A stretch of 64,000 bases of DNA from Spirochaetota bacterium (GTDB taxonomy: Bacteria; Spirochaetota; Spirochaetia; Treponematales; UBA12059), in assembly GCA_022703505.1 (NCBI GenBank), contig JAKLDN010000009.1, positions 62,001-126,000 on the forward strand. Direction: 5' to 3'. The stretch's first letter is position 1. The number at the start of each line of letters is the position of its first letter. Of this stretch, positions 1-64,000 are shown piece by piece. The position numbers and the translations under genes were made by a program. Below the pieces are notes generated by a model. That model was not told where the DNA came from and ran no database searches. It was given only the letters and a program-made list of their open reading frames with translations.

Positions 1-2
1 CC

Positions 3-326
3 GCCGAGTTCTCGGTCCCCCTGGGGGACGCGGTCCTTCGCGGGACCGTCCAGGACCTGTCGACGGTCGGCATGGCCGCGTGGTTCGAGTCCGCGGCGGA
101 ACTGCCCGTAGGAACCCGCCTCAGGGACCTCCAGCTGACCCTCCGGGGGGCACGGATCCTGCTGAACGGCATCGTCGTGGGAAAACGTTCGGGAGGGGAT
201 GGACCTCCCGTGCAGGTGGTCATGTTCGAGCCGGGATCCCTGACGGACGAAAAACGGGAAAAGACACGATTCTATATCCGTCGGGTCCTCCAGGACGAGG
301 TGAACCGGCGGCTGGAAACCGCGTAG
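3..326 (+). CDS. PilZ-domain protein, 3' part only
   Basis: The frame is open from the left window edge to TAG at 324-326, so the N-terminus is missing. The visible part carries DLSTVGM near its start, which matches the DxSxxG half of the PilZ motif for c-di-GMP binding; the arginine half (RxxxR) would lie upstream, outside the window. The remainder alternates short hydrophobic strands, as in a PilZ barrel, and ends in a charged helix with an R/E-rich tail. PilZ proteins transmit c-di-GMP signals to motility or surface functions; which one applies here cannot be told. The ATG at 72 lies inside the domain and is unlikely to be the true start. Confidence 0.7.
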   Translation, partial: AEFSVPLGDAVLRGTVQDLSTVGMAAWFESAAELPVGTRLRDLQLTLRGARILLNGIVVGKRSGGDGPPVQVVMFEPGSLTDEKREKTRFYIRRVLQDEVNRRLETA

Positions 327-379
327 TACTGTTCGACCGCGGCTAACGGCCGCGCTCATCATTCTTGGAGGGAGGCGCC

Positions 380-898
380 ATGACTGTCGAGGAAGCCTTT
401 GCCGGGGCCCTGAAGTACGAGACCAAGGTGCGGGACATCTACGCGGAATCCGCGGCCGGCACCCGGGAAACCGAGGCCCGGGCCCTCTACGAAGTCCTGG
501 GCAGGGACGAGCAGTCCCACATCGACTACCTGAACCACATCCGGGAACGCTGGCGAAAGACGGGCGTCCTGGACACCCGGGGACCCGAGACCGTCCTGCC
601 TCCCCGGGACCGCCTGGAGGAGGCGATGAAACGGGCCGCCTCCTCCCTGTCCCCGGCCCGGACCGGCCTGGACGAGGGCGGGGAACGGGCCGCCCTGACC
701 CGGGCCCTTGCCGCGGAGGAGGAGACGAGCGCCTTCTACCGTTCCCTGGTCGCCGCCCTTCCGGAGGAGTCCCGGGCCGTCTTCCACCGCTTCGTGGAGA
801 TCGAGGACGGCCACACCAGCATCGTGCGGGCCCAGCTGGACCTGGTCAGCCGGACCGGGTATTGGTTCGACGTCCGCGAGTTCGACCTGGAGGACTGA
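380..898 (+). CDS. Ferritin-like (rubrerythrin-type) diiron protein
   Basis: A 172-aa, probably cytoplasmic, all-helical protein. Two helix pairs each carry an ExxH-type iron-ligand element, DEQSH around residue 48 and EDGH around residue 146, preceded by glutamate-rich helices. This is the layout of a four-helix ferritin-like diiron bundle. No CxxC rubredoxin domain is present, so it resembles the short rubrerythrin-like or YciE-like proteins used in peroxide or iron handling. I chose ATG 380 because GGAGGGAGG lies just upstream; the in-frame TTG at 365 lies before that site. The gene runs convergently into the helicase gene and overlaps its 3' end by 53 bp. The substrate is unknown. Confidence 0.75.
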   Translation: MTVEEAFAGALKYETKVRDIYAESAAGTRETEARALYEVLGRDEQSHIDYLNHIRERWRKTGVLDTRGPETVLPPRDRLEEAMKRAASSLSPARTGLDEGGERAALTRALAAEEETSAFYRSLVAALPEESRAVFHRFVEIEDGHTSIVRAQLDLVSRTGYWFDVREFDLED

Positions 899-2669
899 AG
901 CCGTCCCGATCCCGGGGGCCTCGGTCCCCGGGGTTGAATTTCCGGTACGCCGGCGGTCCCCGTCGTGCCGGGGCGCCATCCTTCGGGAAGGCCATCTTCA
1001 CGACGGGACCCTTTCCCGACTTCCGTGCCTCCGCGATGATGCGCTCCGCGGCCTCGAAGGGGACGGTCACGAAGGAGAAGGCGTCGTAGACCTCCACCCC
1101 TCCGACCAGGCGGTCCGGAAGGCCGGCCAGGTCCTTGACCAGGACCGCGATGGCCTTTCGGTCCGCCCCGTCCCGGCGGCCCGCCCCGATGAAGAGCCGG
1201 GTCGTGGCTTCCTTGTCCAGGAAATCCGTGCGGACGTCGCCGTAGCGCCCGGGGTCCAGCTCCGAGGAGTAGCCCGCCGCCAAGGCCGCGGCCAAGGCGT
1301 CCAGGGGATCCAGGCCTTCGGAGATCTCCCGGGCGAGGATCCGCCAGCGCTCCCGGGCTTCCTCGGAGTGCTGCGGCGTCCCGGCCTTCTCACCGGTCTT
1401 GCCGGGCTCCGCCGAGGCGTCCCCTGCCTCCCCGGGAGCCTGTCCCGCGCTTCCCTCCGTTTCCTCAGAAAGGATCCCCAGATCCGCGGCGGCCGAAAGC
1501 ACTCGGCCCCGGATCCGCTGACGCTTGGCCTCCAGGACCTCGTCCACCTCCGGCACCGCGCCTTTCTTCAGGGCCGCGCCCGCGGTCTTCCGCAGGAAAA
1601 AGATCCTCCGGTATTCGTCGGGGGTGACCAGGGTGACCGCGGTCCCGGTGTTCCCTGCCCGGCCCGTGCGCCCGATCCGGTGGGTATAGGAATCCGGGTC
1701 ATGGGGCAGGGAGAAGTTCACGACGTGAGTCAGGCGATCGATGTCGATCCCGCGGGCGGCCACGTCCGTGGCGGTCAGGATCGTGGTCCTCTTGGTCCGG
1801 AAGCGACGGAGCACCTTTTCCCGCTCCACCTGGGATAGGTCCCCGTGCAGGGCCTCGGCGCCGTAGCCCCGCTCGCCCAGGCTCTTGGCCAGGGCGTCCG
1901 TGTCCACCTTGGTGGCGCAGAAGACGATCCCGTAGAACTCGTCCTCCTTGTCCACCAGGCGGCACAGGACCTCCAGCTTGTCCGCCTCCCGGACTTCGAT
2001 CCAGATCTGGTCGGTCAGGGCGGTCTCCACGGGGCCGGAGTCGTCCGCCACGATCTCGTACTCCCCCAGCCGGGTCTTGGCGATCCGGAGGATCTCCTTG
2101 GGCATGGTGGCGGAGAAGAGCAGAACCCGGCGATCCGCGGGGGCCTTCTCGAAGATCCACTCGATGTCCTCCAGGAAGCCCATGTCCAGCATTTCGTCCG
2201 CCTCGTCCAGGACGAAGTACTCCAGGGCCTCCAGGGAAAGGCTTCCCCGCTCGATGTGGTCTTTCACCCTCCCCGGCGTCCCCACGACGATCTCCACGCC
2301 CCGGGAGAGGCGGCGGAACTGCTCCCCGTAGGAGGCGCCCCCGTAGATCGGCGCGACCCGGGGGTAGTCCCCGTGGGGCCGCAGGGAGGAAACCTCCCCG
2401 GAGACCTGGAGGGCCAGTTCCCGGGTGGGAACCAGGACCAGGGCGCGCACGGCCCCGGTGGGAACCCGGAGATTCTGGATCAGGGGCAGGCCGAAGGCCG
2501 CGGTCTTCCCGGTACCGGTGCGGGCCCGGGCCACGAGATTGGCCCCGCCGGACAGGAGCCGGGGTATGGCGAGGGCCTGGATGGGGGTGGGCTCCTCGAA
2601 GCCCTTGCGGTCCAGGGCTTCCAGGATCTCGGGCTCGAGGCCCAGGGATTCGAAGGTCACGGTTTCCAT
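846..2669 (-). CDS. deaD: DEAD-box RNA helicase with DbpA-type RNA-binding domain
   Basis: An ATP-dependent RNA helicase of 607 aa. Visible motifs are the Q motif (PTPIQ, residues 27-31), Walker A ARTGTGKT (49-56), PTREL (81-85), GTPGR (130-134), DEAD (155-158), SAT, RGIDI and HRIGRTGRAG. After a charged, Glu/Ala-rich linker, residues about 490-575 look like the DbpA/CsdA RNA-binding domain, followed by a basic Arg/Gly tail. This architecture fits DeaD/CsdA, which acts in ribosome assembly and cold adaptation. AGGA lies 6 nt before the ATG. The 3' end overlaps the convergent ferritin-like gene. A second, different DEAD-box gene starts at 62963. Confidence 0.93.
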   Translation of the reverse strand: METVTFESLGLEPEILEALDRKGFEEPTPIQALAIPRLLSGGANLVARARTGTGKTAAFGLPLIQNLRVPTGAVRALVLVPTRELALQVSGEVSSLRPHGDYPRVAPIYGGASYGEQFRRLSRGVEIVVGTPGRVKDHIERGSLSLEALEYFVLDEADEMLDMGFLEDIEWIFEKAPADRRVLLFSATMPKEILRIAKTRLGEYEIVADDSGPVETALTDQIWIEVREADKLEVLCRLVDKEDEFYGIVFCATKVDTDALAKSLGERGYGAEALHGDLSQVEREKVLRRFRTKRTTILTATDVAARGIDIDRLTHVVNFSLPHDPDSYTHRIGRTGRAGNTGTAVTLVTPDEYRRIFFLRKTAGAALKKGAVPEVDEVLEAKRQRIRGRVLSAAADLGILSEETEGSAGQAPGEAGDASAEPGKTGEKAGTPQHSEEARERWRILAREISEGLDPLDALAAALAAGYSSELDPGRYGDVRTDFLDKEATTRLFIGAGRRDGADRKAIAVLVKDLAGLPDRLVGGVEVYDAFSFVTVPFEAAERIIAEARKSGKGPVVKMAFPKDGAPARRGPPAYRKFNPGDRGPRDRDGFSPPGRTRGRRTNTRSG

Positions 2670-2898
2670 GGCGATCCTATTCGGGCGCGCGGAAGCGCCT
2701 CGGAGACCCGCGGCGAAGCACGGCGGGCGGAAACGCGGATGGCGCGCGGGTCGAGATTGCGTGAAGGCGCTCGGATTGTCGGACTCGTCGGCGGGCGATC
2801 ACGGAATATCCTATCTTACCGGAACCGGGCCGCGGGGGTCTAGCGGGAAGTTCTCGCTCCCGGGCCGGATCGAAACCCTCCCGGCGTCCCGGGTTTCG

Positions 2899-2927
2899 TT
2901 GACAATCCGACGGTCCTGTTTTATTCT
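2899..2927 (+). promoter_or_regulatory. Sigma-70-type promoter of the tup-moe-moa operon
   Basis: TTGACA at 2899-2904 and TATTCT at 2922-2927 are separated by exactly 17 nt. Transcription would start near 2934, giving a roughly 180-nt leader ahead of the first start codon at 3117. The rest of the 447-bp gap from 2670 holds the helicase upstream region (no convincing promoter seen on the minus strand) and the riboswitch annotated separately. Confidence 0.75.
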
Positions 2928-2949
2928 GGCCCCGTCCGCCGTGGGCGGA

Positions 2950-3110
2950 CAACGTCTCCGACCCGTCTTCGCCTAACCTTCCCGTACCGGGATCCAGGGC
3001 GAGCGGGCGGTGCCGGACGGCTGGATCCGCGTTCCCGACCCGGGGCGCGCCGACCGCCCGGCCGAGGGTCCGGGGAGAAATTCCCGAGCCTCCCGTTTGG
3101 AAAGGAGAAC
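2950..3110 (+). promoter_or_regulatory. Moco-type (molybdenum/tungsten cofactor) riboswitch
   Basis: The 5' leader carries the conserved blocks I know from the Moco RNA motif upstream of E. coli moaA. CTCCGACCC lies at 2956-2964 and GAGGGT at 3064-3069. A short hairpin with a GAGAAAT loop sits at 3071-3086, then GCCTCCCG at 3088-3095 and GGAAAGG at 3099-3105. TCTCC (2955-2959) can pair with GGAGA (3104-3108) to close the aptamer. That 3' strand is also the Shine-Dalgarno sequence of the leader ORF at 3117, so ligand binding would plausibly hide it and switch the operon off. The same blocks recur at 14178-14316. Downstream tungstate uptake genes suggest tungsten cofactor as ligand, but sequence alone does not separate W from Mo. 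Confidence 0.75.
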
Positions 3111-3116
3111 TTCCCC

Positions 3117-3209
3117 ATGCTCCATCTCCTGATTCCTTACAGAAAAGCACCGGATATCCCTCTTCCGGGCCTCTCGGACAACATCGTTCTTCGAGGAGGC
3201 AACCCGTGA
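3117..3209 (+). CDS. 30-codon leader ORF coupled to tupA
   Basis: A 30-aa ORF (begins MLHLLIPY, ends RGGNP) that starts 9 nt after the AAAGGAG forming the last strand of the riboswitch. Its TGA (3207-3209) overlaps the GTG start of tupA as GTGA, so translation of the leader could be coupled to tupA. There is no signal peptide and no codon run typical of an attenuator. It is probably a regulatory leader that carries the riboswitch-controlled initiation site; a function for the peptide itself is not supported. tupA also has its own GAGGAGG at 3193-3199. Confidence 0.5.
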   Translation: MLHLLIPYRKAPDIPLPGLSDNIVLRGGNP

Positions 3210-4030
3210 ACCGAAAAGCCCTGGTCCTCGCCCTGGCCGCCCTCTGCGCGGCTTCCGCCTTCGCGATGGGCGGCAAGGAAGCCGCCGCCCCGGCCAATCC
3301 CCGCATCAAGTTGGCCACCACCACCAGCACCGAGAACTCCGGCCTCCTGGGGTACATCCTGCCCATCTTCGAGGCCAAGACAGGCTACAAGGTCGACGTC
3401 GTGGCCGTGGGCACCGGGGCGGCCCTCAAACTCGGGGAGAACGGGGACGCCGACGTGGTCCTGGTACACGCCCGGGCCCAGGAGGACGCCTTCGTGGCCG
3501 CCGGTCACGGAGTGGACCGCCGGGACGTCATGTACAACGACTTCATCATCCTGGGCCCCGCCTCGGATCCCGCGGGCATCGGCTCCGCGAAGTCCTCTAC
3601 CGAGGCGTTCTCCAGGATCGCCTCCGCCGGCGCCACCTTCGTGTCCCGGGGGGACAAGTCCGGAACCCACGTGAAGGAGCTGGACATCTGGAAGGCCGCC
3701 GGGATCGCCCCCGCGGGAACCTGGTACAAGGAAGCCGGCCAGGGCATGGAGCAGGTCATCCTCATGGCCAACGGCATGCCCGGGTATACCCTAGCGGACC
3801 GGGGTACCTGGCTGGCGGTCAAGGACAAGACGTCCCTCAAGATCTGCTACCAGGGCGACAAGGGCCTGTTCAATCCCTACGGGATCATCGCCGTCAACCC
3901 GGCCAAGTGGCCCTCCGCCAACAACGAGGGCGCCAAGGCCCTCATCGCCTGGATCATGAGCAAGGAAGGTCTCAAGGCCATCGAATCCTTCAAACTGAAC
4001 GGCGAGCAGCTCTTCTTCACGTACAAGTAG
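3206..4030 (+). CDS. tupA: Tungstate ABC transporter, substrate-binding protein
   Basis: A periplasmic oxyanion-binding protein of 274 aa. Residues 1-20 form a signal peptide ending AFA; there is no lipobox cysteine. The mature protein has the TupA signature TTTST (38-42), then VGTGAAL, a GDADVVLVHA stretch and a VMYNDFIILGP stretch. These features separate TupA from the molybdate protein ModA. TupA delivers tungstate with high selectivity to TupBC. GTG is the start, with GAGGAGG 6 nt upstream. It is followed directly by tupB (stop and ATG adjacent). Expression is likely controlled by the upstream riboswitch. Confidence 0.92.
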   Translation: MNRKALVLALAALCAASAFAMGGKEAAAPANPRIKLATTTSTENSGLLGYILPIFEAKTGYKVDVVAVGTGAALKLGENGDADVVLVHARAQEDAFVAAGHGVDRRDVMYNDFIILGPASDPAGIGSAKSSTEAFSRIASAGATFVSRGDKSGTHVKELDIWKAAGIAPAGTWYKEAGQGMEQVILMANGMPGYTLADRGTWLAVKDKTSLKICYQGDKGLFNPYGIIAVNPAKWPSANNEGAKALIAWIMSKEGLKAIESFKLNGEQLFFTYK

Positions 4031-4711
4031 ATGAATCCGTTCCTGGGAGCCCTGGAGTTGATCGTTTCGGGAGACCGAGAGGTCTTCCTGATCGCGGGCA
4101 CGACGTTGCACTTCTCCTTCTGGTCCACCGCCTTCTCCACGCTTCCGGGGCTGGCCCTGGGAATCCTCCTGGCGAACTACCGGTTCCCGGGCCGCAGGGC
4201 CGTAGCCGCGGTGGTGTCGAGCCTGACGGCCCTGCCCACCGTGGTGATCGGCCTTTTCGTGTACTCCTTCATCTCCCGGTCCGGTCCCCTGGGGAGCCTG
4301 GGATGGCTCTTCGCCCCCCCGGGGGTCGTTCTCGGCCAGACCCTCCTGGCCCTGCCGATCGTGGTCAGTCTGGTCTATACGGGGCTCTCCAAGCTGGACG
4401 CCCGGTTCACGGAAACCCTGGTCACCCTGGGAGCCGGCCGTCTCCGACGCTTGGCCTCCACCCTCTTCGAGGCCAAGTACGTCCTGGCCTCCGCCCTGCT
4501 GAACGCCTTCGGACGGGTCACCGGGGAGGTCGGAGTGTCCATGATGCTGGGGGGGAACATCCGGTGGTACACCCGTACCATGACCACGACGATAGCCCTG
4601 GACACGAGCAAGGGCGAATTCGAGCGCGCCCTCTCCCTGGGCATCCTCCTTCTGGCGATCGCCCTGGCGATCAACGCCCTGGTGCACGCGGCGGTGAAGC
4701 ATGAGGAGTGA
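4031..4711 (+). CDS. tupB: Tungstate ABC transporter, permease
   Basis: An inner-membrane permease of 226 aa with about five to six hydrophobic helices and a binding-protein-dependent transport (BPD) loop, the ATPase contact, in the second half (around residues 130-170, ETLVTLGAGRLRR). The early GTTLHFSFWST region and short length match TupB rather than ModB. It starts immediately after the tupA stop codon and overlaps tupC by 11 nt, so the three genes are translationally linked. Confidence 0.9.
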   Translation: MNPFLGALELIVSGDREVFLIAGTTLHFSFWSTAFSTLPGLALGILLANYRFPGRRAVAAVVSSLTALPTVVIGLFVYSFISRSGPLGSLGWLFAPPGVVLGQTLLALPIVVSLVYTGLSKLDARFTETLVTLGAGRLRRLASTLFEAKYVLASALLNAFGRVTGEVGVSMMLGGNIRWYTRTMTTTIALDTSKGEFERALSLGILLLAIALAINALVHAAVKHEE

Positions 4712-5414
4712 GGCGATCCTCTCGGTCCGCGACCTCGGGTTCTCCTACGGAACCCGGGAGATCCTCTCGATCCCGGAGCTGGACGTGCGGGCCGGGGAAA
4801 CCCTGGCCCTGGTGGGACCGAACGGGTCCGGGAAGACCACCCTCCTCAAGCTCCTGAACGACCTGATCCGGCCCTCCTCGGGCTCGATCCTCTTCGAGGG
4901 CAGGCCCGCGGCGGGGGATCCGGGACTCCGCCTCCGGTCCGTCTACGTCCACCAGTCCCCCTTCCTCCTGGCGGGCACCGTGTACCGGAACGTGGCCTAC
5001 GGCCTTCGGGTGCGCCGGGTACCGGAACCGGAGATCCGCCGCCGGGTGGAGGCATCCCTGGACCTCCTGGGCTTGGCCGGTTTCAAGCGCAGGGACGCCA
5101 AGCGCTTGTCCGGGGGCGAGACCCAGCGGATCGCCCTAGCCCGGGCCCTGGCCCTGGAACCGGAACTGCTCCTCCTGGACGAGCCCACGGCCCAGACGGA
5201 CCGGGCCTCGGGGGAGCGCATCCGGACGGTCCTGGCGGATCTCGCGACCCGGGGCGGGACAACCATCGTCTTTTCCTCCCACGATGCGGCCTTCGCGGAA
5301 GCCCTGGCCGATCGGGCGGCCTTCCTGGAGGAGGGCCGCCTCGTGCGCATCGAACCCGGCCGGCGGCGGTACGCGGCCGATTTACCATCCCAAGCTCCGG
5401 AGTCTCCCGTATGA
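4701..5414 (+). CDS. tupC: Tungstate ABC transporter, ATP-binding protein
   Basis: A 237-aa ABC ATPase that powers tungstate import with TupAB. It has Walker A GPNGSGKTT (near residue 40), signature LSGGETQRIALARAL, Walker B LLLLDEPTA and the switch histidine in SSHDAAF. There is no C-terminal TOBE/MOP oxyanion-sensing domain of the ModC type, which agrees with the Tup assignment and means metal sensing must occur elsewhere, probably through the riboswitch. It overlaps tupB by 11 nt and moeA by 4 nt (ATGA). Confidence 0.9.
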   Translation: MRSEAILSVRDLGFSYGTREILSIPELDVRAGETLALVGPNGSGKTTLLKLLNDLIRPSSGSILFEGRPAAGDPGLRLRSVYVHQSPFLLAGTVYRNVAYGLRVRRVPEPEIRRRVEASLDLLGLAGFKRRDAKRLSGGETQRIALARALALEPELLLLDEPTAQTDRASGERIRTVLADLATRGGTTIVFSSHDAAFAEALADRAAFLEEGRLVRIEPGRRRYAADLPSQAPESPV

Positions 5415-6583
5415 CGCACCCCGACGAAGCCCTGGCCCTCGTCGCCCGGCAGGAAGTCTCCATCCTGCCCGAGGAACCGGAGGCGGTACCCTTGTCACGG
5501 GCCCTGGGGAGGGTCCTCGCCCGGGACCTTCCCGCGACGGTCGACCAGCCCCCCTTCGACAAGTCCGCCATGGACGGATTCGCCTGGGGCGGAACCCTCT
5601 CGGATTCCTTCCGGGTCCTCGGGACCCTCGCCGCCGGCCGGGTGGCGGACCATCCCCTCGCCCCCGGGGACTGCGTCCGGATCATGACCGGAGCCCCCCT
5701 TCCGCCCGGGGCGGACAGGGTCCAGCGGGTGGAGTGGACCGAGGAGGCGGACGGTCGGGTCCGGTTCACCCGCCGGGAATCCTCGGACAACGTCATCCGG
5801 CGTGGAGAGAACCAGAAGTCCGGGGACCTCCTCCTGGGGCGACGTATCCTTCGGCCCGCGGATATCGGCATCCTGGCGTCCTCCGGGTACGAGTCCGTCC
5901 CCGTTCAACGCAGGCCCGTCGTGGGGATCCTCTCCACGGGGGACGAGCTCCGGACCCCCGGCGAGCCTCTGGTGCCGGGGGCCATCTACGACTCCAACGG
6001 ACCCCAGCTGGCGGCCCAGGCCGCGGCGGAGGGCTGCGAGGTCCGCTCCTACGGCCGCTTCCCGGACCTCCCGGTGGCCCTGGAGACCGCCGTGAAAGCG
6101 GCCCTGTCGGAATGCGACCTGGTCCTCCTGTCCGGGGGGGTATCCATGGGGGACTTCGACTACGTTCCCGAGGTCCTGGCCCGGAACGGCGTGGAGAGGA
6201 TCTTCCACAACCTGGCCATGAAGCCCGGGAAACCCACGTACCTGGGAAGGCGGGAGAACGTCTTCGTCCTGGGCCTTCCCGGGAATCCGGTCTCCACCTT
6301 CGTGAACTTCGAGATCCTGGCCAAGGCCGTGCTGGCCCGACTCCGCGGACTGCCCTGGGAACCCGCGATCGCGTCCGCCCGCCTGGCCGAGGAAGTCTCC
6401 CGCCGGGACTCCGAACGGGTCGAGTTCCTGCCCGCCCGGCTTTCCGGGGGGGAGATCCGGGCCCTCCGGTACTCGGGGTCCTCCATGCTGGGCGTCCTGG
6501 CCGAAGCGAACGCCCTCCTGCGGCTGGAAATCGGACAGAAAATCCTGGAACGGGGAGCCCAGATCGATGCTCGACTCCTTTGA
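5411..6583 (+). CDS. moeA: Molybdopterin molybdenumtransferase
   Basis: A 390-aa cytoplasmic enzyme that inserts molybdate, or here plausibly tungstate, into adenylylated molybdopterin. It shows the MoeA order: the N-terminal PPFDKSAMDGFAW motif, a beta-rich domain with IMTGAPLPPGADRV, the MPT-binding STGDEL, SNG and GGVSMGDFDYV motifs, the LPGNPVST loop and the small C-terminal domain IV. Length is close to the usual 390-410 aa. It overlaps tupC by 4 nt and moaA by 17 nt. Placing moeA right after the tungstate transporter links uptake directly to metal insertion. Confidence 0.93.
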   Translation: MTHPDEALALVARQEVSILPEEPEAVPLSRALGRVLARDLPATVDQPPFDKSAMDGFAWGGTLSDSFRVLGTLAAGRVADHPLAPGDCVRIMTGAPLPPGADRVQRVEWTEEADGRVRFTRRESSDNVIRRGENQKSGDLLLGRRILRPADIGILASSGYESVPVQRRPVVGILSTGDELRTPGEPLVPGAIYDSNGPQLAAQAAAEGCEVRSYGRFPDLPVALETAVKAALSECDLVLLSGGVSMGDFDYVPEVLARNGVERIFHNLAMKPGKPTYLGRRENVFVLGLPGNPVSTFVNFEILAKAVLARLRGLPWEPAIASARLAEEVSRRDSERVEFLPARLSGGEIRALRYSGSSMLGVLAEANALLRLEIGQKILERGAQIDARLL

Positions 6584-7364
6584 CCGCACCATCGACTACC
6601 TGCGGGTCTCGGTCACGGACCGATGCAACCTGCGCTGCGTGTACTGCATGCCCGCCGAGGGGGTGCCCCTCCTCCGGCACGAGGACATCCTGAGCCTCGA
6701 GGAGATCGTCCGGATCGCGGAGGCGGCCGTAGGCCTGGGGATCCGGAAGATCCGCCTGACCGGGGGGGAACCCCTGGTCCGCAAGGGCATCCTGGACCTG
6801 GTCTCCCTCCTGCGGTCCCTTCCGGGCTTGGAGATCCTGGGGATGACCACCAACGGGACCCTCCTGGCTCCCGTGGCCGAGGAGCTCCGCGCCCGGGGCC
6901 TGGATTCCGTTAACGTCTCCCTGGACACCCTGGATCCCGGCCGCTTCTCGGCCCTGACCCGGGGCGGCCGCCTCGCGGACGCCCTCGCGGGGATCGACGC
7001 CGCGGTCCGGGCGGGCATCCCAGTCAAGATCAACACCGTGGCGTTCGACGGGGACCCCGAGGGCGACCTGGGGCGGGTGGCCGACTTCTGCGCGGAACGG
7101 GGACTGCGGCACCAGCGCATCCGGCGCTACGACCTGGCGGGACAGAAGTTCGACCAGGACGACTACGAGCGTCCCCCCCGCTGTGGGGACTGCAACCGGA
7201 TCCGGCTCCTGGCGGACGGATCCCTTAAGCCCTGCCTGCACTCGGACCTCTCCGTTCCCGTGGATTTCTCGGACATCGAGGGAAGCCTGCGCGCGTGCGT
7301 GCGGGCAAAGCCGGGCCGGGGCGCGGCCTGCACGACCCTGGCCGTGGGCCAGATCGGAGGATAG
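6567..7364 (+). CDS. moaA: GTP 3',8-cyclase MoaA, short form
   Basis: The radical-SAM enzyme for the first step of molybdopterin synthesis (GTP to 3',8-cH2GTP). The SAM cluster motif CNLRCVYC gives C20, C24 and C27, followed by LTGGEPLVR. The C-terminal substrate cluster is C206, C209 and C223 ([13 protein letters not shown]), and the protein ends in the conserved GG. At 265 aa it is about 60 residues shorter than the usual 320-340. The loss lies between the barrel (around residue 175) and the C-terminal cluster, where the stretch with EFMP- and FIS-type motifs is missing. The frame is continuous, so this looks like a compact form rather than a frameshift. It overlaps moeA and is followed one base later by moaC. 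Confidence 0.88.
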
Positions 7365-7365
7365 G

Positions 7366-7827
7366 ATGGCGGAATCGGATCGGCTGACCCACGTGGACGG
7401 GTCGGGACAGGCACGGATGGTGGACGTCTCGGGCAAGCCCCGGGTACGGCGCACGGCCCGGGCGGAAGGCTTCGTGTTCCTGGCCCCCGGGACCGTGAGG
7501 CTGGTCCGGGAGAACGCCCTGGCCAAGGGGGACGTCCTGGCGGCGGCCCGTCTGGCGGGGATCCTGGCGGCCAAGCGCACCTCGGACCTCATCCCCCTGT
7601 GCCACAACATCGAGATCGAGCACGTCGAGGTCCGCCTGGAGGTCCTGGACGACCGGATCCGCATCGAGGCCTCGGCGGCCTGTACGGACAAGACCGGCAT
7701 CGAGATGGAGGCCCTGACCGCCGTATCGGTGGCGGCCCTGACGGTCTACGACATGTGCAAGGCCGTGGACAAGGGGATGCGGATCGAGGGGGTGCGCCTC
7801 CTGGAGAAGACGAAGGAGGCCCTGTGA
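7366..7827 (+). CDS. moaC: Cyclic pyranopterin monophosphate synthase
   Basis: A 153-aa enzyme that converts 3',8-cH2GTP to cPMP, the step after MoaA. Family hallmarks are the [13 protein letters not shown] block, the [12 protein letters not shown] block and the MCKAVDKGM block with the catalytic lysines. Length matches E. coli MoaC (about 160). ATG 7366 follows the moaA TAG by one base, with GGAGG upstream at 7356-7360. Its TGA shares a base with the next ATG. moaD and moaE (molybdopterin synthase) are not in the window and must lie elsewhere. Confidence 0.94.
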
Positions 7828-8276
7828 TGGAACGCGCCGGGGAATTCCGGGTCCTGTCGATCAACGTCTCCCGGGAGACGGGGGTCCAGAAGGAGCCCGT
7901 GGACTTCGCGGTCCTGAAGCCCGCCCACGGGATCGAGGGGGACGCCCACGCCGGGGACTGGCACCGCCAGGTCTCCCTCCTGGCGGACGAGGACATCGAG
8001 ACCATGCGGGGCAAGGGCGTGGACCTGGATTTCGGGGACTTCGCGGAGAACATCACCACCCGGGGCGTGGACCTCGGATCCCTGCCCGTGGGGACCCGCC
8101 TCCGGATCGGCGAGGCGGAGCTGGAGGTCACCCAGATCGGGAAGGAATGCCACCACGGCTGCGCGATCTACCAGGCCGTGGGGGACTGCGTCATGCCCCG
8201 GAAGGGCATATTCGCCCGGGTGCTCAAGGGGGGGAGGATAGACCGTGAGAGTGTCGGTCGTTACCGTATCGGATAG
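7827..8276 (+). CDS. MOSC-domain protein
   Basis: A 149-aa protein consisting of essentially one MOSC domain (Moco sulfurase C-terminal type). It has the GIEGDAHAG motif, a hydrophobic core and a cysteine in the GKECHHGCAIY segment of the type that carries persulfide sulfur in this superfamily. Stand-alone MOSC proteins are often found in Moco operons and are thought to handle sulfur or to bind the pterin cofactor; the exact substrate is unknown. GGAG sits 8 nt before ATG 7827. It overlaps the moaC stop by one base and mogA by 32 nt. Confidence 0.85.
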   Translation: MERAGEFRVLSINVSRETGVQKEPVDFAVLKPAHGIEGDAHAGDWHRQVSLLADEDIETMRGKGVDLDFGDFAENITTRGVDLGSLPVGTRLRIGEAELEVTQIGKECHHGCAIYQAVGDCVMPRKGIFARVLKGGRIDRESVGRYRIG

Positions 8277-8715
8277 GGCCAGCCGGGGGGAGTACGAGGA
8301 CCTCTCGGGTCCCGAGATCGAGCGGATCCTGCGGGAAACGGTGCCCGGCGCCGAGGTCGAGCGCCGGGTGGTCCCCGACGAGGAGGAGGCCATCCTGGGG
8401 GCCTTCCGAGCCTCCGAGGGCGCCGACTGGATCCTGACCACCGGCGGCACCGGCCCGGCCCCCCGGGACGTCACCCCCGAGGCCACCCGCCGATGGATCG
8501 ACCGGGAGCTTCCGGGCGTCGCGGAGGCTCTGCGCGCGGAATCCTACCGGGAGACCCGGAACGCGGTGTTTTCCCGGGGAATCGCGGGCATGCGGGGCCG
8601 GCAGTACGTGGTCAACTTTCCGGGTTCCGTCAAGGCCGTGCGCCTGTGCGCCTCGGTCCTGGCCCCCCTCCTGGAGCACGGGATCCGCATGGCTTCCGGC
8701 GAGGGCCACGGCTGA
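8245..8715 (+). CDS. mogA: Molybdopterin adenylyltransferase (MogA/MoaB family)
   Basis: A 156-aa enzyme that adenylylates molybdopterin before metal insertion by MoeA. Motifs are VTVSDRASRGEYEDLSG at the N-terminus, TTGGTGPAPRDVTPEAT (the MPT-binding GGTG loop) and NFPGSVKAVR near the end. It starts with GTG 8245 behind GGGGGAGG. It is the last gene of the tup-moe-moa operon; 50 nt separate it from the convergent tatC. Confidence 0.92.
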   Translation: MRVSVVTVSDRASRGEYEDLSGPEIERILRETVPGAEVERRVVPDEEEAILGAFRASEGADWILTTGGTGPAPRDVTPEATRRWIDRELPGVAEALRAESYRETRNAVFSRGIAGMRGRQYVVNFPGSVKAVRLCASVLAPLLEHGIRMASGEGHG

Positions 8716-8765
8716 GGGCCGACCCCGTCTGTCCGACCCGGCCGGCCGCCCCGGGGCCGTGCGGA

Positions 8766-9521
8766 TCAGGCCTCCTGAGCCGCCGTGTCCCCCTCGCCGT
8801 CCCGTTCCCGCCTTCGTTCCGCCTTCCGCTCGATCCTCCGAGCGACGATCACCGAAAGCTCGAAGAGGAAGAGCATGGGCAGGGCCAGGAGGACCTGGGA
8901 CACGACGTCCGGGGGCGTCAGGATCGCCGCGACGATGAAGACCAGGAGGACGGCGTAGCGCCGGGCCCCGGCCAGGGCACTGCCCTTGACTACTCCCAGG
9001 GCGGCCAGGATGGCGGTGACCACGGGAAGCTCGAAGGCCGCGCCGAAGGACAGGACCAGGGAGGTCACGAAGCCGACGTACTCCCCGAAGGAGAAGACCG
9101 CCTCGATCCTCTCGGTGGCGTACTGCAGGAAAAACCGCAGGGTGAAGGGCAGGATCACGAAGAACGAGAAGGCCGCTCCGGCCGCGAAGAAGACCGCCCC
9201 GAAGAAGAGGCCCGCCAGGATGGCCCGGCGCTCCCGTTTCAGCAGGCCGGGGCGTACGAAAAGCCAGACCTGGAAGAGGATCACCGGCGAGGAGATCACG
9301 AGCCCCGCCAGGACCGCGATGCGGACGTAGGCCAGGAAGAGCTCCGGCGGGGAGAGGTAGACGAAGGACAGGCCCGCCACGGGATGCATGAGGTATTCCG
9401 CGAGGGCTTCCGTGAAGGAGAAGCTCGCGACCGTCGCGGCCGCCAGGGCCGCGAAGGCCAGGAGGAGGCGCTTCCGGAGTTCGGCCACGTGGGCCAGGAA
9501 GGGCATGGGTGCGTCGCTCAT
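8766..9521 (-). CDS. tatC: Sec-independent (Tat) translocase subunit TatC
   Basis: A 251-aa inner-membrane receptor for twin-arginine signal peptides. It has the TatC pattern: the amphipathic N-terminal FLAHVAELRKRLL motif (conserved HL.ELR.R element), six hydrophobic helices, FQVWLFVRPGL in the first cytoplasmic loop and the FELPVV segment in helix four. It ends in a basic tail rich in Arg and Glu. A good ribosome binding site (GGAGAG) precedes ATG 9521. It is the last gene of the ydhY-ydhV-ydhW-fdhD-tatA-tatC operon, so it is probably co-expressed with its Tat substrate YdhY. Confidence 0.93.
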   Translation of the reverse strand: MSDAPMPFLAHVAELRKRLLLAFAALAAATVASFSFTEALAEYLMHPVAGLSFVYLSPPELFLAYVRIAVLAGLVISSPVILFQVWLFVRPGLLKRERRAILAGLFFGAVFFAAGAAFSFFVILPFTLRFFLQYATERIEAVFSFGEYVGFVTSLVLSFGAAFELPVVTAILAALGVVKGSALAGARRYAVLLVFIVAAILTPPDVVSQVLLALPMLFLFELSVIVARRIERKAERRRERDGEGDTAAQEA

Positions 9522-9572
9522 AGCGCTCTCCGGGGATCGGGGGCGGAGGGGCTCCGCCGACCGGGCAAACCC

Positions 9573-9812
9573 CTACCCTTTCTTCTTGGAATCGGGTTCC
9601 TTGCCCTTGGCGGCGTCCTGGATCTTGGGCGCCTCGTCCGGTGCGTTGACCGCCTCCTCGATGCTCTCCGACACGTTGCTGGTGTGCTTCTTGAATTCCT
9701 TGATGGCCGTGCCGATGGCCTTGCCGATCTCCGGCAGCTTCTTGGGCCCGAAGATCACCAGGGCGATGACCAGGATGAGTATGAGCTCCATAGGGCCGAT
9801 GCGTCCGAACAT
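9573..9812 (-). CDS. tatA: Tat translocase subunit TatA
   Basis: A 79-aa pore-forming Tat subunit. It has a single N-terminal transmembrane helix ([17 protein letters not shown]), the [14 protein letters not shown] hinge and amphipathic helix typical of TatA, and a charged tail ending in lysines. There is no TatB in the cluster, so this is a minimal TatAC system as in many Gram-positives and spirochaetes. AGGAGG lies 7 nt before the ATG. It sits between fdhD and tatC. Confidence 0.92.
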
Positions 9813-9840
9813 TCGATACCTCCTCGTTTCCGCGCTTCCC

Positions 9841-10572
9841 TCACCGGATGATACGCTCCGGGCGGGTGTAGAGTATAGGGTCCTTAGATTCGATACGGCC
9901 CACGACCGTGATGCCCCGTAGACGGGCGATCTCGTAGGCCGTGGTGGTCGGGATGCTCCGGGAGACCACGACGGGGATTTTCGCGGCGGCGGCCTTCAGG
10001 ATCATGTCCGCTGCGATCCGGCCGCTGGTCAGGAGACAGCAGGTCGGGAAGTCCCACCGATCCAGGAAGCCCCGGCCGATGACCTTGTCCACGGCGTTGT
10101 GCCGTCCCACGTCCTCCCGGACGCAGGTCCGGCCGTCCCGGCCGGCGAGGCTGGCGCAGTGCATGCCCCCGGTCCGGCGGTACTGGACCGCGGCCTCGAA
10201 CATGGCCCGAGCCCGGGCACGCAGGCTGGAGAGCTCCACGGAGAATCCCTCCGGCAGGGCCGGGGCGTTCTTGAAATCCTCCGAGAACTCCAGCCCTGCC
10301 CCGCAGCCCGAGGCGATCACCCGGGACAGACCCAGGCTCTCCTCCCCCAGGGGGGTCCTGGTGGTCACCGCCACGATCCGGAGGTCGGGACAGGCCCCCA
10401 GGGTCCGGATCTGGCCCGGGTCTACCAGGGATCCCCGGGTGAAAAGGTTGCCCGCGGCCAGGTCGTCCAGGTGCTCCGGTGTGCAGAGGAAGGTGGCCAG
10501 CCGGGTGCCGTTCACGGTCAATTCCACGGGGTACTCCGGGGCCAGGGGCAGGTCGGGTCGTGCGTCGCTCAC
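9841..10572 (-). CDS. fdhD: Sulfurtransferase FdhD
   Basis: A 243-aa FdhD-family protein. In E. coli FdhD moves sulfur from IscS to the molybdenum cofactor of formate dehydrogenase. Recognisable blocks are a TGGMHCASL segment, [15 protein letters not shown] and [11 protein letters not shown]. The start is GTG 10572, overlapping the ydhW-like stop as GTGA, so translation is coupled. No formate dehydrogenase is present in the window; the only pterin enzyme nearby is the AOR-type ydhV two genes upstream. I infer that FdhD may serve that enzyme, although this is not an established role. Confidence 0.88.
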
Positions 10573-11165
10573 GGGTTCTCCGCCTGGCCCACTTCATTCC
10601 ATTCCGTGAGGGCCTCCGCGTGGGCGACGGTCAGGTGCAGGGTCGAGTAGAGGTAGCGGGCGCCGTTGGAAGCCCGGCATTCCCGGATATCCCGGCAGTC
10701 TTCGCGCTCCCGGATCCGGGTCAGGATATCGTCCAGCTGATCCTGGGCGAGCGTGAAGGGCGGACCCCGGAAGAAGTCCAGGGGGGTGGGCCGGGGATAC
10801 AGCCGGGAATCCTCCCGGACCGTCTCCACGACCAGCCCGACGAGATCCTTCTCCGCCAGGCGGTAGAGGTAGGACGCGTACGCCCGGGTCATGTACAGGT
10901 CGCTGAAGAAATAGGTCTCCGCCCGGCCGTCCATCCTCTTCAGGTCCTCGGCCCCGGAACCCCCGATCTCGTCCAGGGGATCCGCGGGAACCGCGGACGA
11001 GGGGGCGTCCTGCCCGATCTCGGCAGCGGCCGGAGGGAGCGAGGCGTTTCGCGCGGCATCGGCGCGCAGTGCGGAAAGCAGGGTCAGCCGGCCCGCGGCG
11101 CTGTCGCGCCGGACGGTTCCGACCGCGGACGGCGCATCGCTCGCCGTTACATCGGAGGTTTCCAT
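10569..11165 (-). CDS. ydhW: YdhW-like protein of unknown function
   Basis: A 198-aa protein without signal peptide or transmembrane helix. The first 70 residues are low-complexity (Ala/Ser/Asp); the rest is folded-looking, with TYFFSDLYMTRAYASYLYRL and PPFTLAQDQLDDIL segments and a CRDIREC pair of cysteines. The name rests mainly on context: it follows ydhY- and ydhV-like genes as ydhW does in the E. coli ydhYVWXUT operon, and length is similar. I did not align it. I chose ATG 11165 because AAGGA precedes it and the longer frame starts with TTG inside a strong hairpin. It overlaps fdhD by 4 nt. Confidence 0.55.
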   Translation of the reverse strand: METSDVTASDAPSAVGTVRRDSAAGRLTLLSALRADAARNASLPPAAAEIGQDAPSSAVPADPLDEIGGSGAEDLKRMDGRAETYFFSDLYMTRAYASYLYRLAEKDLVGLVVETVREDSRLYPRPTPLDFFRGPPFTLAQDQLDDILTRIREREDCRDIRECRASNGARYLYSTLHLTVAHAEALTEWNEVGQAENP

Positions 11166-11226
11166 CGGGATCCTTGATTTCAGGATATAGGAATCGGCGG
11201 CGTTCGTCGACGGGCGGAAACGGCCC

Positions 11227-11263
11227 GGGGTGTCCAATACGCCGGTCGCGTACTGGACACCCC
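11227..11263 (-). promoter_or_regulatory. Intercistronic hairpin between ydhV and ydhW
   Basis: A near-perfect inverted repeat: GGGGTGTCCA (11227-11236) pairs with TGGACACCCC (11254-11263), and inner TACGC (11238-11242) pairs with GCGTA (11248-11252), with one A/C mismatch and a 5-nt loop. It lies in the 111-bp gap after the ydhV stop. No T-run follows on the minus strand, so it is not a standard intrinsic terminator. It may mark an RNA processing or stability point that separates ydhYV from ydhW-fdhD-tatAC. Confidence 0.6.
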
Positions 11264-11276
11264 CGCCGAATCGCGG

Positions 11277-13400
11277 TTACGCGGGCAGCAGGCCCTTGGA
11301 TCCCAGCTCGTCGGCGACGTCCTTGAGGCCGATCGCCTCCAGGCCCGCCTTGGTCGGGGCTCCGGTCTTCTCGTCCCAGCCGAACTGCTTGTACACCATG
11401 CCCAGTCCCTTATCCAGGTCGTCCTTCTCCATCTGGATCGTGCCCTTGGTGAACTGGGGTATCTCCTTGCCGTCCTTCTTGTCCGGGGTGTAGATCCACT
11501 TGTTCATGGCGTCGTGCTTGCCCCGCATGTCCACCGTGCCCATGGCCCGGACGGTCAGGGCCCGGAAGAGGGTCACCACCCGCTCGGCGTCCTTGTCCAG
11601 CTCCGCCTCGGTCTTGGTTACGCCCGTGACCGCGGAGAAGAACTGGGCCTCCAGGGAGGTGTCGCCGCGGTACTTCCGCTCCTTGAGGGGGCTCACCGCC
11701 ATGGGCCACATCCAGTTGCACAGGGTCAGGGAGTCGTGGAGCCGGCCGCGGACCAAGGCCCACTTGACGAAGCGGGCCTTGAACTCGTTCATCCGGGTGT
11801 AATTCTGGGGCGGATCCAGGGCATCCGGGCTACCGAAGATCTCCCCGGCGATCTCCTTCTGGATCGCGATGGGCAGTTGGGAGCCGATGAAGTTCTGGTG
11901 GGTATGGTTCTGGGCGTCCCGGTTCGTGAAGCAGGAGATGAGCGCCCCGACCTGGCCCGCGGACTCGTTGGAGTGGTGCACGGGGTAGCCGCCCCGGGTC
12001 CAGAGCTTGTTGTCCTTGTGGTCCCAGTAGTCGTCCCCGAGGCCCCAGCGCTGGGCGATCCAGGCGGATCCGTCCGCGATGTGCCAGAGCTCGCCCTTCT
12101 TGTGGGCCACCCGGTCGTAGAAGTCGATGAGGAACCTCGGATCTCCCTTGAGCAGCAGGTCCCAGGGGATGGACGCGTATTCCTCCGCGGGCAGGACGCG
12201 CTTGAAGACGCCCTTCTCGTGGAACCACTTTACGTCCCGGCCGATCTGTCCGTAGTTGCACCAGACCCCCAGGTCGTCCACCATCGTGGTGCCGATGCCG
12301 TTGCCCACGACGGAGGAGTCGGCGCCGTTGCCGTCGAACTCCTTGATACCCCCGCCCGCGGCCATGACCCCTCGGGGACCCGACCAGCCGACGCAGGTGT
12401 TGGACACGTAGGGATCCATCCCGTACTTTTCGAGCTGGGGAACCTTGAGCTGGGAGTGGCAGCGAATCGGGCAGTGGGCGCAGCCGCCCATGCGGACCGT
12501 GTACTTCTCGGCCCCGGCGCCCAGGTCGAAGACCGCCTTCTGGGTCCGGAATCCCACGGACTGCATGTCCTTGGGATCGCAGACGCCCGTCTCCACGGGG
12601 GGATTCGCGGCGCCCCAGAAGAGGCCCGGCCGGCCCGTCCAGCGAGAACCGGGAGAATTGAATTCCGCCCAGGGCTGGGGATGGGACGGGACGACCATCT
12701 GGTTGTTGGCCCCGATGATGCTCATCATGAACTTGTCGAGCTCTTGGACCTTAGCCTTTTCCGCCGCGATCTTCACGGAACCCGTGCCCTTCACGGCCAC
12801 GGCCTTCACGTTCTTGGCACCCAGGATGCCCCCGTGCCCGCCCGCGGAATGGGAGGTCCCGGTGCGGATGACGGCCATGTTGAGCTGGTTCTCGCCCGCG
12901 GGCCCGATGGCCGCCACCTGGGCTTCCTTGCCCATCTGGCTAGAAATCATGGCCATGGTGTCGAAGATCCCCTTGCCCCACATCCAGCGGGCGTCCTCGA
13001 TCTTGACCTTGTTGTCCTCGATGCGGATCCAGACCGGCTTGGGGGCCTTGCCCTCCAGGACGATGGCGTCCCAGCCAGCGTACTTCATCTCCACGGAGAA
13101 GTAGCCGCCCATGTGGGAGCTGCCGGGGCCGTGGAAGGGGCTGGTGGGAAGGAGGCTGACGATGGTCGTGCGGCCGGAGCAGGGCACGCCGGAGCCGCAG
13201 AGGGGGCCCGCGCCCAGGATGAGCTTGTTCGCGGGGTCGTAGGGGTGGGTTCCCGCGGGCACCTCGTCCCACAGGATCTTATAGCCGATGCCCTCGCCGC
13301 CGATGAAGTCCTTGTACTTCATGGTGTCGTCGATCGAGGTCTTCCCGGTCGAGAGGTCGACGCGGAGTATCTTGCCGGTCCAACCGAATATCTGAGACAT
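11277..13400 (-). CDS. ydhV: Aldehyde:ferredoxin oxidoreductase-family enzyme, YdhV type
   Basis: A 707-aa enzyme of the tungsten/molybdenum AOR family. It closely resembles E. coli YdhV as I recall it: GWTGKILRV start, GYKILWDEVPAGT, the GPLCGSGVPCSGR pterin segment, SRWTGRKGLFWGAA-like block, GVFKRVLPAEEYA, GYPVHHSNE, CNWMWPM(A/T)VSPLK and the LLPA end. CAHCPIRC plus a later cysteine (SNTC) gives the [4Fe-4S] ligands next to the bis-pterin metal site. It has no signal peptide. The physiological substrate of the YdhV branch is unknown. The ydhY-like ferredoxin lies 16 nt upstream and is the likely electron partner. Confidence 0.92.
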   Translation of the reverse strand: MSQIFGWTGKILRVDLSTGKTSIDDTMKYKDFIGGEGIGYKILWDEVPAGTHPYDPANKLILGAGPLCGSGVPCSGRTTIVSLLPTSPFHGPGSSHMGGYFSVEMKYAGWDAIVLEGKAPKPVWIRIEDNKVKIEDARWMWGKGIFDTMAMISSQMGKEAQVAAIGPAGENQLNMAVIRTGTSHSAGGHGGILGAKNVKAVAVKGTGSVKIAAEKAKVQELDKFMMSIIGANNQMVVPSHPQPWAEFNSPGSRWTGRPGLFWGAANPPVETGVCDPKDMQSVGFRTQKAVFDLGAGAEKYTVRMGGCAHCPIRCHSQLKVPQLEKYGMDPYVSNTCVGWSGPRGVMAAGGGIKEFDGNGADSSVVGNGIGTTMVDDLGVWCNYGQIGRDVKWFHEKGVFKRVLPAEEYASIPWDLLLKGDPRFLIDFYDRVAHKKGELWHIADGSAWIAQRWGLGDDYWDHKDNKLWTRGGYPVHHSNESAGQVGALISCFTNRDAQNHTHQNFIGSQLPIAIQKEIAGEIFGSPDALDPPQNYTRMNEFKARFVKWALVRGRLHDSLTLCNWMWPMAVSPLKERKYRGDTSLEAQFFSAVTGVTKTEAELDKDAERVVTLFRALTVRAMGTVDMRGKHDAMNKWIYTPDKKDGKEIPQFTKGTIQMEKDDLDKGLGMVYKQFGWDEKTGAPTKAGLEAIGLKDVADELGSKGLLPA

Positions 13401-13416
13401 CCTTGACCTCCTTGCG

Positions 13417-14124
13417 TTAGGCGGTGGCGCCGCTTACGGCGCTGGCGCCGCTGGTCGCGTCCGCTCCCCAGAGAAGCTTCTCGGCCTCTTCCCAGGTGTA
13501 GAACTTGATGGACCCGGTGGGGCAGGCCTTGGCGCAGGTGGGGTCGCCGTCGCAGAGGCTGCACTTGGTGGAAATCCGGGTTTCGGGATCCAGGGTGGCG
13601 ATGTGCCAGGGACAGGCGTCCTGGCAGGCCCCGCAGCCGACGCAGCGGCGGGAGTCCACGACCCGCGCCCCGGTCTTCTTGTCGACCTTGATGGCCACCG
13701 CGGGGCAGGCGTCGCCGCACTTGGGCTGGCCGCACTGGCGGCAGGTTTCGGCCACGATGCGGAAGTTGCCGTGCTGGCCGTTCGCCAGGGCGTAGGCGGA
13801 GGAGACCCCTTCGACGCCGTAGTTCAGGTTCCGGGAAACCTTGACCCGGGCCACGTAGGCGGAGGCCTTGCCGTCGTTCCGGATCGTGCAGGCGGACTCG
13901 CAGCGCCGGCAGCCGACGCAGAGGTTGGGATCCTGGACCATGGCCCCCGAGGGGGTGGCCCAGACCTTCAGGTTCTTGCCGTCCTGGGTGCGGACCATGG
14001 TGGCGCACCCGAGGGTCAGGGTTACGAAGGCCCCGGCGATACCGGTACCCGCGATTCTCAGGAAATCGCGGCGGGACGACGTGGAGCCCAGCAAGCCTTC
14101 CTCTTTCTCCTTGCTTTCGCTCAT
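13417..14124 (-). CDS. ydhY: Tat-exported four-cluster ferredoxin, YdhY type
   Basis: A 235-aa iron-sulfur protein. The N-terminus has SRRDFLRIAG (Arg18-Arg19), a twin-arginine signal, followed by a hydrophobic stretch ending in TLGC (Cys40), which could also be a lipobox. The body has four Cys groups (CVGCRRCESAC, CRQCGQPKCGDACP, CVGCGACQDACP, CSLCDGDPTCAKACP), 16 cysteines in all, enough for four [4Fe-4S] clusters as in HybA or the DMSO reductase beta subunit. It is the likely electron partner of YdhV. The tail is Ala/Ser-rich. AGGAG lies 7 nt before ATG 14124. It is the first gene of its operon, behind a riboswitch and promoter. Confidence 0.9.
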   Translation of the reverse strand: MSESKEKEEGLLGSTSSRRDFLRIAGTGIAGAFVTLTLGCATMVRTQDGKNLKVWATPSGAMVQDPNLCVGCRRCESACTIRNDGKASAYVARVKVSRNLNYGVEGVSSAYALANGQHGNFRIVAETCRQCGQPKCGDACPAVAIKVDKKTGARVVDSRRCVGCGACQDACPWHIATLDPETRISTKCSLCDGDPTCAKACPTGSIKFYTWEEAEKLLWGADATSGASAVSGATA

Positions 14125-14177
14125 CGCTCACTCCTTGCCCGCGGGTCCGCAGGGCCCGGGGCGGGTTTCGGCGCGTC

Positions 14178-14316
14178 GTCTCCTTTCCGATGCCGTTGCG
14201 GCGGGAGGCGCGCGGATTTCCCCGCGCACCCTCAAGGGAGCGGCGACGCCGTTCCCTAGGGACCCGGGATCCTGCGCCGCACGGAGGAGGCGTTTAGATC
14301 CCAAGGTTCGGAGGCG
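14178..14316 (-). promoter_or_regulatory. Second Moco-type riboswitch, upstream of ydhY
   Basis: On the minus strand the leader shows the same ordered blocks as at 2950-3110. CTCCGAACC is at 14305-14313 and GAGGGT at 14228-14233. A GCGCGG/CCGCGC hairpin with a GGAAAT loop spans 14210-14227. GCCTCCCG is at 14202-14209, and GGAAAGG at 14182-14188 runs into GGAGAC. CTCC (14310-14313) can pair with GGAG (14180-14183). An extra mini-hairpin (GCCG-CAA-CGGC) replaces the short TTT loop of the first copy. The ydhY ribosome binding site lies 45 nt further on, so the output mechanism differs from copy one. Conservation of the blocks supports a common ligand for uptake/synthesis genes and the enzyme operon. 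Confidence 0.75.
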
Positions 14317-14363
14317 GATGGAAAAGATCGGGGCGGGTATCTTCTGGATCCCCGCCAGGGCCA

Positions 14364-14392
14364 GATTAAAAGCATCCAAGCGATCCTGTCAA
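14364..14392 (-). promoter_or_regulatory. Sigma-70-type promoter of the ydhYVW-fdhD-tatAC operon
   Basis: On the minus strand TTGACA (14387-14392) is followed after 16-17 nt by TTTAAT/TTAATC (14364-14370). Transcription from about 14357 would include the whole riboswitch. The surrounding 14365-14445 stretch is very AT-rich for this genome and also serves the divergent penicillin-binding protein gene. Confidence 0.65.
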
Positions 14393-14403
14393 GTATAAAT
14401 TTC

Positions 14404-14432
14404 TTTTATATCTATATGTTTAAATATATACT
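14404..14432 (+). promoter_or_regulatory. Possible promoter of the PBP1A gene
   Basis: TATACT at 14427-14432 lies 17 nt after a weak -35 (TTTTAT, 14404-14409) in the AT-rich divergent region. Together with the minus-strand promoter and riboswitch this accounts for the 402-bp gap 14125-14526. Confidence 0.4.
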
Positions 14433-14526
14433 TTTCCAATTATTAGAGATGTTCCATCCCTACAAGGCCTCCTTCCCCGCTGTCCTCGCCTTGACCGGGT
14501 CCCGAGGCTTCGGATACCCTACGGGC

Positions 14527-17100
14527 ATGGCTCGTCCTCTCCGTCCGGGCACCCTCCTGAAAGCGACCCTGATCGCGGCCCTCGGTTCCGCCCTCCTCCT
14601 GGGCATCGGCATCGGGGTCGCCATCGCGTCCACCCGCAACATCGCCAACGTAGAGGATTTCACGGACTTCAATCCCGCCCTCCCGACCCGGCTCCTGGAT
14701 ATCAAGGGACGCCTGATCACGGAATTCTTCTCGGAGGAGAAGCGGGAGATCGTGGCCATCAAGGAGCTCCCCCAGCACCTGATCGACGCCTTCATCGTCC
14801 GGGAGGACCAGGATTTCTGGAAGCACCACGGGTTCAGCCTTCGGGGGATCTTCCGCGCCGCCTTCGGGGTCATCACCCGGCGCAACCTGGGCGGCGGCTC
14901 CACGATCACCCAGCAGCTGGCCGGGACCCTGTACGCGGACCGCACGGACATAAGCCTCCGGCGGAAGATCGTGGAACTCTGGTGGGCCCTCCAGCTGGAG
15001 CGCCGGTTCTCCAAGCAGGAAATCCTGGAGATGTACCTGAACCGCATGATCATGGGTCCGGGGGTCTACGGGGTCGAGGCGGCCAGCAAGTTCTTCTTCG
15101 GACACTCGGCCCGGGAGGTCTCCGTCGCGGAGGCTGCCATCCTGGTCATCCAGCTCTCCAGTCCCACCCGTTACAACCCCTTCCGAAACCCCACCCTGGC
15201 CCGGGAGCGAAGCCGGGAGATCCTGGACCAGATGATCTCCCTGGATTACATCGAGAAGGAAACGGCCGACGACGCATTCGCCTCGTACTGGGAAAACTTC
15301 GACTACACCCGCACCGCGACCAGCGCCTTCTACATGCGGGACGACAAAGCCCCCTGGTTCAGCGAATACGTCCGGCGCCAGCTGGAGGGGATGCTCTACG
15401 GGTCCCTGGACATCTACAAGGACGGTTTCACCGTACACACCACCCTGGACTTGGACTACCAGGCCTTCGCGGACCGGTTCATGGCCCGGGGCATCGAACA
15501 GGCCAACAAAGAGTACCTGGCCTCCAGCGGCCTGCGCCTGAAGGAGGCCGAGTCCACCTACGTCCCCATCGTGGAGATGCTGGGTCTGGCCTTCAACCTG
15601 GAGCCCCTCTTCGTCTCGGATTCCAAGGTCCAGAACCGTTCCCAGGAGTACTACCGGAACACCCTGAATCCGGCGATCGACTCCCTGGCCCTGCTCTTCG
15701 GCATCGGGGACCTGCGCACCGCCACGAAGGCCAGCTACGACCAGGTACGCCTCCAGATGGAGAAGGCGACCGTGGAAGGCGCCCTGATCACCATCGAGAA
15801 CGAGACGGGGCACGTCAAGGCCGTCGTGGGCGGATCGAAGTACGACCAGTCCAACCAGCTGATCCGGGCCACCCAGTCCCTGTTGATGCCGGGCAGCGCC
15901 TTCAAGCCCCTCTACTACTCCGCGGCCATCGACACCCGGAAGTTCACGGAAGGAAGCCTGATCTACGACACTCCCGTGGTCTTCTACAACGACGACGGCA
16001 CTCCGTACATCCCCTTGAACTACCGGGGCGAATGGAAGGGCCCCGTCCTGACCTGGCTTGCCCTGGCCCGGTCCATGAACGTCCCCTCCGTCAAGGTATT
16101 GGACGCCATCGGCTTCGACGCGGCGATCAACCGCGCCGCCGCCCTCCTGGATGTCACGGACCCCGCGGAGATCCGCAGGACCTTCCCGCGCCTCTACCCC
16201 CTGGCCCTGGGAGTCATCGGGGTATCCCCCCTGAAGATGGCCCGGGCCTACTCCATCTTCGCGAACCATGGTCGGGAGGTGACCCCCATAGCGATACGTT
16301 CCGTGGAGGATCGGCAGGGCCGGATCTTCCTGGAACCGGAGAAGGAGCTCCGGACCCAGCAGAAGAAGAAGGGTTCCGCCATCCAGGTGATCTCCCCCCT
16401 GAACGCCTACGTCATGACGGACATGCTCCGTAGGACCGTAACGGACGGGACCCTGAACTATCCCACCGCGGGCGGCAAGCTCTTCACCTACAAGGACGAG
16501 GAAGGCAAGAAGTACACGATACCCTCCGCGGGAAAGACGGGCACCACCCAGAACTGGGCGGACGCCTGGACCGTCGGCTTCACGCCGTACATGACCACGG
16601 CGGTCTGGTTCGGATTCGACCGTCCCGGCAACTCCCTGGGAGTCACCCAATCGGGAGCCGCCATAGCCGGCGTGCTCTGGGCCAACTACATGGAAGCCAT
16701 CCACCGGGGTCTGCCCTTCAAGGACTTCATCCGTCCCCAGGCCGGCCTCGTGGACGTCAAGGTCTGCGCGAAATCGGGTCTCCTGCCCACGGATTACTGC
16801 GACGAGGGACTGGTGGGCCTCCTGTATTACGAGGGCACCCAGCCCCACCAGTACTGCGACCTGCACCAGTTCTCGTCCCAGGCCGCGGATCGGGGCATGC
16901 AGACCCTGAGCCGTCAGGGGTCCGTGTTCGGAGATGTGGACATAGATACGACCCTGACCATCGATCTGCCGGACCTGGAGCAGCTGCTCCGGAACCCCGC
17001 CCCGCAGACGCCGTCCGCGCCCGCTCCGGGAACCCAGCCGGCCCCCGGCACTCCGCCCCCTCCTCCCGCGGAATACACGACCCCTCCCGTCCTTGAATAG
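14527..17100 (+). CDS. Class A penicillin-binding protein (PBP1A type)
   Basis: A bifunctional peptidoglycan synthase of 857 aa from ATG 14527. A short cytoplasmic start and one transmembrane helix (about residues 10-35) precede a GT51 glycosyltransferase domain with the catalytic REDQDFW (about residue 92), GGGSTITQQLAGTLY (about 121) and ERRFSKQEILEMYLN. The transpeptidase domain shows SAFK (about 456), SMN and KTGTT (about 670). It ends in a proline-rich periplasmic tail. An upstream in-frame ATG (14449) would add an atypical leader; I prefer 14527, though no clear ribosome binding site precedes it. It is transcribed divergently from the ydhY operon. Confidence 0.9.
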   Translation: MARPLRPGTLLKATLIAALGSALLLGIGIGVAIASTRNIANVEDFTDFNPALPTRLLDIKGRLITEFFSEEKREIVAIKELPQHLIDAFIVREDQDFWKHHGFSLRGIFRAAFGVITRRNLGGGSTITQQLAGTLYADRTDISLRRKIVELWWALQLERRFSKQEILEMYLNRMIMGPGVYGVEAASKFFFGHSAREVSVAEAAILVIQLSSPTRYNPFRNPTLARERSREILDQMISLDYIEKETADDAFASYWENFDYTRTATSAFYMRDDKAPWFSEYVRRQLEGMLYGSLDIYKDGFTVHTTLDLDYQAFADRFMARGIEQANKEYLASSGLRLKEAESTYVPIVEMLGLAFNLEPLFVSDSKVQNRSQEYYRNTLNPAIDSLALLFGIGDLRTATKASYDQVRLQMEKATVEGALITIENETGHVKAVVGGSKYDQSNQLIRATQSLLMPGSAFKPLYYSAAIDTRKFTEGSLIYDTPVVFYNDDGTPYIPLNYRGEWKGPVLTWLALARSMNVPSVKVLDAIGFDAAINRAAALLDVTDPAEIRRTFPRLYPLALGVIGVSPLKMARAYSIFANHGREVTPIAIRSVEDRQGRIFLEPEKELRTQQKKKGSAIQVISPLNAYVMTDMLRRTVTDGTLNYPTAGGKLFTYKDEEGKKYTIPSAGKTGTTQNWADAWTVGFTPYMTTAVWFGFDRPGNSLGVTQSGAAIAGVLWANYMEAIHRGLPFKDFIRPQAGLVDVKVCAKSGLLPTDYCDEGLVGLLYYEGTQPHQYCDLHQFSSQAADRGMQTLSRQGSVFGDVDIDTTLTIDLPDLEQLLRNPAPQTPSAPAPGTQPAPGTPPPPPAEYTTPPVLE

Positions 17101-17151
17101 CCGGGTAAGCCGAGCTAAACTTATCGGTATAGAAAAGGAGCGGAGGGCAGC

Positions 17152-17541
17152 GTGCAGGTCCCCATCGATCGCATCAAGGTCCGACGCAGGGTCCGCAAGG
17201 AACCCGGGGACATAGACGCCCTGGCCGCCAGCATGAATGTCCACGGACTGCTGCATCCCATCGTCCTGGATCGCGGCAACCGGCTGATCGCCGGGGGCAG
17301 GAGGCTGGCTGCGGCCAAGCGGCTGGGCTGGAAAACCATCAACGCCCTGATCGTCGACGCGGACGACAAGGCCGACCGCCTGGAACTGGAACTGGAGGAA
17401 AACGTCCAGCGCTCCGCCCTGTCCTACCTCGAACTGGAGGAGGGATACGCGCGGCTGGAGCGCATGCGGCGTCCGAATATATTTCGCAGGATTTGGGAAG
17501 CCCTCAAAGCCCTCGTGCGGAGGCTGTTCCGGCGGGACTGA
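17152..17541 (+). CDS. Small ParB N-terminal-domain protein
   Basis: A 129-aa protein with only the ParB/Sulfiredoxin-like N-terminal domain: VPIDRIKVRRRVR, the L.ASM...GL.HPIV strand, GNRLIAGGRRLAAAKRLGW (GERR-like nucleotide motif, here GGRR) and ENVQRSALSYLE. It lacks the helix-turn-helix and dimer domains of chromosomal ParB, so a role in segregation is doubtful; a small CTP-binding or regulatory protein is as likely. The basic tail (RRLFRRD) could bind nucleic acid or membrane. GTG 17152 follows GGAGG. The last 38 bp overlap the convergent DivIC-like gene. Confidence 0.75.
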   Translation: MQVPIDRIKVRRRVRKEPGDIDALAASMNVHGLLHPIVLDRGNRLIAGGRRLAAAKRLGWKTINALIVDADDKADRLELELEENVQRSALSYLELEEGYARLERMRRPNIFRRIWEALKALVRRLFRRD

Positions 17542-17995
17542 CGCGCCCTTCCGGACCCCGTCGCTGCCGAGATCCCCGCCTGTCCGATCGAATCAGGAAA
17601 CCCGCGAAAGCCGCGACCAGGGCGGCCGCCAGGGACGCGGCCTTCAGCTCGGCGTCCTCCATGCCCCGGGGCGGATCGAAGGGAACCAGGGTTCCCAGGT
17701 CGCCGGGATCCGGCGATGCTTCCGGGAAACCCAGCCGGACGACGACCTGTCCCGGGCCCACATATCCCAGGGTCCGGGCCTCCAGGGCCAGGGCTTCCGG
17801 GTCGGACAGGGCGGAATCTTTGCGGGCCCGGGCCTCGGAATTCAAGGATTCCAACCGCGCGAGGTTCTCCCGCATCCCCCGGACCCGGGTTTCCAGGTCG
17901 TCATAGGCGGCCATCCCCATGGGCCCGAGCAGGAGGGACAGGAGGCAGTACACGGCAAGTCCGATGTAGGCGCTGACGGCCAGTCGAATACCCAT
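17504..17995 (-). CDS. FtsB/DivIC-like septum protein
   Basis: A 163-aa membrane protein. An N-terminal transmembrane helix (about residues 5-28) precedes a short coiled coil (LETRVRGMRENLARLESLNSE region) and the phrase LEARTLGYVGPGQVVVRL, typical of the DivIC/FtsB family in divisome assembly. Unusually, a second hydrophobic segment (about residues 118-136) and an Arg-rich tail follow. The tail is encoded in the part that overlaps the ParB-domain gene, so the C-terminus may be young or non-functional. Confidence 0.65.
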   Translation of the reverse strand: MGIRLAVSAYIGLAVYCLLSLLLGPMGMAAYDDLETRVRGMRENLARLESLNSEARARKDSALSDPEALALEARTLGYVGPGQVVVRLGFPEASPDPGDLGTLVPFDPPRGMEDAELKAASLAAALVAAFAGFLIRSDRRGSRQRRGPEGRVSPAGTASARGL

Positions 17996-18081
17996 CGATT
18001 CATTTACGGACGGAACGGGCCCCGTCTTTACGTGTTTACCGCCTGCGCCGAAGAATCCCGCAAACGCGGTATCGTCCTACA

Positions 18082-18110
18082 TTGACAACGAGATAGGCCC
18101 CGATTAGACT
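18082..18110 (+). promoter_or_regulatory. Promoter of the acidic-protein/MAF operon
   Basis: TTGACA (18082-18087) and TAGACT (18105-18110) are spaced by 17 nt. Transcription would begin near 18117, about 68 nt before ATG 18185, which has GGAG at 18176-18179. Confidence 0.7.
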
Positions 18111-18184
18111 TAAAAACGGTCGTTTATTCGGAGATGATCCCTGCCGATACAGTATCAGAACGACCCTCGTAAAACGGAGCGACC

Positions 18185-20239
18185 ATGGCGACCTTTGAGC
18201 GGCACGAAGGACGGAACCTTAAGGGAATCGACCCCGACGCCAAGGATCGGGACCTCGAGCAGTACGGAATATGGGTTAAGGCGGAGCCGCAGGATGTCCT
18301 GGAAGAACCGGACATCGAGGACGCTTCCCTGCTTTCCGAGGCTCCGGAGGAGGCCGCGGTCCTGGATGAATCCTTCCTGACGGATGAGGAGGAGGTCTTC
18401 CTGGGTGCCGGCGACCGACCGGCCGGACGGCCCCGGGCGGAGGACGCGGATGTCTTCCTGTCGACCTCGGAGACTCCGTCCCTGCACGAGGAGGAGCTCT
18501 CCATCCCCTCCCTGGATGAATCGCCCGCGGAGCTCCCGGAGGATCTTCCCCGGATCCCCGATATGGCCGAATTCGAGTCCCTGGAGGATCTAGGGGTGCC
18601 GATTGAGGAGTTCACCCCCGACGAAACCCGGAAACCTTCCCCTCGGGGCCCCGAACTCGAGGAAATCCAGGATGTCTCCGATTTCGGTCTGGAAGAGGCC
18701 GAGCCCGTGCTGGAAGCGGGTACGGAAACGGATTTCGAATCCATCGATATCGACCTCAAATTCGACGACACCCTGCCGCCGAGCCCCGCCGCCCAGGGGG
18801 CCAAGATAGACCGCCCCCAGCCTTCGGGCGCCGACGGGTTCGAGACGGTCACGGATTTCGACGACTTCCTTTCCGGGTCGGATGCCGGCCCCGCGGAAAC
18901 CGCGGAACCCTTGTCGCCCCCCGCGCGTGCCTCCTTCGAACACAAGCATCCCGCGGAATCGGACGATTTCAGCCTGGAGGACATCCCGGAAATTCCGGGC
19001 GGACAGCCCGTAGACGACTTGGCGGAGCTCGAACGGGATCTCGCGACCGGCCCGGGTCGCCCGTCCGTGCGCGCGCAGGCCGCCGAAGACTCGTCCTCGG
19101 ACATTCTCCTCAAGATCGCGGGCGAACTCTCCTCGATCAAGGAAGAGCTCGTTTCCCTCAAGTCCCAAATCGCCGCCATGAAATCGGCCTCCCCGGCTCC
19201 GGCTGAGGGGATCGAGGAAGCGGCGAAAGCCGAGTCGGGCAAGGCCGGTGGATTCTTCGACGAGGAAGAGGACGAGACGATAGCCCTGACCGGGGACGAG
19301 TTGGACAATATCCTGAATACCGCCGAATTCTCCGAGGAAAGCGCGGAGCCAGCCCCTCTCCAGGAGGTTCCCGAGACGGTCGAAGCCCTGGAAGACCTGC
19401 TTCCGGAGACGGGGGACTACGCTTCCAAACCGGCCTCCGTCGACTCCGATTCTTCCGGCATCGAGGAGCTCCGCCTCTCCGACGATCTCGAGGGCGAAGA
19501 GGCCCCGATACCGGCGGACGAGGGCATATCCACGTTGGCTGAGGAGGGAGTGGCTCCCCTCACCGCTCCCCCCGAGGATACCTCCTATCTTGAGGATGCC
19601 GAGGAACTGGAGCTCGCAGGCGACGAGGATCTCCCGGAGGCCCCCCTGCTGGAGCCGTCCCCGGAAGAGCTGAACATCGACGAACTCGTGGAAGAGGGAT
19701 TCGAGGAGGCCGAGGAACTACCGTTGGCGGAATTCGAGTCCGCCGAGGGTCTGGAGGAAGCCGCGGACCTCGAAGAGGAATCGGAGGAGCTGGAGGAGCT
19801 CACCCTCGACCTGGACAGCGAACCCTCCTCCATCGTCCTGGAATCTCCGGAGAACATCGAACTGCCGATACCGGAAATCGAGGAAACGGAGCCCGGATCC
19901 ATGGAGTCCGCTCCGGAGTTCGTGGAGGAACTGGCCTCCGAGGAAGACTCCGCCGGACTCGGGGAGATCGCCCTGCACCACGAGGAATCCCCCGTGCCGG
20001 TATCCGCGGGCAGCCCCGGGATCGCGGAGCCCGAGGCCCTGCTGGTCGAGGACCTGGAGCCCGGGGATACCCCCAAGCCGGAGCAGATCCCGAATCGGAT
20101 CAAGGACGAGGTTCGCAGCGTGCTCACGTACCTGGACAAGCTTCTGGAAGCCCTCCCGGAGGAGAAGATCGAGGAGTTCGCCCAGTCCGAACACTACGAG
20201 ACGTACAAGAGGCTCTTCGAAGAGCTGGGGTTGGTGTAA
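18185..20239 (+). CDS. Large acidic low-complexity protein (spirochaete type)
   Basis: A 684-aa protein dominated by Glu, Asp, Leu, Pro and Ser, with no signal peptide or transmembrane helix. Only the ends look ordered. The N-terminus (first 35 residues, RHEGRNLKGIDPDAKDRDLE) is mixed in charge. The last 55 residues (IKDEVRSVLTYLDKLLEALPEEKIEEFAQSE and on) are predicted helical and resemble a conserved C-terminus I associate with treponemal proteins. A short coiled-coil patch (ISSIKEELVSLKSQIAAM-like) lies near residue 320. Such proteins may act as scaffolds or spacers; the function is unknown. It is first in an operon with the frameshift gene (ATG 3 nt after its stop) and two MAF-type genes. 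Confidence 0.8.
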   Translation: MATFERHEGRNLKGIDPDAKDRDLEQYGIWVKAEPQDVLEEPDIEDASLLSEAPEEAAVLDESFLTDEEEVFLGAGDRPAGRPRAEDADVFLSTSETPSLHEEELSIPSLDESPAELPEDLPRIPDMAEFESLEDLGVPIEEFTPDETRKPSPRGPELEEIQDVSDFGLEEAEPVLEAGTETDFESIDIDLKFDDTLPPSPAAQGAKIDRPQPSGADGFETVTDFDDFLSGSDAGPAETAEPLSPPARASFEHKHPAESDDFSLEDIPEIPGGQPVDDLAELERDLATGPGRPSVRAQAAEDSSSDILLKIAGELSSIKEELVSLKSQIAAMKSASPAPAEGIEEAAKAESGKAGGFFDEEEDETIALTGDELDNILNTAEFSEESAEPAPLQEVPETVEALEDLLPETGDYASKPASVDSDSSGIEELRLSDDLEGEEAPIPADEGISTLAEEGVAPLTAPPEDTSYLEDAEELELAGDEDLPEAPLLEPSPEELNIDELVEEGFEEAEELPLAEFESAEGLEEAADLEEESEELEELTLDLDSEPSSIVLESPENIELPIPEIEETEPGSMESAPEFVEELASEEDSAGLGEIALHHEESPVPVSAGSPGIAEPEALLVEDLEPGDTPKPEQIPNRIKDEVRSVLTYLDKLLEALPEEKIEEFAQSEHYETYKRLFEELGLV

Positions 20240-20242
20240 GGT

Positions 20243-21162
20243 ATGGGTCTACTGGACAAGGCATCCCGCGGGTTTTCCCGGCCCGCCCCGGCCCGCGGCG
20301 GCGGGCTTCTTGAGAGGGCATCCCGGACGCGCACCGTCCCCGGGGGAGAAAAAAAAAACTAAGCAGCCTTGATGCCGACGAGGCTCTGGGCGCCATCCTG
20401 TCGGAATGTCTCGAGGCCCCGGCGGATTACTTTCTTCCCGCCCGGATCCTCCGGATTCTCCGGGACCGCGGGGGGTTCCCCGACTTAAGGATCACCCTGG
20501 AAGAAGGCTCGGAAGCCGGTTCGAGGGTTTTCGCGTCCATCCTGGACTCCGGCGAACACTCCGCCGGCTATGACGCCGCAGGTGAGGATTCCGCCGGTTC
20601 GAGCTGTCTCCTGGGCCCTCATTACCGCCTTGAGGTACTCGGAGTCACCGGGGCGGAGCGGATGCTCTCCCTCCTGGGCGCTTCCCTGGCCGCTCCCCTG
20701 AAAGCCTCCCGACCGCCCTGTCTCCGCCACGACCTTCCGCCGGAACGACCCCCTTCGGAACTTGCCGCGGCGGCTTCCACTCGATTCGCGGATTCCCAGG
20801 CGGCGAGCGCCACCCTCTGCGTCCTGGATCCCAGGCCCTTCCTTGATTCCGCGGCGGAGTCCTTCCCCCAGCTCAATCCCGAGTGCCTCGCGGAGGATCT
20901 GGCCCGCTGCCTGGCCGCCTACTTCGAGTCGTCGGGGGGTCTGTTCCTCTGCGATTCCGGGGAACTGGCGGCTCTTTGCTGCGGATCCCGCCCCGTGGAC
21001 ACGGGATTGCTCCAGAGTCAACTGGGCAAGTATGTGCGGAAATTCATCTCTCCGGCCGTAGAGGTTCCCATACGCGTACGCAGGTCCCGGACCTTCGAAT
21101 CTCCCATGACCGGTGAAATGGAATCCTTCCTTGCCGAGTGCTCCGACGGACCCGGCGCGTGA
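20243..21162 (+). CDS. Unknown protein expressed through a -1 frameshift at A10
   Basis: ATG 20243 opens a 39-codon frame that ends in AAA AAA AAC TAA (stop 20360-20362). From 20359 the -1 frame is open for 267 codons to TGA 21160-21162, with no start codon before 20662 that would suit the family context. The junction contains A AAA AAC (20353-20359) inside a run of ten A, a canonical -1 slippery heptamer, with GGGGGAG just upstream. A -1 shift, or one extra A by polymerase slippage, yields a 306-aa protein. The combined product has no signal peptide; it has helical, Ala/Leu-rich segments and ends MTGEMESFLAECSDGPGA. The function is unknown; it sits between the acidic protein and the MAF genes. 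A missing A in the assembly is the simple alternative. Confidence 0.7.
20353..20359 (+). promoter_or_regulatory. Slippery heptamer A AAA AAC
   Basis: Within the A10 run (20349-20358) the zero-frame codons AAA-AAC can re-pair as AAA-AAA one base back, and the next zero-frame codon is TAA. A Shine-Dalgarno-like GGGGGAG (20342-20348) and a weak 5-bp stem (AGCCT at 20365-20369 with AGGCT at 20380-20384) flank it, as stimulators do in known -1 frameshift sites. Confidence 0.6.
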
Positions 21163-21184
21163 ACCCAGGCTGATCCCCGGTACG

Positions 21185-22714
21185 ATGGCCGATCCGATCG
21201 TCTCCCCGCGCCTGCATTCCCGGTTCGATCCCGCGGGGGAGGCGGCACGGTACCTCGAGGAATCCCTGGGAGGCCGCCGCCCGTCCTGCCTGCTCGTCCT
21301 GGGCGGCGGCGAGGACTGGCTCTCGGAGGCCGCCCGGGCCAGGCTGCCCGGCTCCCTGGTGATCTCGATCCAACTGGACCCCCGTTTCCGCGGCCGCGAA
21401 CGCCTGGGCGCAGACCTCCGGTGGTACCCGGACGACCCGATCGCCCTGGGCCCGTTTCTCGCCCGTTCCGTACCCGGTCGTCTGGACGGAGGCGTCGCCG
21501 TGGTTTCCTGGAAGCCCTCCGAACGAGCCTTCCCGGACGCAACCGGGACCGTGTTCCGGGAGCTCCGGCTCGCCCTGGAGGACCTCACCTCGGACGCCGC
21601 CACGGTCCGCTATTGGTCCCGGCGCTGGATGGCCAACGGCCTGCGCAATTTCCTGGCCGCCGACCGGTATTGCCGGCCCAAGCCCGGACCTTTTCCGATC
21701 GTGGTGGCCGCGGCGGGTCCGAGCCTGGAGTCGGCCCTGGATGCCCTGGAACCCCATCGAGGGCGGCTCCGCCTGTGGGCCCTGACTTCGGCCGCGGCGG
21801 CCTGCGCCCGGAGGGGCTGGACGCCGGAGCTTCAGGTGAGCACGGACCCGGGATTCTGGGCGGACCGTCATTTCGACTCGATGCTCCGAACCCGACCCTC
21901 CCGCCGGATTCCCCTGGCCGCGCACCTCACCGCCCGGATTTCGCCCGCGGCCCTCGGTCTCTGTTCCCTGGCCCTGCTTTCCCCGGCGGACGCTCCTGAA
22001 AACGACCTGTCGAGGGCCGCGGGGCTTCTCTCCGTTCCGGGTCCTTCCCGGGGAACCTCCGCGGCCGACGCCCTGGCCCTGGCCGTGTCAGTCTCCCGAG
22101 GAGCCGTCATCGCCGCGGGGCTCGACCTGGCTTCCCGAGACCTCCGGTCCCACTGCAGACCCTACGGCTTCGACAACCAAGTCCTGAGGCCGGAACGGAG
22201 GCTCCGCCCGGGCCTGACCTTGATCTGGGACCGGGAAATCCCCGCCTTCCCGGAGCGGTTGGGCATCTGGAGACGGGGGCGCGCCTTCGACCTCTACGCG
22301 GGAGGACTCTTCCCCGCCCCGGGCAAGGGAATCCTGCGCCTACTTCCGTCCCCCGTCGACGTAGCGGGGACCCTTCCCCTGGCTCCGGAGGACCTGGATT
22401 CCGTCCTCGCCGGGGATACGGTCGATCCGGACCGGCAGGTGGAGGAATACGAAGCCCCCGACCGTCCGCGCCGCACCTCCATCGCGAGGGCGGCTATGGA
22501 CGCCTGGGAAGCCGAGGCGGAGGCGGCCCTTTCCGGTCGGATCGGTCCTCCCCTGCCCGCCCGAACCCGCCGGCTCCTCTACGCCCTGGGAGGTCCCGAG
22601 GCGGCCGCCTTCCTGGCGGAGACGGCCCGGGGAATCCGTGAGGAGGCCCTCGCCCGCCGCGCGAGGACGGCCGTCGAAGGTTCCCTGGCGGGACTCCGGG
22701 AGCGTACGGCATGA
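21185..22714 (+). CDS. DUF115/MAF-type protein 1
   Basis: A 509-aa cytoplasmic protein of the 6-hydroxymethylpterin-pyrophosphokinase-like DUF115 group, which includes the motility accessory factors (MAF). Around residue 170 the core reads IVVAAAGPSLESALD, the nucleotide-binding AGPSL motif, followed by the LWALTSAAAACARRGW and VSTDPGFWADRHF segments. The DP in VSTDPGFW stands where the family usually has a D-x-Q. MAF proteins are thought to transfer nonulosonic acids to flagellins. ATG 21185 gives the usual family start; a GTG at 21113 would extend into the previous gene without a ribosome binding site. It overlaps the next gene as ATGA. Confidence 0.8.
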   Translation: MADPIVSPRLHSRFDPAGEAARYLEESLGGRRPSCLLVLGGGEDWLSEAARARLPGSLVISIQLDPRFRGRERLGADLRWYPDDPIALGPFLARSVPGRLDGGVAVVSWKPSERAFPDATGTVFRELRLALEDLTSDAATVRYWSRRWMANGLRNFLAADRYCRPKPGPFPIVVAAAGPSLESALDALEPHRGRLRLWALTSAAAACARRGWTPELQVSTDPGFWADRHFDSMLRTRPSRRIPLAAHLTARISPAALGLCSLALLSPADAPENDLSRAAGLLSVPGPSRGTSAADALALAVSVSRGAVIAAGLDLASRDLRSHCRPYGFDNQVLRPERRLRPGLTLIWDREIPAFPERLGIWRRGRAFDLYAGGLFPAPGKGILRLLPSPVDVAGTLPLAPEDLDSVLAGDTVDPDRQVEEYEAPDRPRRTSIARAAMDAWEAEAEAALSGRIGPPLPARTRRLLYALGGPEAAAFLAETARGIREEALARRARTAVEGSLAGLRERTA

Positions 22715-24384
22715 ACGGCACCCTTCAGCGCAACCTCCTGGCCATCTCCACCACGGACCCGGAACTGGCGGGCCGCATATCCAAGGCCGCCCGGGACCCG
22801 TGCGTCCACCGGGAAACCGCCCGCAGCGGCGACCCCATCCCCCTGCTACGGGGGCCCTCCGGGGACCTGGCCCTGCATTCCCGGGTGGATCCGATTCGGG
22901 AGGCGGAGCGACTGGCCGCGGCATACCCCGCCGGCGGCTTCATCGTGTTCCTGGGCCTGGGCGCGGGGTACGGGATCCGACCCTTCCTGGACCGTCCCAC
23001 CACGGGGGGAGTCCTCGTGGTCGAGTACTCCCTGGGGCTCCTGCGGGCGATCCTGGAGGAGTTCGACCTGGCCCCGGTCCTGTCGGACCGGAGGGTCCGC
23101 CTTTTGGCGGATCCGGATGAACCGACCCTGGAGCGGGCGATCTTCGAGGCCTACATACCCATCCTGACCGGAGACTTGGCGGCGGTCCCCCTTCGGGCCC
23201 GGGTGGACTCGGATCCGGGGAATTTTTCGGAAGCCGTGGACGCCGTGCGGCGGGTCATCTCCCGGGTATCTGACGACTACAGCGTCCAGGCCTTCTTCGG
23301 CCGCCGCTGGTTCTCCAACACCGTCCGCAACTTGTACGCCGCGGAGACCTCGGTACGGCCCCTGGCACCCGTGCAGGAAGCGATCGTGACCGCAGCGGGG
23401 CCGTCCCTGGACGGCCTTGCCCCGGAACTGGATAAGGCCCGGAAAGGCCGGTACCTGATCGCCACGGACACCAGCATGGGGGCCCTCCTAGCCCGGGGGA
23501 TCGTCCCGGACGCCGTGGTCTCCATAGACTGCCAGCACATTTCCTACTACCACTTCCTAAACCCCGTGCCCGATGGGGTGCCCCTGGTCCTGGACCTGGC
23601 ATCCCCTCCCTCGGTGTCCCGGCGGGCACGGCGGGTGCATTTCTTTTCCTCCGGCCACCCTTTCTGCCGCTTCGTGTCCGCCCACTTCCGGCCCTTCCCG
23701 TCCCTGGACACCTCCGGGGGGAACGTTACCCACGCGGCGGTCTCCCTGGCCGACACCCTGGGAGCGCGGAGAATTTTCCTGTACGGCGCCGATTTCTCGT
23801 ATCCCCGGGGTGCCAGCTACGCCCGGGGAACCTATATCCATCGGTATTTCCGGCTCAGGGCCGGGAGGAAGTCTCCCCAGGAGGGGCTCTTCGCGTCCTT
23901 CCTGTACCGGAATCTCCAGGTGGACCGGGAATCCGATCCGGACGGGACATTCCGGTACGTGACCAAGCCCCTCCAGGCCTACCGGCAGAGGCTGGAGGCC
24001 TTCGCGGCCACCCTCTCCGGGGAGCTGATCCCGGTCCGGGGAAGCGGGGTGGAAATCCGCGTACCCCGGATCGCCGCCGGTCCCGTCGACTCGTCCCGCA
24101 GGCTGTCGCTGTTCGCCCCGGGCCGGGCGACCTGTACGGCCCGGGAATTCCTGGAATCCTACCGGGACGGGCTCGCAAGCCTTCCGGAGTTGTCGGCTCC
24201 TTCCATTCTCAGCCTGCGGAATCTTCCGCCGGAGAAGCAGGACCTGTGGACGACCCTCCTGCCCGCGGCCGCAGCCCTGCGCAAAGGGCTGGGGGATGAG
24301 CGGATCCTTCAGCCGGAGCTCATGGAACGTACCCGAGTTTGGGCTCTGGAGATCGTCTCCGCGGAGCTGGAGGCCGGACTTTGA
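22711..24384 (+). CDS. DUF115/MAF-type protein 2
   Basis: A 557-aa paralogue-like neighbour of the previous gene. The N-terminal region (PLLRGPSGDLALHSRVDPIREAERL; FLGLGAGYGIRPFL) is the MAF N-terminal Rossmann-like part. The DUF115 core has AAGPSLDGLAPELDKA, LIATDTSMGALLARGI, VVSIDCQHISYYHF and GADFSYPRGASYARGTY. These motifs are closer to typical MAF proteins than those of protein 1, so this copy is the better candidate for an active flagellin glycosyltransferase, a role I infer from the family. It starts inside the stop codon of protein 1 (ATGA) and ends 3 bp from the convergent lipoprotein gene. Confidence 0.85.
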   Translation: MNGTLQRNLLAISTTDPELAGRISKAARDPCVHRETARSGDPIPLLRGPSGDLALHSRVDPIREAERLAAAYPAGGFIVFLGLGAGYGIRPFLDRPTTGGVLVVEYSLGLLRAILEEFDLAPVLSDRRVRLLADPDEPTLERAIFEAYIPILTGDLAAVPLRARVDSDPGNFSEAVDAVRRVISRVSDDYSVQAFFGRRWFSNTVRNLYAAETSVRPLAPVQEAIVTAAGPSLDGLAPELDKARKGRYLIATDTSMGALLARGIVPDAVVSIDCQHISYYHFLNPVPDGVPLVLDLASPPSVSRRARRVHFFSSGHPFCRFVSAHFRPFPSLDTSGGNVTHAAVSLADTLGARRIFLYGADFSYPRGASYARGTYIHRYFRLRAGRKSPQEGLFASFLYRNLQVDRESDPDGTFRYVTKPLQAYRQRLEAFAATLSGELIPVRGSGVEIRVPRIAAGPVDSSRRLSLFAPGRATCTAREFLESYRDGLASLPELSAPSILSLRNLPPEKQDLWTTLLPAAAALRKGLGDERILQPELMERTRVWALEIVSAELEAGL

Positions 24385-24387
24385 ACC

Positions 24388-26019
24388 TCACTCGAACCTG
24401 AGCCTCCGGAAGGACCCTCCCCGAAAGCCGTAGGTCTTCCGCAGGTAGGCGTCCAGGGCTTCCGCCTTGGCCTTGAAGCCCGGAAGGGCCGCCTCCAGGT
24501 CCGCCAGGATAGCCGCCGCCCGGTCGGGGTAGGACTTGGCCAGCCGGGCGTAGGCGACGTCCTTCAGCCAGGATTCGAGACGGGAGGGGATCTGCTGGAC
24601 CAGGTAGGCCTGGAGCTCGTTGTAGGAGAGATAGGCGTCCGAGGGGTCGTAGTCCCGGTTGGACAGGAAGACGTTCCAGAACCTCCGCTCCTCCGGTCCC
24701 TGGGCCGTCCATAGGGAACGCGCCAGGTTCCGGTAGGCGTCGTCCAGGAAGAAGAGGGCGTGGGCGGCCTCATGGGTGAGGAACAGGTCCCTTAGATAGG
24801 TCGTCGATTCCCGGGATATCGAGATGATCACGCCTGTGCCGGGTTTGAACCGGTTCCCCTCCCGTACCAGGATGCCTTCCCGTTCCAGGATGCCCCGGAG
24901 CTCGACCTCCTCGGGGGAGAGGGGGAAGGCGGTACGTCCGGCCTTGTCGAAGAAGGCGGCCAGGTCCTCGGACCGGTAATCGTGGGCGTTCCAGCCGTGC
25001 AGACGGGCGATCTCCGAATCCGGGGCCAGGCGTCCGCGGAAGCCCTCCTTCTCCACGAAAAAAGCCAGACGCTTGAGATAGGTGTCCTGGGCCGCGTAAT
25101 CCCGGAAATCGAAGACCAGGCATTCCGGAAAGGCACTCCACCGGTACAGCTGATAGGGAAACCGGGAATCCGCGGGAGGCGGCAGGGCCAGCACGACGGC
25201 CAGGTCCAGCGGCAGGGGGCCGGGAAGGTCCCGGGAGGGCAGGACGGAGGCCGCCCGGATCGGCTCGGTACCGGAGGCCTCCACGGTCACTGCCCCGGAT
25301 CCTCCCAGGGCGCTCAGCGGCAGAAAGACGCCGTCCGGGCGGCCGGCGTCCAGCACCGCGGATCGGCCGCCCTCGGCCCGGATCCGAAGGGGCCGGGCCG
25401 CCGAGTCGATCCGGATCACGGGATCCTCCCCGGGCCCGAAGGGGTGCTCGATCCGGACGGTCTCCGACCCTGAGGCGCTCCGCGCAAGGCTCGAACCCCG
25501 GGAGAACCGCGCCCCCTCGGGCAGGCTCTCGAACCCGAAGAAAGCCGGCACCAGAGCGAGAGCTTCGATCCTAAGGGTCGAAGCCGCGGCCTTGGATTCC
25601 GGTCCGGCCGGCAGGGCCGTGAACCGGAAGGACGAAAGCTCGGTGCCCGCGGGAAGGGGAAGGAGCCAGCGAATCCTGCCCGCTCCTACCGGGAGTTCCG
25701 AGGACACCAGGGGCGGGGCGCCCCGGCCCTCCGGAAAGATCTCCAGTCGGGCGGCGCCCGCCAGCTCGTAGCGGATCTCCAGGGCCGTGCGGGCTCCCCG
25801 GACCCGCACCGGATCCTTCAGGGCGTACCGGGCCGAGGTCCGGCCGTCCCCGCCGATCGTCCCCTCGAGTCCTTCCGGAAACCGGGAATCCGGCGTCAAG
25901 GGGTGTACGGCCCCGTCCTCGCCCCGCAGGGCGAAGGGAGCGGGAGGGATCGGAGCGCAGGAGGCGGTCAGGGCGCACAGCAGGAGGGCGCCGGACGCCC
26001 GGATCGCGGGCCGGATCAT
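24388..26019 (-). CDS. Lipoprotein with HEAAH zinc-protease motif
   Basis: A 543-aa lipoprotein. The signal peptide ends LTASC, a lipobox with Cys at about residue 21. Residues 40-300 are beta-rich (galactose-binding or sandwich-like). The C-terminal third has LTHEAAHALFFLDDAY, an HExxH zinc-binding motif, followed by FWNVFLSNRDYDPSDAYLSYNELQAYL, where a downstream Glu could be the third ligand. It may be a membrane-anchored metallopeptidase; the substrate is unknown. ATG 26019 overlaps the stop of the upstream gene (ATGA), so the pair is co-translated. The much longer open frame upstream is a shadow of that gene. Confidence 0.7.
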   Translation of the reverse strand: MIRPAIRASGALLLCALTASCAPIPPAPFALRGEDGAVHPLTPDSRFPEGLEGTIGGDGRTSARYALKDPVRVRGARTALEIRYELAGAARLEIFPEGRGAPPLVSSELPVGAGRIRWLLPLPAGTELSSFRFTALPAGPESKAAASTLRIEALALVPAFFGFESLPEGARFSRGSSLARSASGSETVRIEHPFGPGEDPVIRIDSAARPLRIRAEGGRSAVLDAGRPDGVFLPLSALGGSGAVTVEASGTEPIRAASVLPSRDLPGPLPLDLAVVLALPPPADSRFPYQLYRWSAFPECLVFDFRDYAAQDTYLKRLAFFVEKEGFRGRLAPDSEIARLHGWNAHDYRSEDLAAFFDKAGRTAFPLSPEEVELRGILEREGILVREGNRFKPGTGVIISISRESTTYLRDLFLTHEAAHALFFLDDAYRNLARSLWTAQGPEERRFWNVFLSNRDYDPSDAYLSYNELQAYLVQQIPSRLESWLKDVAYARLAKSYPDRAAAILADLEAALPGFKAKAEALDAYLRKTYGFRGGSFRRLRFE

Positions 26020-26789
26020 CGGTCCAGGGAAAAGATGCTCAGGGTCAGAAGCTGGGCGATCTGGAACTTGCGGGAGGGGGACATCTCCCCGTCGACCCTG
26101 AGAAGGGATTCCCACCGGCCCCAGAAGTCCTCCGGCAACAGGGGAAGGTCGCGGAGCTGTTCCGCGATGCTCCTGTGGGAGGGCTCGAAGCGGTGGTTGA
26201 TCATGAACAGGGCGGCCGCCGCGTACTTCATGAAGCCGCCCAGGGATATGGTGTAGAAGAATCCGTCCTCCCGGAGGGCCGCCGCACCCAGGTCGGAGAG
26301 GTAGTGTTCCATCTTGGACTGGAAGGTCGCCCGGAGCCCCTGCCAGAAGGTGTCCGGGAATTCGCGGATCCGCCTCCGGACGTCCTCGATCCAGCCGGAC
26401 TTGTCGTACAGCACCTTTCCGCGCTCCAGGCGGTAGAACATGTACGTGCCGGAGCCCTTGAAGACCCACAGAAGGTCGTACTTCCGCCGGAGGATATCCT
26501 CCAGGAAATCCAGGCTCTTGTATTCCACCCGGACGGGCAGCTCCTCCAGGAAGAACCGGTCCTTATTCTGGGAATCCGCGGTCTCGAAGGCGCCGGGGTC
26601 CCCGAAGGCCGCGCATCGCTCCTGGGATGCGGGGATATCTCCCTTGTAGTAGACGTCCACCACCAGGGCGAAGTACGGATCCAGGATCTCCTGCTCCGAG
26701 GCCTCCCCCAGGACCACCGCCTCTACACCTTCCCATCCCTTGATCGCGGAAACCAGAGTATCCGCCAGGCGCTCCACTTTCCGGCGCAT
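26016..26789 (-). CDS. Nucleotidyltransferase-like protein of unknown function
   Basis: A 257-aa soluble protein. The N-terminal part (LADTLVSAIKGWEGVEAVVLGEASEQEILDPYFALVVDVYYKG) resembles a nucleotidyltransferase fold with acidic D-x-D-like residues in FALVVDVYY. The C-terminal half is helical, with LGGFMKYAAAALFMINHRFEPSHR, like the helical domain of DUF4037-type proteins. The classical GSxAxG motif is not clear, so activity is uncertain. It is first of a two-gene operon with the HEAAH lipoprotein. GGAAGGGAAG precedes ATG 26789. Confidence 0.5.
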   Translation of the reverse strand: MRRKVERLADTLVSAIKGWEGVEAVVLGEASEQEILDPYFALVVDVYYKGDIPASQERCAAFGDPGAFETADSQNKDRFFLEELPVRVEYKSLDFLEDILRRKYDLLWVFKGSGTYMFYRLERGKVLYDKSGWIEDVRRRIREFPDTFWQGLRATFQSKMEHYLSDLGAAALREDGFFYTISLGGFMKYAAAALFMINHRFEPSHRSIAEQLRDLPLLPEDFWGRWESLLRVDGEMSPSRKFQIAQLLTLSIFSLDR

Positions 26790-27017
26790 CTTCCCTTCCT
26801 TGTCTCGCTTCTTGACCTCGATACTATCATGAATCCCCGCCTTTGGAAACCTCGCCGGCGGCCGGAACGCTTCGGGATTCGAGGCCCGGCGTCCTGCCGC
26901 GGTCGCGGCCCGCGTATCCCCCGGGCCCGGCCGGGTGTTTTATCGAGGGGTTTCGATACGTACCCTCGGCTTTTCACGGAACGGCTCCTGTGATACTATC
27001 CCGCAATCGGAGGAACA

Positions 27018-27635
27018 ATGCGAACGCCTCGATTCATCCTCGCGGTACTGCTGACAGCCACCCTTACGACGGGCGCCTTCGCCCAGACCGAGCCTCCCGC
27101 CTCGGACCTGCCCGCTGCGGACTTCAACGCCAATCCCTATGTCCGGGGCGAGCAGACCCTCTCCTTCAGCCTGGGAACCTTCTTCCCGATCACCTTCGTA
27201 AACCTCTACGCCGGGGGAACCGCGGACACGAACCTCAAGATCGGGGCGGGCTTCGGCATCTCCTACAGCTATGTGGTGGCCCCGGGCTTTTCCGTGGGCG
27301 GGGAGATCGAGGGAGCCACCTGCGGCACCACCGCGGAATCCTCGTTCTTCATGGTGCCCTTCACCGCCAAGGCTTCCTGGTACTTCGTGAAGATGCCCTT
27401 CGAGATTGTGCCCTCCGTTTCCGCGGGCCTGGCGATCGTCCGCTACGAGGGATACACGAACTTCAACCCGATCCTGAAGGGCGGGGCCGCCTTCCTCTGG
27501 CGCCAGAGCTCCTCCTGGAGCTTCGGCCTGGACGCCCAGGCCTGGACGGTCTGGCAGTTCTACGGGGACATCCCCCAGGACAACCGCCTGGGGATCTTCC
27601 TGGACACCCGCCTGACCGCGGTCTACCACCTCTAG
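27018..27635 (+). CDS. Small outer-membrane beta-barrel protein
   Basis: A 205-aa protein with a Sec signal peptide (residues about 1-22, ending AFA/QTE). The mature part consists of alternating short beta strands rich in Gly, Ser and aromatic residues (FSLGTFFPITFVNLYAGG; IGAGFGISYSYVV; SFGLDAQAWTVWQFYG), ending in a hydrophobic strand with a near-terminal aromatic (VYHL). This suits an eight-stranded OmpW/TP0733-like barrel. GGAGG lies 4 nt before the ATG. The next gene (lipoprotein) begins 10 bp later and is probably co-transcribed. Confidence 0.7.
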   Translation: MRTPRFILAVLLTATLTTGAFAQTEPPASDLPAADFNANPYVRGEQTLSFSLGTFFPITFVNLYAGGTADTNLKIGAGFGISYSYVVAPGFSVGGEIEGATCGTTAESSFFMVPFTAKASWYFVKMPFEIVPSVSAGLAIVRYEGYTNFNPILKGGAAFLWRQSSSWSFGLDAQAWTVWQFYGDIPQDNRLGIFLDTRLTAVYHL

Positions 27636-27645
27636 GAGCCGAGCC

Positions 27646-28779
27646 ATGAAAAGAATCCTGAATATCGCCGCCGCCATCCTCCTGGCCGCCGCCGTCCTGG
27701 TTTCCTGCGAGCCCGGGCCCGCGGGGCTCTTCGCCCTGCTGGAGGAGGAGGAGCCGCTGGACAAGGGGACCGCGGCCTTCAACGCGAACACTGCGGCGTT
27801 CGTAACGAGGGTGAACGGCGCCCCGGATTATTACTATGCAGCCGTAGGGGCTACGCTCCTGCGCAGGGACGTAGCGGGTACGACGTGGGAAACGGTATCG
27901 GTGCCGGGAGCGCCGGCGGGATCCATCATCTCCTCCGGGGTATCTTTCGGAACCGATCTTTATATCTCGTATGCACCCGCGGCGGACACTATTTTCCACT
28001 TCGACGGCACCACCTGGGACGCCACCTACGACAACCTCTCCACGGGGGATCCGGTCCAATCTCTGTTGATGGCCTCAAACGGCCAGATGTTCGCGGTTAC
28101 CCAGGCGTCCACCGGGACCTCGTCTAGCGATTATTCCACGGAGTACTCGATATTCTACGACACCGCCGGAACCTTCGCATCCTCCGGGGCGGCTGTGACG
28201 GATGTCGCGAGCGGCCGGCCCAATTCTGTCGCCACAGATGGCTCAGACTACTGGATCGTCGCAGGGAACAAGGTGTTCACGGGAGTCGAGAACTCCCTGG
28301 CTGAGGATGCGATTCCCGCGGACATAAGCGCAACCAAGCCCGCCTTCGGAGCGTTTTACGACGGGGTAAGAGTTCTGATTTCCGGAACCGGTTATCTGTT
28401 CAACGCATCCGCCGCCTACGCTAAGTCCGGCACCTTCGGCAGCGCCGAGCGCCGCCTGTCCTCGGTAATCGTGGTGCCCAAGAACGGCGGCGGAAACGCC
28501 ACCCTGGTCGGCGTGAAGTCCTGGGCCTCCGACGAGTACACGGGGTACTACGAGTACGACGCCGCGCTCAACGCGGGGCTGTTCTCCAGCGTCGTCCCCA
28601 GCACCGCCTACGACATGGTTTCGGACAATTCCAACTACGTCACCACCCTGGACGACCTGTCCATCGAGGGCTTCTACTTCGACAGCGTCGGACAGGTCCT
28701 GTTTGCCCGGACCGTGAAGGGCGGTCTCTGGTCCAATACCTACAGCGGCGGGGTCTGGAGCGGCTGGGACCGCGAGTGA
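27646..28779 (+). CDS. Lipoprotein, repeat-type, unknown function
   Basis: A 377-aa lipoprotein. The signal peptide ends LVSC (Cys about residue 23), followed by an acidic linker (LLEEEEPLD). The remainder is a series of beta-strand phrases rich in Ser, Thr, Gly, Tyr and Trp (VAGTTWETV, FDGTTWDATYDN, GGLWSNTYSGGVWSGW), suggestive of a propeller or BNR-like fold, though no repeat is exact. The codon use has more A and T than the neighbours (for example around 27780-28440), which may mark a faster-evolving surface protein. It lies two bases before rarA. Confidence 0.7.
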   Translation: MKRILNIAAAILLAAAVLVSCEPGPAGLFALLEEEEPLDKGTAAFNANTAAFVTRVNGAPDYYYAAVGATLLRRDVAGTTWETVSVPGAPAGSIISSGVSFGTDLYISYAPAADTIFHFDGTTWDATYDNLSTGDPVQSLLMASNGQMFAVTQASTGTSSSDYSTEYSIFYDTAGTFASSGAAVTDVASGRPNSVATDGSDYWIVAGNKVFTGVENSLAEDAIPADISATKPAFGAFYDGVRVLISGTGYLFNASAAYAKSGTFGSAERRLSSVIVVPKNGGGNATLVGVKSWASDEYTGYYEYDAALNAGLFSSVVPSTAYDMVSDNSNYVTTLDDLSIEGFYFDSVGQVLFARTVKGGLWSNTYSGGVWSGWDRE

Positions 28780-28780
28780 G

Positions 28781-31024
28781 GTGAGTTTCGACTCCCCGCT
28801 CTTCGCGGGATCGGGGGGCGGGCGGGAACCCCTGGCCGCCCGGATGCGGCCCCGGACCCTGGACGAGTTCGTGGGCCAGGACCACATCGTGGGACCGGGC
28901 CGCCTCCTTCGCAGGGCCATCCAGAAGGACCAGCTGGCCAGCGTCATATTCTCGGGTCCCCCGGGCACGGGCAAGACCACCCTGGCCCGGGTCATCGCCA
29001 ACACCACCGCCAGCCGCTTCGTCACCCTGAACGCCGTCCTGGACGGGGTGGCTTCGGTGCGGGCCGCTGTGGAGGAGGCCGCCAAGAACCGGGACCTCTA
29101 CGGCCGCCGCACCATCCTCTTCGTGGACGAGGTCCACCGCTGGAACAAGGCACAGCAGGACGCCCTTCTGCCCTGGGTGGAGAACGGCACCCTCATCCTG
29201 ATCGGGGCCACCACCGAAAATCCTTTTTTCGAGGTGAACCGGGCCCTGGTCTCCCGGTCCCGGGTCTTCCAGCTTACCGCCCTGACCCAGGCGGACTTGA
29301 GCGAGGCGGCCCGGCGCGCCCTTTCCGACCCGGAGCGGGGCTACGGCCGCTGGAAGGTCTCCTTCGAGGACGGGGCCCTGGAGCACCTGGTGGACACCGC
29401 GGACGGGGACGCCCGGAGCCTCCTCAACGCCCTGGAACTGGCGGTGGAGACCGGGGGCGAGTCCTGGCCTCCCCCGGAGGGCTCGAAGATCCGGGTGACC
29501 CGGGAGGCCGCCCAGGAGAGCATCCAGCGGCGTGCGGTCCTCTACGACAAGGACGGGGACTACCACTACGACTCCATCTCGGCCTTCATCAAGAGCCTCC
29601 GGGGGAGCGATCCCGACGCGGCCCTCTACTGGCTGGCCCGGATGATCTACGCCGGGGAAGACCCGGCCTTCCTCCTCCGCCGGATGCTCATTTCCGCCTC
29701 CGAGGATGTGGGCCTGGCGGATCCCTCTGCCCTGGGGGTCGTGGAAGCCTGCGCCCGGGCCTTCGACCGGGTGGGCCTCCCGGAGGGGCAGTTCCACCTG
29801 GCCCAAGCCGCCCTCTACCTGGCCACAGCCCCCAAGTCCAACAGCGCCCTGGGGTACTTCGACGCCCGGGGGGAAATCGAGAAGGAGCGGGCCGAGGTCC
29901 CCTCCCACCTCAAGGATGCCAGCCGGGACGGCCCGGGCTTCGGCCACGGCGAAGGCTACCTCTATCCCCACGCCTACCGGGACCACTGGGTGGCCCAGGC
30001 CTACCTTCCGGACACCCTGGCGGGTAGAATTTTCTACAAGCCCGCCGAGACGGGGTACGAGGGCCGGATCCGGGAGGAGGTCCTCCGCCGACGGGAGGCC
30101 CAGGTGGCGGCGGCCCTGGACGCCGCCGGGTCCGGGATCGGATCGGGCGCGTCCGCCGGGGAAAACCTCACCTACTCCGAGGCCGCGGACCGCCGGGCCG
30201 AGTGGCTGTCCCGGTCCGAAGCCCGGGCGACGGAGCGCCTGGCCGCGATCCGGGACGGGATCTTCGCCCGGGCGGCCCCGCGGCGCCACGAGCGGACCCT
30301 GGTGGCCGACGCCCGGGAAGGCTTCCTGGTCTGGGAGGCCCTGCGCAGGGTTCCGGAGGGGGCGGTGTGCGCCCTGGTGCGGACGGACCGGGAGCGGATC
30401 CTGATCGAGGGCTACGTCGCGGGCCTGGAGGAGATCTGCCGACCCTCCGTCGTCCTCCATCCCCGCCGCGAACCTGATGTTGCCGCAATCGCGGATTCCG
30501 GGCTTCCCGTGTTCGACCTCCTGGTAAGCCGGGACCTGTTGTCCCCCGCACCGGACAAGGCCGCCCTCCTGGCGGCCTGGGCGGCGGCCTTCCCGGCCGC
30601 CCGGATCGCCCTGGCCGAGTCCCCGGCTTCCGAGGGGGGCCGGCTTTCCAGGATTCCGGCTTTAAAGGAGGCCGCTGACAAGGATCTGGCGGCGCGGTTC
30701 GAGGGTTTCGAGGAAGGGTTCTACGCCGGCACCGATCGACCGGAGCTGTCCTGGAAGTCCGCGGACGCCGAAGGCTGGATACGGGACGCGGGGCTCGAAA
30801 AGGGCCGGGTTGAGACGGAGCGCGGGGATTACGGACGCGTATTCACCCAGCGGGAGCTGGATTCCTGGCTCTCACCCGCTTCGGCCTACGGCCGGGCCTT
30901 GGCGTCGGATTTCAACGAAGACGAGATCCGGGTCCTTCGGGAAGCCCTCGACCGCTCGGTCCTGGGCCGCCCCGTGCCCTGGCCCTTCACCGTGGCCTAT
31001 ATCACAGTTCCGCCCCGAACTTGA
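28781..31024 (+). CDS. rarA: RarA/MgsA AAA ATPase with long C-terminal extension
   Basis: A 747-aa protein. The first 430 residues are RarA (MgsA), a clamp-loader-like ATPase that acts at stalled replication forks: RPRTLDEFVGQDHI, Walker A GPPGTGKTT, Walker B LFVDEVHRWNKAQQDALL, IGATTENPFFEVN, and the family's SALGYFDAR and FKPAETGYEG(RI) tail. About 300 further residues follow, starting near AENLTYSEAADRRAEWL; they look globular (a region of alternating strand and helix, REGFLVWEALRRVPEGAVCALV), have no motif I can name, and may resemble half of a methyltransferase-like fold. GTG 28781 directly follows the previous stop. Confidence 0.85.
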   Translation: MSFDSPLFAGSGGGREPLAARMRPRTLDEFVGQDHIVGPGRLLRRAIQKDQLASVIFSGPPGTGKTTLARVIANTTASRFVTLNAVLDGVASVRAAVEEAAKNRDLYGRRTILFVDEVHRWNKAQQDALLPWVENGTLILIGATTENPFFEVNRALVSRSRVFQLTALTQADLSEAARRALSDPERGYGRWKVSFEDGALEHLVDTADGDARSLLNALELAVETGGESWPPPEGSKIRVTREAAQESIQRRAVLYDKDGDYHYDSISAFIKSLRGSDPDAALYWLARMIYAGEDPAFLLRRMLISASEDVGLADPSALGVVEACARAFDRVGLPEGQFHLAQAALYLATAPKSNSALGYFDARGEIEKERAEVPSHLKDASRDGPGFGHGEGYLYPHAYRDHWVAQAYLPDTLAGRIFYKPAETGYEGRIREEVLRRREAQVAAALDAAGSGIGSGASAGENLTYSEAADRRAEWLSRSEARATERLAAIRDGIFARAAPRRHERTLVADAREGFLVWEALRRVPEGAVCALVRTDRERILIEGYVAGLEEICRPSVVLHPRREPDVAAIADSGLPVFDLLVSRDLLSPAPDKAALLAAWAAAFPAARIALAESPASEGGRLSRIPALKEAADKDLAARFEGFEEGFYAGTDRPELSWKSADAEGWIRDAGLEKGRVETERGDYGRVFTQRELDSWLSPASAYGRALASDFNEDEIRVLREALDRSVLGRPVPWPFTVAYITVPPRT

Positions 31025-31054
31025 CACGCCCGCCCGGGGTCAAGAATATTAGCC

Positions 31055-32389
31055 ATGCCCAGCATCCGATCCGTGCAGGATATCTACGAGTACCTCCTGA
31101 CCTTCGTGAACGCCGAGAAGGGCCAGGCGGTCGAGTTCAAGCTAGACCGTATGCGGGACCTTGCCCGCCGACTGGGGGATCCCCAGGCCGTCGCGCCCTG
31201 CCTCCATGTGGCCGGATCCAAGGGAAAAGGCTCGGTCTCCACGATGCTGGCGCGCATCCTGGAGGCCTCGGGCCGGAAGACGGGCCTGTATACCTCGCCC
31301 CATCTCCTGGATTTCCGGGAGCGGATCACCCGGGCGGGGGACTTCTTCCCGGACTCCTCCTATCTGGCCGCGATGCGGGAACTGAAACCCCTCATAGCGG
31401 GGGCGGGCCCCGACCGGTTCGCCGGAAACGAACTCCCCACCTTCTTCGAGCTGGCCACCCTCCTGGCCTTCCTCGTTTACCGCGGGGAAGGCTGCGACGC
31501 CTCGGTCTACGAGGTCGGCCTGGGAGGCCGCCTGGATTCCACGAACATCGTGACCCCCGAGGCCTCGGTCATCACGGTGATCGAACTGGAGCACACCGAG
31601 TACCTGGGAACCACGATCCCCGCGATCGCGGGGGAGAAGGCCGGGATCATAAAGCCCGGTGTGCCCGCGTTCACGGGCTCCCGGGACCCCGAAGCCCTGG
31701 AGGTGTTCCGCAGGACGGCCGGGGAACGAGGCTCCGCCCTACATATCCTCGCGGAGGAGTGCTCGATCCGGGATGTCCGGTTGACCCGGGCGGGAACCGA
31801 GGCGGTGGTCGCGTTCCGGGACCGGGAGGTCTTCCCGGAGCCCGTGCTCATCCGCACCCCCCTTATCGGGGATGCCCAGGCGGAGAACGCGGCCCTTGCA
31901 GCCCTGACGGCCCGTCTCTCCTCGTTCCGGCCTTCCCCCGAGGCGGTCCTGGAGGGGATCGCCCGGGCCTCCCTGCCCGCCCGCTTCCAGATCCTGGCCG
32001 GGGAACCTCCGGTGGTCCTGGACGGGGCCCACACCCCCGCGAGCATGGCCTACACGGCGGACGCGTTCCGTCGGATCTTCCCGGGGCCCGCCGTCCTGGT
32101 CTTCGCCTGCGCCGAGGACAAGCGCCCGGCGGAGATGGCCCGGGTCCTCGCGGGGCAGTTCCGGTCCGTGATCGTCACACGGCCGGGAACCTTCAAGAAG
32201 AGCGAGCCGGAAACGGCGGCCGAGGCCTTCCGGGCCGCGGGGTTCGAGGTGGACCTGGTGCCCGATACGGAGGAGGCCCTGGGCATCGGGATGGAACGGG
32301 CCCGGGCGGCCGGCATCCCCCTTTTGGTCACGGGGTCCTTCTACCTCTGTGCCGCGGCCCTGGCCGCGTTCCGGGAACGGACGCCCTAG
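31055..32389 (+). CDS. folC: Folylpolyglutamate/dihydrofolate synthase
   Basis: A 444-aa Mur-ligase-family enzyme that adds glutamates to folates and often makes dihydrofolate. The ATP loop is HVAGSKGKGSVS (about residues 49-60), followed by the YTSPHLLDFRERI substrate segment, EVGLGGRLDSTN, IELEHTEYLG and VLDGAHTPASM of the C-terminal domain. Length is normal (420-450). No ribosome binding site is evident; TTGACA (31021-31026) and AATATT (31045-31050) lie immediately before the ATG, so a leaderless start or readthrough from rarA is possible. Confidence 0.9.
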   Translation: MPSIRSVQDIYEYLLTFVNAEKGQAVEFKLDRMRDLARRLGDPQAVAPCLHVAGSKGKGSVSTMLARILEASGRKTGLYTSPHLLDFRERITRAGDFFPDSSYLAAMRELKPLIAGAGPDRFAGNELPTFFELATLLAFLVYRGEGCDASVYEVGLGGRLDSTNIVTPEASVITVIELEHTEYLGTTIPAIAGEKAGIIKPGVPAFTGSRDPEALEVFRRTAGERGSALHILAEECSIRDVRLTRAGTEAVVAFRDREVFPEPVLIRTPLIGDAQAENAALAALTARLSSFRPSPEAVLEGIARASLPARFQILAGEPPVVLDGAHTPASMAYTADAFRRIFPGPAVLVFACAEDKRPAEMARVLAGQFRSVIVTRPGTFKKSEPETAAEAFRAAGFEVDLVPDTEEALGIGMERARAAGIPLLVTGSFYLCAAALAAFRERTP

Positions 32390-32422
32390 CGGCGGGCACC
32401 CCGGCTGTGGGCCGCCGAGCCC

Positions 32423-33964
32423 TCAGGGCCGCAGGAGTTCCAGGAGGGGCTGGAGGGCGCCGATCAAGGCGCCCAGGATGCCGCCCAGGACCGTGATGCC
32501 CTTGAATTCCTTGGACATGACCCGGAGCATGATGCCCTCGATCACCAGCATGTCCAGGGCGTCGACCTTCTCGACCACCATCCTGCGCAGGTCGATGCTC
32601 GCGAGGATCCGCCGGGATTCCCGGGCCGCGATCGCCGTGCCCTTTTCCGCCAGGTATCGGGCCAGCCGGTCCCGGAACTCCCCGTCCCAGCCGAGGGCCG
32701 CGCCCAGGGACGCGTCCCCGAGCCCGTCCATAAGGGTGTCCGCGAAGGCGCGGGCGAAGGTCCCGACGGTCGTCCCGCCGCTTCCGGAGGCAAAGAAGCC
32801 CGCGATCCAGGATCCTACGGCCTCGAACAGGCCTTCGCGAGCCTCGGGTCCCAGGGACTCCAGGAGATCCCCCAGCGTGCCGGCTCCCAGCAGGTCGGTC
32901 CCGCCGAGCCCCGCGGCTCCCCGCTCCCCCAGGGCCCGTACGGACCGGAAGGCCAGATCCGAGATGCTCACGGGGGACAGGGGGTGCTCCCGCGGGCGGG
33001 AAGCCAGGGGATCCTCCACACTACGCTGGATCCGGTCCAGCAGGATGGACTTGAAGCGTTCCCGGTTTCGCTCGTCCGCCAAGAAGGATTCCGCGGCTTC
33101 CGCCAGGTCCGCCACCGTGGCCGGGAGGGACTCCAGGACCGCCTTGTCGTACTGGGCCGCGCCCACGAACAGCCGCTGCAGGGGCGACAGGCGGCCCAGA
33201 GCCTTGCGCACCACCGCCCCGCCGTAGCGCTCCAACTCCTTCCGGACGTCCGGACGGGCCAGGAAGGCCCGGGCGGCGGATACGAAGCTCGGATACGCGG
33301 AATCGAAGGCCGCTCCGGCGGCCCTTGCCAGGTTGGACAGGGGCAGCAGGTCGCCCAGGGACTTGCCTTCCGAGGCCGCGGCTTCCAGCCGCATCCGGAC
33401 GGCCTCCCGGGCCTTCTCCGCCGTGAACTCCGCCCGGCCGGGGACGCGGAACCATTCCGAAACCAGGGATCGGCCGCCCGGGGAGAGGATGTCCTTCAGA
33501 CGCAGGCCCCGCGCCGCCCCGAGCCCCTCCCGCACGGCCGAAGCCGCTGCCCGGCGGAAGGCTTCGGAGGAGGAGACGGCCCCGTAGGCCCGTCCCGCCG
33601 CCTCCGCCAGCAAGGGTTCCGCGGAGGACGCGGCGGACCGAACCTCGGACACCCGGCGGTCCAGGGCATCGTCCAGCAGGGACCGGACCGCCCGGGTCAC
33701 GCTGTCCCTCAGTTCCTCGGACTCGAACCGGGCTGTCAGGACGTCCTCGGTGAGAAGGTCGCGGGAAACGACGTCCCCCAGGCTCAGGGCCAGGGCGTGC
33801 CGTTCCCGGGGCAGGATGCCGGGGGTGAAGGGGATCCGGATTCCGAACACCTTCTTTTCCGTGAGGGGACGGAAGAGCATCTTGATGGCCAGCCAGTTGG
33901 TCACGTAGCCGATGACCCCGCCCACCAGGGCGGGCAGGAGCCAACGCAGGATCCGGTCGATCAT
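32423..33964 (-). CDS. DUF445 membrane protein
   Basis: A 513-aa protein. It starts with a transmembrane segment (ILRWLLPALVGGVIGYVTNWLAIKMLFRP), the DUF445 signature phrase GYVTNWLAIKMLFRPL, and ends with another hydrophobic hairpin (FKGITVLGGILGALIGALQPLLELL). The middle 430 residues are long amphipathic helices rich in Ala, Arg and Glu. DUF445 proteins (YheB-like) are membrane-anchored with a large helical domain; the function is poorly defined, with links to envelope or sporulation in other phyla. ATG 33964 overlaps the stop of the SH3-like lipoprotein gene. The longer frame to 34486 is a shadow. Confidence 0.85.
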   Translation of the reverse strand: MIDRILRWLLPALVGGVIGYVTNWLAIKMLFRPLTEKKVFGIRIPFTPGILPRERHALALSLGDVVSRDLLTEDVLTARFESEELRDSVTRAVRSLLDDALDRRVSEVRSAASSAEPLLAEAAGRAYGAVSSSEAFRRAAASAVREGLGAARGLRLKDILSPGGRSLVSEWFRVPGRAEFTAEKAREAVRMRLEAAASEGKSLGDLLPLSNLARAAGAAFDSAYPSFVSAARAFLARPDVRKELERYGGAVVRKALGRLSPLQRLFVGAAQYDKAVLESLPATVADLAEAAESFLADERNRERFKSILLDRIQRSVEDPLASRPREHPLSPVSISDLAFRSVRALGERGAAGLGGTDLLGAGTLGDLLESLGPEAREGLFEAVGSWIAGFFASGSGGTTVGTFARAFADTLMDGLGDASLGAALGWDGEFRDRLARYLAEKGTAIAARESRRILASIDLRRMVVEKVDALDMLVIEGIMLRVMSKEFKGITVLGGILGALIGALQPLLELLRP

Positions 33965-34350
33965 CGGTACCGGCCGGCGGCCCGTTCCGCGGCGGCCCGG
34001 CTCTCGAAGAAGACGGCCTGGTCCCCGGTGAGCCATCCCGCGGTTCCGCCCATGCCGATCCTGTACCAGGACAGGGCCGAGCGGGGATCCCGCTCCCGTC
34101 CTTCCACGGCCAGGATGTCCCCTCCCCGCAGGTGCCCGACGTCGGGCGCGTCCGTCCGGGGTTCCGCCTTGACCCGGGCGTAGGCCTGGGACACCACGAC
34201 CCAGCCGATCCCGCCCGAGAAGACGGGATTCTGGTCCATGGGAAGGCTTTTCGGCAGACGGGCCCCGCAGGACGATACGGCCAAGGCCGCCAGGACGGCC
34301 AGGATCGCCGAGGCGAGTCGTACGATTCCGGGTGGAGTGTTCGTTCTCAT
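33961..34350 (-). CDS. Small SH3-like lipoprotein
   Basis: A 129-aa lipoprotein. The signal peptide ends AVSSC (Cys about residue 28). The mature part GWVVVSQAYARVKAEPRTDAPDVGHLRGGDILAVEGR with SWYRI and GWL is a bacterial SH3 domain (SH3b), usually a peptidoglycan or peptide-binding module. It is third in the operon YdbC-Nudix-SH3 lipoprotein-DUF445, with 4-nt overlaps to both neighbours. The ligand is unknown. Confidence 0.75.
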   Translation of the reverse strand: MRTNTPPGIVRLASAILAVLAALAVSSCGARLPKSLPMDQNPVFSGGIGWVVVSQAYARVKAEPRTDAPDVGHLRGGDILAVEGRERDPRSALSWYRIGMGGTAGWLTGDQAVFFESRAAAERAAGRYR

Positions 34351-34790
34351 GACTCCCTCTCCCGCAGCCCCCCGCGATCCCCGGCTTCAGCCTTCTCCCC
34401 GGCCCAGCGCCGAAGGACCGTCCCGTCCAGGGGCGCGAGGGTCTCGAAGGGTATATCCCGGGGACCGAAGTATCCCCAGGAATCATGATCCGTGGAGGAT
34501 GCGGGGTCGCGGTCCCAGGAGGCCCGGAACACCAGGAACCGGAAGGCCCGGGAGTCGATCCTCAGGTCGCTGCGGTCGAACGCAATCTTTTCCACACGGG
34601 CCTCTATACCCAACTCCTCCCGGAGTTCCCGGGCCAGGGCCGCGTCGGGGGCTTCCCCGACCTCCAGCTTCCCACCGGGGAGTTCCCAAAGTCCGGGGGA
34701 ACCCTTGTGCTCCGCACGGCGGGCCAGGAAGACCCGCCCGCCCCTCTCCGCCAGGGCCGCGACCACGGAAACCGATTCGTCCTGCGACAT
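34347..34790 (-). CDS. Nudix hydrolase (MutT-like)
   Basis: A 147-aa enzyme with a complete Nudix box, GGKLEVGEAPDAALARELREELG (about residues 39-61), preceded by the WELPGG phrase typical of MutT/NudG proteins that sanitise oxidised nucleotides. The substrate is not determined by sequence; 8-oxo-dGTP or CTP derivatives are likely. The C-terminal 20 residues are charged and overlap the next gene by 4 nt. Its ATG lies one base after the stop of the YdbC-like gene. Confidence 0.85.
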   Translation of the reverse strand: MSQDESVSVVAALAERGGRVFLARRAEHKGSPGLWELPGGKLEVGEAPDAALARELREELGIEARVEKIAFDRSDLRIDSRAFRFLVFRASWDRDPASSTDHDSWGYFGPRDIPFETLAPLDGTVLRRWAGEKAEAGDRGGLRERES

Positions 34791-34791
34791 G

Positions 34792-35022
34792 CTACTCCGC
34801 CAGGTAGGCCTTCAGGATCTCGACGAGCCGGAGGGCTTCCTCCCGGGTCAGGCCGATGCCTTTTCCCATCTTCTGATGGTCCGGGCTCCAGGCCCGCAGG
34901 TCGATCTTGGGCTCCCGTCCGTTCCAGGAAACCAGGTTCACCTCGGTGCGCCAGCCCCGACCGCCTTCGCCGATCACTCCCACGGGTCGGACGATCTCGA
35001 AGCGGAAATCCTCGTTGTCCAT
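34792..35022 (-). CDS. YdbC/PC4-like single-strand DNA-binding protein
   Basis: A 76-aa protein that reads almost entirely as a PC4-type domain of the YdbC family: FEIVRPVGVIGE, GWRTEVNLVSWNGREPKIDLRAWSPDHQKMGKGIGLTREEALRL. YdbC of Lactococcus binds ssDNA as a dimer; a role in transcription or repair is inferred. A strong GGAGGT precedes ATG 35022, and TATAGG lies about 15 nt upstream as a possible -10. It is first gene of a four-gene operon reading toward 32423. Confidence 0.8.
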   Translation of the reverse strand: MDNEDFRFEIVRPVGVIGEGGRGWRTEVNLVSWNGREPKIDLRAWSPDHQKMGKGIGLTREEALRLVEILKAYLAE

Positions 35023-35107
35023 GTGTACCTCCGTCCTATACCGGCGGAATCCGGATCGGGCGCTTGCCAGTTCCCGAGGGCCGATTCAGAAAAGCCCCAC
35101 GGAGGAT

Positions 35108-35623
35108 CTATATACCTTCCTCGAACTCGGTCCTCCCGTCCTGGAAGAACTCCGGGAAGGCGTAGACGATGACGCCGCTGGTCCGGACCCGCATCTGGGC
35201 GTAGCCCTTGCCGGCCAGCTTGTCCAGGGCCGTCCGGGCCTGGTCCACGGTGACGTCCCCCTCGATGGCCACCTCGCCGGGGGTCACGTAGCCGCCGTTC
35301 TTGCGGGCGGTGCGCAGGATGGTCTTCTCGATGGTCTCCCGCGGCCCCGCGGCGGTACCCGCGCCCACCTGGCGCATGCTCTCCCGCAGGGGTTCCCGGG
35401 CCCGCATCTCCAGGGCTTCCCGCATGCCCGCCCGGATGTTCGCCTCGGTGACCTGCCGGGGCAGGGTCAGGAAATCGTACACCGAGCCGAACATCGCCAA
35501 GCCGCCGGTCAGGAACCAGACGAAGCCAGTGCCGATCTTGCGAAGGTAGAACCTGTGCAATCCCAGGGCGCCGAGCCCGCCGATAAACCACAGGAGGTAC
35601 GCGACGGGAACGCTGTAGTACAT
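35108..35623 (-). CDS. TM2-domain membrane protein
   Basis: A 171-aa protein. Residues about 3-60 form a TM2 domain: two transmembrane helices with the GLHRFYLRKIGTGFVWFLTGG motif and the conserved acidic residue in VYDFLTLPRQV. The C-terminal 80 residues (TIEKTILRTARKNGGYVTPGEVAIEGDVTVDQARTALDKLAGKGYAQMRV) look like a winged-helix domain, so the protein may link membrane and DNA or protein binding. ATG 35623 has GGGAG upstream; the longer frame from 35713 is not needed. It is monocistronic, convergent with nothing, and divergent from asnS. Confidence 0.75.
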   Translation of the reverse strand: MYYSVPVAYLLWFIGGLGALGLHRFYLRKIGTGFVWFLTGGLAMFGSVYDFLTLPRQVTEANIRAGMREALEMRAREPLRESMRQVGAGTAAGPRETIEKTILRTARKNGGYVTPGEVAIEGDVTVDQARTALDKLAGKGYAQMRVRTSGVIVYAFPEFFQDGRTEFEEGI

Positions 35624-35680
35624 TTCAAGCTCCCGATATAGGAATGGGGAGAATGTACCACAGAGGACGGCGGACGGTAA

Positions 35681-35699
35681 ACAGTGGACCACTGTCCAC
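35681..35699. repeat. Overlapping palindromes upstream of asnS
   Basis: ACAGTGG-A-CCACTGT (35681-35695) and GTGGAC-CACT-GTCCAC (35684-35699) overlap, and GTCCAC recurs at 35701-35706. They lie in the 150-bp divergent gap between the TM2 gene and asnS. They could be an operator or form a hairpin in the asnS leader. No T-box-like sequence is visible. Confidence 0.4.
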
Positions 35700-35773
35700 A
35701 GTCCACGGACCACCGCCCCAGTATTTACTCTCCCCCTCCGATCATGCTATCACGGACCTCCGAGGAGTACGCC

Positions 35774-37165
35774 ATGAAGAGTATCCGGGACCTTCTATCC
35801 AGCTCCCCCGACGGCAAGACCCTGACCGTTAAGGGCTGGATCCGCACCAAGCGCGAGGCCAAGAACGCCGTGTTCCTGGAGCTCAACGACGGGTCCTGCA
35901 TGGCCAACCTCCAGTGCGTCTTCGACGCCTCCGGAGGCTTCCCCGAATCCCTCCGGACCGAACTGGGCCGCTGCGGCACCGGAGCCTCCGCGGCCGTCAC
36001 GGGCGTCCTCGTGCCCAGCCCCGCGGCGGGGCAGGCGGTGGAGCTCAAGGCCGAGGGCCTCGAGGTCATCGGGGAGTCCCCCGCGGAGACCTATCCCCTT
36101 CAGAAGAAAAACCACTCCCTGGAGTTCCTCCGGGAGATAGCCCACCTCCGGGCCCGGACGAACACCTTCGGCGCCGTGGCGCGGATGCGCAACCAGATGG
36201 CCTTCGCCATCCACACCTTCTTCCAGGAGCGGGGCTTCCAGTGGGTCCACACCCCCCTCATCACCGCCAGCGACTGCGAGGGGGCGGGGGCCATGTTCCA
36301 GGTGACCACCCTGGACCTGGACGCCCTGGCCAAGGCCGGCAAGCCCGTGGACTACTCCAAGGACTTCTTCGACAAGAAGGCCTACCTGACCGTGTCCGGC
36401 CAGCTCAACGTGGAGACCTACTGCATGGCCCTGAGCAAGGTCTACACCTTCGGGCCGACCTTCCGGGCGGAGAACTCCAACACCACCCGCCACCTGGCGG
36501 AGTTCTGGATGATCGAACCGGAACTCGCCTTCGCGGAGCTGGAGGACGACATCGCCCTGGCGGAGGACTTCCTTAAGCACCTCTTCTCCTGGGCCCTGGA
36601 CAAGTGCGCCGAGGACCTGGCCTTCTTCGACAAGCGGGTCCAGGCGGGCATCGTCGACACCCTTTCGGCGGTGGTGAAGTCCAAGTTCGCCCGGATGACC
36701 TACACCGAGGCCGTGATAGAGCTGGAGAAGCACGCCACCGAGTTCGAGTTCAAGCCCTACTGGGGCTGCGACCTCCAGAGCGAGCACGAGAAGTACCTGA
36801 CCGAGAAGGTGGTCGGCGGCCCCGTGGCGGTCACGGACTACCCCAAGGAGATCAAGGCCTTCTACATGCGCCTCAACCCCGACGGGAAGACCGTACGGGC
36901 CATGGACGTCCTGGTCCCCCGGCTGGGGGAGATCATCGGCGGGTCCGAGCGCGAGTATCGCCACGACGTGCTTCTATCCCGGATCCGGGAACTCGGGCTT
37001 CCCGAGGAAGCCTACTCCTGGTATATGGACCTCCGGCGCTTCGGCACCGTGCCCCACTGCGGGTTCGGTCTGGGATTCGAGCGGCTCCTCATGTACATCA
37101 CCGGCATGCAGAACATCCGGGACGTGATCCCCTTCCCCCGGGCCGTGCACCAGGCGGACTTCTAG
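35774..37165 (+). CDS. asnS: Asparaginyl-tRNA synthetase
   Basis: A 463-aa class IIb synthetase, matching the usual 460-466. The N-terminal OB-fold (TVKGWIRTKREAKNAVFLELNDGS) binds the anticodon. Catalytic motif 2 is TFGPTFRAENSNTTRHLAEFWMIEPE and motif 3 is GFGLGFERLLMYITGMQNIRDVIPFPR. The phrase FQVTTLD and the long insertion are typical of AsnRS and separate it from AspRS. ATG 35774 is preceded by GAGGAG. The carboxypeptidase gene starts 3 nt after the stop. Confidence 0.96.
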   Translation: MKSIRDLLSSSPDGKTLTVKGWIRTKREAKNAVFLELNDGSCMANLQCVFDASGGFPESLRTELGRCGTGASAAVTGVLVPSPAAGQAVELKAEGLEVIGESPAETYPLQKKNHSLEFLREIAHLRARTNTFGAVARMRNQMAFAIHTFFQERGFQWVHTPLITASDCEGAGAMFQVTTLDLDALAKAGKPVDYSKDFFDKKAYLTVSGQLNVETYCMALSKVYTFGPTFRAENSNTTRHLAEFWMIEPELAFAELEDDIALAEDFLKHLFSWALDKCAEDLAFFDKRVQAGIVDTLSAVVKSKFARMTYTEAVIELEKHATEFEFKPYWGCDLQSEHEKYLTEKVVGGPVAVTDYPKEIKAFYMRLNPDGKTVRAMDVLVPRLGEIIGGSEREYRHDVLLSRIRELGLPEEAYSWYMDLRRFGTVPHCGFGLGFERLLMYITGMQNIRDVIPFPRAVHQADF

Positions 37166-37168
37166 GGC

Positions 37169-38446
37169 ATGGTCCCGACCTTCCGCCGCCGGGGACGTCC
37201 GGCCGTTCCGTTCCGTTCGGTCTCCGCGGCTCTTGTCCTGGCCGCCTTCGCGTCGGCGGCCGCGGCCCAGGATATACGATTGTTCCCGGGAGTCCCGGAG
37301 CCTCCCGTCGTAAACGCCCGCTCCGTGGTGGTCCTGGAGGCGGCCCGGGGCCGGATCCTGTACGAGCGGGACGCGGACATCCCCATCCCTCCCGCAAGCC
37401 TCACCAAGCTCATGACCCTGCGGGTCCTGTACAAGGAATTCGCCTCCGGACGCATGTCCCCGGACGACCTCGTGACGGTCCTGCCGGAGGACTGCGCCCT
37501 TCCCTACAACTCCAGCCTCATGTACCTACAGCCCTACATGAAGCTGCCGGTACGAGTGCTCATGCAGGGGCTGGCGGTGGTGTCCGGAAACGACGCGGCC
37601 CGCGCCCTGGCCCGGGCCGCGGCCGGGAGCATCGAGGCCTTCGCGGGCAGGATGAACGAGGAAGCCGCGGCGCTGGGCCTGGAGACTACCCGCTTCGTGG
37701 AACCCTCGGGGCTATCGGAGTACAACCTCACAACCGCCCGGGAGATGGCCCTCTTCGCCTTCCGCTACCTCAAGGACAACCCCGAATCCCTGACGGAGCT
37801 CCACTCCCTGCGGTGGATCGAGTTCCCCGTCGCGGAGTACATGCCGCCCGGCGTTCCTCCTCCCAAGGGCCGCATGGTCCAGTACAACAACAATAAATTG
37901 GTCCGCAGCTACGAGGGCGCGGACGGCCTCAAGACGGGATTCATCCGGGAAAGCGGCTTCAACCTGGTGGCCACCGCCGAGCGCGGCGGCACCCGGTTCC
38001 TGATCGTGACCCTGGGCGGGACGGGCTCCTCCTCCCGGGTAGGCGGGGACGTGCGGGAACGGGACGGCCGGGAGCTCCTGGACTGGGCATTCCGGAACTT
38101 CGTCACGGTCCGGCCGCGAGTCGAACACCTGCCGGCCGTGCGCCTCTGGAAAACCGCGGACAGGTCCCTCACGCCCGTGCCGGCATCCGACTTCGCCTTC
38201 ACGGTGCGGTCCGGGGACGCGCCCCGGGTCCGGGCCCGGGTGGAACTGCCGGAGGAGCTGGTCGGACCGGTCCCGGCGGGCGGGCGGATCGGCCGCGTCG
38301 TCTTCGAGGCGGAGGGCCGGGAACTCCATACCGTGGATCTCGTGTCCCCGGAGGAACATCCCCTGGGCAATGTCTGGATACGGTTCCGGGACGGGATCGC
38401 CCTATTCTTCCGGGGCTTGTTCGGCCGGCGTCCGGCCCGGGCCTGA
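37169..38446 (+). CDS. D-alanyl-D-alanine carboxypeptidase (PBP5/6 type)
   Basis: A 425-aa low-molecular-mass penicillin-binding protein that trims peptidoglycan stem peptides. A signal peptide (residues about 1-34, ending AAA/QDI) is followed by the S11 peptidase motifs SLTK (catalytic Ser, about residue 77), SGN (VVSGNDAA) and KTG (DGLKTGF). A C-terminal beta domain follows, ending in a Phe/Arg-rich amphipathic helix (IALFFRGLFGRR) that would anchor it to the membrane. Its last 45 bp, coding this helix, overlap the convergent REC-PAS gene. Confidence 0.9.
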   Translation: MVPTFRRRGRPAVPFRSVSAALVLAAFASAAAAQDIRLFPGVPEPPVVNARSVVVLEAARGRILYERDADIPIPPASLTKLMTLRVLYKEFASGRMSPDDLVTVLPEDCALPYNSSLMYLQPYMKLPVRVLMQGLAVVSGNDAARALARAAAGSIEAFAGRMNEEAAALGLETTRFVEPSGLSEYNLTTAREMALFAFRYLKDNPESLTELHSLRWIEFPVAEYMPPGVPPPKGRMVQYNNNKLVRSYEGADGLKTGFIRESGFNLVATAERGGTRFLIVTLGGTGSSSRVGGDVRERDGRELLDWAFRNFVTVRPRVEHLPAVRLWKTADRSLTPVPASDFAFTVRSGDAPRVRARVELPEELVGPVPAGGRIGRVVFEAEGRELHTVDLVSPEEHPLGNVWIRFRDGIALFFRGLFGRRPARA

Positions 38447-39997
38447 TCCGCCCTGCCCCGACGACTTGAAGGCAGTGATGTCCTGGAAGACCGACAGCAG
38501 GGCCGGAGCCCCCCTATACTCGATCCGCACGAGATTGGCCAGGACGTAGGCTTCCCTTCCGTCCCGGAGGATGAATTTCAGCTCCGCGGGCTCCGCGACC
38601 CCTCCCGTCTCCAGGATCCTGCGGCGCCGCTCCAGGGACAGCGCGCGGGAGTCCGGGTGCAGCCATTCCCGGGGATCCCGGCCGATCAGGTCCTCCTCCC
38701 GGTCCGCCCCGAAGAAGCGCACCGCGGACGGATTGACCATCACGGTCCTGTCGTCCTGGGTCACCACGTAAGGCAGAGGTGAGAGCAGGAAGAGGGACCG
38801 GTACCGCTCCTCGCTCTTCCGAAGCTCGGTCTCCAGCCGTTTCCGGTCGGTGATGTCCTGGACCATGCCCACGGACCGGAGAACGCGGCCCTCCGGGTCC
38901 CGCTCGTGGATGCATTTCTCCAGGACGCAGCGCGTCTCCCCCGTGCCCTTCCGCAGGATCCTGTGCTCCAGCTCGTAGCCCGGGCTTCCGTCCGCCAGGG
39001 ACCGGGAATAGGCAGCGTCCACGGCTCCCCGGTCTTCCGGATGGACCATCTCGAGAAAACCCTCGTAGGTCGGCGTCCAGGACGCGGGTTCCAGGCCGAA
39101 GAGCCGGTAGGTCTCGTCGGACCAGGTGAGCCTTCCCGGGGACGGCTCGTAGAGCCAGCTTCCCACGTGCGCCACGGATTGGGAGGCGTCCAGGAGGTCC
39201 CGGCCCCGGCGGAGGGCGTCCGCTGCGGCCTTCCGCTCCGTGATATCCTCGAACGAGACCGCGAGCCGCCGGTCCGGGAGCGCGAAGGCGCGCACCCGGA
39301 AGGCTCCCGCTATCTTGTCGTCCGAGTACTGCAGGTCCTCGACCTCGTAGGCGGTCCCGGTCCGCAGGGCTTCCAGGTAGCGGTCGGTGATTCCCGCCTC
39401 CCGGGCGCGGGGCCAAATCTCGTCGAAATCCCGCCCCCTCCACTCCGCCAGGCGGATGCCCGTCAGACGCTCGGCCTCGGGATTGGCCTCCTCCAGGGCC
39501 AGGCGGCCCGGGGCGACCAGGCGGTAGACGAAGAACCCGGAGGGGATGCGCCGGACGATGTCGGCGTAGGTGCGTTCCGACTTGAGAAGCCTCTCCTCCT
39601 TCTCGGCCTCCCGGCGGCGGGTTTCGAAGAGACGGAACGCCATTCGGATGGAGGCGTTCAGGACGGTCGAGCCCGAATCCTTCACCACGTACCCGTAGGA
39701 GGTGATCCGCTCGGTCCGGTCGACGATGTCCGGCTCCGTGTGGCTCGACAGGAAGACGACGGGTATGTCCCGGCGCTCCAGGATCCGGCGGGCGGCCTCG
39801 GTGCCGTCCATGCCCCTGCCCAGGTCGATGTCCATGAGCACCAGGTCCACGTCCGGATTCCCCAGGGCCGTTTCCACGGCCTTCTCCCCGTCCGGGACGG
39901 TCAAGACGGCGTATCCGAAGGACTCCAGGGCCCGCCGCTCGGCCAGGGCGATGAGGGCCTCGTCCTCGACTACCAGGATCGTCCGCTTGCTTTCCAC
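38402..39997 (-). CDS. REC-PAS-PAS-PAS signalling protein without kinase domain
   Basis: A 531-aa cytoplasmic protein. A receiver domain (TILVVEDEALIALAERRAL; DLVLMDIDLG with phosphoacceptor Asp; PVVFLSSHTE; YVVKDSG with Lys) is followed by three PAS/PAC units, the last ending DITAFKSSGQGG. In spirochaete relatives such arrays usually continue into a HisKA_2/HATPase; here the frame stops and the C-terminal 15 residues overlap the carboxypeptidase gene, so the kinase is absent or lost. I chose GTG 39997 (GGAG 7 nt upstream); an in-frame ATG at 40048 would add 17 residues. Output partner unknown. Confidence 0.8.
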   Translation of the reverse strand: MESKRTILVVEDEALIALAERRALESFGYAVLTVPDGEKAVETALGNPDVDLVLMDIDLGRGMDGTEAARRILERRDIPVVFLSSHTEPDIVDRTERITSYGYVVKDSGSTVLNASIRMAFRLFETRRREAEKEERLLKSERTYADIVRRIPSGFFVYRLVAPGRLALEEANPEAERLTGIRLAEWRGRDFDEIWPRAREAGITDRYLEALRTGTAYEVEDLQYSDDKIAGAFRVRAFALPDRRLAVSFEDITERKAAADALRRGRDLLDASQSVAHVGSWLYEPSPGRLTWSDETYRLFGLEPASWTPTYEGFLEMVHPEDRGAVDAAYSRSLADGSPGYELEHRILRKGTGETRCVLEKCIHERDPEGRVLRSVGMVQDITDRKRLETELRKSEERYRSLFLLSPLPYVVTQDDRTVMVNPSAVRFFGADREEDLIGRDPREWLHPDSRALSLERRRRILETGGVAEPAELKFILRDGREAYVLANLVRIEYRGAPALLSVFQDITAFKSSGQGGSGPGRTPAEQAPEE

Positions 39998-40086
39998 ATT
40001 CGACTCCGGCCTCGGCAGGTGAGGACTTCGGGACCCGCGATATACCATGAAACTCTACACATTTCCGCCTCCCGCGCAAGGCCGGC

Positions 40087-40995
40087 TCAGTCCCTCAGCC
40101 GGATCGTCCCGTCCCGGACCTCCAGGAAGCCCTCCGCGGCCAGTTCCTCCGTAGCCCGGGCGAGCCTCTCCGGGAACCCGGGTTCCCGGGCGGGGGGCCC
40201 GACCCGCTCCGCCGCGGTCTCGCCCAGTGCGGCCGCAGCCAAGGGGCCCCGGGCGGAGAGGGCATGGAGGATCGCGGACCGCACCTGTCGGTGGGACCCC
40301 TCGAAGGGCGACTGCCGGCAGTAGGCGGCAGATCGTCGGCCGGGATTGGGCTCCCGCTTCTTCAGGGCCGCCCCGTAGTCCATCAGGGCGTAGTACCAGG
40401 TCCGCGGATCCTCCCGGTCCTGGGTGGCCTCGACCAGGGGTTCGAGCTCCCGATCCGTGACCTTCTCCCGGTCCGGGTAGAAGTAGAACAGGTAGACCGT
40501 CCGGATGTTCGTCTCGATCACCACACCCGGAAGTCCGAAGGCGAATGCCCTAACCGCCCGGGCCGTGTAGAGACCCACCCCGGGCAGGGACCTCAGTTCC
40601 GCTTCGCCGCTCGGGACCGCTCCTCCGTGCTCGTGGACGATCCGGGCCGCCGCATTCCGCAGGGCCAGGGCGCGGCGATTGTACCCGAGGCCCTTCCAGA
40701 GTCCCAGCACCTCGGCCAGGGGCGACTCGGCCAGGGAGGCCGGGGACGGATAGGCGGAGGTCCAGGCGTCCCACCTGGCCGCCACGGCCTCGGTGCGGGT
40801 CTGCTGGAGCATGACCTCCGAGGTCAGGACGAGCCATGGATCCCGGGTCCGGCGCCAGGGGAAGTCCCGGCCCTCCTCCCGGAAGTGCCGGTAGACCCCG
40901 GCGCGGAATTCTTTCGCCCCGGCCTCCGAAAGGATCAAGGGGAGGCTGACCGGAATCGGCGGCCCGGGAATCCTACTCGTCGTGTCCGAAGACAT
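40087..40995 (-). CDS. mutY: MutY-like adenine glycosylase lacking the Fe-S cluster
   Basis: A 302-aa HhH-GPD DNA glycosylase. The MutY block SEVMLQQTRTEAV (catalytic Glu) and helix-hairpin-helix LPGVGLYTARAVRAFAFG are clear, followed by VIETNIRTVYLFYF in place of the usual VLDGNVxRV with catalytic Asp shifted or replaced. The C-terminal four-Cys cluster motif is missing; the region reads AAYCRQSPFEGSHRQVR with one Cys. The NUDIX-like C-terminal domain is replaced by a short winged-helix-like tail. It is a clusterless relative, so activity on A:8-oxoG is likely but not certain. It overlaps the iscU-like gene by 23 nt, at the end of the isc operon. Confidence 0.8.
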   Translation of the reverse strand: MSSDTTSRIPGPPIPVSLPLILSEAGAKEFRAGVYRHFREEGRDFPWRRTRDPWLVLTSEVMLQQTRTEAVAARWDAWTSAYPSPASLAESPLAEVLGLWKGLGYNRRALALRNAAARIVHEHGGAVPSGEAELRSLPGVGLYTARAVRAFAFGLPGVVIETNIRTVYLFYFYPDREKVTDRELEPLVEATQDREDPRTWYYALMDYGAALKKREPNPGRRSAAYCRQSPFEGSHRQVRSAILHALSARGPLAAAALGETAAERVGPPAREPGFPERLARATEELAAEGFLEVRDGTIRLRD

Positions 40996-41581
40996 GGACG
41001 TACTCGACCAGGAGGTCCTCCGCCCGGCCCTTGCAGCCCCCGCAGACCGTGCCGATCTTGGTGCGCTCCTGGAGCTCCTCCCAGGTCCGGGCCCCGTCCT
41101 TCACGGCCTGCTCGATGTCCCGGTCCGTGATGTTGAGGCAGGTGCATATCACCGTGGAGCCCACGTCCTTGAAGGCTCCCTCCCGACCCGTCTTGGCCAG
41201 CCAGGAGTCGATGGCCGCCCGCAGGGCCTTGTCGCCCAGGACGGAGCAGTGGATCTTGTTGTCCGGCAGGCCCCCGAGGCGCCTGGACACGTCCTCGGGC
41301 TTGAGCTGGTAGGCCTCCAGGATGGGCAGGCCCTTCACGATCTCGCTGAGCATCGAGGTCGACGCGATCGCGCTGGCGCAGCCGTAGGTCTTCCACCGGA
41401 CGTCCCGGATCACGTCCTTCTCGTCCACCTGGAGGAAGAACTGCATCTGGTCCCCGCACTTCACGTTCCCCACGATGCCGTCCGCGTCGGCCTCGAACTT
41501 CTCGTCCGGGTCGAAGACGTTCCGGGGGTTCATGAAGTGGTCCTTGACGATATCGGAATACAGCCAGGTGAAGGCGTCCAT
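40973..41581 (-). CDS. IscU/NifU scaffold fused to BFD-like [2Fe-2S] domain
   Basis: A 202-aa Fe-S assembly scaffold. Residues 1-130 are IscU/NifU-N, with the three ligand cysteines in NVKCGDQM, KTYGCASAIA and KIHCSVLG. Residues about 140-195 are a BFD-like domain with CTCLN and CGGCKGRAEDLL, four Cys for a permanent [2Fe-2S] cluster. The NifU C-terminal (Nfu) domain is absent, so it is a NifU lacking its third domain. It follows iscS by 20 nt behind AAGGAGAG, so cysteine desulfurase and scaffold are co-produced. Confidence 0.9.
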   Translation of the reverse strand: MDAFTWLYSDIVKDHFMNPRNVFDPDEKFEADADGIVGNVKCGDQMQFFLQVDEKDVIRDVRWKTYGCASAIASTSMLSEIVKGLPILEAYQLKPEDVSRRLGGLPDNKIHCSVLGDKALRAAIDSWLAKTGREGAFKDVGSTVICTCLNITDRDIEQAVKDGARTWEELQERTKIGTVCGGCKGRAEDLLVEYVHVFGHDE

Positions 41582-41601
41582 GTTCTCTCCTTGTCCGTCG
41601 C

Positions 41602-42765
41602 TCAGGCTACGGTGGACATGCGCCGGAGGCGCTCGATGATGGGGGGCAGCTTCTGGACGACGTAGTCCACGTCCGCCTCCGTGGAGTCCCGGCCCAGGCT
41701 GAACCGGATGGACCCGTGGGCCAACTCCGGCCCCAGGCCCGTGGCCAAAAGGACGTGGCTGGGATCCAGGCTCCCGGAGGCGCAGGCGGAGCCCGTGGAG
41801 ACCTGGATGCCCTCCAGGTCCAGGTACAGCAGGATGCTCTCCCCCTCCGCCCCGGGGAAGGAGAGGTTCAGGGTGTTGGGCAGGACCTCGGTCTCGTGGC
41901 CGTTGACGTGGGCGTAGGGCAGCCGGGAGGTGAGCCCGTCCCGCAGGCGCTCGCGCAGGCGTCGGACCCGGGCGGAGTACTCCGGGAGCTCCCGGAGGGC
42001 AAGGTCCGCGGCAGCCCCGAAGCCCAGGATGCCGAGGTTGTTGTAGGTTCCCGCCCGGTGACCGTGCTCCTGGTGGCCTCCCCGGATGAGGGGAACCAGG
42101 GGGGCTCCCTTGCGGACGTAGAGGGCGCCGATCCCCTTGGGGCCGTAGATCTTGTGACAGGACAGGGTCAGGTAATCCGCCCCCCAGGCCTCGACGTCCA
42201 CGGGGATCTTTCCCGCGCACTGGGTGGCGTCGGTGTGGAAGAAGGCGCCCGCGGACTTGGCGATGCGCGAGGCGGAGGCCACGTCCTCGATCGTGCCGAT
42301 CTCGTTGTTGGCCGCCATGATCGACACGAGCAGGGTGTCGGGTCCGACGGAGGACCGAAGCTCCTCCAGGTCCACGCGGCCCTTGGAGTCCACTCCCAGG
42401 AAACGGACCGGGAACCCCTCCTCCGCCAGCCACTTGGCCGCGTTGAGGACGCAGGGGTGCTCGATGGCGGTGGTTACGACGCCCTTCCGGGGGCCCTTGC
42501 GGCCCAGGTGGAACATGGTCGCGAAGACGGTGTTGTTCGACTCCGACCCTCCGCTGGTGAAGATGACGGATGAGGGGTCCTTGGCGCGGATCAGGCGGGC
42601 GACCGCGCCCCGGGCCTCCTCGACTCGGGCATGGGCGCCCCTGCCCGCCTCGTGGAGGCTGGAGGCGTTCGCGTACACCTCCATGTCCTCGATCATCCGG
42701 GCCTTGACCTCCGGATGCAGGGGGGTCGTGGCGTTGTAGTCCATGTATACGAAATGCCTGTCCAT
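41602..42765 (-). CDS. iscS: Cysteine desulfurase
   Basis: A 387-aa PLP enzyme that delivers sulfur from cysteine for Fe-S clusters (and, through FdhD, for Moco enzymes in E. coli). Motifs: VYMDYNATTPLHPEV, FTSGGSESNNT, EHPCVLN, MAANNEIGTIED, HTDATQCAGKIPVDV, the PLP lysine in SCHKIYGPKGIGALY, and the catalytic Cys in STGSACASGS (about residue 322). The short SACASG loop is of the NifS/IscS class I type. GGAGAGAGGA precedes ATG 42765. It lies 14 nt after iscR. Confidence 0.95.
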   Translation of the reverse strand: MDRHFVYMDYNATTPLHPEVKARMIEDMEVYANASSLHEAGRGAHARVEEARGAVARLIRAKDPSSVIFTSGGSESNNTVFATMFHLGRKGPRKGVVTTAIEHPCVLNAAKWLAEEGFPVRFLGVDSKGRVDLEELRSSVGPDTLLVSIMAANNEIGTIEDVASASRIAKSAGAFFHTDATQCAGKIPVDVEAWGADYLTLSCHKIYGPKGIGALYVRKGAPLVPLIRGGHQEHGHRAGTYNNLGILGFGAAADLALRELPEYSARVRRLRERLRDGLTSRLPYAHVNGHETEVLPNTLNLSFPGAEGESILLYLDLEGIQVSTGSACASGSLDPSHVLLATGLGPELAHGSIRFSLGRDSTEADVDYVVQKLPPIIERLRRMSTVA

Positions 42766-42779
42766 TCGGTTCCTCTCTC

Positions 42780-43205
42780 CTACCGCGTGGACACCGGGTC
42801 CGCGCCTTCCTCGATGATGTCCGCCAAGGTCCGGTTGCCCAGGTATTCGTCGATGGCGAATTTTAGGCCGATCCAGAACCTCCGGGATCGGCAGGAGGAG
42901 TCGTGGTCGCAGATCCCCAGGGAGTCCACGCAGTCCACGGGTCGGACCTCCCCGTCCAGGGCGGCCACGACCTCTGCCATGACGATCCCCCCCGGCGGTT
43001 TGGCCAGGCGGTATCCCCCGTTCTTGCCGCGCTCGCTCCGGACCAGGCCCGCCGTGGCCAGCCGGGTCAGGATGCCCTCCAGGTACTTGGGGGATATACC
43101 CTCCGCCTCCGCGATCTGGGCCCCGATGGCCTCCCACCCGGGTGTGCGGGCCAGGTAGGCCAAGGCTCGGATACCGTACTGGGTTCGTGCGGAGACGGAG
43201 AACAA
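42780..43205 (-). CDS. iscR: Rrf2-family regulator (IscR-like)
   Basis: A 141-aa DNA-binding regulator. The N-terminal winged helix (YGIRALAYLART, ISPKYLEGILTRLATAGLVRSERGKNGGYRLAKP) is typical of Rrf2/IscR. Three cysteines (DCVDSLGICDHDSSC) give the [2Fe-2S] binding loop, so it probably senses cluster status and autoregulates the isc operon it leads. The start seems to be TTG 43205 with AGAGG upstream. The promoter 43237-43265 and palindrome 43229-43241 lie directly upstream. Confidence 0.9.
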   Translation of the reverse strand: MFSVSARTQYGIRALAYLARTPGWEAIGAQIAEAEGISPKYLEGILTRLATAGLVRSERGKNGGYRLAKPPGGIVMAEVVAALDGEVRPVDCVDSLGICDHDSSCRSRRFWIGLKFAIDEYLGNRTLADIIEEGADPVSTR

Positions 43206-43228
43206 GTAAACCTCTTTTTCCTATCGGG

Positions 43229-43265
43229 ATAATAGGATTATATCCAGGAACTCTCTCTCCGTCAA
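43229..43265 (-). promoter_or_regulatory. isc promoter with palindromic operator
   Basis: On the minus strand TTGACG (43260-43265) and TATAAT (43237-43242) are spaced by 17 nt. A perfect palindrome ATAAT-AGG-ATTAT (43229-43241) overlaps the -10 and the likely start site. Rrf2 regulators bind such short AT-rich dyads, so this is the likely IscR autoregulation site. Confidence 0.7.
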
Positions 43266-43348
43266 GCGGTCCTCAGCCTGCGATGGCTCGTCAACTACCC
43301 GACATGCACCGGGAGGGAACCCGCGGACCGTGATCGACAGATGCGGCC

Positions 43349-43942
43349 CTATCCGGGAATCCTGCGCATCCGGGAGAGCAGGGACAGGCGGCGCTCCTTG
43401 CCTTCGCACCAGACCTTGAAGGCCTCCCAGTCCGAAGCCGTCTCGGTGGCCGCGCCGGAGACCACCAGGAGGTCCCGGTCCCAGCGGAACCAGACGTAGT
43501 GCTTACCCCGGATCGGCGCGGAGCGGGTGGAATGGATCAGTCTCTCCAGGCGGTCGTGGAGCTCCAGGTGGTTCGCCTCCCCGGCCAGGCACCAGAGGGT
43601 CCGGTCCCCCAGGAAAAGGACGGCCCTTCGGAAGCCTTCCCCCTGGGCCGCGTCGCCGCGGAAGCCCTGCAGGGCCAGGTCCAGGTTTCCCAGGGAGAGG
43701 TCGTAGCCCGCCTGGCGCAGGCCCTTGCGGATCTCGATGAGCTCCCTGCGCACCTCGTCCGCCGTCGAGTCGTCCCCCCGGGAGCCCGAGAGCCGGGTGT
43801 TCAACTCCCGGAGCCTGCCCTCGTACTGGGAGAATAGGCTGGTCCTGCCCAGGAAGTCCGTGGTCCGGGCGAGCAGGACCCGGACCGGCACGATCCTCTC
43901 GCCCAGGGCCCGGGCGGTGCGGGTGACGAGGCCGACGCCCAT
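43349..43942 (-). CDS. Unknown protein at the end of the Rfu/BMP operon
   Basis: A 197-aa soluble protein that I do not recognise. An N-terminal basic helix (LVTRTARALGERIVPVRVLLARTTDFLG) is followed by a helical, coiled-coil-like stretch (LRELNTRLSGSRGDDSTADEVRRELIEIRKGL) and a mixed domain with HYVWFRWDRDLLVVSG. No transmembrane segment or signal peptide. ATG 43942 lies 4 nt after the permease stop, so it is probably the last gene of the transporter operon. Its role may be accessory to the transporter or unrelated. Confidence 0.55.
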   Translation of the reverse strand: MGVGLVTRTARALGERIVPVRVLLARTTDFLGRTSLFSQYEGRLRELNTRLSGSRGDDSTADEVRRELIEIRKGLRQAGYDLSLGNLDLALQGFRGDAAQGEGFRRAVLFLGDRTLWCLAGEANHLELHDRLERLIHSTRSAPIRGKHYVWFRWDRDLLVVSGAATETASDWEAFKVWCEGKERRLSLLSRMRRIPG

Positions 43943-43946
43943 CCCC

Positions 43947-44843
43947 TCACCCCCGGTCGGTCCGCCCGCGGGTTCTCGCCCCTCCCGACAAGGCCGCCGC
44001 GGCGGTCGCCGCGTACGGCAGGGCCAGGACCAGTTCCGGCGGTACGGAAAGCACGGATTGGGCGGCGTTGGACAGGGCGAACAGCAGCCCGAAGCCCAGG
44101 GCCGCCGCCAGGAGGCCCGCGGGCCGTTTACGGCCCAGGTAGACGACCACCAGGGCGATCCAGCCTCGGCCCGAGGCGATGTTGGGGACCCAGGCCCCGA
44201 TGGAGCGGGCCAGGGCGATCCCGGCCAGGGCGCAGGCGGCTCCGGACGCCGCGTAGGCCCAGTACCGCACCGCCCGGGGATCCACGCCCGCGATCCGGAG
44301 GGATCCTTCCTTCATGCCCAGGGCCCGGAGCCGGAGCCCGAAGGGTGTCGCGGAGTACGCGACCGCCGCGATCGCGCAGGCCGCGGCCAGGAGATACGAG
44401 ATCCCCCGCTGCCGGAAGAGGACGGGCCCCAGGAAGGGAATCCCGGACAGGAACCCGAGTTCCACCCGGGGCGAGAGCAGGCCGTCCAGGGGGACGACCC
44501 CCTTGGTGCCGAACACGTGCTCCGAGGCCAGGCCCACGGCTCCGGCGACCAGGAGGTTGACGGCCAGGGCGGCCACGAAGGGGTTCGCGGACAGCCGGTC
44601 CGCGGCCGCCGCGGCTAGAAGGGCCAGGGCGGCGGAACAGGCCAGGGCGGCGGCCACCCCGAGGACCAGGCTTCCCGTCCCTTCCGCGGCGACCGCGAAG
44701 GCGAAGGCGCCGGCCACGATCAGGCCCTCCAGGGCTACGTTCAGGATGCCCGCGGCCTCGGTGAACAGGCCTCCCAGGGCGGCCAGCAGGATGGGCAGGG
44801 CGATGGCCAGGGCTTCCGCGGCCAAGGTTTCCATCGGGTTCAT
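43947..44843 (-). CDS. ABC transporter permease 2 (BMP/Rfu type)
   Basis: A 298-aa permease with about 8-10 hydrophobic helices. The N-terminal LGGLFTEAAGILNVALEGLIVAGAF phrase (GExxNIGLEGxM-like) is the signature of the nucleoside/riboflavin ABC permease family used with BMP lipoproteins. It overlaps the preceding permease gene as ATGA. In spirochaetes such clusters are known as PnrABCDE (purine nucleosides) or RfuABCD (riboflavin); which substrate applies here cannot be proved from this subunit. Confidence 0.85.
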   Translation of the reverse strand: MNPMETLAAEALAIALPILLAALGGLFTEAAGILNVALEGLIVAGAFAFAVAAEGTGSLVLGVAAALACSAALALLAAAAADRLSANPFVAALAVNLLVAGAVGLASEHVFGTKGVVPLDGLLSPRVELGFLSGIPFLGPVLFRQRGISYLLAAACAIAAVAYSATPFGLRLRALGMKEGSLRIAGVDPRAVRYWAYAASGAACALAGIALARSIGAWVPNIASGRGWIALVVVYLGRKRPAGLLAAALGFGLLFALSNAAQSVLSVPPELVLALPYAATAAAALSGGARTRGRTDRG

Positions 44844-45883
44844 GCGGTTCCCTTCCTCCGGGCCGTACCCAGGAACCTCGCGGTAGCGAACAGGAGGACC
44901 AGGGCCTTGGCCACGGTGCCCACGTCCACGGAGATGCCCGCAAGGATGGAAGCCTGCCGGGAACCCGTCTCCAGCCAGGAAAAGAAGAGGGCCGCGGGAA
45001 GGATCAACCGGGGATCGTTTCCGGCCAGAAGGGCGATGGAGATCCCGTTCCAGCCGATACCCCCGGTCATACCCCGGACCGCCCTTCCGTTGGCTCCCAG
45101 GGCCAGCAGGGCCCCCGCCAGGCCGTTCAGGGCGCCCGAGGCTAAAAGGGGCCAGAAGGCATATGCACGGACCCGGAATCCCATGGAGACCGCGAAGTCC
45201 GGATTGCGCCCGAACAGGGTGAGTTCCAGGCCCCGGCGGGACGACCTCAGGAAGCGATCCAGGGCGACGGCGGCGGCTGCGGCCAGGACCGGGGCGAAGC
45301 TCAGCCAGGACGGGGGAGCAAGCCGCGGGAGGCGGTACGCGGCCTCCACCACGGGGGTGGCGATCAGGTTGCTGGCCGGGTCGCGAAGCGGACCCGCGAT
45401 GGCCCAGTCCAGGACCAGGACCACCGCCTGGGACACCAGGAAGGTGGAAAGCAGTACGTCCGCGCCCAGGTTCCGGCGGCTCAGGGCGGACGGCAGGGCC
45501 ACGAAGGCCCCCGCGAAGGCGCCCGCGGCCAGCCCTCCCGCCAGGCCCGCGGGCCCGGGAAGGGACGGCGCGGCCAAGAGCGCCAGCACGGACAGGGCGC
45601 CCCCGGCGTAGGCCTGTCCCTCGCCGCCCAGGTTGAAGTCCCCGGAGCGGAAGACCAGAGCCGTCCCGAGGGCGCAGAGGCAGGGCGCCGCGGCCTGCTC
45701 GATCAGGTTGGCCAGGACCGTCGGACGGGCGAAGGGCGAGAGGAAAAAGGCCCGGAAGGCGGCCCCGGGTTCCTCCGCGGCGGCGAGGATGTAGAGGGCG
45801 GCGGCGCCCAGGGCCGCCCCCAGGGCCAGGGCCGTCCCGGATCCGGGGAAGCCCGGCCTCCGGCCTTCCTTCCCGGGTTTCAC
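44840..45883 (-). CDS. ABC transporter permease 1 (BMP/Rfu type)
   Basis: A 347-aa permease. After a basic N-terminus it has about ten hydrophobic helices; the FRSGDFNLGGEGQAYAGG phrase matches the family signature (F-N-x-G-x-x-G-Q). It starts with GTG 45883 overlapping the ATPase stop (GTGA). The 1207-codon open frame that continues further upstream on this strand is a shadow of the ATPase and lipoprotein genes and not a fusion. Confidence 0.85.
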   Translation of the reverse strand: MKPGKEGRRPGFPGSGTALALGAALGAAALYILAAAEEPGAAFRAFFLSPFARPTVLANLIEQAAAPCLCALGTALVFRSGDFNLGGEGQAYAGGALSVLALLAAPSLPGPAGLAGGLAAGAFAGAFVALPSALSRRNLGADVLLSTFLVSQAVVLVLDWAIAGPLRDPASNLIATPVVEAAYRLPRLAPPSWLSFAPVLAAAAAVALDRFLRSSRRGLELTLFGRNPDFAVSMGFRVRAYAFWPLLASGALNGLAGALLALGANGRAVRGMTGGIGWNGISIALLAGNDPRLILPAALFFSWLETGSRQASILAGISVDVGTVAKALVLLFATARFLGTARRKGTA

Positions 45884-47391
45884 GCGGCGGCCCCCGTGAG
45901 GAGCCTCGTGACGGCCTCCGCGGTGACGGAGCCGGTCCGGATCCCCAGTTCGGTCAGGCGGCCCCGGTAGAGGACCGCCACCCGGTCGGCCACGGAAAAG
46001 AGCTCGTCCACGCTGGACGTGAGCAGGAGGATCCCCGCGCCTTCCCGGGCCCGGGACCGCAGGCGGTTCCAGGTCTCCTCCTGGGCCCGGGGATCCAGGC
46101 CCTGGGTGGGGTTGGCCGCAAGCACCGCGGGGGTGAAGGTCCCGAGCTCGCGGACGCAGAGGACCCGCTGGCGGTTGCCCCCGGAGAGCATGTCGATGGG
46201 CGCGTCCGGCGGCGCCCGGCCACCCGCGTCCTCGAGCAGCCGGAACGCCTCGGCTCGCCGGGCGGCCCGGCCCCGGCGGCTCCAATCCCCCGGGGACCCG
46301 ATCCGGGCCGCCAGGTTTTCCAGGATCGTGGCTCCCAGGCAGAGACCCCTGCCGTCCCGATCCGTGGGAAGGTAGGACAGGGCCGAAGCCCGGAGCTCGT
46401 CCCGGGGCCAGTCCACCAGGTTCCGTCCCAGGAGCTCCACCGCTCCGGAATCGCAGATCCGTTCCCCGCAGGCAAGGTCCTCCAGGGCGCCTAAGCCGTT
46501 GCCGGCCAGGGCCGCGATCCCGTAGATCTCCCCCCGGCGGACCGTGAAGCCCAGGTCCCGGAGGGTCACCCGCTCGGAATCCCGGAAGTTCGCCCCGAGG
46601 AACCGGAAGACCGCCTGCCCGCCGGATTCCGCGGGACCGTCCGCGGTGAAGCAAGAGGCGGAGGAGGCCATGCGGAGGGCGAGGTCGCAGTCGTCGGTTT
46701 CCGCCGGGAGGATCGTATCCACGACGGAACCGTTCCGCAGGATGGTGATGCGGTCCGCCGCGGACAGGACCTCCCGGACCCGGTGGCTGATCAGGATCAC
46801 CGAGGCTCCCGCGTCCCTCAGGCGCTTGAGGAGGCCGTAGAGGGTCTCCGCCTCGGACTCCGTGAGTATGCTGGTGGGCTCGTCCAGGATGAGGACGTCC
46901 CCGCCCCGAGCCAGGGCCCGCACGATCTCCGCCTCCCTCCGCTCCGGGGGGGAGAGGCGGGAGATCCGGGAGCCCGGATCGAGGGGAAAGGAGAAATTCG
47001 CCGAGGCCAGGGCGGTCTCGTAGTAGGCCCTGCGACGATCCAGGAGGATCCCCAGGAGCCGGGGCTCGTGCCCCAGGACCACGTTCTCCGCCACCGAAAG
47101 ACCGGGGGCCAGGAGGGACTGCTGGGGGACCATGCCGATGCCGAGCCGCTCGGCGTCCCGGGGACGGCGGAACCGCACCTCCCGACCCCGGACCAGGATG
47201 CGGCCTGAGTCGGGCCGGTCCAGCCCCGCGAGGATCCGGGCCAGGGTGCTCTTTCCCGCCCCGTTCTCCCCCACCACGGCGTGGATCTCCCCGGCCGACA
47301 GGGACAGGGATACGCCCGACAGGGCCACCGTGCCCGTCGAGGGGAAGGTCTTGGAAAGGTCCCGGACTTCGAGGACGGGTTCCGCCGCCAT
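45880..47391 (-). CDS. ABC transporter ATPase, duplicated (BMP/Rfu type)
   Basis: A 503-aa ATPase with two ABC cassettes in one chain. The first has Walker A GENGAGKST, LSPPERREAEIVRAL and DEPTSILTE. The second has a degenerate P-loop (AALAGNGLGALEDL) and GGNRQRVLCVRELG with ANPTQGLD replacing the catalytic Glu-containing Walker B. Asymmetric cassettes are usual in this sugar/nucleoside family. It lies 3 nt after the lipoprotein gene and overlaps the first permease by 4 nt. Confidence 0.92.
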   Translation of the reverse strand: MAAEPVLEVRDLSKTFPSTGTVALSGVSLSLSAGEIHAVVGENGAGKSTLARILAGLDRPDSGRILVRGREVRFRRPRDAERLGIGMVPQQSLLAPGLSVAENVVLGHEPRLLGILLDRRRAYYETALASANFSFPLDPGSRISRLSPPERREAEIVRALARGGDVLILDEPTSILTESEAETLYGLLKRLRDAGASVILISHRVREVLSAADRITILRNGSVVDTILPAETDDCDLALRMASSASCFTADGPAESGGQAVFRFLGANFRDSERVTLRDLGFTVRRGEIYGIAALAGNGLGALEDLACGERICDSGAVELLGRNLVDWPRDELRASALSYLPTDRDGRGLCLGATILENLAARIGSPGDWSRRGRAARRAEAFRLLEDAGGRAPPDAPIDMLSGGNRQRVLCVRELGTFTPAVLAANPTQGLDPRAQEETWNRLRSRAREGAGILLLTSSVDELFSVADRVAVLYRGRLTELGIRTGSVTAEAVTRLLTGAAA

Positions 47392-47394
47392 GGA

Positions 47395-48447
47395 CTACAG
47401 GCTGTCGATCCGGAAGGCGGGGGATCCCGTTCGCAGGTCCGTCAGGGCCTTCTCGAACCGGGACCGGAGCTCCGACGGCAGGGCCTTGTAGGCGTCTCCC
47501 TCCGGGTCGAACCCGATGTACCCCTCCGACGCCCCGACGACGTCGGCCTTGCCGAAGAGGGACTTGTCCCCGGAAAGGAGGGCGCCCACCCGCTCCCGGA
47601 CTAGGCGCTCCTGGTCCAGGACGGCGCAGCCCAGGATCGTCCCCGGGGCCAGGCCGTACCCCTTGCCCTCGAACCAGACCGCGTAGGTTCCCCTCTCCTT
47701 GGAGGCCGAGAGGACCCCCTGTCCGGCCCCGCCCGCGATGGGCAGGATCACGTCCACCCCGCCGTCGATCAGGGAGGACGTCAGTTCCGCGCTCCGGTTG
47801 GCGTCGTACCAGTTCCCGACCACCCGGACCTCCAGGCTGATCCCGGGATCCACGGCCTTGAGTCCCGCCTCGAACCCGGGGCGGATCAGCTTGTCCAGGG
47901 TCGGATAGGTCTGGGCGATGACCATCCCGGCCTTCTTGGCCCGGTTGGCACCGGGGAGGCCCGAGGTGGTGATCAGTCCCGCGAGGTACCCGACGATGTA
48001 TCCCTGCTCGAGCTGGTTGTAGAGCACCGTGTGGATCGCCGGATTCCCCGGAAGATAGGCGTCGGCCACGAAGAACCGCATCGCGGGATACGATTCCGCG
48101 ACCTTGGCGCAGAGCTCCGGCAGGGCCGGGTTCGAGGTGACGATCAGGTCGAACTCGCCGGAGGCCGCCAGGGCGGCCAGCTTGTCCAGCCACTCGGCCT
48201 GGTTGAAGCCGGCCTCCACGACCCGGAAGGTCGTGCCCGGGACCGACTCGGCGGCCCGGCGGGCCCCCGCGGCCAGCATCTCGTAGATGGGGCTTCCGGA
48301 GACCACCCCGGGCACGAACACGGCGACACCCTTGAAGGCCGCCGGGACCGCGGGCCGGGAGGAGGAATCGTCCGGCCCCTTGGCGCAGGACGCGAAAAGG
48401 GCAAGGACCGCGGCGGCGGCGATCCAGGATCTGCGGACTGGGTTCAT
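47395..48447 (-). CDS. BMP-family substrate-binding lipoprotein (RfuA/PnrA type)
   Basis: A 350-aa lipoprotein. The signal peptide ends LFASC (Cys about residue 21). The mature part has the BMP/PnrA fold, with VFVPGVVSGSPIYEMLAAGARRAAE, FDLIVTSNPALPELCAKVAESYP, FFVADAYLPGN, GYIVGYLAGLITTSG and VDVILPIAGGAGQGVLSASKERG. I think the VFVPGVVSGSPIYEML start resembles the riboflavin-binding RfuA (TP0298), but nucleoside binding remains possible. AGGAGAG precedes ATG 48447. AGTATACT at 48521-48528 could serve as -10 for this gene and for the divergent merR. Confidence 0.88.
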   Translation of the reverse strand: MNPVRRSWIAAAAVLALFASCAKGPDDSSSRPAVPAAFKGVAVFVPGVVSGSPIYEMLAAGARRAAESVPGTTFRVVEAGFNQAEWLDKLAALAASGEFDLIVTSNPALPELCAKVAESYPAMRFFVADAYLPGNPAIHTVLYNQLEQGYIVGYLAGLITTSGLPGANRAKKAGMVIAQTYPTLDKLIRPGFEAGLKAVDPGISLEVRVVGNWYDANRSAELTSSLIDGGVDVILPIAGGAGQGVLSASKERGTYAVWFEGKGYGLAPGTILGCAVLDQERLVRERVGALLSGDKSLFGKADVVGASEGYIGFDPEGDAYKALPSELRSRFEKALTDLRTGSPAFRIDSL

Positions 48448-48598
48448 CGTACTCTCCTGACACAGCTGCTGCCGGACCGGAACGAAAAAGCCGGCCGGCT
48501 TTTCACACGCTGTCGGGGGGAGTATACTGAGGTCCCGCGGCGGGGGTACAGGATCCCGATCCTGACGCGCCGCCAAGTTTACGTTAAGGGTGCGATTC

Positions 48599-49066
48599 AT
48601 GTCTTCCGACCACTCGTTTCGAATCGGCGACCTCGCCCGCATGTTCGGCATCACCGCCCGCACCGTCCGGTACTACGAGGAGCTCGGGCTCATCGAGCCG
48701 GAAAACCGGGACGAGGGGGAGCATCGGCGCTACTCGGACCGCAACGTGATCCGGCTCAAGCGGGTCCAGCAGCTCAAGGATTACGGACTCACCCTGGCGG
48801 AGATCTCGGAACTCTTCGACCTGGCCCGCAAGGACCGGAGCGGGGAATCCGCCCGCCGGGGATTGGCGGGCAAGTACCGGGAACGCCTGGAGGACGCCCT
48901 GCGCCGCAAGGAAGCCCTGGACAAGTACATCGAGGACCTTTCCTGGCATATCGAGCAGCTGGAACGCACCCCGGACTTCTTCGAGTGTCCGGGCGCGTCC
49001 TGCGCGTCCTGCCGCTGGGCGGGCCGCTGCGACGTCCGGTCCCTCCTGACCCGGGAAGGGGCCTAG
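48599..49066 (+). CDS. MerR-family regulator with C-terminal Cys cluster
   Basis: A 155-aa transcription factor. The N-terminal MerR winged helix (FRIGDLARMFGITARTVRYYEELGLIEP; RRYSDRNVIRLKRVQQLKDYGLTLAEI) and dimerisation coiled coil are clear. The effector end has FFECPGASCASCRWAGRC, four Cys within about 15 residues, suggesting a metal or redox site. It is divergent from the BMP lipoprotein and 5 nt before the FGGY kinase gene, so it may control either. Start ATG 48599; a GTG 9 nt upstream is less likely. Confidence 0.85.
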   Translation: MSSDHSFRIGDLARMFGITARTVRYYEELGLIEPENRDEGEHRRYSDRNVIRLKRVQQLKDYGLTLAEISELFDLARKDRSGESARRGLAGKYRERLEDALRRKEALDKYIEDLSWHIEQLERTPDFFECPGASCASCRWAGRCDVRSLLTREGA

Positions 49067-49071
49067 CCCCC

Positions 49072-50538
49072 GTGTACCTGACCTTCGATATCGGAACCTC
49101 CTCCGTCAAGGGAGCCCTGGTCGGGGAGGACGGCCGGGCGTCCCGGGTGGAACGGGCACCGGTGGGGCTGTACCGCGGGGAGGGCGAGTCCGCCTGGGAG
49201 GCGGAGCCCTCGGAGTGGTGGAAGGCCCTGGCCGAGTGCTCCCTCCGGCTGGTACGACGGAACGAAGGCCCGATCCGGGCCGTCGCGGTCAGCGGGAACG
49301 GTCCCACCCTGGTACCCGCGGATTCGAGCGGAAATCCCGTGGGCCGGGCGATCTCCTGGATGGATCGGCGGGCCCGGGATCAGGCGGACCGGATCTCCGC
49401 CGTCCTGGGATTTCCCCTGGATCCCTCCTTCTACCTGCCCAAGGCCCTCTGGTTCCTGGAACACCGCGAGGCGGAGTTCCGCCGGACCGCCCGGTTCTTC
49501 TCCTGCCCGGAGTGGGCCGCCTTCCGGCTCTGCGGGGAGGCCTGCACCTACCTGGCGGATCCCTACTACGAACGTTACACCTGGGGAGGCCCGGCCGCCT
49601 CAGAACTCGGCCTGGACGCGTCCCGGTTCCCGCCCTACGCCGCTCCCGGCCGCGTGCTGGGGAAGGTGCTCCCGGAGGCCGCCCGGGACACGGGAATCCC
49701 CGAGGGCACCCCCGTCGTCACCGCCTTCCCGGACTTCCTGGCGTCCCTCCTGGGCTCCGGGGCCGTGGAACCCGGGATCGCCTGCGATCGGGCGGGCACC
49801 AGCGAAGCCTTCAACCTCTGCTCCGACGCCCCCTGCGCGGACTGGAGCTTCCTCTCCCTGCCCCACGCCGTCCCGGGGCTCTGGAACATCTCCGGAGGGC
49901 TGTCCACCAGCGGGAAGGCCCTGGAGTGGTACGCCCGCGCCGCGGGTTTCCCCGCGGACGAGGAGCCCCCGGCCCGCAAGGTCTTCCGCGCGGCGGAGAC
50001 GTCCGTGCCGGGGGCGCGGAACCTCCTCTTCCTGCCCTTCCTGGCGGGGGAGCGCGCCCCCCTGTGGCGCCGGGATCTCCGGGGAGCCTTCCTGGGGCTC
50101 TCCGTGGACCACGGACCCGGGGACCTCGCCCGGGCGGTGGCGGAATCCATCGGCTTCGGCCTACGCCTTACGTCCCAGGGCCTGGCGGAGCGCGGGCATG
50201 TCGCCCGGCTGGTGCGGGTCAGCGGGAACCCGGCCCGGAACGCCTTTTTGACCCGGCTCAAGGCCGACATCCTGGGACTGCCGGTGGAGGTTCCCGAACT
50301 GCCGGACTGCGAGCTATCAGGCGACGCCGCCGCCTGCGCCGCGGCCCTGGGGGACAGCGCGGACCTGAAGGAGGCCGCCGCCCGGCTGGTCCGGGTGGAG
50401 TCCCGATTCGAGCCGGACCCGCGGCTTCGCGGGGAGTACGACCGGTTGTACTACGTGTTCGCGGACGCCGTGGCGGCTCTCATCCCCCTGTCCGAACGAC
50501 TCTCCCCGGAGTCCGGATCCCCGGGCTCCGGCGGATAG
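49072..50538 (+). CDS. FGGY-family carbohydrate kinase (xylulokinase-like)
   Basis: A 488-aa sugar kinase. The ATP-binding FDIGTSSVKGAL (about residues 4-15), VSGNGPTLV, WMDRRARDQADRI, the DRAGTSEAFN phosphate loop in the second domain and VRVSGNPARN near the end fit the FGGY family, closest to XylB/AraB-type enzymes. The exact sugar is not determined. It begins with GTG 49072, 5 nt after merR, so the two are co-transcribed. No sugar transporter or isomerase lies next to it. Confidence 0.85.
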   Translation: MYLTFDIGTSSVKGALVGEDGRASRVERAPVGLYRGEGESAWEAEPSEWWKALAECSLRLVRRNEGPIRAVAVSGNGPTLVPADSSGNPVGRAISWMDRRARDQADRISAVLGFPLDPSFYLPKALWFLEHREAEFRRTARFFSCPEWAAFRLCGEACTYLADPYYERYTWGGPAASELGLDASRFPPYAAPGRVLGKVLPEAARDTGIPEGTPVVTAFPDFLASLLGSGAVEPGIACDRAGTSEAFNLCSDAPCADWSFLSLPHAVPGLWNISGGLSTSGKALEWYARAAGFPADEEPPARKVFRAAETSVPGARNLLFLPFLAGERAPLWRRDLRGAFLGLSVDHGPGDLARAVAESIGFGLRLTSQGLAERGHVARLVRVSGNPARNAFLTRLKADILGLPVEVPELPDCELSGDAAACAAALGDSADLKEAAARLVRVESRFEPDPRLRGEYDRLYYVFADAVAALIPLSERLSPESGSPGSGG

Positions 50539-50603
50539 AAACGAATCCCGAAACTCGGTAGATTAGAGACCGGCCCGGAAACCCCGAGGCCTTCGGAGGC
50601 CCG

Positions 50604-51527
50604 ATGCCCCAGTCCGTGTTCCAGAGCATCGTCCTGTTCATACTCCTCGCGTCGGGATTCGGCGCCGGAAAGCTCAAGGTCCTGGGTCCGGAGACGGTCC
50701 GGGGGATGTCGCGGTTCATCGTGGACTTCACCCTGCCCGCCCTGGTACTGGTCTCCATGCAGAAACCCTTTTCCCCCGAGCTCCGGGACGAGGCCTTCCG
50801 GATGTTGGGCATTTCCTTCGCGATCTACCTGTCCGCCCTCCCCCTGGCCGTGCTGTGGGCCCGCGCGATCCGGGCTCGGGGACTGGAGAGGGGGGTGCAC
50901 GAGTTCGGGGGGACCTTCGCCAACGTGGCCTTCATGGGCTTTCCCATCATGGGGGCGTACTTCGGGAAGGACATCCTCTTCGACGTATCGATCTACAACA
51001 TGCCCTTCCAGCTGCTGGCGTTTTCCGTGGGGGTGATCATGCTGACCAGGGGAACGTCCGGCGCCCCCCGGCTCACCCTCCGGCAGTGGATCAATCCCGC
51101 CATCCTGTCCACCACCCTGGGATTCGTCTTCTTCCTGGGGTCCGTCAAGATCTCCGGCCCCCTGCTGTCCGGACTCACCATCCTGGGAGACATGACCACC
51201 CCCCTGTCCATGGCCGTGATCGGGGCTATCCTGTCGCGGATGGACGTCCGGGGCGTCCTGGGAAACCTCCGTGTGTACCTTACATCGGTCTATCGGCTGG
51301 TCCTTCATCCCCTGGCCGTCTGGCTGGTCCTGTCGGCCCTGGGGATGCGCGGCCAGTCCCTGGCTGTCCCGGTGGTGCTGGCGACCATGCCCGTGGCGGC
51401 GAACGCGTCCATCCTCTCGGACGCCTACGGCGGGGATTCCGAGACCGCCAGCGCCCTCGTGTTCGTGTCCACCGCGGTCTCCCTGGTCACGATACCGCTC
51501 CTGGCCTGGACCCTCTTCGGGCTCTAG
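50604..51527 (+). CDS. Auxin efflux carrier (AEC)-family transporter
   Basis: A 307-aa membrane protein with about ten hydrophobic helices. Signature phrases are GKLKVLGPETVRGMSRFIVDFTLPALVLVSM near the N-terminus, GTFANVAFMGFPIMGAYFG (conserved N...GFP) in the middle and ATMPVAANASILSDAYGGD near the end. AEC proteins export organic acids such as malate or malonate-type compounds; the substrate is unknown. It lies 65 bp after the kinase gene and 13 bp from the convergent FecR-type gene. Confidence 0.85.
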   Translation: MPQSVFQSIVLFILLASGFGAGKLKVLGPETVRGMSRFIVDFTLPALVLVSMQKPFSPELRDEAFRMLGISFAIYLSALPLAVLWARAIRARGLERGVHEFGGTFANVAFMGFPIMGAYFGKDILFDVSIYNMPFQLLAFSVGVIMLTRGTSGAPRLTLRQWINPAILSTTLGFVFFLGSVKISGPLLSGLTILGDMTTPLSMAVIGAILSRMDVRGVLGNLRVYLTSVYRLVLHPLAVWLVLSALGMRGQSLAVPVVLATMPVAANASILSDAYGGDSETASALVFVSTAVSLVTIPLLAWTLFGL

Positions 51528-51540
51528 GAGCGGCTTTCGC

Positions 51541-52464
51541 TTAATCCCCCGCCAGGACGGGGTTCGTGGACAGGCCGAACACGAGGACCGGCAGGGAGAG
51601 GATGCTCAGGAAGGCGCCCCCGGCCACGGCGTTAAGGCCGAGCACGGGATCCCCGGAGGAATAGGCGTAGGCCCCGACCCCCTGGAGCACAGAGCCCAAC
51701 CCCACCAGGACGACCCCCCCGAAGATCGCGGCGTTCTTCACCTTCAGGTTCGCCTGGACCCGGGCGTAGGTGGGCAGGTCGATCACCCCCGAAGGCTTGG
51801 CCGCCTGGGCGAAGTCGTTCTGGGTCCAGAACGCCCGTATGTCCGAGGATACGGGCACCAGGGACGGCACCCACTTCCCCTCGGACCGTTCCACCGTCAC
51901 CATGCTGCCGGCCTTGACCTTGAGCTCCTCCGGAGGGACGTCGGGGGCGGGAAGGACGGTCACGACCACGGAACCCTCGAAGCAGTAGATCCGGGTGACC
52001 GGAATCATGTCTCCGGTCCCGTCGGTCCGGGCGGTCAGGACGTCGTACCCGAAATCCGTGCCCCGGACCCCCGCGGCCGCGGAGTCGCTGGCGATGTTGA
52101 AGGAGGAACCGCGGGCCAGCTTGTCCACCTTGGCCCGGACCCGGCCGTACACCAGCTTGAAGCCCCGTTCCGGGGACTCGGAGAGGGTGGTGAGAACGAA
52201 GACCGTGTTCTCCGAGAGCTTGAGCACCCCTCCCGAAGGCTTGAGCCGCAGTTCCAGGAAGGTGCCCTTCCCGGTCTGCACCTGGTCTCCCTGCTCCAGG
52301 CGGAAACCCAGAAGCTCGTCTGCGGGCAGGGGTTTGTTGTCCCGGAGGATCGTGACATCCGTGCCGACCGCGAATTCCACCTCGGCCCAGGCCGAGGCCC
52401 CCTGCCCCCACGCAGCGAAGGCCGCAGCCAGCAGCACGGCCGTCAGAATACATTTCCGCTTCAT
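51541..52464 (-). CDS. FecR-domain periplasmic protein
   Basis: A 307-aa exported protein. Signal peptide residues 1-20 (cleavage near AWG/QGA). The FecR domain spans about 28-170: VEFAVGTDVTILRDNKPLP, GDQVQTGKGTFLELRLKPSGGVLKLSENT, and GSSFNIASDSAAAGVRGTDFGYDV. A C-terminal hydrophobic hairpin (about residues 255-300) would anchor it in a membrane. FecR-like proteins in spirochaetes are mostly uncharacterised. TATACT lies 6 nt before ATG 52464 with no ribosome binding site, so its transcript may be leaderless. It is divergent from the 52549 gene. Confidence 0.75.
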   Translation of the reverse strand: MKRKCILTAVLLAAAFAAWGQGASAWAEVEFAVGTDVTILRDNKPLPADELLGFRLEQGDQVQTGKGTFLELRLKPSGGVLKLSENTVFVLTTLSESPERGFKLVYGRVRAKVDKLARGSSFNIASDSAAAGVRGTDFGYDVLTARTDGTGDMIPVTRIYCFEGSVVVTVLPAPDVPPEELKVKAGSMVTVERSEGKWVPSLVPVSSDIRAFWTQNDFAQAAKPSGVIDLPTYARVQANLKVKNAAIFGGVVLVGLGSVLQGVGAYAYSSGDPVLGLNAVAGGAFLSILSLPVLVFGLSTNPVLAGD

Positions 52465-52511
52465 ATCCACAGTATAGCATGAACCTGGCCCGACCGCCAC
52501 GACGCCTCGGA

Positions 52512-52540
52512 TTGCATCGGACCGGGGGCCGGGCTATACT
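52512..52540 (+). promoter_or_regulatory. Promoter of the 52549-murD-ACT operon
   Basis: TTGCAT (52512-52517) and TATACT (52535-52540) are spaced by 17 nt. The ATG of the next gene begins only 8 nt after the -10 box, so the transcript would start at or next to the start codon. Confidence 0.6.
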
Positions 52541-52548
52541 TCCCTCCG

Positions 52549-53508
52549 ATGGAATCCATCCTCAACGAGATCCGCCTAGCGTTTTCGGATCCCCAGATCA
52601 ACAACCTGGCCGCCTCGGCGCCGGCGGAGGCTCGGGATTCCCTGTACTCGATGCGGTTCGGCCAGAGCGAGGAATACTTCCTGGAGCTCGCCCGGGATAT
52701 CGAGATCCCCCACTTTCCCATCCATCACGACGTCCGCCTTCGCGAACCTTCGGAGACCTACCTGCAGGCGCTGAGGGCCACCCTGCGCCAGCTCGTCTCC
52801 CTCCTTCCCGCCACCTTCCGGGACCTGGTTCATCTGTTCGAACCCGCCGAAACCCTGAAGCCCGCGTTCTTCCACCTCTACAAGGTCCAGGAATCCGTCT
52901 ACCTCTACGTCCTGCGCATCGACCTCCTGAACCGCCCCCTGGAGACGGACCTGGTGGAAGCGGGCACGAACGAGACGACCCCCGCCTACCGCACCCGACG
53001 GCTCTATCTGGAAAGCGAGCTCATCCCCCTGACCGGGATCGAACGTGAGGAAGGGACGATCCGCGCGTTCCGGGTAAGGCAGATGGTCTCGAACACCTGG
53101 ATCGGCGAATCCGGCAAGGGGTACCAGGTGCGGGGAATCTGGATGGACGCCGACCTGTCCAAGTTCTTCTCCAAGCTGTTCCTGCCCGAGGGGAAACGGG
53201 TCTATCCCTTCCTGCCCTTCTTCTGCAAGTACAAGACCGTATGCTCCTTCGTGCCCGTGCCGGAGGGGACCTCCCGGAAACGGGCCCTTCCGGTCCTGCA
53301 CCGGGCCCTGGGATTCCTGGAACCGGAGATGGAGCGGATCCAGGGAATTCTTAAGGGCTCGACCTTCTCGGAATCCGACGAGAGATTCCTGGCGCTCCGT
53401 GCCCGCATCCCCCCATCCTGGAAAGACCTGTACCGGGAGGTCTCGGTCCGCCCGTACCTGAACCCCCGGGACATGAAGGAGTACGAGCTTGAGTATCCGC
53501 GATCCTGA
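52549..53508 (+). CDS. Unknown protein upstream of murD
   Basis: A 319-aa soluble protein of no family I can name. The first 100 residues are helical (MESILNEIRLAFSDPQINNLA; ETYLQALRATLRQLVSLLP); a beta-rich middle follows (FFHLYKVQESVYLYVLRIDLL; RTRRLYLESELIPL; GYQVRGIWMDADLSKFF), then a basic region and a charged end. No signal peptide or transmembrane helix. It overlaps murD by 20 nt and probably shares its transcript. Gene order suggests envelope or division, but nothing in the sequence proves this. Confidence 0.65.
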   Translation: MESILNEIRLAFSDPQINNLAASAPAEARDSLYSMRFGQSEEYFLELARDIEIPHFPIHHDVRLREPSETYLQALRATLRQLVSLLPATFRDLVHLFEPAETLKPAFFHLYKVQESVYLYVLRIDLLNRPLETDLVEAGTNETTPAYRTRRLYLESELIPLTGIEREEGTIRAFRVRQMVSNTWIGESGKGYQVRGIWMDADLSKFFSKLFLPEGKRVYPFLPFFCKYKTVCSFVPVPEGTSRKRALPVLHRALGFLEPEMERIQGILKGSTFSESDERFLALRARIPPSWKDLYREVSVRPYLNPRDMKEYELEYPRS

Positions 53509-54904
53509 GGCCCGAGACCTATCGGGCCGGCGCGTCACCGTCATGGGCCTGGGGCTCAACGGGGGCGGTCTGGCCTCCGCCCGGTTCTTCGCCCTCCGGG
53601 GCGCGTCCGTGACCGTCACGGACATGAAGGATGAAACGGCCCTGGCGGAATCCCTGGCCGCCCTGGAAGGGCTTCCCATCCGATACGTCCTGGGGCACCA
53701 CGAGCTGGAGGACTTTTCCGGGGCGGACCTGGTCATCAAGAATCCCGCGGTCCGGGCCGATTCGCCCTTCCTGTCCGCAGCCCGGGCCGTGGAGACGGAC
53801 ATCTCGACCTTCCTCCGCTACTGTCCGGGTCCCGTCGCGGCCGTGACGGGCTCCAAGGGCAAATCCACCACCGCGAGCGCCCTGGCCCACGCCCTTTCCG
53901 CGGCGGGCACCGCTTTCCTCGGGGGGAACATCACGGTCTCCCCCCTCACCTTCCTGGATCAGGTCCGAGTGGACACTCCGGTGGTCCTGGAGCTCTCCAG
54001 TTGGCAACTGGGCGACCTGAAGGGACGCGGGCTCCTCCGGCCCCGGGTGGCCGTCCTCACCCGGATCGTGCCGGACCACCTCGACCGCTACCCGTCCATG
54101 GAGGCCTACGTCGCGGACAAGCGCCTCATCTACGCCGACCAGGATCCTTCCTGCTATACCGTCTGCGACCGGGACGACCCCTACGGACGCTCCTTCGGGA
54201 CCGAAACCCCCGGGACCGCCCGGTGGTACGCCGACACCCTGGAGGCGGGGCTTTCCGGAGCCTGGTTCGAAGGTCCCGTCGGCCTATACCGGGATCCGGA
54301 CGGCCGCACGGAGGAGATACTACCGGAGCGTCTCCGGGTGCCCGGTCCCCACGCCCGCCGCAACCTCCTGGCCGCGGCCCTGGGAGCCCGCCTGATGGGC
54401 GCCCCGGCCGGGACGATCCTCCGTGCCCTGGGGGAGTTCCCCGGGGTGGAGCACCGGCTGGAGATGTTCCTGGACGCCGGGGGAGTTCGGTACTGCAACG
54501 ACTCCGCCGCCACGGTCCCCCAGGCCGTGGAAGCCGCCCTGCACGCCTTCGACACGCCGACGGTGCTCATCACCGGGGGAACGGACAAGAACCTGGACTT
54601 TTCCCCCGTCCGAGCAGCCTACCGCAGGGCCAAGGCCATCGTGCTGCTGGCCGGGACGGGTTCCGAAAAACTCCGCACCCTCCTGGACCAGGACGGAACC
54701 TCCTACGAAGGACCCTACGACGACCTGGAGAAGGCCGTCCGGGCGGCCGCCGCGAAAACCATCCCGGGCGACACGGTCCTCCTGTCCCCGGGCTGCACCT
54801 CCTTCGGAATGTTCCGGAACGAGTTCGACCGGGGAAGGAAATTCAAGGAGTGCGCGGCCCGGATCGCCGGAGTCCCGGTGACCGAAAACCGCGGGTCCGA
54901 ATGA
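53489..54904 (+). CDS. murD: UDP-N-acetylmuramoylalanine-D-glutamate ligase
   Basis: A 471-aa cytoplasmic Mur ligase that adds D-Glu to UDP-MurNAc-L-Ala. The N-terminal Rossmann domain (VTVMGLGLNGGGLASARFF), ATP loop AVTGSKGKSTTASAL (about residues 118-132), ELSSWQLGDL, LTRIVPDHLDRYPSMEAYVADK (with the carbamylated Lys) and ITGGTDKNLDFSP of domain III are all present. Start is TTG 53489 with GGAG 10 nt upstream. It overlaps both neighbours and the next ATG shares its stop (ATGA). Confidence 0.94.
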   Translation: MSIRDPEARDLSGRRVTVMGLGLNGGGLASARFFALRGASVTVTDMKDETALAESLAALEGLPIRYVLGHHELEDFSGADLVIKNPAVRADSPFLSAARAVETDISTFLRYCPGPVAAVTGSKGKSTTASALAHALSAAGTAFLGGNITVSPLTFLDQVRVDTPVVLELSSWQLGDLKGRGLLRPRVAVLTRIVPDHLDRYPSMEAYVADKRLIYADQDPSCYTVCDRDDPYGRSFGTETPGTARWYADTLEAGLSGAWFEGPVGLYRDPDGRTEEILPERLRVPGPHARRNLLAAALGARLMGAPAGTILRALGEFPGVEHRLEMFLDAGGVRYCNDSAATVPQAVEAALHAFDTPTVLITGGTDKNLDFSPVRAAYRRAKAIVLLAGTGSEKLRTLLDQDGTSYEGPYDDLEKAVRAAAAKTIPGDTVLLSPGCTSFGMFRNEFDRGRKFKECAARIAGVPVTENRGSE

Positions 54905-55293
54905 GGATCCTCGCGCTGGAGGGGGATTACTCCGTCTATCGTTTCGATCCGGACCGGGACATTCCCGGGAGCCTCTTGGCAGGCTCGGGCTTCCGGAGCG
55001 TTACCCGGACTGACCAGGAGCTCTCGGTGGTCGCCCGGACCGGGGCCCTCCGGGGCGCTCCCCGGGAAGAGGCGGGCTGGACCCTCTGGATGGTCCAGGG
55101 GCCCCTGGACTTCGGGCTATTGGGCGTCCTCAGCTCGATCACCGGACCCCTGGCCGCCGCGGGAGTCAGCGTCTTCGCGGTCTCCACCTTCGATACGGAC
55201 TACATCCTGTGGAAGAAGGACAGGGCCGGGGAGGCCGTCCGAGCCCTCCGGGAGGCGGGATTCGAGGTGGAGGGATCCGCACGGTTTCTCTGA
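54901..55293 (+). CDS. ACT-domain protein (CASTOR/DUF2241-like)
   Basis: A 130-aa protein with two ACT-like halves: ILALEGDYSVYRFDPDRDIP at the start and TLWMVQGPLDFGLLGVLSSITGPLAAAGVSVFAVSTFDTDYILWKKD in the second half, where the latter matches the ACT phrase of aspartokinase-like CASTOR proteins (GVLSSI..PL..AGVSIFA.ST..TDY.LV). These bind amino acids. It starts inside the murD stop codon and is the last gene of the operon. Confidence 0.8.
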   Translation: MRILALEGDYSVYRFDPDRDIPGSLLAGSGFRSVTRTDQELSVVARTGALRGAPREEAGWTLWMVQGPLDFGLLGVLSSITGPLAAAGVSVFAVSTFDTDYILWKKDRAGEAVRALREAGFEVEGSARFL

Positions 55294-55309
55294 GGCGGCC
55301 CTCCGGGAT

Positions 55310-56140
55310 TCACTCGAACACGACGGAGCCGTACCCCACGAAGCTCTCCGAAGCCTGGACGTCCCGGCTCGTGTAATAGCCGCACAGCTTGGGATTCGTG
55401 AAACCCAGGGCTCGGGCGAATCCGATGGCCGCGGCAGCCGCTCCCGGGGAACAGGCGGCGCGATCTTCGTTGCCCCGGCGTATAACGTCCCGCGAATCCA
55501 AGGCCAGAAGGGCGTCCAGAAAACCGCGGTCGTTCACGTCCCGGACCCATTCCTGGGCCTCGGGTCCCCGGCCTTTGGGACAGAAGCTGTAGCTGGGCCC
55601 GTAGTGGGTCAGGTCCGTGGAGGCCAGGAAGAAGGTCTTGCGACCCAGGTTCGCGGCCGCCCGGGCCGCGGCGGCTCCCAGGTTCTCCGCGGAATCGTCG
55701 TTGGGAACCCTTAGCCAGAGGACCCGGGCCTCGGGGAATCGAAGCCGGACGAGGGGAAGGAGGACTTCCACGGTGTTGTCCGCCCAGCGGTCGGCCTCCA
55801 GGGGGGCGTAGGCCCCCAGGGCTTCCGCCAATTCCCGGTCCGCGGGGACGAGTCCCAGGGGAGTCCGGAAGGCCTCCTCCTCGGCCGCGAGGGGGGCGGA
55901 TCCGGGGGGCCTATGGCCTCCCGCCACGATGACCGTCTCCGCGTCGGTCCGCGCCCTGCGAAGGGTGTCCCAGGCCAGGCGCCCGGAAAAGTACCAGCCC
56001 GCGTGGGGGGCGACTCCTGCGCCCGCGGTCCGGTCAGGGTCCGCCTCCAGGGTCCTCTCCCACTCGTCCACCGCGGCCCGGACTCCTTCCTCGTCGCCCG
56101 GGTACCAGCCGCCCTCCAGGGACCTGTTCCGAATCCGCAT
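55310..56140 (-). CDS. MEMO-family protein (AmmeMemoRadiSam B)
   Basis: A 276-aa protein of the MEMO1 family. It has the conserved WYPGDEEGVRAAV start, VAPHAGWYFSGRLAWDTLRRA (metal-site His), GGHRPPGSAPLAA in place of the usual GPNH, and STDLTHYGPSYSF near residue 175. Bacterial homologues often sit with AMMECR1 and a radical-SAM protein; neither partner is here. Human MEMO1 binds iron/copper; the bacterial role is uncertain. Confidence 0.8.
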   Translation of the reverse strand: MRIRNRSLEGGWYPGDEEGVRAAVDEWERTLEADPDRTAGAGVAPHAGWYFSGRLAWDTLRRARTDAETVIVAGGHRPPGSAPLAAEEEAFRTPLGLVPADRELAEALGAYAPLEADRWADNTVEVLLPLVRLRFPEARVLWLRVPNDDSAENLGAAAARAAANLGRKTFFLASTDLTHYGPSYSFCPKGRGPEAQEWVRDVNDRGFLDALLALDSRDVIRRGNEDRAACSPGAAAAAIGFARALGFTNPKLCGYYTSRDVQASESFVGYGSVVFE

Positions 56141-56206
56141 GTCCGCCCCCTTTTCCGCTTGAGCGGTTCCGTTTTCCGGTTTCTTACAGTATACTCGGAA
56201 TCCATC

Positions 56207-57460
56207 ATGGATGGATCAAAACGTACGCTGTTTCTCGTGGCCAGCTTGGCCGTGTTCCTGGCCGCCCTGGGCGTCTCCTCCGTCCGGCTGGCCCTCCGGT
56301 ACTCGGAGAACCTGCGAAAGTCCCAGTCCGTCTTCGAAACCCTTAGTTCCGCCGCGTCCCGGACACTCGCGCAGACCGGGCCCCAGGACGAGGCTTGGAG
56401 AACCCTGGTCCGTACCGTGTACAGGAACGACGACTCGGTCCTCCTGGTCGTCCTTCATGCCCCCGGGACCGGGATACTCCACATGATGCCCAAGTCCGCT
56501 CCCTACCTGGACGGGTCCCCCCAGACCGCCCCCGTCCCCCCGGAGCTCTATTATCCCCCCCAGACCGTCTCCCGGCTCTCCGCCGTCGTCGGTTCCGCCG
56601 CCGGTTCGCCCGTCACCCTGGAACTCCTGTATTCCCTGGCGCGCCAGCGGGACGTCTACGAGGCGGCCCGGCTCGGACTGATCCTCGCCGCAGCCTGGAC
56701 CGCCCTCTGTCTGCTGTCCGCCACGGCCGCGACCCTCCGGTCCGGAAGCCGCACCCCGGCTGCGGTCCCCGCCTCCGTTTCCGGGGGACCCGCTCCCGGG
56801 CCCGTCGTTCCCGGACCGGTCCTCCCGGACGAGGACTTTCAGCTGCCGGAGATCCCCCCGAATCCGGACGGTGCGGCGGACCGCGGGGAATCCGGGCCTT
56901 CCGCGCCGTCCCGGGAATCCCCCCCACCCCGGGAACCTTCCGGACACCCCCGGGGACTTTATTCCCCGGATTCCGGACTCGGCTGGCCCGAGTACCTGCC
57001 GGAACGGCTGGGAGCCGAACTTTCCCGGGCCGCGTCCTTCGAGCAGGACCTGGTGCTCATGGAACTCTCCCACGAAGGCATATCCCGGGGCTCCCCGGCC
57101 TATCGGGTCATCATCCGGATCCTGCTGGAGTTCTTCAGCTTCCGGGACCTGGCCTTCGAGCAGGACCCGGCCGGTTTGGCCGTCATCCTTCCGAACATCG
57201 ACGCCGAACACGCCCTGCGCATGGCGGAGGAGTTCCTGAAGAAGGTTACTTCCATTCTCCGGGAGGAGGGTGCGTCCTCGGATTACCGGAAGATCTTCAT
57301 AGGGCTGTCCTCCCGCTCCGGACGGCTCGTGGACTCGGAACGGGTCATCACGGAAGCCCGCGCGGCCCTGACCCGGGCGCGCGAGGAAGGGGATTCCCGG
57401 ATCGTCGCCTTCAAGGCGGACCCGAACAAGTACCGGGATTATATCGCCGCCCGGCCCTAA
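56207..57460 (+). CDS. Membrane protein with degenerate GGDEF-like domain
   Basis: A 417-aa protein. One transmembrane helix (about residues 7-28), an extracytoplasmic stretch of about 120 residues, a second helix (about 152-175), then a Pro-rich linker (about 185-260). The C-terminal 150 residues (LGAELSRAASFEQDLVLMELSHEG; DPAGLAVILPNIDAEHALRMAEEFLKKV; ARAALTRAREEGDSRIVAF) look like a GGDEF fold, but the GG(D/E)EF loop is replaced (FEQDPAGLAVIL), so cyclase activity is unlikely. TATACT at 56190-56195 is 11 nt before ATG 56207 and no ribosome binding site is seen. Confidence 0.65.
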   Translation: MDGSKRTLFLVASLAVFLAALGVSSVRLALRYSENLRKSQSVFETLSSAASRTLAQTGPQDEAWRTLVRTVYRNDDSVLLVVLHAPGTGILHMMPKSAPYLDGSPQTAPVPPELYYPPQTVSRLSAVVGSAAGSPVTLELLYSLARQRDVYEAARLGLILAAAWTALCLLSATAATLRSGSRTPAAVPASVSGGPAPGPVVPGPVLPDEDFQLPEIPPNPDGAADRGESGPSAPSRESPPPREPSGHPRGLYSPDSGLGWPEYLPERLGAELSRAASFEQDLVLMELSHEGISRGSPAYRVIIRILLEFFSFRDLAFEQDPAGLAVILPNIDAEHALRMAEEFLKKVTSILREEGASSDYRKIFIGLSSRSGRLVDSERVITEARAALTRAREEGDSRIVAFKADPNKYRDYIAARP

Positions 57461-57531
57461 AGTCCGCCGGCGGTCCCGGCCGACTCCCGGAGCGGCGGGG
57501 CGCTGCCGGTCCCTTCCCCCAGCCGGGCCGG

Positions 57532-57679
57532 CTAGGAGCCTGTCGGACTTGTGGATATATAGCGCCGATAGGCGCTATATATCCCGATTATTCGGCTCCT
57601 TTGGAGTTTGCAAAGTAGAAAAATCGCATAAATGCGATTTTTCTATTATATAAAGTGGGCAAGCCCGACAAACTCCTAG
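57532..57679. mobile_element. MITE-like element with CTAG target duplication
   Basis: CTAG occurs at both ends (57532-57535, 57676-57679). Between them lies a 140-bp AT-rich segment with terminal inverted repeats GAGCCTGTCGGACTTG (57536-57551) and CAAGCCCGACAAACTC (57660-57675), 13 of 16 matching. Inside are two perfect 14-bp hairpins, 57553-57566/57571-57584 (loop GATA) and 57616-57629/57632-57645 (loop AA), and a small CTCC-TTT-GGAG stem. No ORF fits. Base composition is far below the surrounding G+C. The right CTAG supplies the TAG stop of the DUF4340-like gene. In this convergent gap the stems could also work as terminators. Confidence 0.7.
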
Positions 57680-58641
57680 GGCCGCGAGCCGGCGGACAGC
57701 TCCCCGGGAGTCATCAGCAGGTCCCGAAGAATCCGGGCGTCCAGGATCAGGTACTGCCCCGAGCCGGTCAGGGCCGCTGTATACCCGCCCTCCGGATCCG
57801 GAGTCCCGGAGATCCGAAGGCTGCGGAGGGATCCGCCGCCCAATTCCAGGTCAACCCGCAGGCCTTCCCGGTCTTCGGGCATCCGGAGGCTGAAATCCTC
57901 CGCCTCCGCCCCCATCCAGGACCGGACGAGGCGTCCGGCCGCGGCGGTATCCAGGTCCGGAATCTGGGGGCTCGTCCAGGCTCCGGACAGGCCGCGCTCC
58001 AGGACATAATCCGCCCGGCGAACGGTCCCGTCCGGGAATCTTACGGAGCCGGATACCCGGAGGCGCTGGACGTCCTCCCGGGGAACCGGCTCGCCAAAAA
58101 CCCGAAGGTCCAGCCAGGCCATCCGTCCCGCCGGAAGCCGGGAGGCTGTCGCGGCCGGGGCCGCGTAAGCCCGAGTCTCCCCGCTCTTCCGCAGGAAGAC
58201 CCTCGACCCGTCCGGGGCGTACCTTCCCACGCGGAAATCCGCCGCTGACGCTCCGTCCCGAAGGAGAAGCCGAATCCGCCGGGAGGATCCCTCGTCCAGC
58301 CCGAGCTCGTCCCAGGAGGCTTCCCTCCGGGACACTTCGACCAGGGAACGAACGGAATGTAGGGTCTCCAGGTAGGCCTCGATCCTCTCGGTCCGGGCCG
58401 GAAGGGGAAGGCCGTCCTCCTCCAGGGTCCAGGCGGCGCCGAACCGCCGGAAGACGAGGGAACCGTCGGGCCCGGATACCTCCACGGCATGGATCTCCGC
58501 GGGATCCGGGACCAGGAGCCGAATCCGGGAAGCCCGGGCGTTCCGGGCCCCCGGCGAAAACGCGACACCCGCGGCGACCAGGAGGGCCAGGAACCCGGCG
58601 ACCGCGGACAGGACCGCCGCCTTCCTCCGGAAAGCCGTCAT
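57676..58641 (-). CDS. DUF4340-domain protein of the Gld-type ABC cluster
   Basis: A 321-aa protein with an N-terminal transmembrane helix (AAVLSAVAGFLALLVAAGVAF) and an extracytoplasmic, beta-rich domain of the DUF4340 type: IHAVEVSGPDGSLVFRRFGAAWTLEEDGLPLPARTERIEAYL and FRVGRYAPDGSRVFLRKSGETRAYAAP. Such proteins accompany GldAFG-like transporters. It overlaps the GldG-like gene by 4 nt and is last in the operon. Its TAG stop lies in the CTAG that borders the mobile element. Confidence 0.8.
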   Translation of the reverse strand: MTAFRRKAAVLSAVAGFLALLVAAGVAFSPGARNARASRIRLLVPDPAEIHAVEVSGPDGSLVFRRFGAAWTLEEDGLPLPARTERIEAYLETLHSVRSLVEVSRREASWDELGLDEGSSRRIRLLLRDGASAADFRVGRYAPDGSRVFLRKSGETRAYAAPAATASRLPAGRMAWLDLRVFGEPVPREDVQRLRVSGSVRFPDGTVRRADYVLERGLSGAWTSPQIPDLDTAAAGRLVRSWMGAEAEDFSLRMPEDREGLRVDLELGGGSLRSLRISGTPDPEGGYTAALTGSGQYLILDARILRDLLMTPGELSAGSRP

Positions 58642-60272
58642 GCCGCTCTCCCCTCCCGCTCCCGCCGGGTCCGGCGGGAAGCCCTCAGGAAGGCCGCGAG
58701 TCCCACCAGGGCGGGGACCACGAGGATGTTGACCGCGTAGGCCGCTCCGACGGCCCGCCTTCGGACCTCTTCCTCCTCGGGCAGGCGGAGCCGCCGGGGG
58801 CCCCGGGCCGCGGACGGCAGGGGAAGGTCGTCCCCCGCGGAAAGCCAGTCCGCCGCCGAAACCGCGAACAGGATATTGGACTCGCTGCCGCTCATCCCCG
58901 CGAGGTCCGTGAGGAAATCCGAGGAACCCGCCACCACCAGGCGGCCCGGGCGCCCTGCGTTCGGGGAAGTCGGGGCGGGTGCCGGAGCGAGCCGCCCGTC
59001 CGGGCCGGGCCGCCCGGCCAAGCCGGGCACGGCATCCCCGTACAGCCGTGGGAAGGTGCCGGACAGGGCCGCGGCCAGTACATACTGTCCCCGGGTGGCG
59101 TCCTCCTCCTCCCGATAGAGGGATTCCTCCCCGGGGGCCGCGGCGAAGGCTCGGGTCTGTTTCCAGGCACGGGTCGAGGACTTCACCAGGGCTTCGCTGG
59201 AAAGGCCCGGACGGTCCGAGAGCTCCAGGGGGCTGGGCCAGTATAGGTCGAGGCCGGAGAACCCGGCGGCCGCGGGATGCGAGACGGTCACATTCTCCCG
59301 CTCCACGGCCACCCAGTGGGGGTACCGCAGGTATCGGTAGGTGGTTTCCCCGCCGGAGCCCTGGACCTGGAAGGGCACGGAGAGGCTGGAAGCGTCGAGG
59401 ACCAGCTCGCGCCGGACCCGGACGCCGTAGGCCGCCAGGAGATCCAGGACGGGATCGGCCCCCAGGGCCCGGGCTTCCAGGTTCCGGTCGGGATCCACGC
59501 GGACCCCCCGGACGGCGGCGAGGACCCGGCCGCCTCCGGCGAGGTAGCGGTCGATGGAGTACGCGTCCCGCTCGTCCAGGGCGGCGTTTCCCAGCACGAG
59601 GAGGACGGAGACGTCCGGTTCCACCTCCGAGCCGGGGGGCGAAAGGCGGACCTCGTAGCCCGCCCGGGCGAGGGCCGCCCGCAGGAGACGGAAGTCCTCC
59701 TCGGGATCCCGGTTCCCGTCCCCCTCCCGGAGGGCGGCCACGGGAACGGTCCCGCCCACGAGTCCCAGGACGGCCTTGACGACCTCGTACTCCAGGCGTT
59801 CGGGCCCCAGGACGGAGGGCAGGACGCGGATGTCGTCCAGGTATTCCGCCACGACTCCCGCGTAGACCGTCGCGATCCGGGCCTCCCCCCCGCCCTCCAC
59901 CTGGAGCTGCCGGGGAAGGATTCCCAGGGACTCCAGCCTCCCGGGATCCTCGGAGGCGTCCCGGACGGATACCCGGATACGGCCTTGGCTCACGGATTCC
60001 ATCTCCGAAAGAAGATCCTGGGCCATCCGGATCCCCGGGTGCAGGTCCGCCAGGGCCGCGGACCGGTAGTAGGTGAGGTTCACGGTGTCCGGGATCCGGG
60101 CGGCCAGGGAACGGGACGCCGGCGAGAGGGTGAAGGCCCTATCCTCGGTCAGGTCGATCCGGATCCGGTACAGGCTCCCCGCCGCGGCCCCGAGGGCGAG
60201 CACCAGGAGAGTAAGGCCCTTCAGGATCCCTTCCTCCCGCAGCCTCCGGGCCGCGGTATCGGAGGTCTTCAT
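58638..60272 (-). CDS. GldG-like ABC-associated membrane protein
   Basis: A 544-aa protein. An N-terminal helix (LKGLTLLVLALGAAAGSLYRI), the RIDLTEDRAFTLSPASRSLAARI phrase and TVNLTYYRSAALADLHPG are typical of the GldG/DUF7088 family, followed by a large extracytoplasmic domain with a Rossmann-like part (PDVSVLLVLGNAALDERDAYSIDRYLAGGGRVL) and a C-terminal transmembrane helix. In Bacteroidetes GldG acts with GldA/GldF in gliding; in other phyla the system is an ABC transporter of unknown cargo. It overlaps both neighbours by 4 nt. Confidence 0.85.
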   Translation of the reverse strand: MKTSDTAARRLREEGILKGLTLLVLALGAAAGSLYRIRIDLTEDRAFTLSPASRSLAARIPDTVNLTYYRSAALADLHPGIRMAQDLLSEMESVSQGRIRVSVRDASEDPGRLESLGILPRQLQVEGGGEARIATVYAGVVAEYLDDIRVLPSVLGPERLEYEVVKAVLGLVGGTVPVAALREGDGNRDPEEDFRLLRAALARAGYEVRLSPPGSEVEPDVSVLLVLGNAALDERDAYSIDRYLAGGGRVLAAVRGVRVDPDRNLEARALGADPVLDLLAAYGVRVRRELVLDASSLSVPFQVQGSGGETTYRYLRYPHWVAVERENVTVSHPAAAGFSGLDLYWPSPLELSDRPGLSSEALVKSSTRAWKQTRAFAAAPGEESLYREEEDATRGQYVLAAALSGTFPRLYGDAVPGLAGRPGPDGRLAPAPAPTSPNAGRPGRLVVAGSSDFLTDLAGMSGSESNILFAVSAADWLSAGDDLPLPSAARGPRRLRLPEEEEVRRRAVGAAYAVNILVVPALVGLAAFLRASRRTRREREGRAA

Positions 60273-60991
60273 CGCCAGGCCTCCCGGACCAGGGCCTTGG
60301 CCGACAGGTAGAGCGCCCCGGAGGTCAGGATCCCGAAGTAGACGAGGTCCTTACTGTCCAGGACCCCCCGGACGAAGGACTCGAAGTGGGAGGCCGGGGA
60401 GATCCAGACGAGGACCCGGGCAAGGAAGCCCGGCAGGGTCAGGAAGGCGGGCACCCGGTGGACCGCGGACAGGGCTAAAAGCAGGGCAGAGGTGGCCAGG
60501 TAGGCCCCTGCGGGACTCCGGGACCGGGAGGAAACGTACTGCCCCAGGGCGGCGCAGGCGGACGCCAGGGCCAGGGCTCCCAGGTATTCCGTGACCAGGA
60601 CACCCGCATCGAAATCCCCGTACCGGGAAAGCGTGAGGGGCACCGAGAGGCTCAAGCCCAGGACGGCTCCGACCACCGCCATCACCGCCAGGTGCTTGCC
60701 GACCACTAGGTCCCCGGGGCGGAGCGGCAGGGTGACCAGGATCTCGTACGTCCCCGTCCTGCGCTCCTCGGCCCAGGACCGCAGGGTCAGGGCGGGAAGG
60801 AGTACCGCGAAGAGCGCCGGCATGACCTCGAAGTAGGGCCGGAGGGAAGCCTCCCCGCGGACGAAGAACCCCCGGACCAGGAAAAGCCAGGCCGCGGACA
60901 CGGCCAGGAAGAAGGCCGCGAAGATGTAGGCCGGGGCGGTGTTCCGGAAGGAGCGAAGCTCCCGGCGGAAGACGGCCAGGACGGGGCTCAT
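60269..60991 (-). CDS. ABC-2 type permease (GldF-like)
   Basis: A 240-aa permease with six hydrophobic helices. It has the ABC-2 phrases FRRELRSFRNTAPAYIFAAFFLAVSAAWLF at the N-terminus, LRSWAEERRTGTYEILVTLPLRPGDLVVGKHLA in the loop before helix three, and SPASHFESFVRGVLDSKDLVYFG near the end, typical of the GldF/NosY group. It is second in the ABC operon, overlapping the ATPase gene by 4 nt. Confidence 0.88.
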   Translation of the reverse strand: MSPVLAVFRRELRSFRNTAPAYIFAAFFLAVSAAWLFLVRGFFVRGEASLRPYFEVMPALFAVLLPALTLRSWAEERRTGTYEILVTLPLRPGDLVVGKHLAVMAVVGAVLGLSLSVPLTLSRYGDFDAGVLVTEYLGALALASACAALGQYVSSRSRSPAGAYLATSALLLALSAVHRVPAFLTLPGFLARVLVWISPASHFESFVRGVLDSKDLVYFGILTSGALYLSAKALVREAWR

Positions 60992-61935
60992 TCCCCCTCC
61001 TCCCCGGTCAGCCGGGCGAAGGCCTCTTCCATGGAGAGCCGCTCCTTTTTCAACTCAAGGAGCTTGAACCCCTCCGAGGCGGCCCAGTCCGAAACCGATT
61101 CCGCCGGGTCCGCGGCCCCGGCCGGGAAACCGAGCCGCACCCGCCAGGCGCCGACCCCCTCCGGACTCGGCGGCCCCTCGAGGCCCGCCCCTGCGAGGCG
61201 GGCCAGGGCGGCCTCCACCTCCGGGGCGCCGGGAGCCTTGATAACCGCCTCCAGGCGATCCCGGCTCGCCAAGCCCTCGGAGATCTCCCGGGGACTCCCC
61301 TTCCCGGCCAGGGCCCCCCGGAACAGGACCAGGATCTCCGAGCAGAGGGCCTCCGCCTCCCCCAGGATATGGGTGGATAGCAGGACGGTCCGGTCCCGGC
61401 CGAGGTCCCGGATGAGCTGGCGGGTCTGTCGGATCTGGTTGGGGTCGAGTCCCGCGGTCGGTTCGTCCAGGACGAGGACGGGCGGATCCCCCAGCAGTGC
61501 CAGGGCGAGCCCCACGCGCTGTCTCCAGCCCTTGGACAGGCGTTCCGCCGGGATGGCCCGGGCCTCCGCGGCCCCGGCGCGCTCCGCGGCCTCCCGGATC
61601 GCCCGGGCCTTGGCCGGCCCGCGCAGTCCCCGGGCTTCGGCCGCGAAAGCCAGGTGCTCCTCCGCCGTCAATTCCGGATAGAGGGGGGCGTTTTCCGGAA
61701 GGTATCCGACACGCCGCTTGAGTTCCCGGGAATCCTCGGCGGCGTCGATCCCCGCGACCCGGGCCGTGCCCGAGGTGGGACCGTGGTAGCCGGCGAGGAT
61801 GCGGAGGATCGTGGTCTTCCCGGCCCCGTTGGGCCCCAGGATGCCGACCACCCCGCCCGGTCCCGCGTCGAAGGAGACGCCCCGGACCGCCTCGAACTCG
61901 CCGTAGCTTTTCCGCAGGTCCCGAACCTCGATCAT
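60988..61935 (-). CDS. ABC transporter ATPase (GldA-like)
   Basis: A 315-aa ATPase. Walker A GPNGAGKTT (about residues 35-43), signature LSKGWRQRVGLALAL (LSKGW instead of LSGGQ, usual for this subgroup), Walker B VLVLDEPTAGLDPNQ and switch STHILGE. The C-terminal 90 residues after the cassette are the regulatory extension of the GldA/NosF type. First gene of a four-gene operon with GldF-, GldG- and DUF4340-type proteins; it lies 9 nt after rnz. Confidence 0.9.
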   Translation of the reverse strand: MIEVRDLRKSYGEFEAVRGVSFDAGPGGVVGILGPNGAGKTTILRILAGYHGPTSGTARVAGIDAAEDSRELKRRVGYLPENAPLYPELTAEEHLAFAAEARGLRGPAKARAIREAAERAGAAEARAIPAERLSKGWRQRVGLALALLGDPPVLVLDEPTAGLDPNQIRQTRQLIRDLGRDRTVLLSTHILGEAEALCSEILVLFRGALAGKGSPREISEGLASRDRLEAVIKAPGAPEVEAALARLAGAGLEGPPSPEGVGAWRVRLGFPAGAADPAESVSDWAASEGFKLLELKKERLSMEEAFARLTGEEGE

Positions 61936-61944
61936 CCGGCGCCC

Positions 61945-62874
61945 CTAGTCCAGGTACTCGATGGGGATGCACATCCGGTCCCGGGACAGGACGGTATCCG
62001 GGAAGATCTCCCGGGCTTCTTCCAGGAGCCGCTTGAGGTTCTGTTCGGTGTAGCGGGGGCTGTAGTGGATCAGGGCGAGCTTCTTGACCCCCCCCGCGTC
62101 CAGGGCGATCCGGGCCGCCTGCTCGGCGGTCATGTGCCGCTTTTCCTGGGCGCTGGCCAGGAGTTCCCGCTCGAACATCCCCTCGCAGACCAGGAGGTCC
62201 GAGCCGGACACGTTGGGGGCTATCTCCGGGAAATACAGGGTATCCGTGACATAGCCGAATTTCCGGCCCGACCGGGGCGCTCCCATCACCTCTTCCGGCC
62301 GGACTACCCTTCCGTCCGGAAGGTCCACGGGGCTGCCCCCCTGGAGCACGGACCACAGGGGGCCCCGGGGCACGCCGGAGGCTTCCGCCTTTTCCGGAAA
62401 GAAGGCCCCCGGCCGCGGATCCTCCTCCAGGACGTAGCCTACGCAGGGCTTGGTGTGCCGGAGGGGAAAGGCCCGGATCCGGAAGCCCTCCCCCTCGTGG
62501 CAGAGGCAGGGGGCTTCGATCTCCCGGACCACGATCTCGTAGTTGATGTACATGTCCAGAACCCTGCGGCTGGACTCCACGTATTCCGCGATCCGTGGAG
62601 GGCCGTAGATGTACAAAGGTTCGTTCCGGTCCACCTGGCTGGAGAGCATGAGGATGCCCGGCAGGCCCGTGACATGGTCCGCGTGGGTATGGGATATGAA
62701 GATCGCGTTGATCTTCTTCCACCGGAGGTTCAGGCGGCGCAGGGAGACCTGGGTTCCCTCCCCCGCGTCGAAGAGGAAGAGGTCGCCCTCCCGGCGCAAC
62801 AGGACGCTGGTCAGATGCCGATGGGGCAGGGGCATCATGCCCCCGGTACCCAGGATGAAGGCTTCCAGATTCAT
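61945..62874 (-). CDS. rnz: Ribonuclease Z
   Basis: A 309-aa metallo-beta-lactamase-fold endonuclease that trims tRNA 3' ends. It has the FDAGEGTQVSLRR segment, the zinc motif SHTHADHVTGLPG (about residues 61-73), GYVTDTLYFPE and later His in LIHYSPRY. Length matches bacterial RNase Z (about 305-310). TTGCCT-N17-TATAGT lies directly upstream and ATG 62874 is only 9 nt after the -10, so the transcript may be leaderless. No ribosome binding site is visible. Confidence 0.92.
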   Translation of the reverse strand: MNLEAFILGTGGMMPLPHRHLTSVLLRREGDLFLFDAGEGTQVSLRRLNLRWKKINAIFISHTHADHVTGLPGILMLSSQVDRNEPLYIYGPPRIAEYVESSRRVLDMYINYEIVVREIEAPCLCHEGEGFRIRAFPLRHTKPCVGYVLEEDPRPGAFFPEKAEASGVPRGPLWSVLQGGSPVDLPDGRVVRPEEVMGAPRSGRKFGYVTDTLYFPEIAPNVSGSDLLVCEGMFERELLASAQEKRHMTAEQAARIALDAGGVKKLALIHYSPRYTEQNLKRLLEEAREIFPDTVLSRDRMCIPIEYLD

Positions 62875-62962
62875 GGAGGGCTTACTATACCGACAAGTCC
62901 GTCCCTAGGCAAGGACGGCCGAGCTTGTGCGGGCGACCCTTTTCATGCCACAATCGGCAGAT

Positions 62963-64000
62963 ATGGTTGAATTTCAGAGTCTCGGAATCCGGGAAGACCT
63001 GGCCCGGGCCCTAGCGTCCTTCGGCTTCGAGGGTCCCACGGAGATCCAGCGAAGGACCGTGCCCGCCCTCCTGGACCGGTCGGACGCCTTCGTCAGCTCC
63101 TCCACCGGCACGGGCAAGACCTTCGGATACCTGGTCCCCCTGCTGCAGCTGGCCCCCGGGGAGACCCGGAAGCCCTTCGCCCTGGTCGTGGCCCCGACCC
63201 ACGAGCTGGCGGTTCAGGTGGAGAAGGAGCTGGACCGCCTGGCCGCCGCCGCGGGGATCCGGGCGGACACGGTCCTCCTCATCGGGTCCGCCCAGGCTCG
63301 CAGGCAGGCGGAGCGGCTCCGGAAAGGCGGTTCCTTCGTCATCGGCACCCCCGGCCGCGTACGGGACCTCCTTGCGGCCCGGGAACTCGACCTCTCGGAG
63401 CTCTCCTTCCTGGTCCTGGACGAGGCGGACCGCCTCTTCGAGAAGGAGGCCCTGGCGGAGACCGCGGACATCCTGGATGCCCTGCCCGAGGCCTGCTGCC
63501 GCGTCCTGGTGTCCGCCACCCTCCCGGACCGGGTGCGGGACAAGGCCGCCCCGTGGTTCCGCGCTCCCGAGGCCCTGGTCCTGGACAACTCGGAGGTCCT
63601 ACGGGAGAACATCGACCACTGGGTTTTCCACTCCTCGTCCCGAAGGAAGATCGACTTCCTCCGACGCTTCGAGTCCGCGGTGCGTCCGAAGCGCTGTCTG
63701 GTCTTCGCCTCCTCCAACGCCCAGATCTTCAACATCCTGCGAAAGCTGGAGTACCTGGAATTCCCGACCGCGGAGCTCCGGGCCCAGGGGGACAAGGAGT
63801 GGAGGAAGCAGGCCCTGGACGACTTCCGGGAGGGCCGCGTCCGATACCTGGTGACCAGCGACCTGGGAGCCCGGGGCATGGACGTGAAAGGCATCGACTA
63901 CGTGCTCTGCATGGACCTCCCGGAGGAGCCCACGGTCTACATGCACCGCGCGGGCAGGACCGGGCGCGCCGGGGAGCGGGGGGTCTCCGTCCTGGTGGCC
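62963..64000 (+). CDS. DEAD-box RNA helicase, 5' part
   Basis: The frame is open for 346 codons to the right window edge, so the C-terminus is missing. Visible motifs: Q motif FGFEGPTEIQ, Walker A SSTGTGKT, PTHELAVQ, GTPGR, VLDEADRLFE (DEAD), SATLP, SDLGARGMDVKG and HRAGRTGRAGERG. It differs from the helicase at 846-2669 in sequence and lacks any visible N-terminal extension; a C-terminal domain outside the window cannot be judged. No clear ribosome binding site precedes ATG 62963. It is divergent from rnz. Confidence 0.93.
   Translation, partial: MVEFQSLGIREDLARALASFGFEGPTEIQRRTVPALLDRSDAFVSSSTGTGKTFGYLVPLLQLAPGETRKPFALVVAPTHELAVQVEKELDRLAAAAGIRADTVLLIGSAQARRQAERLRKGGSFVIGTPGRVRDLLAARELDLSELSFLVLDEADRLFEKEALAETADILDALPEACCRVLVSATLPDRVRDKAAPWFRAPEALVLDNSEVLRENIDHWVFHSSSRRKIDFLRRFESAVRPKRCLVFASSNAQIFNILRKLEYLEFPTAELRAQGDKEWRKQALDDFREGRVRYLVTSDLGARGMDVKGIDYVLCMDLPEEPTVYMHRAGRTGRAGERGVSVLVA

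Follow-up and report, generated by a model that had tools for sequence, protein, structure and literature searches.

How can a protein be made from a gene whose start codon and folded domains lie in different reading frames? This question is raised by a locus in the window (the whole stretch of DNA that was analysed, 64 kb from an uncultured spirochaete), in which a gene for a two-domain, signalling-like protein, starting with ATG at position 20243, three bases past the stop codon of a gene for an acidic 684-aa protein, is split between two frames at a run of ten adenines (A10). Programmed transcriptional slippage at this run is proposed as the best explanation and is considered likely, with slippage at the RNA level and its efficiency being inferred.

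Organization of the split gene and its neighbourhood

The features of the locus are as follows:

18082-18110, + strand: sigma-70-like promoter match before the probable operon (consensus match only; one found versus 0.5 expected)
18185-20239, + strand: gene for the acidic 684-aa protein, whose C-terminal 47 aa served as locus anchor
20243-20362, + strand: zero-frame ORF of 39 aa, with two GLL(D/E)(K/R)A motifs in the N-terminal peptide, then KKN and TAA; the motif is kept in relatives
20342-20348, + strand: GGGGGAG, Shine-Dalgarno-like by sequence, without conservation in relatives
20349-20358, + strand: A10 slippery tract, read from the sequence; A9-A12 lies at the matching place in 50 of 50 out-of-frame loci
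20353-20359, + strand: heptamer A_AAA_AAC in the zero frame, a possible ribosomal slip site by sequence
20359-21162, + strand: -1 frame ORF of 267 codons plus TGA, from CTA at 20359 to TGA at 21160-21162
about 20362-20715, + strand: GAF domain, predicted with AlphaFold2 and Foldseek/VIA
about 20725-21159, + strand: degenerate GGDEF-like domain, predicted likewise
21113-22714, + strand: gene for an MptE-like/Maf-type protein (PF01973, 38.2 bits versus a cut-off of 34.6), with a mechanical ORF start that overlaps the split gene
22711-24384, + strand: gene for a second MptE-like/Maf-type protein (PF01973, 93.1 bits; weak FlagModPseD match)

The zero frame encodes MGLLDKASRGFSRPAPARGGGLLERASRTRTVPGGEKKN (39 aa) and ends with the codons GAA AAA AAA AAC TAA, the stop being located at 20360-20362. 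The A10 tract is positioned 35 codons from the gene start, between this short peptide and the two folded domains. A first-pass annotation had described a zero frame closing with AAA AAC TAA at the tract and a -1 frame open for 267 codons that has no start codon near its beginning. All of this was confirmed; in the window's -1 frame, ATG, GTG and TTG are absent from the preceding stop up to 20 codons beyond the tract. The gene is easily overlooked in annotation, where it takes the form of a short ORF followed by a headless one.

Within the window (approx. 68% GC), the A10 tract is the sole run of at least seven adenines, and 0.0004 runs of at least ten are expected there. The entire genome of 3.66 Mb contains three A10 runs on both strands, namely those in the split gene, in dnaX and one (C11) without an evident coding frame through it.

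The adjoining genes had been regarded as MAF-type, and this assignment holds, since the two downstream neighbours match the MptE-like family PF01973 of the Maf/PseD type. The Maf_flag10 N-terminal domain PF20157 scored 15.7 bits on the Maf-type neighbours, below the cut-off of 23.5. Elsewhere in the window, matches to the molybdenum/tungsten riboswitch RF01055 were observed at 14164-14325 (- strand, 50.8 bits), preceding a minus-strand ORF for a cysteine-rich, ferredoxin-like protein, and more weakly at 2944-3123 (+ strand, 37.4 bits).

The protein encoded in the -1 frame is homologous to continuous genes of other spirochaetes (best E-value 1.5e-42). Its ORF shows dN/dS values of approx. 0.2-0.3 (0.23/1.08 and 0.25/0.91 for the window against two congeners), with purifying selection in every pair tested; selection acts on both parts of the split gene. 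The AlphaFold2 model reached a pLDDT of 91.1, and structure comparison by means of Foldseek/VIA assigned a GAF domain to residues 5-122 (VIA Z up to approx. 10 over 109 residues, rmsd 3.2) and a GGDEF-like fold to residues 126-270 (Z of approx. 9 over 132-141 residues). A similar order of helices and strands was predicted with high confidence for an in-frame relative of the same family, the N-terminus of which was of low confidence. Pfam and NCBIfam profiles, including those for GAF and GGDEF, gave no match to the window's -1 protein; in one relative, the Pfam profile GAF_2 matched with an E-value of 1.1e-4. The protein is probably not a cyclase, since the active-site signature GG(D/E)(D/E)F was found in none of the 43 aligned members. 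Based on fold and neighbourhood, it may serve the adjoining Maf-type genes as a non-catalytic regulator or scaffold of the GAF/GGDEF-like kind.

A GLLxKA-type motif, often in two copies, is common to the N-terminal peptides. No selection for an early zero-frame stop behind the tract was detected (median of 6 codons versus 7 in the unused frame, p = 0.87), and the end of the short peptide itself is therefore probably untuned.

Conservation of the tract and of the frame state in Spirochaetia

For retrieval of corresponding loci, the C-terminal 47 aa of the acidic protein (RIKDEVRSVLTYLDKLL...LGLV) were used as anchor, an HMM built from the -1 proteins served to locate the downstream domain, and the frame of this domain was then compared with that of the start codon. 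The anchor motif is strongly conserved and bears no Pfam or NCBIfam name; it was present in 352 of the 394 genomes of the order and in 180 of the 297 genomes sampled across the class. Loci of the class survey originated from the contigs, order and class sets, and the counts given refer to sampled loci, not to all spirochaetes. In several Treponema-type genomes (L078, L107, L119, L190, L192), a Maf-type-looking ORF was observed almost directly after the acidic gene, and the GAF/GGDEF-like gene was not seen.

Within the GTDB family of the window, the locus was recovered from 20 of 23 genomes (10 genera, locus GC 33-67%). The tract occupies the same spot in all of them, as A10 in 18 and as A9 in two. 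Among the A10 genomes, 17 have the downstream domain in the -1 frame and one (G008) has it in frame, and both A9 genomes need a +1 shift; the out-of-frame state applies to 19 of the 20 genomes.

Across Spirochaetia, 50 distinct loci from at least 16 families possess the downstream domain out of frame relative to the start codon, and all 50 (GC 28-69%) feature A9-A12 exactly at the junction. Not counted here were duplicates, two loci with wrong start assignments (L270, L288) and, on account of extra frame breaks, the copy of Brucepastera parasyntrophica (NZ_CP084606), which has A9 at the junction and more breaks downstream, representing either a decaying gene or errors in the complete genome. 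A -1 shift is needed in 48 loci (43 with A10, two with A9, one with A11 and two with A12) and a +1 shift in two, both of which are A9 loci from metagenome bins. Two features expected of slippage genes were found: conservation of the run among homologues (Baranov 2005), in at least 16 families and in 20 of 20 family loci, and a homopolymer of at least about nine at the frame junction, in every out-of-frame locus. In total, 50 A-runs of at least nine were counted in 13 kb of junction DNA (first 250 nt), versus one in the remaining 163 kb of these loci; long T runs were absent from the junction DNA of the 50 loci. A chance origin of the tract was ruled out by this enrichment at the junctions together with the expectation of 0.0004 runs for the 64 kb. 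Two of the bins, DYOB01000028 (titled Borreliella garinii, GC 47%) and DYPP01000002 (Treponema denticola, GC 61%), are probably mislabelled, since the GC content of the fetched stretches does not fit these species.

In a further 82 loci, the downstream domain is in frame. Seventeen of these hold A10-A13 in frame, some being closely related to out-of-frame loci, and most of the others are without a long tract, e.g., the records of Treponema putidum and Alkalispirochaeta alkalica. Mapped onto a tree of the downstream domain, the tract and the frame state need 15 changes each, versus approx. 32-33 with shuffled labels, which indicates that both are inherited over long periods, yet were switched repeatedly. 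A continuous frame without the tract in relatives, which the first-pass annotation had named as an argument against recoding, thus does occur in some of them, as an alternation between clades and not as proof of error.

The same annotation had offered four explanations without choosing among them. Programmed frameshifting is supported, the length of the A run pointing to polymerase slippage. Since at least 16 families, represented by independent assemblies, share both the tract and the out-of-frame state, an assembly error or phase variation is unlikely. Sequencing or assembly error, or a decayed pseudogene, could be suspected, as nearly all out-of-frame loci derive from metagenome-assembled genomes and the Brucepastera copy is decayed. 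However, the same tract and -1 state recur in independent assemblies of many lineages, and the downstream domain is otherwise open, shows the low dN/dS values reported above and is predicted to fold with confidence, leaving this explanation a practically negligible probability. Phase variation, in which replication slippage would alter the tract length in the DNA and toggle the gene, is suggested by the proximity of the long A run to Maf-type genes and by the in-frame run of some relatives. Between species, each represented by one genome, the tract length is nearly invariant, however, the 50 out-of-frame loci (at least 16 families, GC 28-69%) having A9-A12 throughout and A10 in 43 cases. Together with the out-of-frame state of nearly the whole family and purifying selection on the -1 ORF, this makes phase variation very improbable.

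Separate translation of the second frame, from its own start or by translational coupling, is conceivable for the 10 of 50 loci with a start codon no more than 20 codons from the tract; a Shine-Dalgarno match precedes one such start only. Since 39 loci, that of the window included, contain no ATG, GTG or TTG from the last stop to 20 codons past the tract, separate initiation is exceedingly unlikely. The run is shared at the matching site by dozens of distant spirochaete lineages, which argues for deliberate production of the whole protein; that the split gene is recoded on purpose, by polymerase or ribosome, is therefore held with high confidence.

Polymerase or ribosome at the tract

Under the proposed transcriptional slippage, RNA polymerase would stutter at the A10 tract, so that some transcripts contain A11 (or another run length congruent to 2 mod 3). 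On an A11 mRNA, ordinary translation would fuse the N-terminal peptide with its GLL motifs to the GAF/GGDEF-like domains, and the templated A10 mRNA would yield the 39-aa peptide only. Since translation would end at 39 aa on the latter and read through on slipped mRNAs, the proportion of full-length protein might be fixed by the tract, probably at a low level, within an operon comprising the acidic partner and the Maf-type genes.

The alternative mechanism, programmed -1 ribosomal frameshifting or ribosome sliding at A_AAA_AAC or A_AAA_AAG within the run, is rather unlikely but stays alive because of the strong -1 bias: exactly -1 is needed in 48 of the 50 loci, versus +1 in two, which this mechanism predicts equally well. 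A slip heptamer is also in phase in the -1 loci (A_AAA_AAC in the window; A_AAA_AAN or A_AAA_AAA in general), A_AAA_AAG or A_AAA_AAC being in phase in most loci, and the A_AAA_AAG end was found in phase 1 in 26 of the 43 A10 loci. Moreover, the -1 ribosomal frameshifting known for E. coli dnaX (PMC5009743) provides a precedent. The heptamer and the upstream GGGGGAG noted in the first-pass annotation are both present in the window; as a stimulator, the Shine-Dalgarno-like element did not stand up in the relatives, being present in 10 of 50 loci versus 8.9 (sd 2.6) expected. A downstream hairpin was likewise rejected, since single-sequence folding of the 50 loci revealed no excess of stable structure 3' of the tract (mean z -0.61 versus -0.24 in the control; 10% of loci below z -2 versus 12%; window z +0.42). 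Given this lack of enrichment for ribosomal frameshifting stimulators, transcriptional slippage from A10 to A11 appears to be the best mechanism.

Polymerase slippage is further favoured because the length of the A run is the invariant feature. The heptamer requires six adenines, yet none of the 50 out-of-frame loci has fewer than nine. If the shift were ribosomal, drift between GAA and GAG and between AAA and AAG would be expected outside the heptamer, and the genes of the window favour AAG (AAA:AAG = 19:95); the long run was kept nevertheless, which counts for the polymerase. Retention of the tract by 17 in-frame loci is counted for slippage as well, as in tssM. The occurrence of both shift directions among orthologues, given in Antonov 2013 as a criterion for transcriptional realignment (PMC3711429), may point the same way, with the reservation that one A may have been missed in both +1 loci, which are metagenome bins. 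Bacterial RNA polymerase is prone to slip on runs of nine adenines (PMC1088944), and ribosome sliding in the E. coli in vitro system needs A11 and is weak at A9 and A10 (PMC4363877), which again counts for slippage of the polymerase.

An internal comparison is provided by dnaX of the same genome (TIGR02397, 430 bits), which has its A10 run in frame at G000:C12:205587-205596, with stops one codon behind the run in one alternative frame and five in the other. A10 was found at the matching place, with close stops in both alternative frames, in eight family loci (g1, g7, g9, g3); a ninth A10 (L335) lies at another place and is not followed by close stops, and some family members have dnaX without an A run. 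It is likely that the dnaX run serves the production of gamma and tau by slippage. In some bacteria, it is the ribosome that recodes dnaX at an A run, which counts against the slippage reading. The dnaX gene is a textbook slippage gene, and the same A10 signal in a gene with known slippage in other bacteria serves as an internal control that supports slippage.

A tentative and rather doubtful extension is that spirochaete RNA polymerase responds to A10 as a slippage signal throughout the lineage, with at least two core genes making use of it, and that the tract acts as a tunable valve in the operon. If so, conditions affecting polymerase stutter would alter the ratio of free GLL-motif peptide to full regulator and hence Maf-type activity, perhaps flagellin modification.

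Comparison with known recoding systems

Few conserved cellular genes that rely on slippage are known in bacteria. The split gene spans a whole class and appears to alternate between states in which slippage makes the long form and states in which it makes the short form, so that the set of loci offers a clean natural test of what selects for slippage. The gene also suggests that stuttering of spirochaete polymerases at A10 is useful, and brings to light a link between Maf-type genes and a degenerate GAF/GGDEF protein. In the literature searched, no description of the split gene, of its class-wide conservation or of a GAF/GGDEF-like link beside Maf-type genes was found, nor a paper joining transcriptional slippage with Treponema; the main text of Antonov 2013 (PMC3711429) names no spirochaete cluster, and an unnamed one may be contained in its supplement.

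Regarding domain architecture, the protein resembles GAF-GGDEF diguanylate cyclases and degenerate GGDEF receptors in its predicted order of GAF (Z of approx. 10) and GGDEF-like (Z of approx. 9) domains, but differs from the cyclases in lacking the catalytic signature and Pfam GAF/GGDEF matches.

The type of recoding itself is already known from tssM and also from Thermus dnaX. The nearest precedent is tssM, for which slippage at A11 yields the long form in Citrobacter rodentium and an in-frame run yields the short form of tssM3 in Yersinia pseudotuberculosis (PMC4256274). In both cases, an A run interrupts the gene and both slippage states occur, but the spirochaete gene is a different one, is distributed over a class instead of two species, and is recognized from sequence, whereas RNA heterogeneity was shown for tssM. 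For dnaX, transcriptional slippage is described in Antonov 2013 at A9 in Thermus and at A10 in the split gene of Chlorobi (PMC3711429), likewise at A9/A10 runs with no need of stimulators; unlike in the spirochaete split gene, slippage there takes place inside the tau-specific part and leads to two clamp loader forms. Transcriptional realignment in IS630-type transposases, as presented in the same paper, also joins two frames by an A or T run with both shift directions among orthologues. These transposases belong to mobile elements, whereas the spirochaete gene is a chromosomal operon gene with conserved neighbours.
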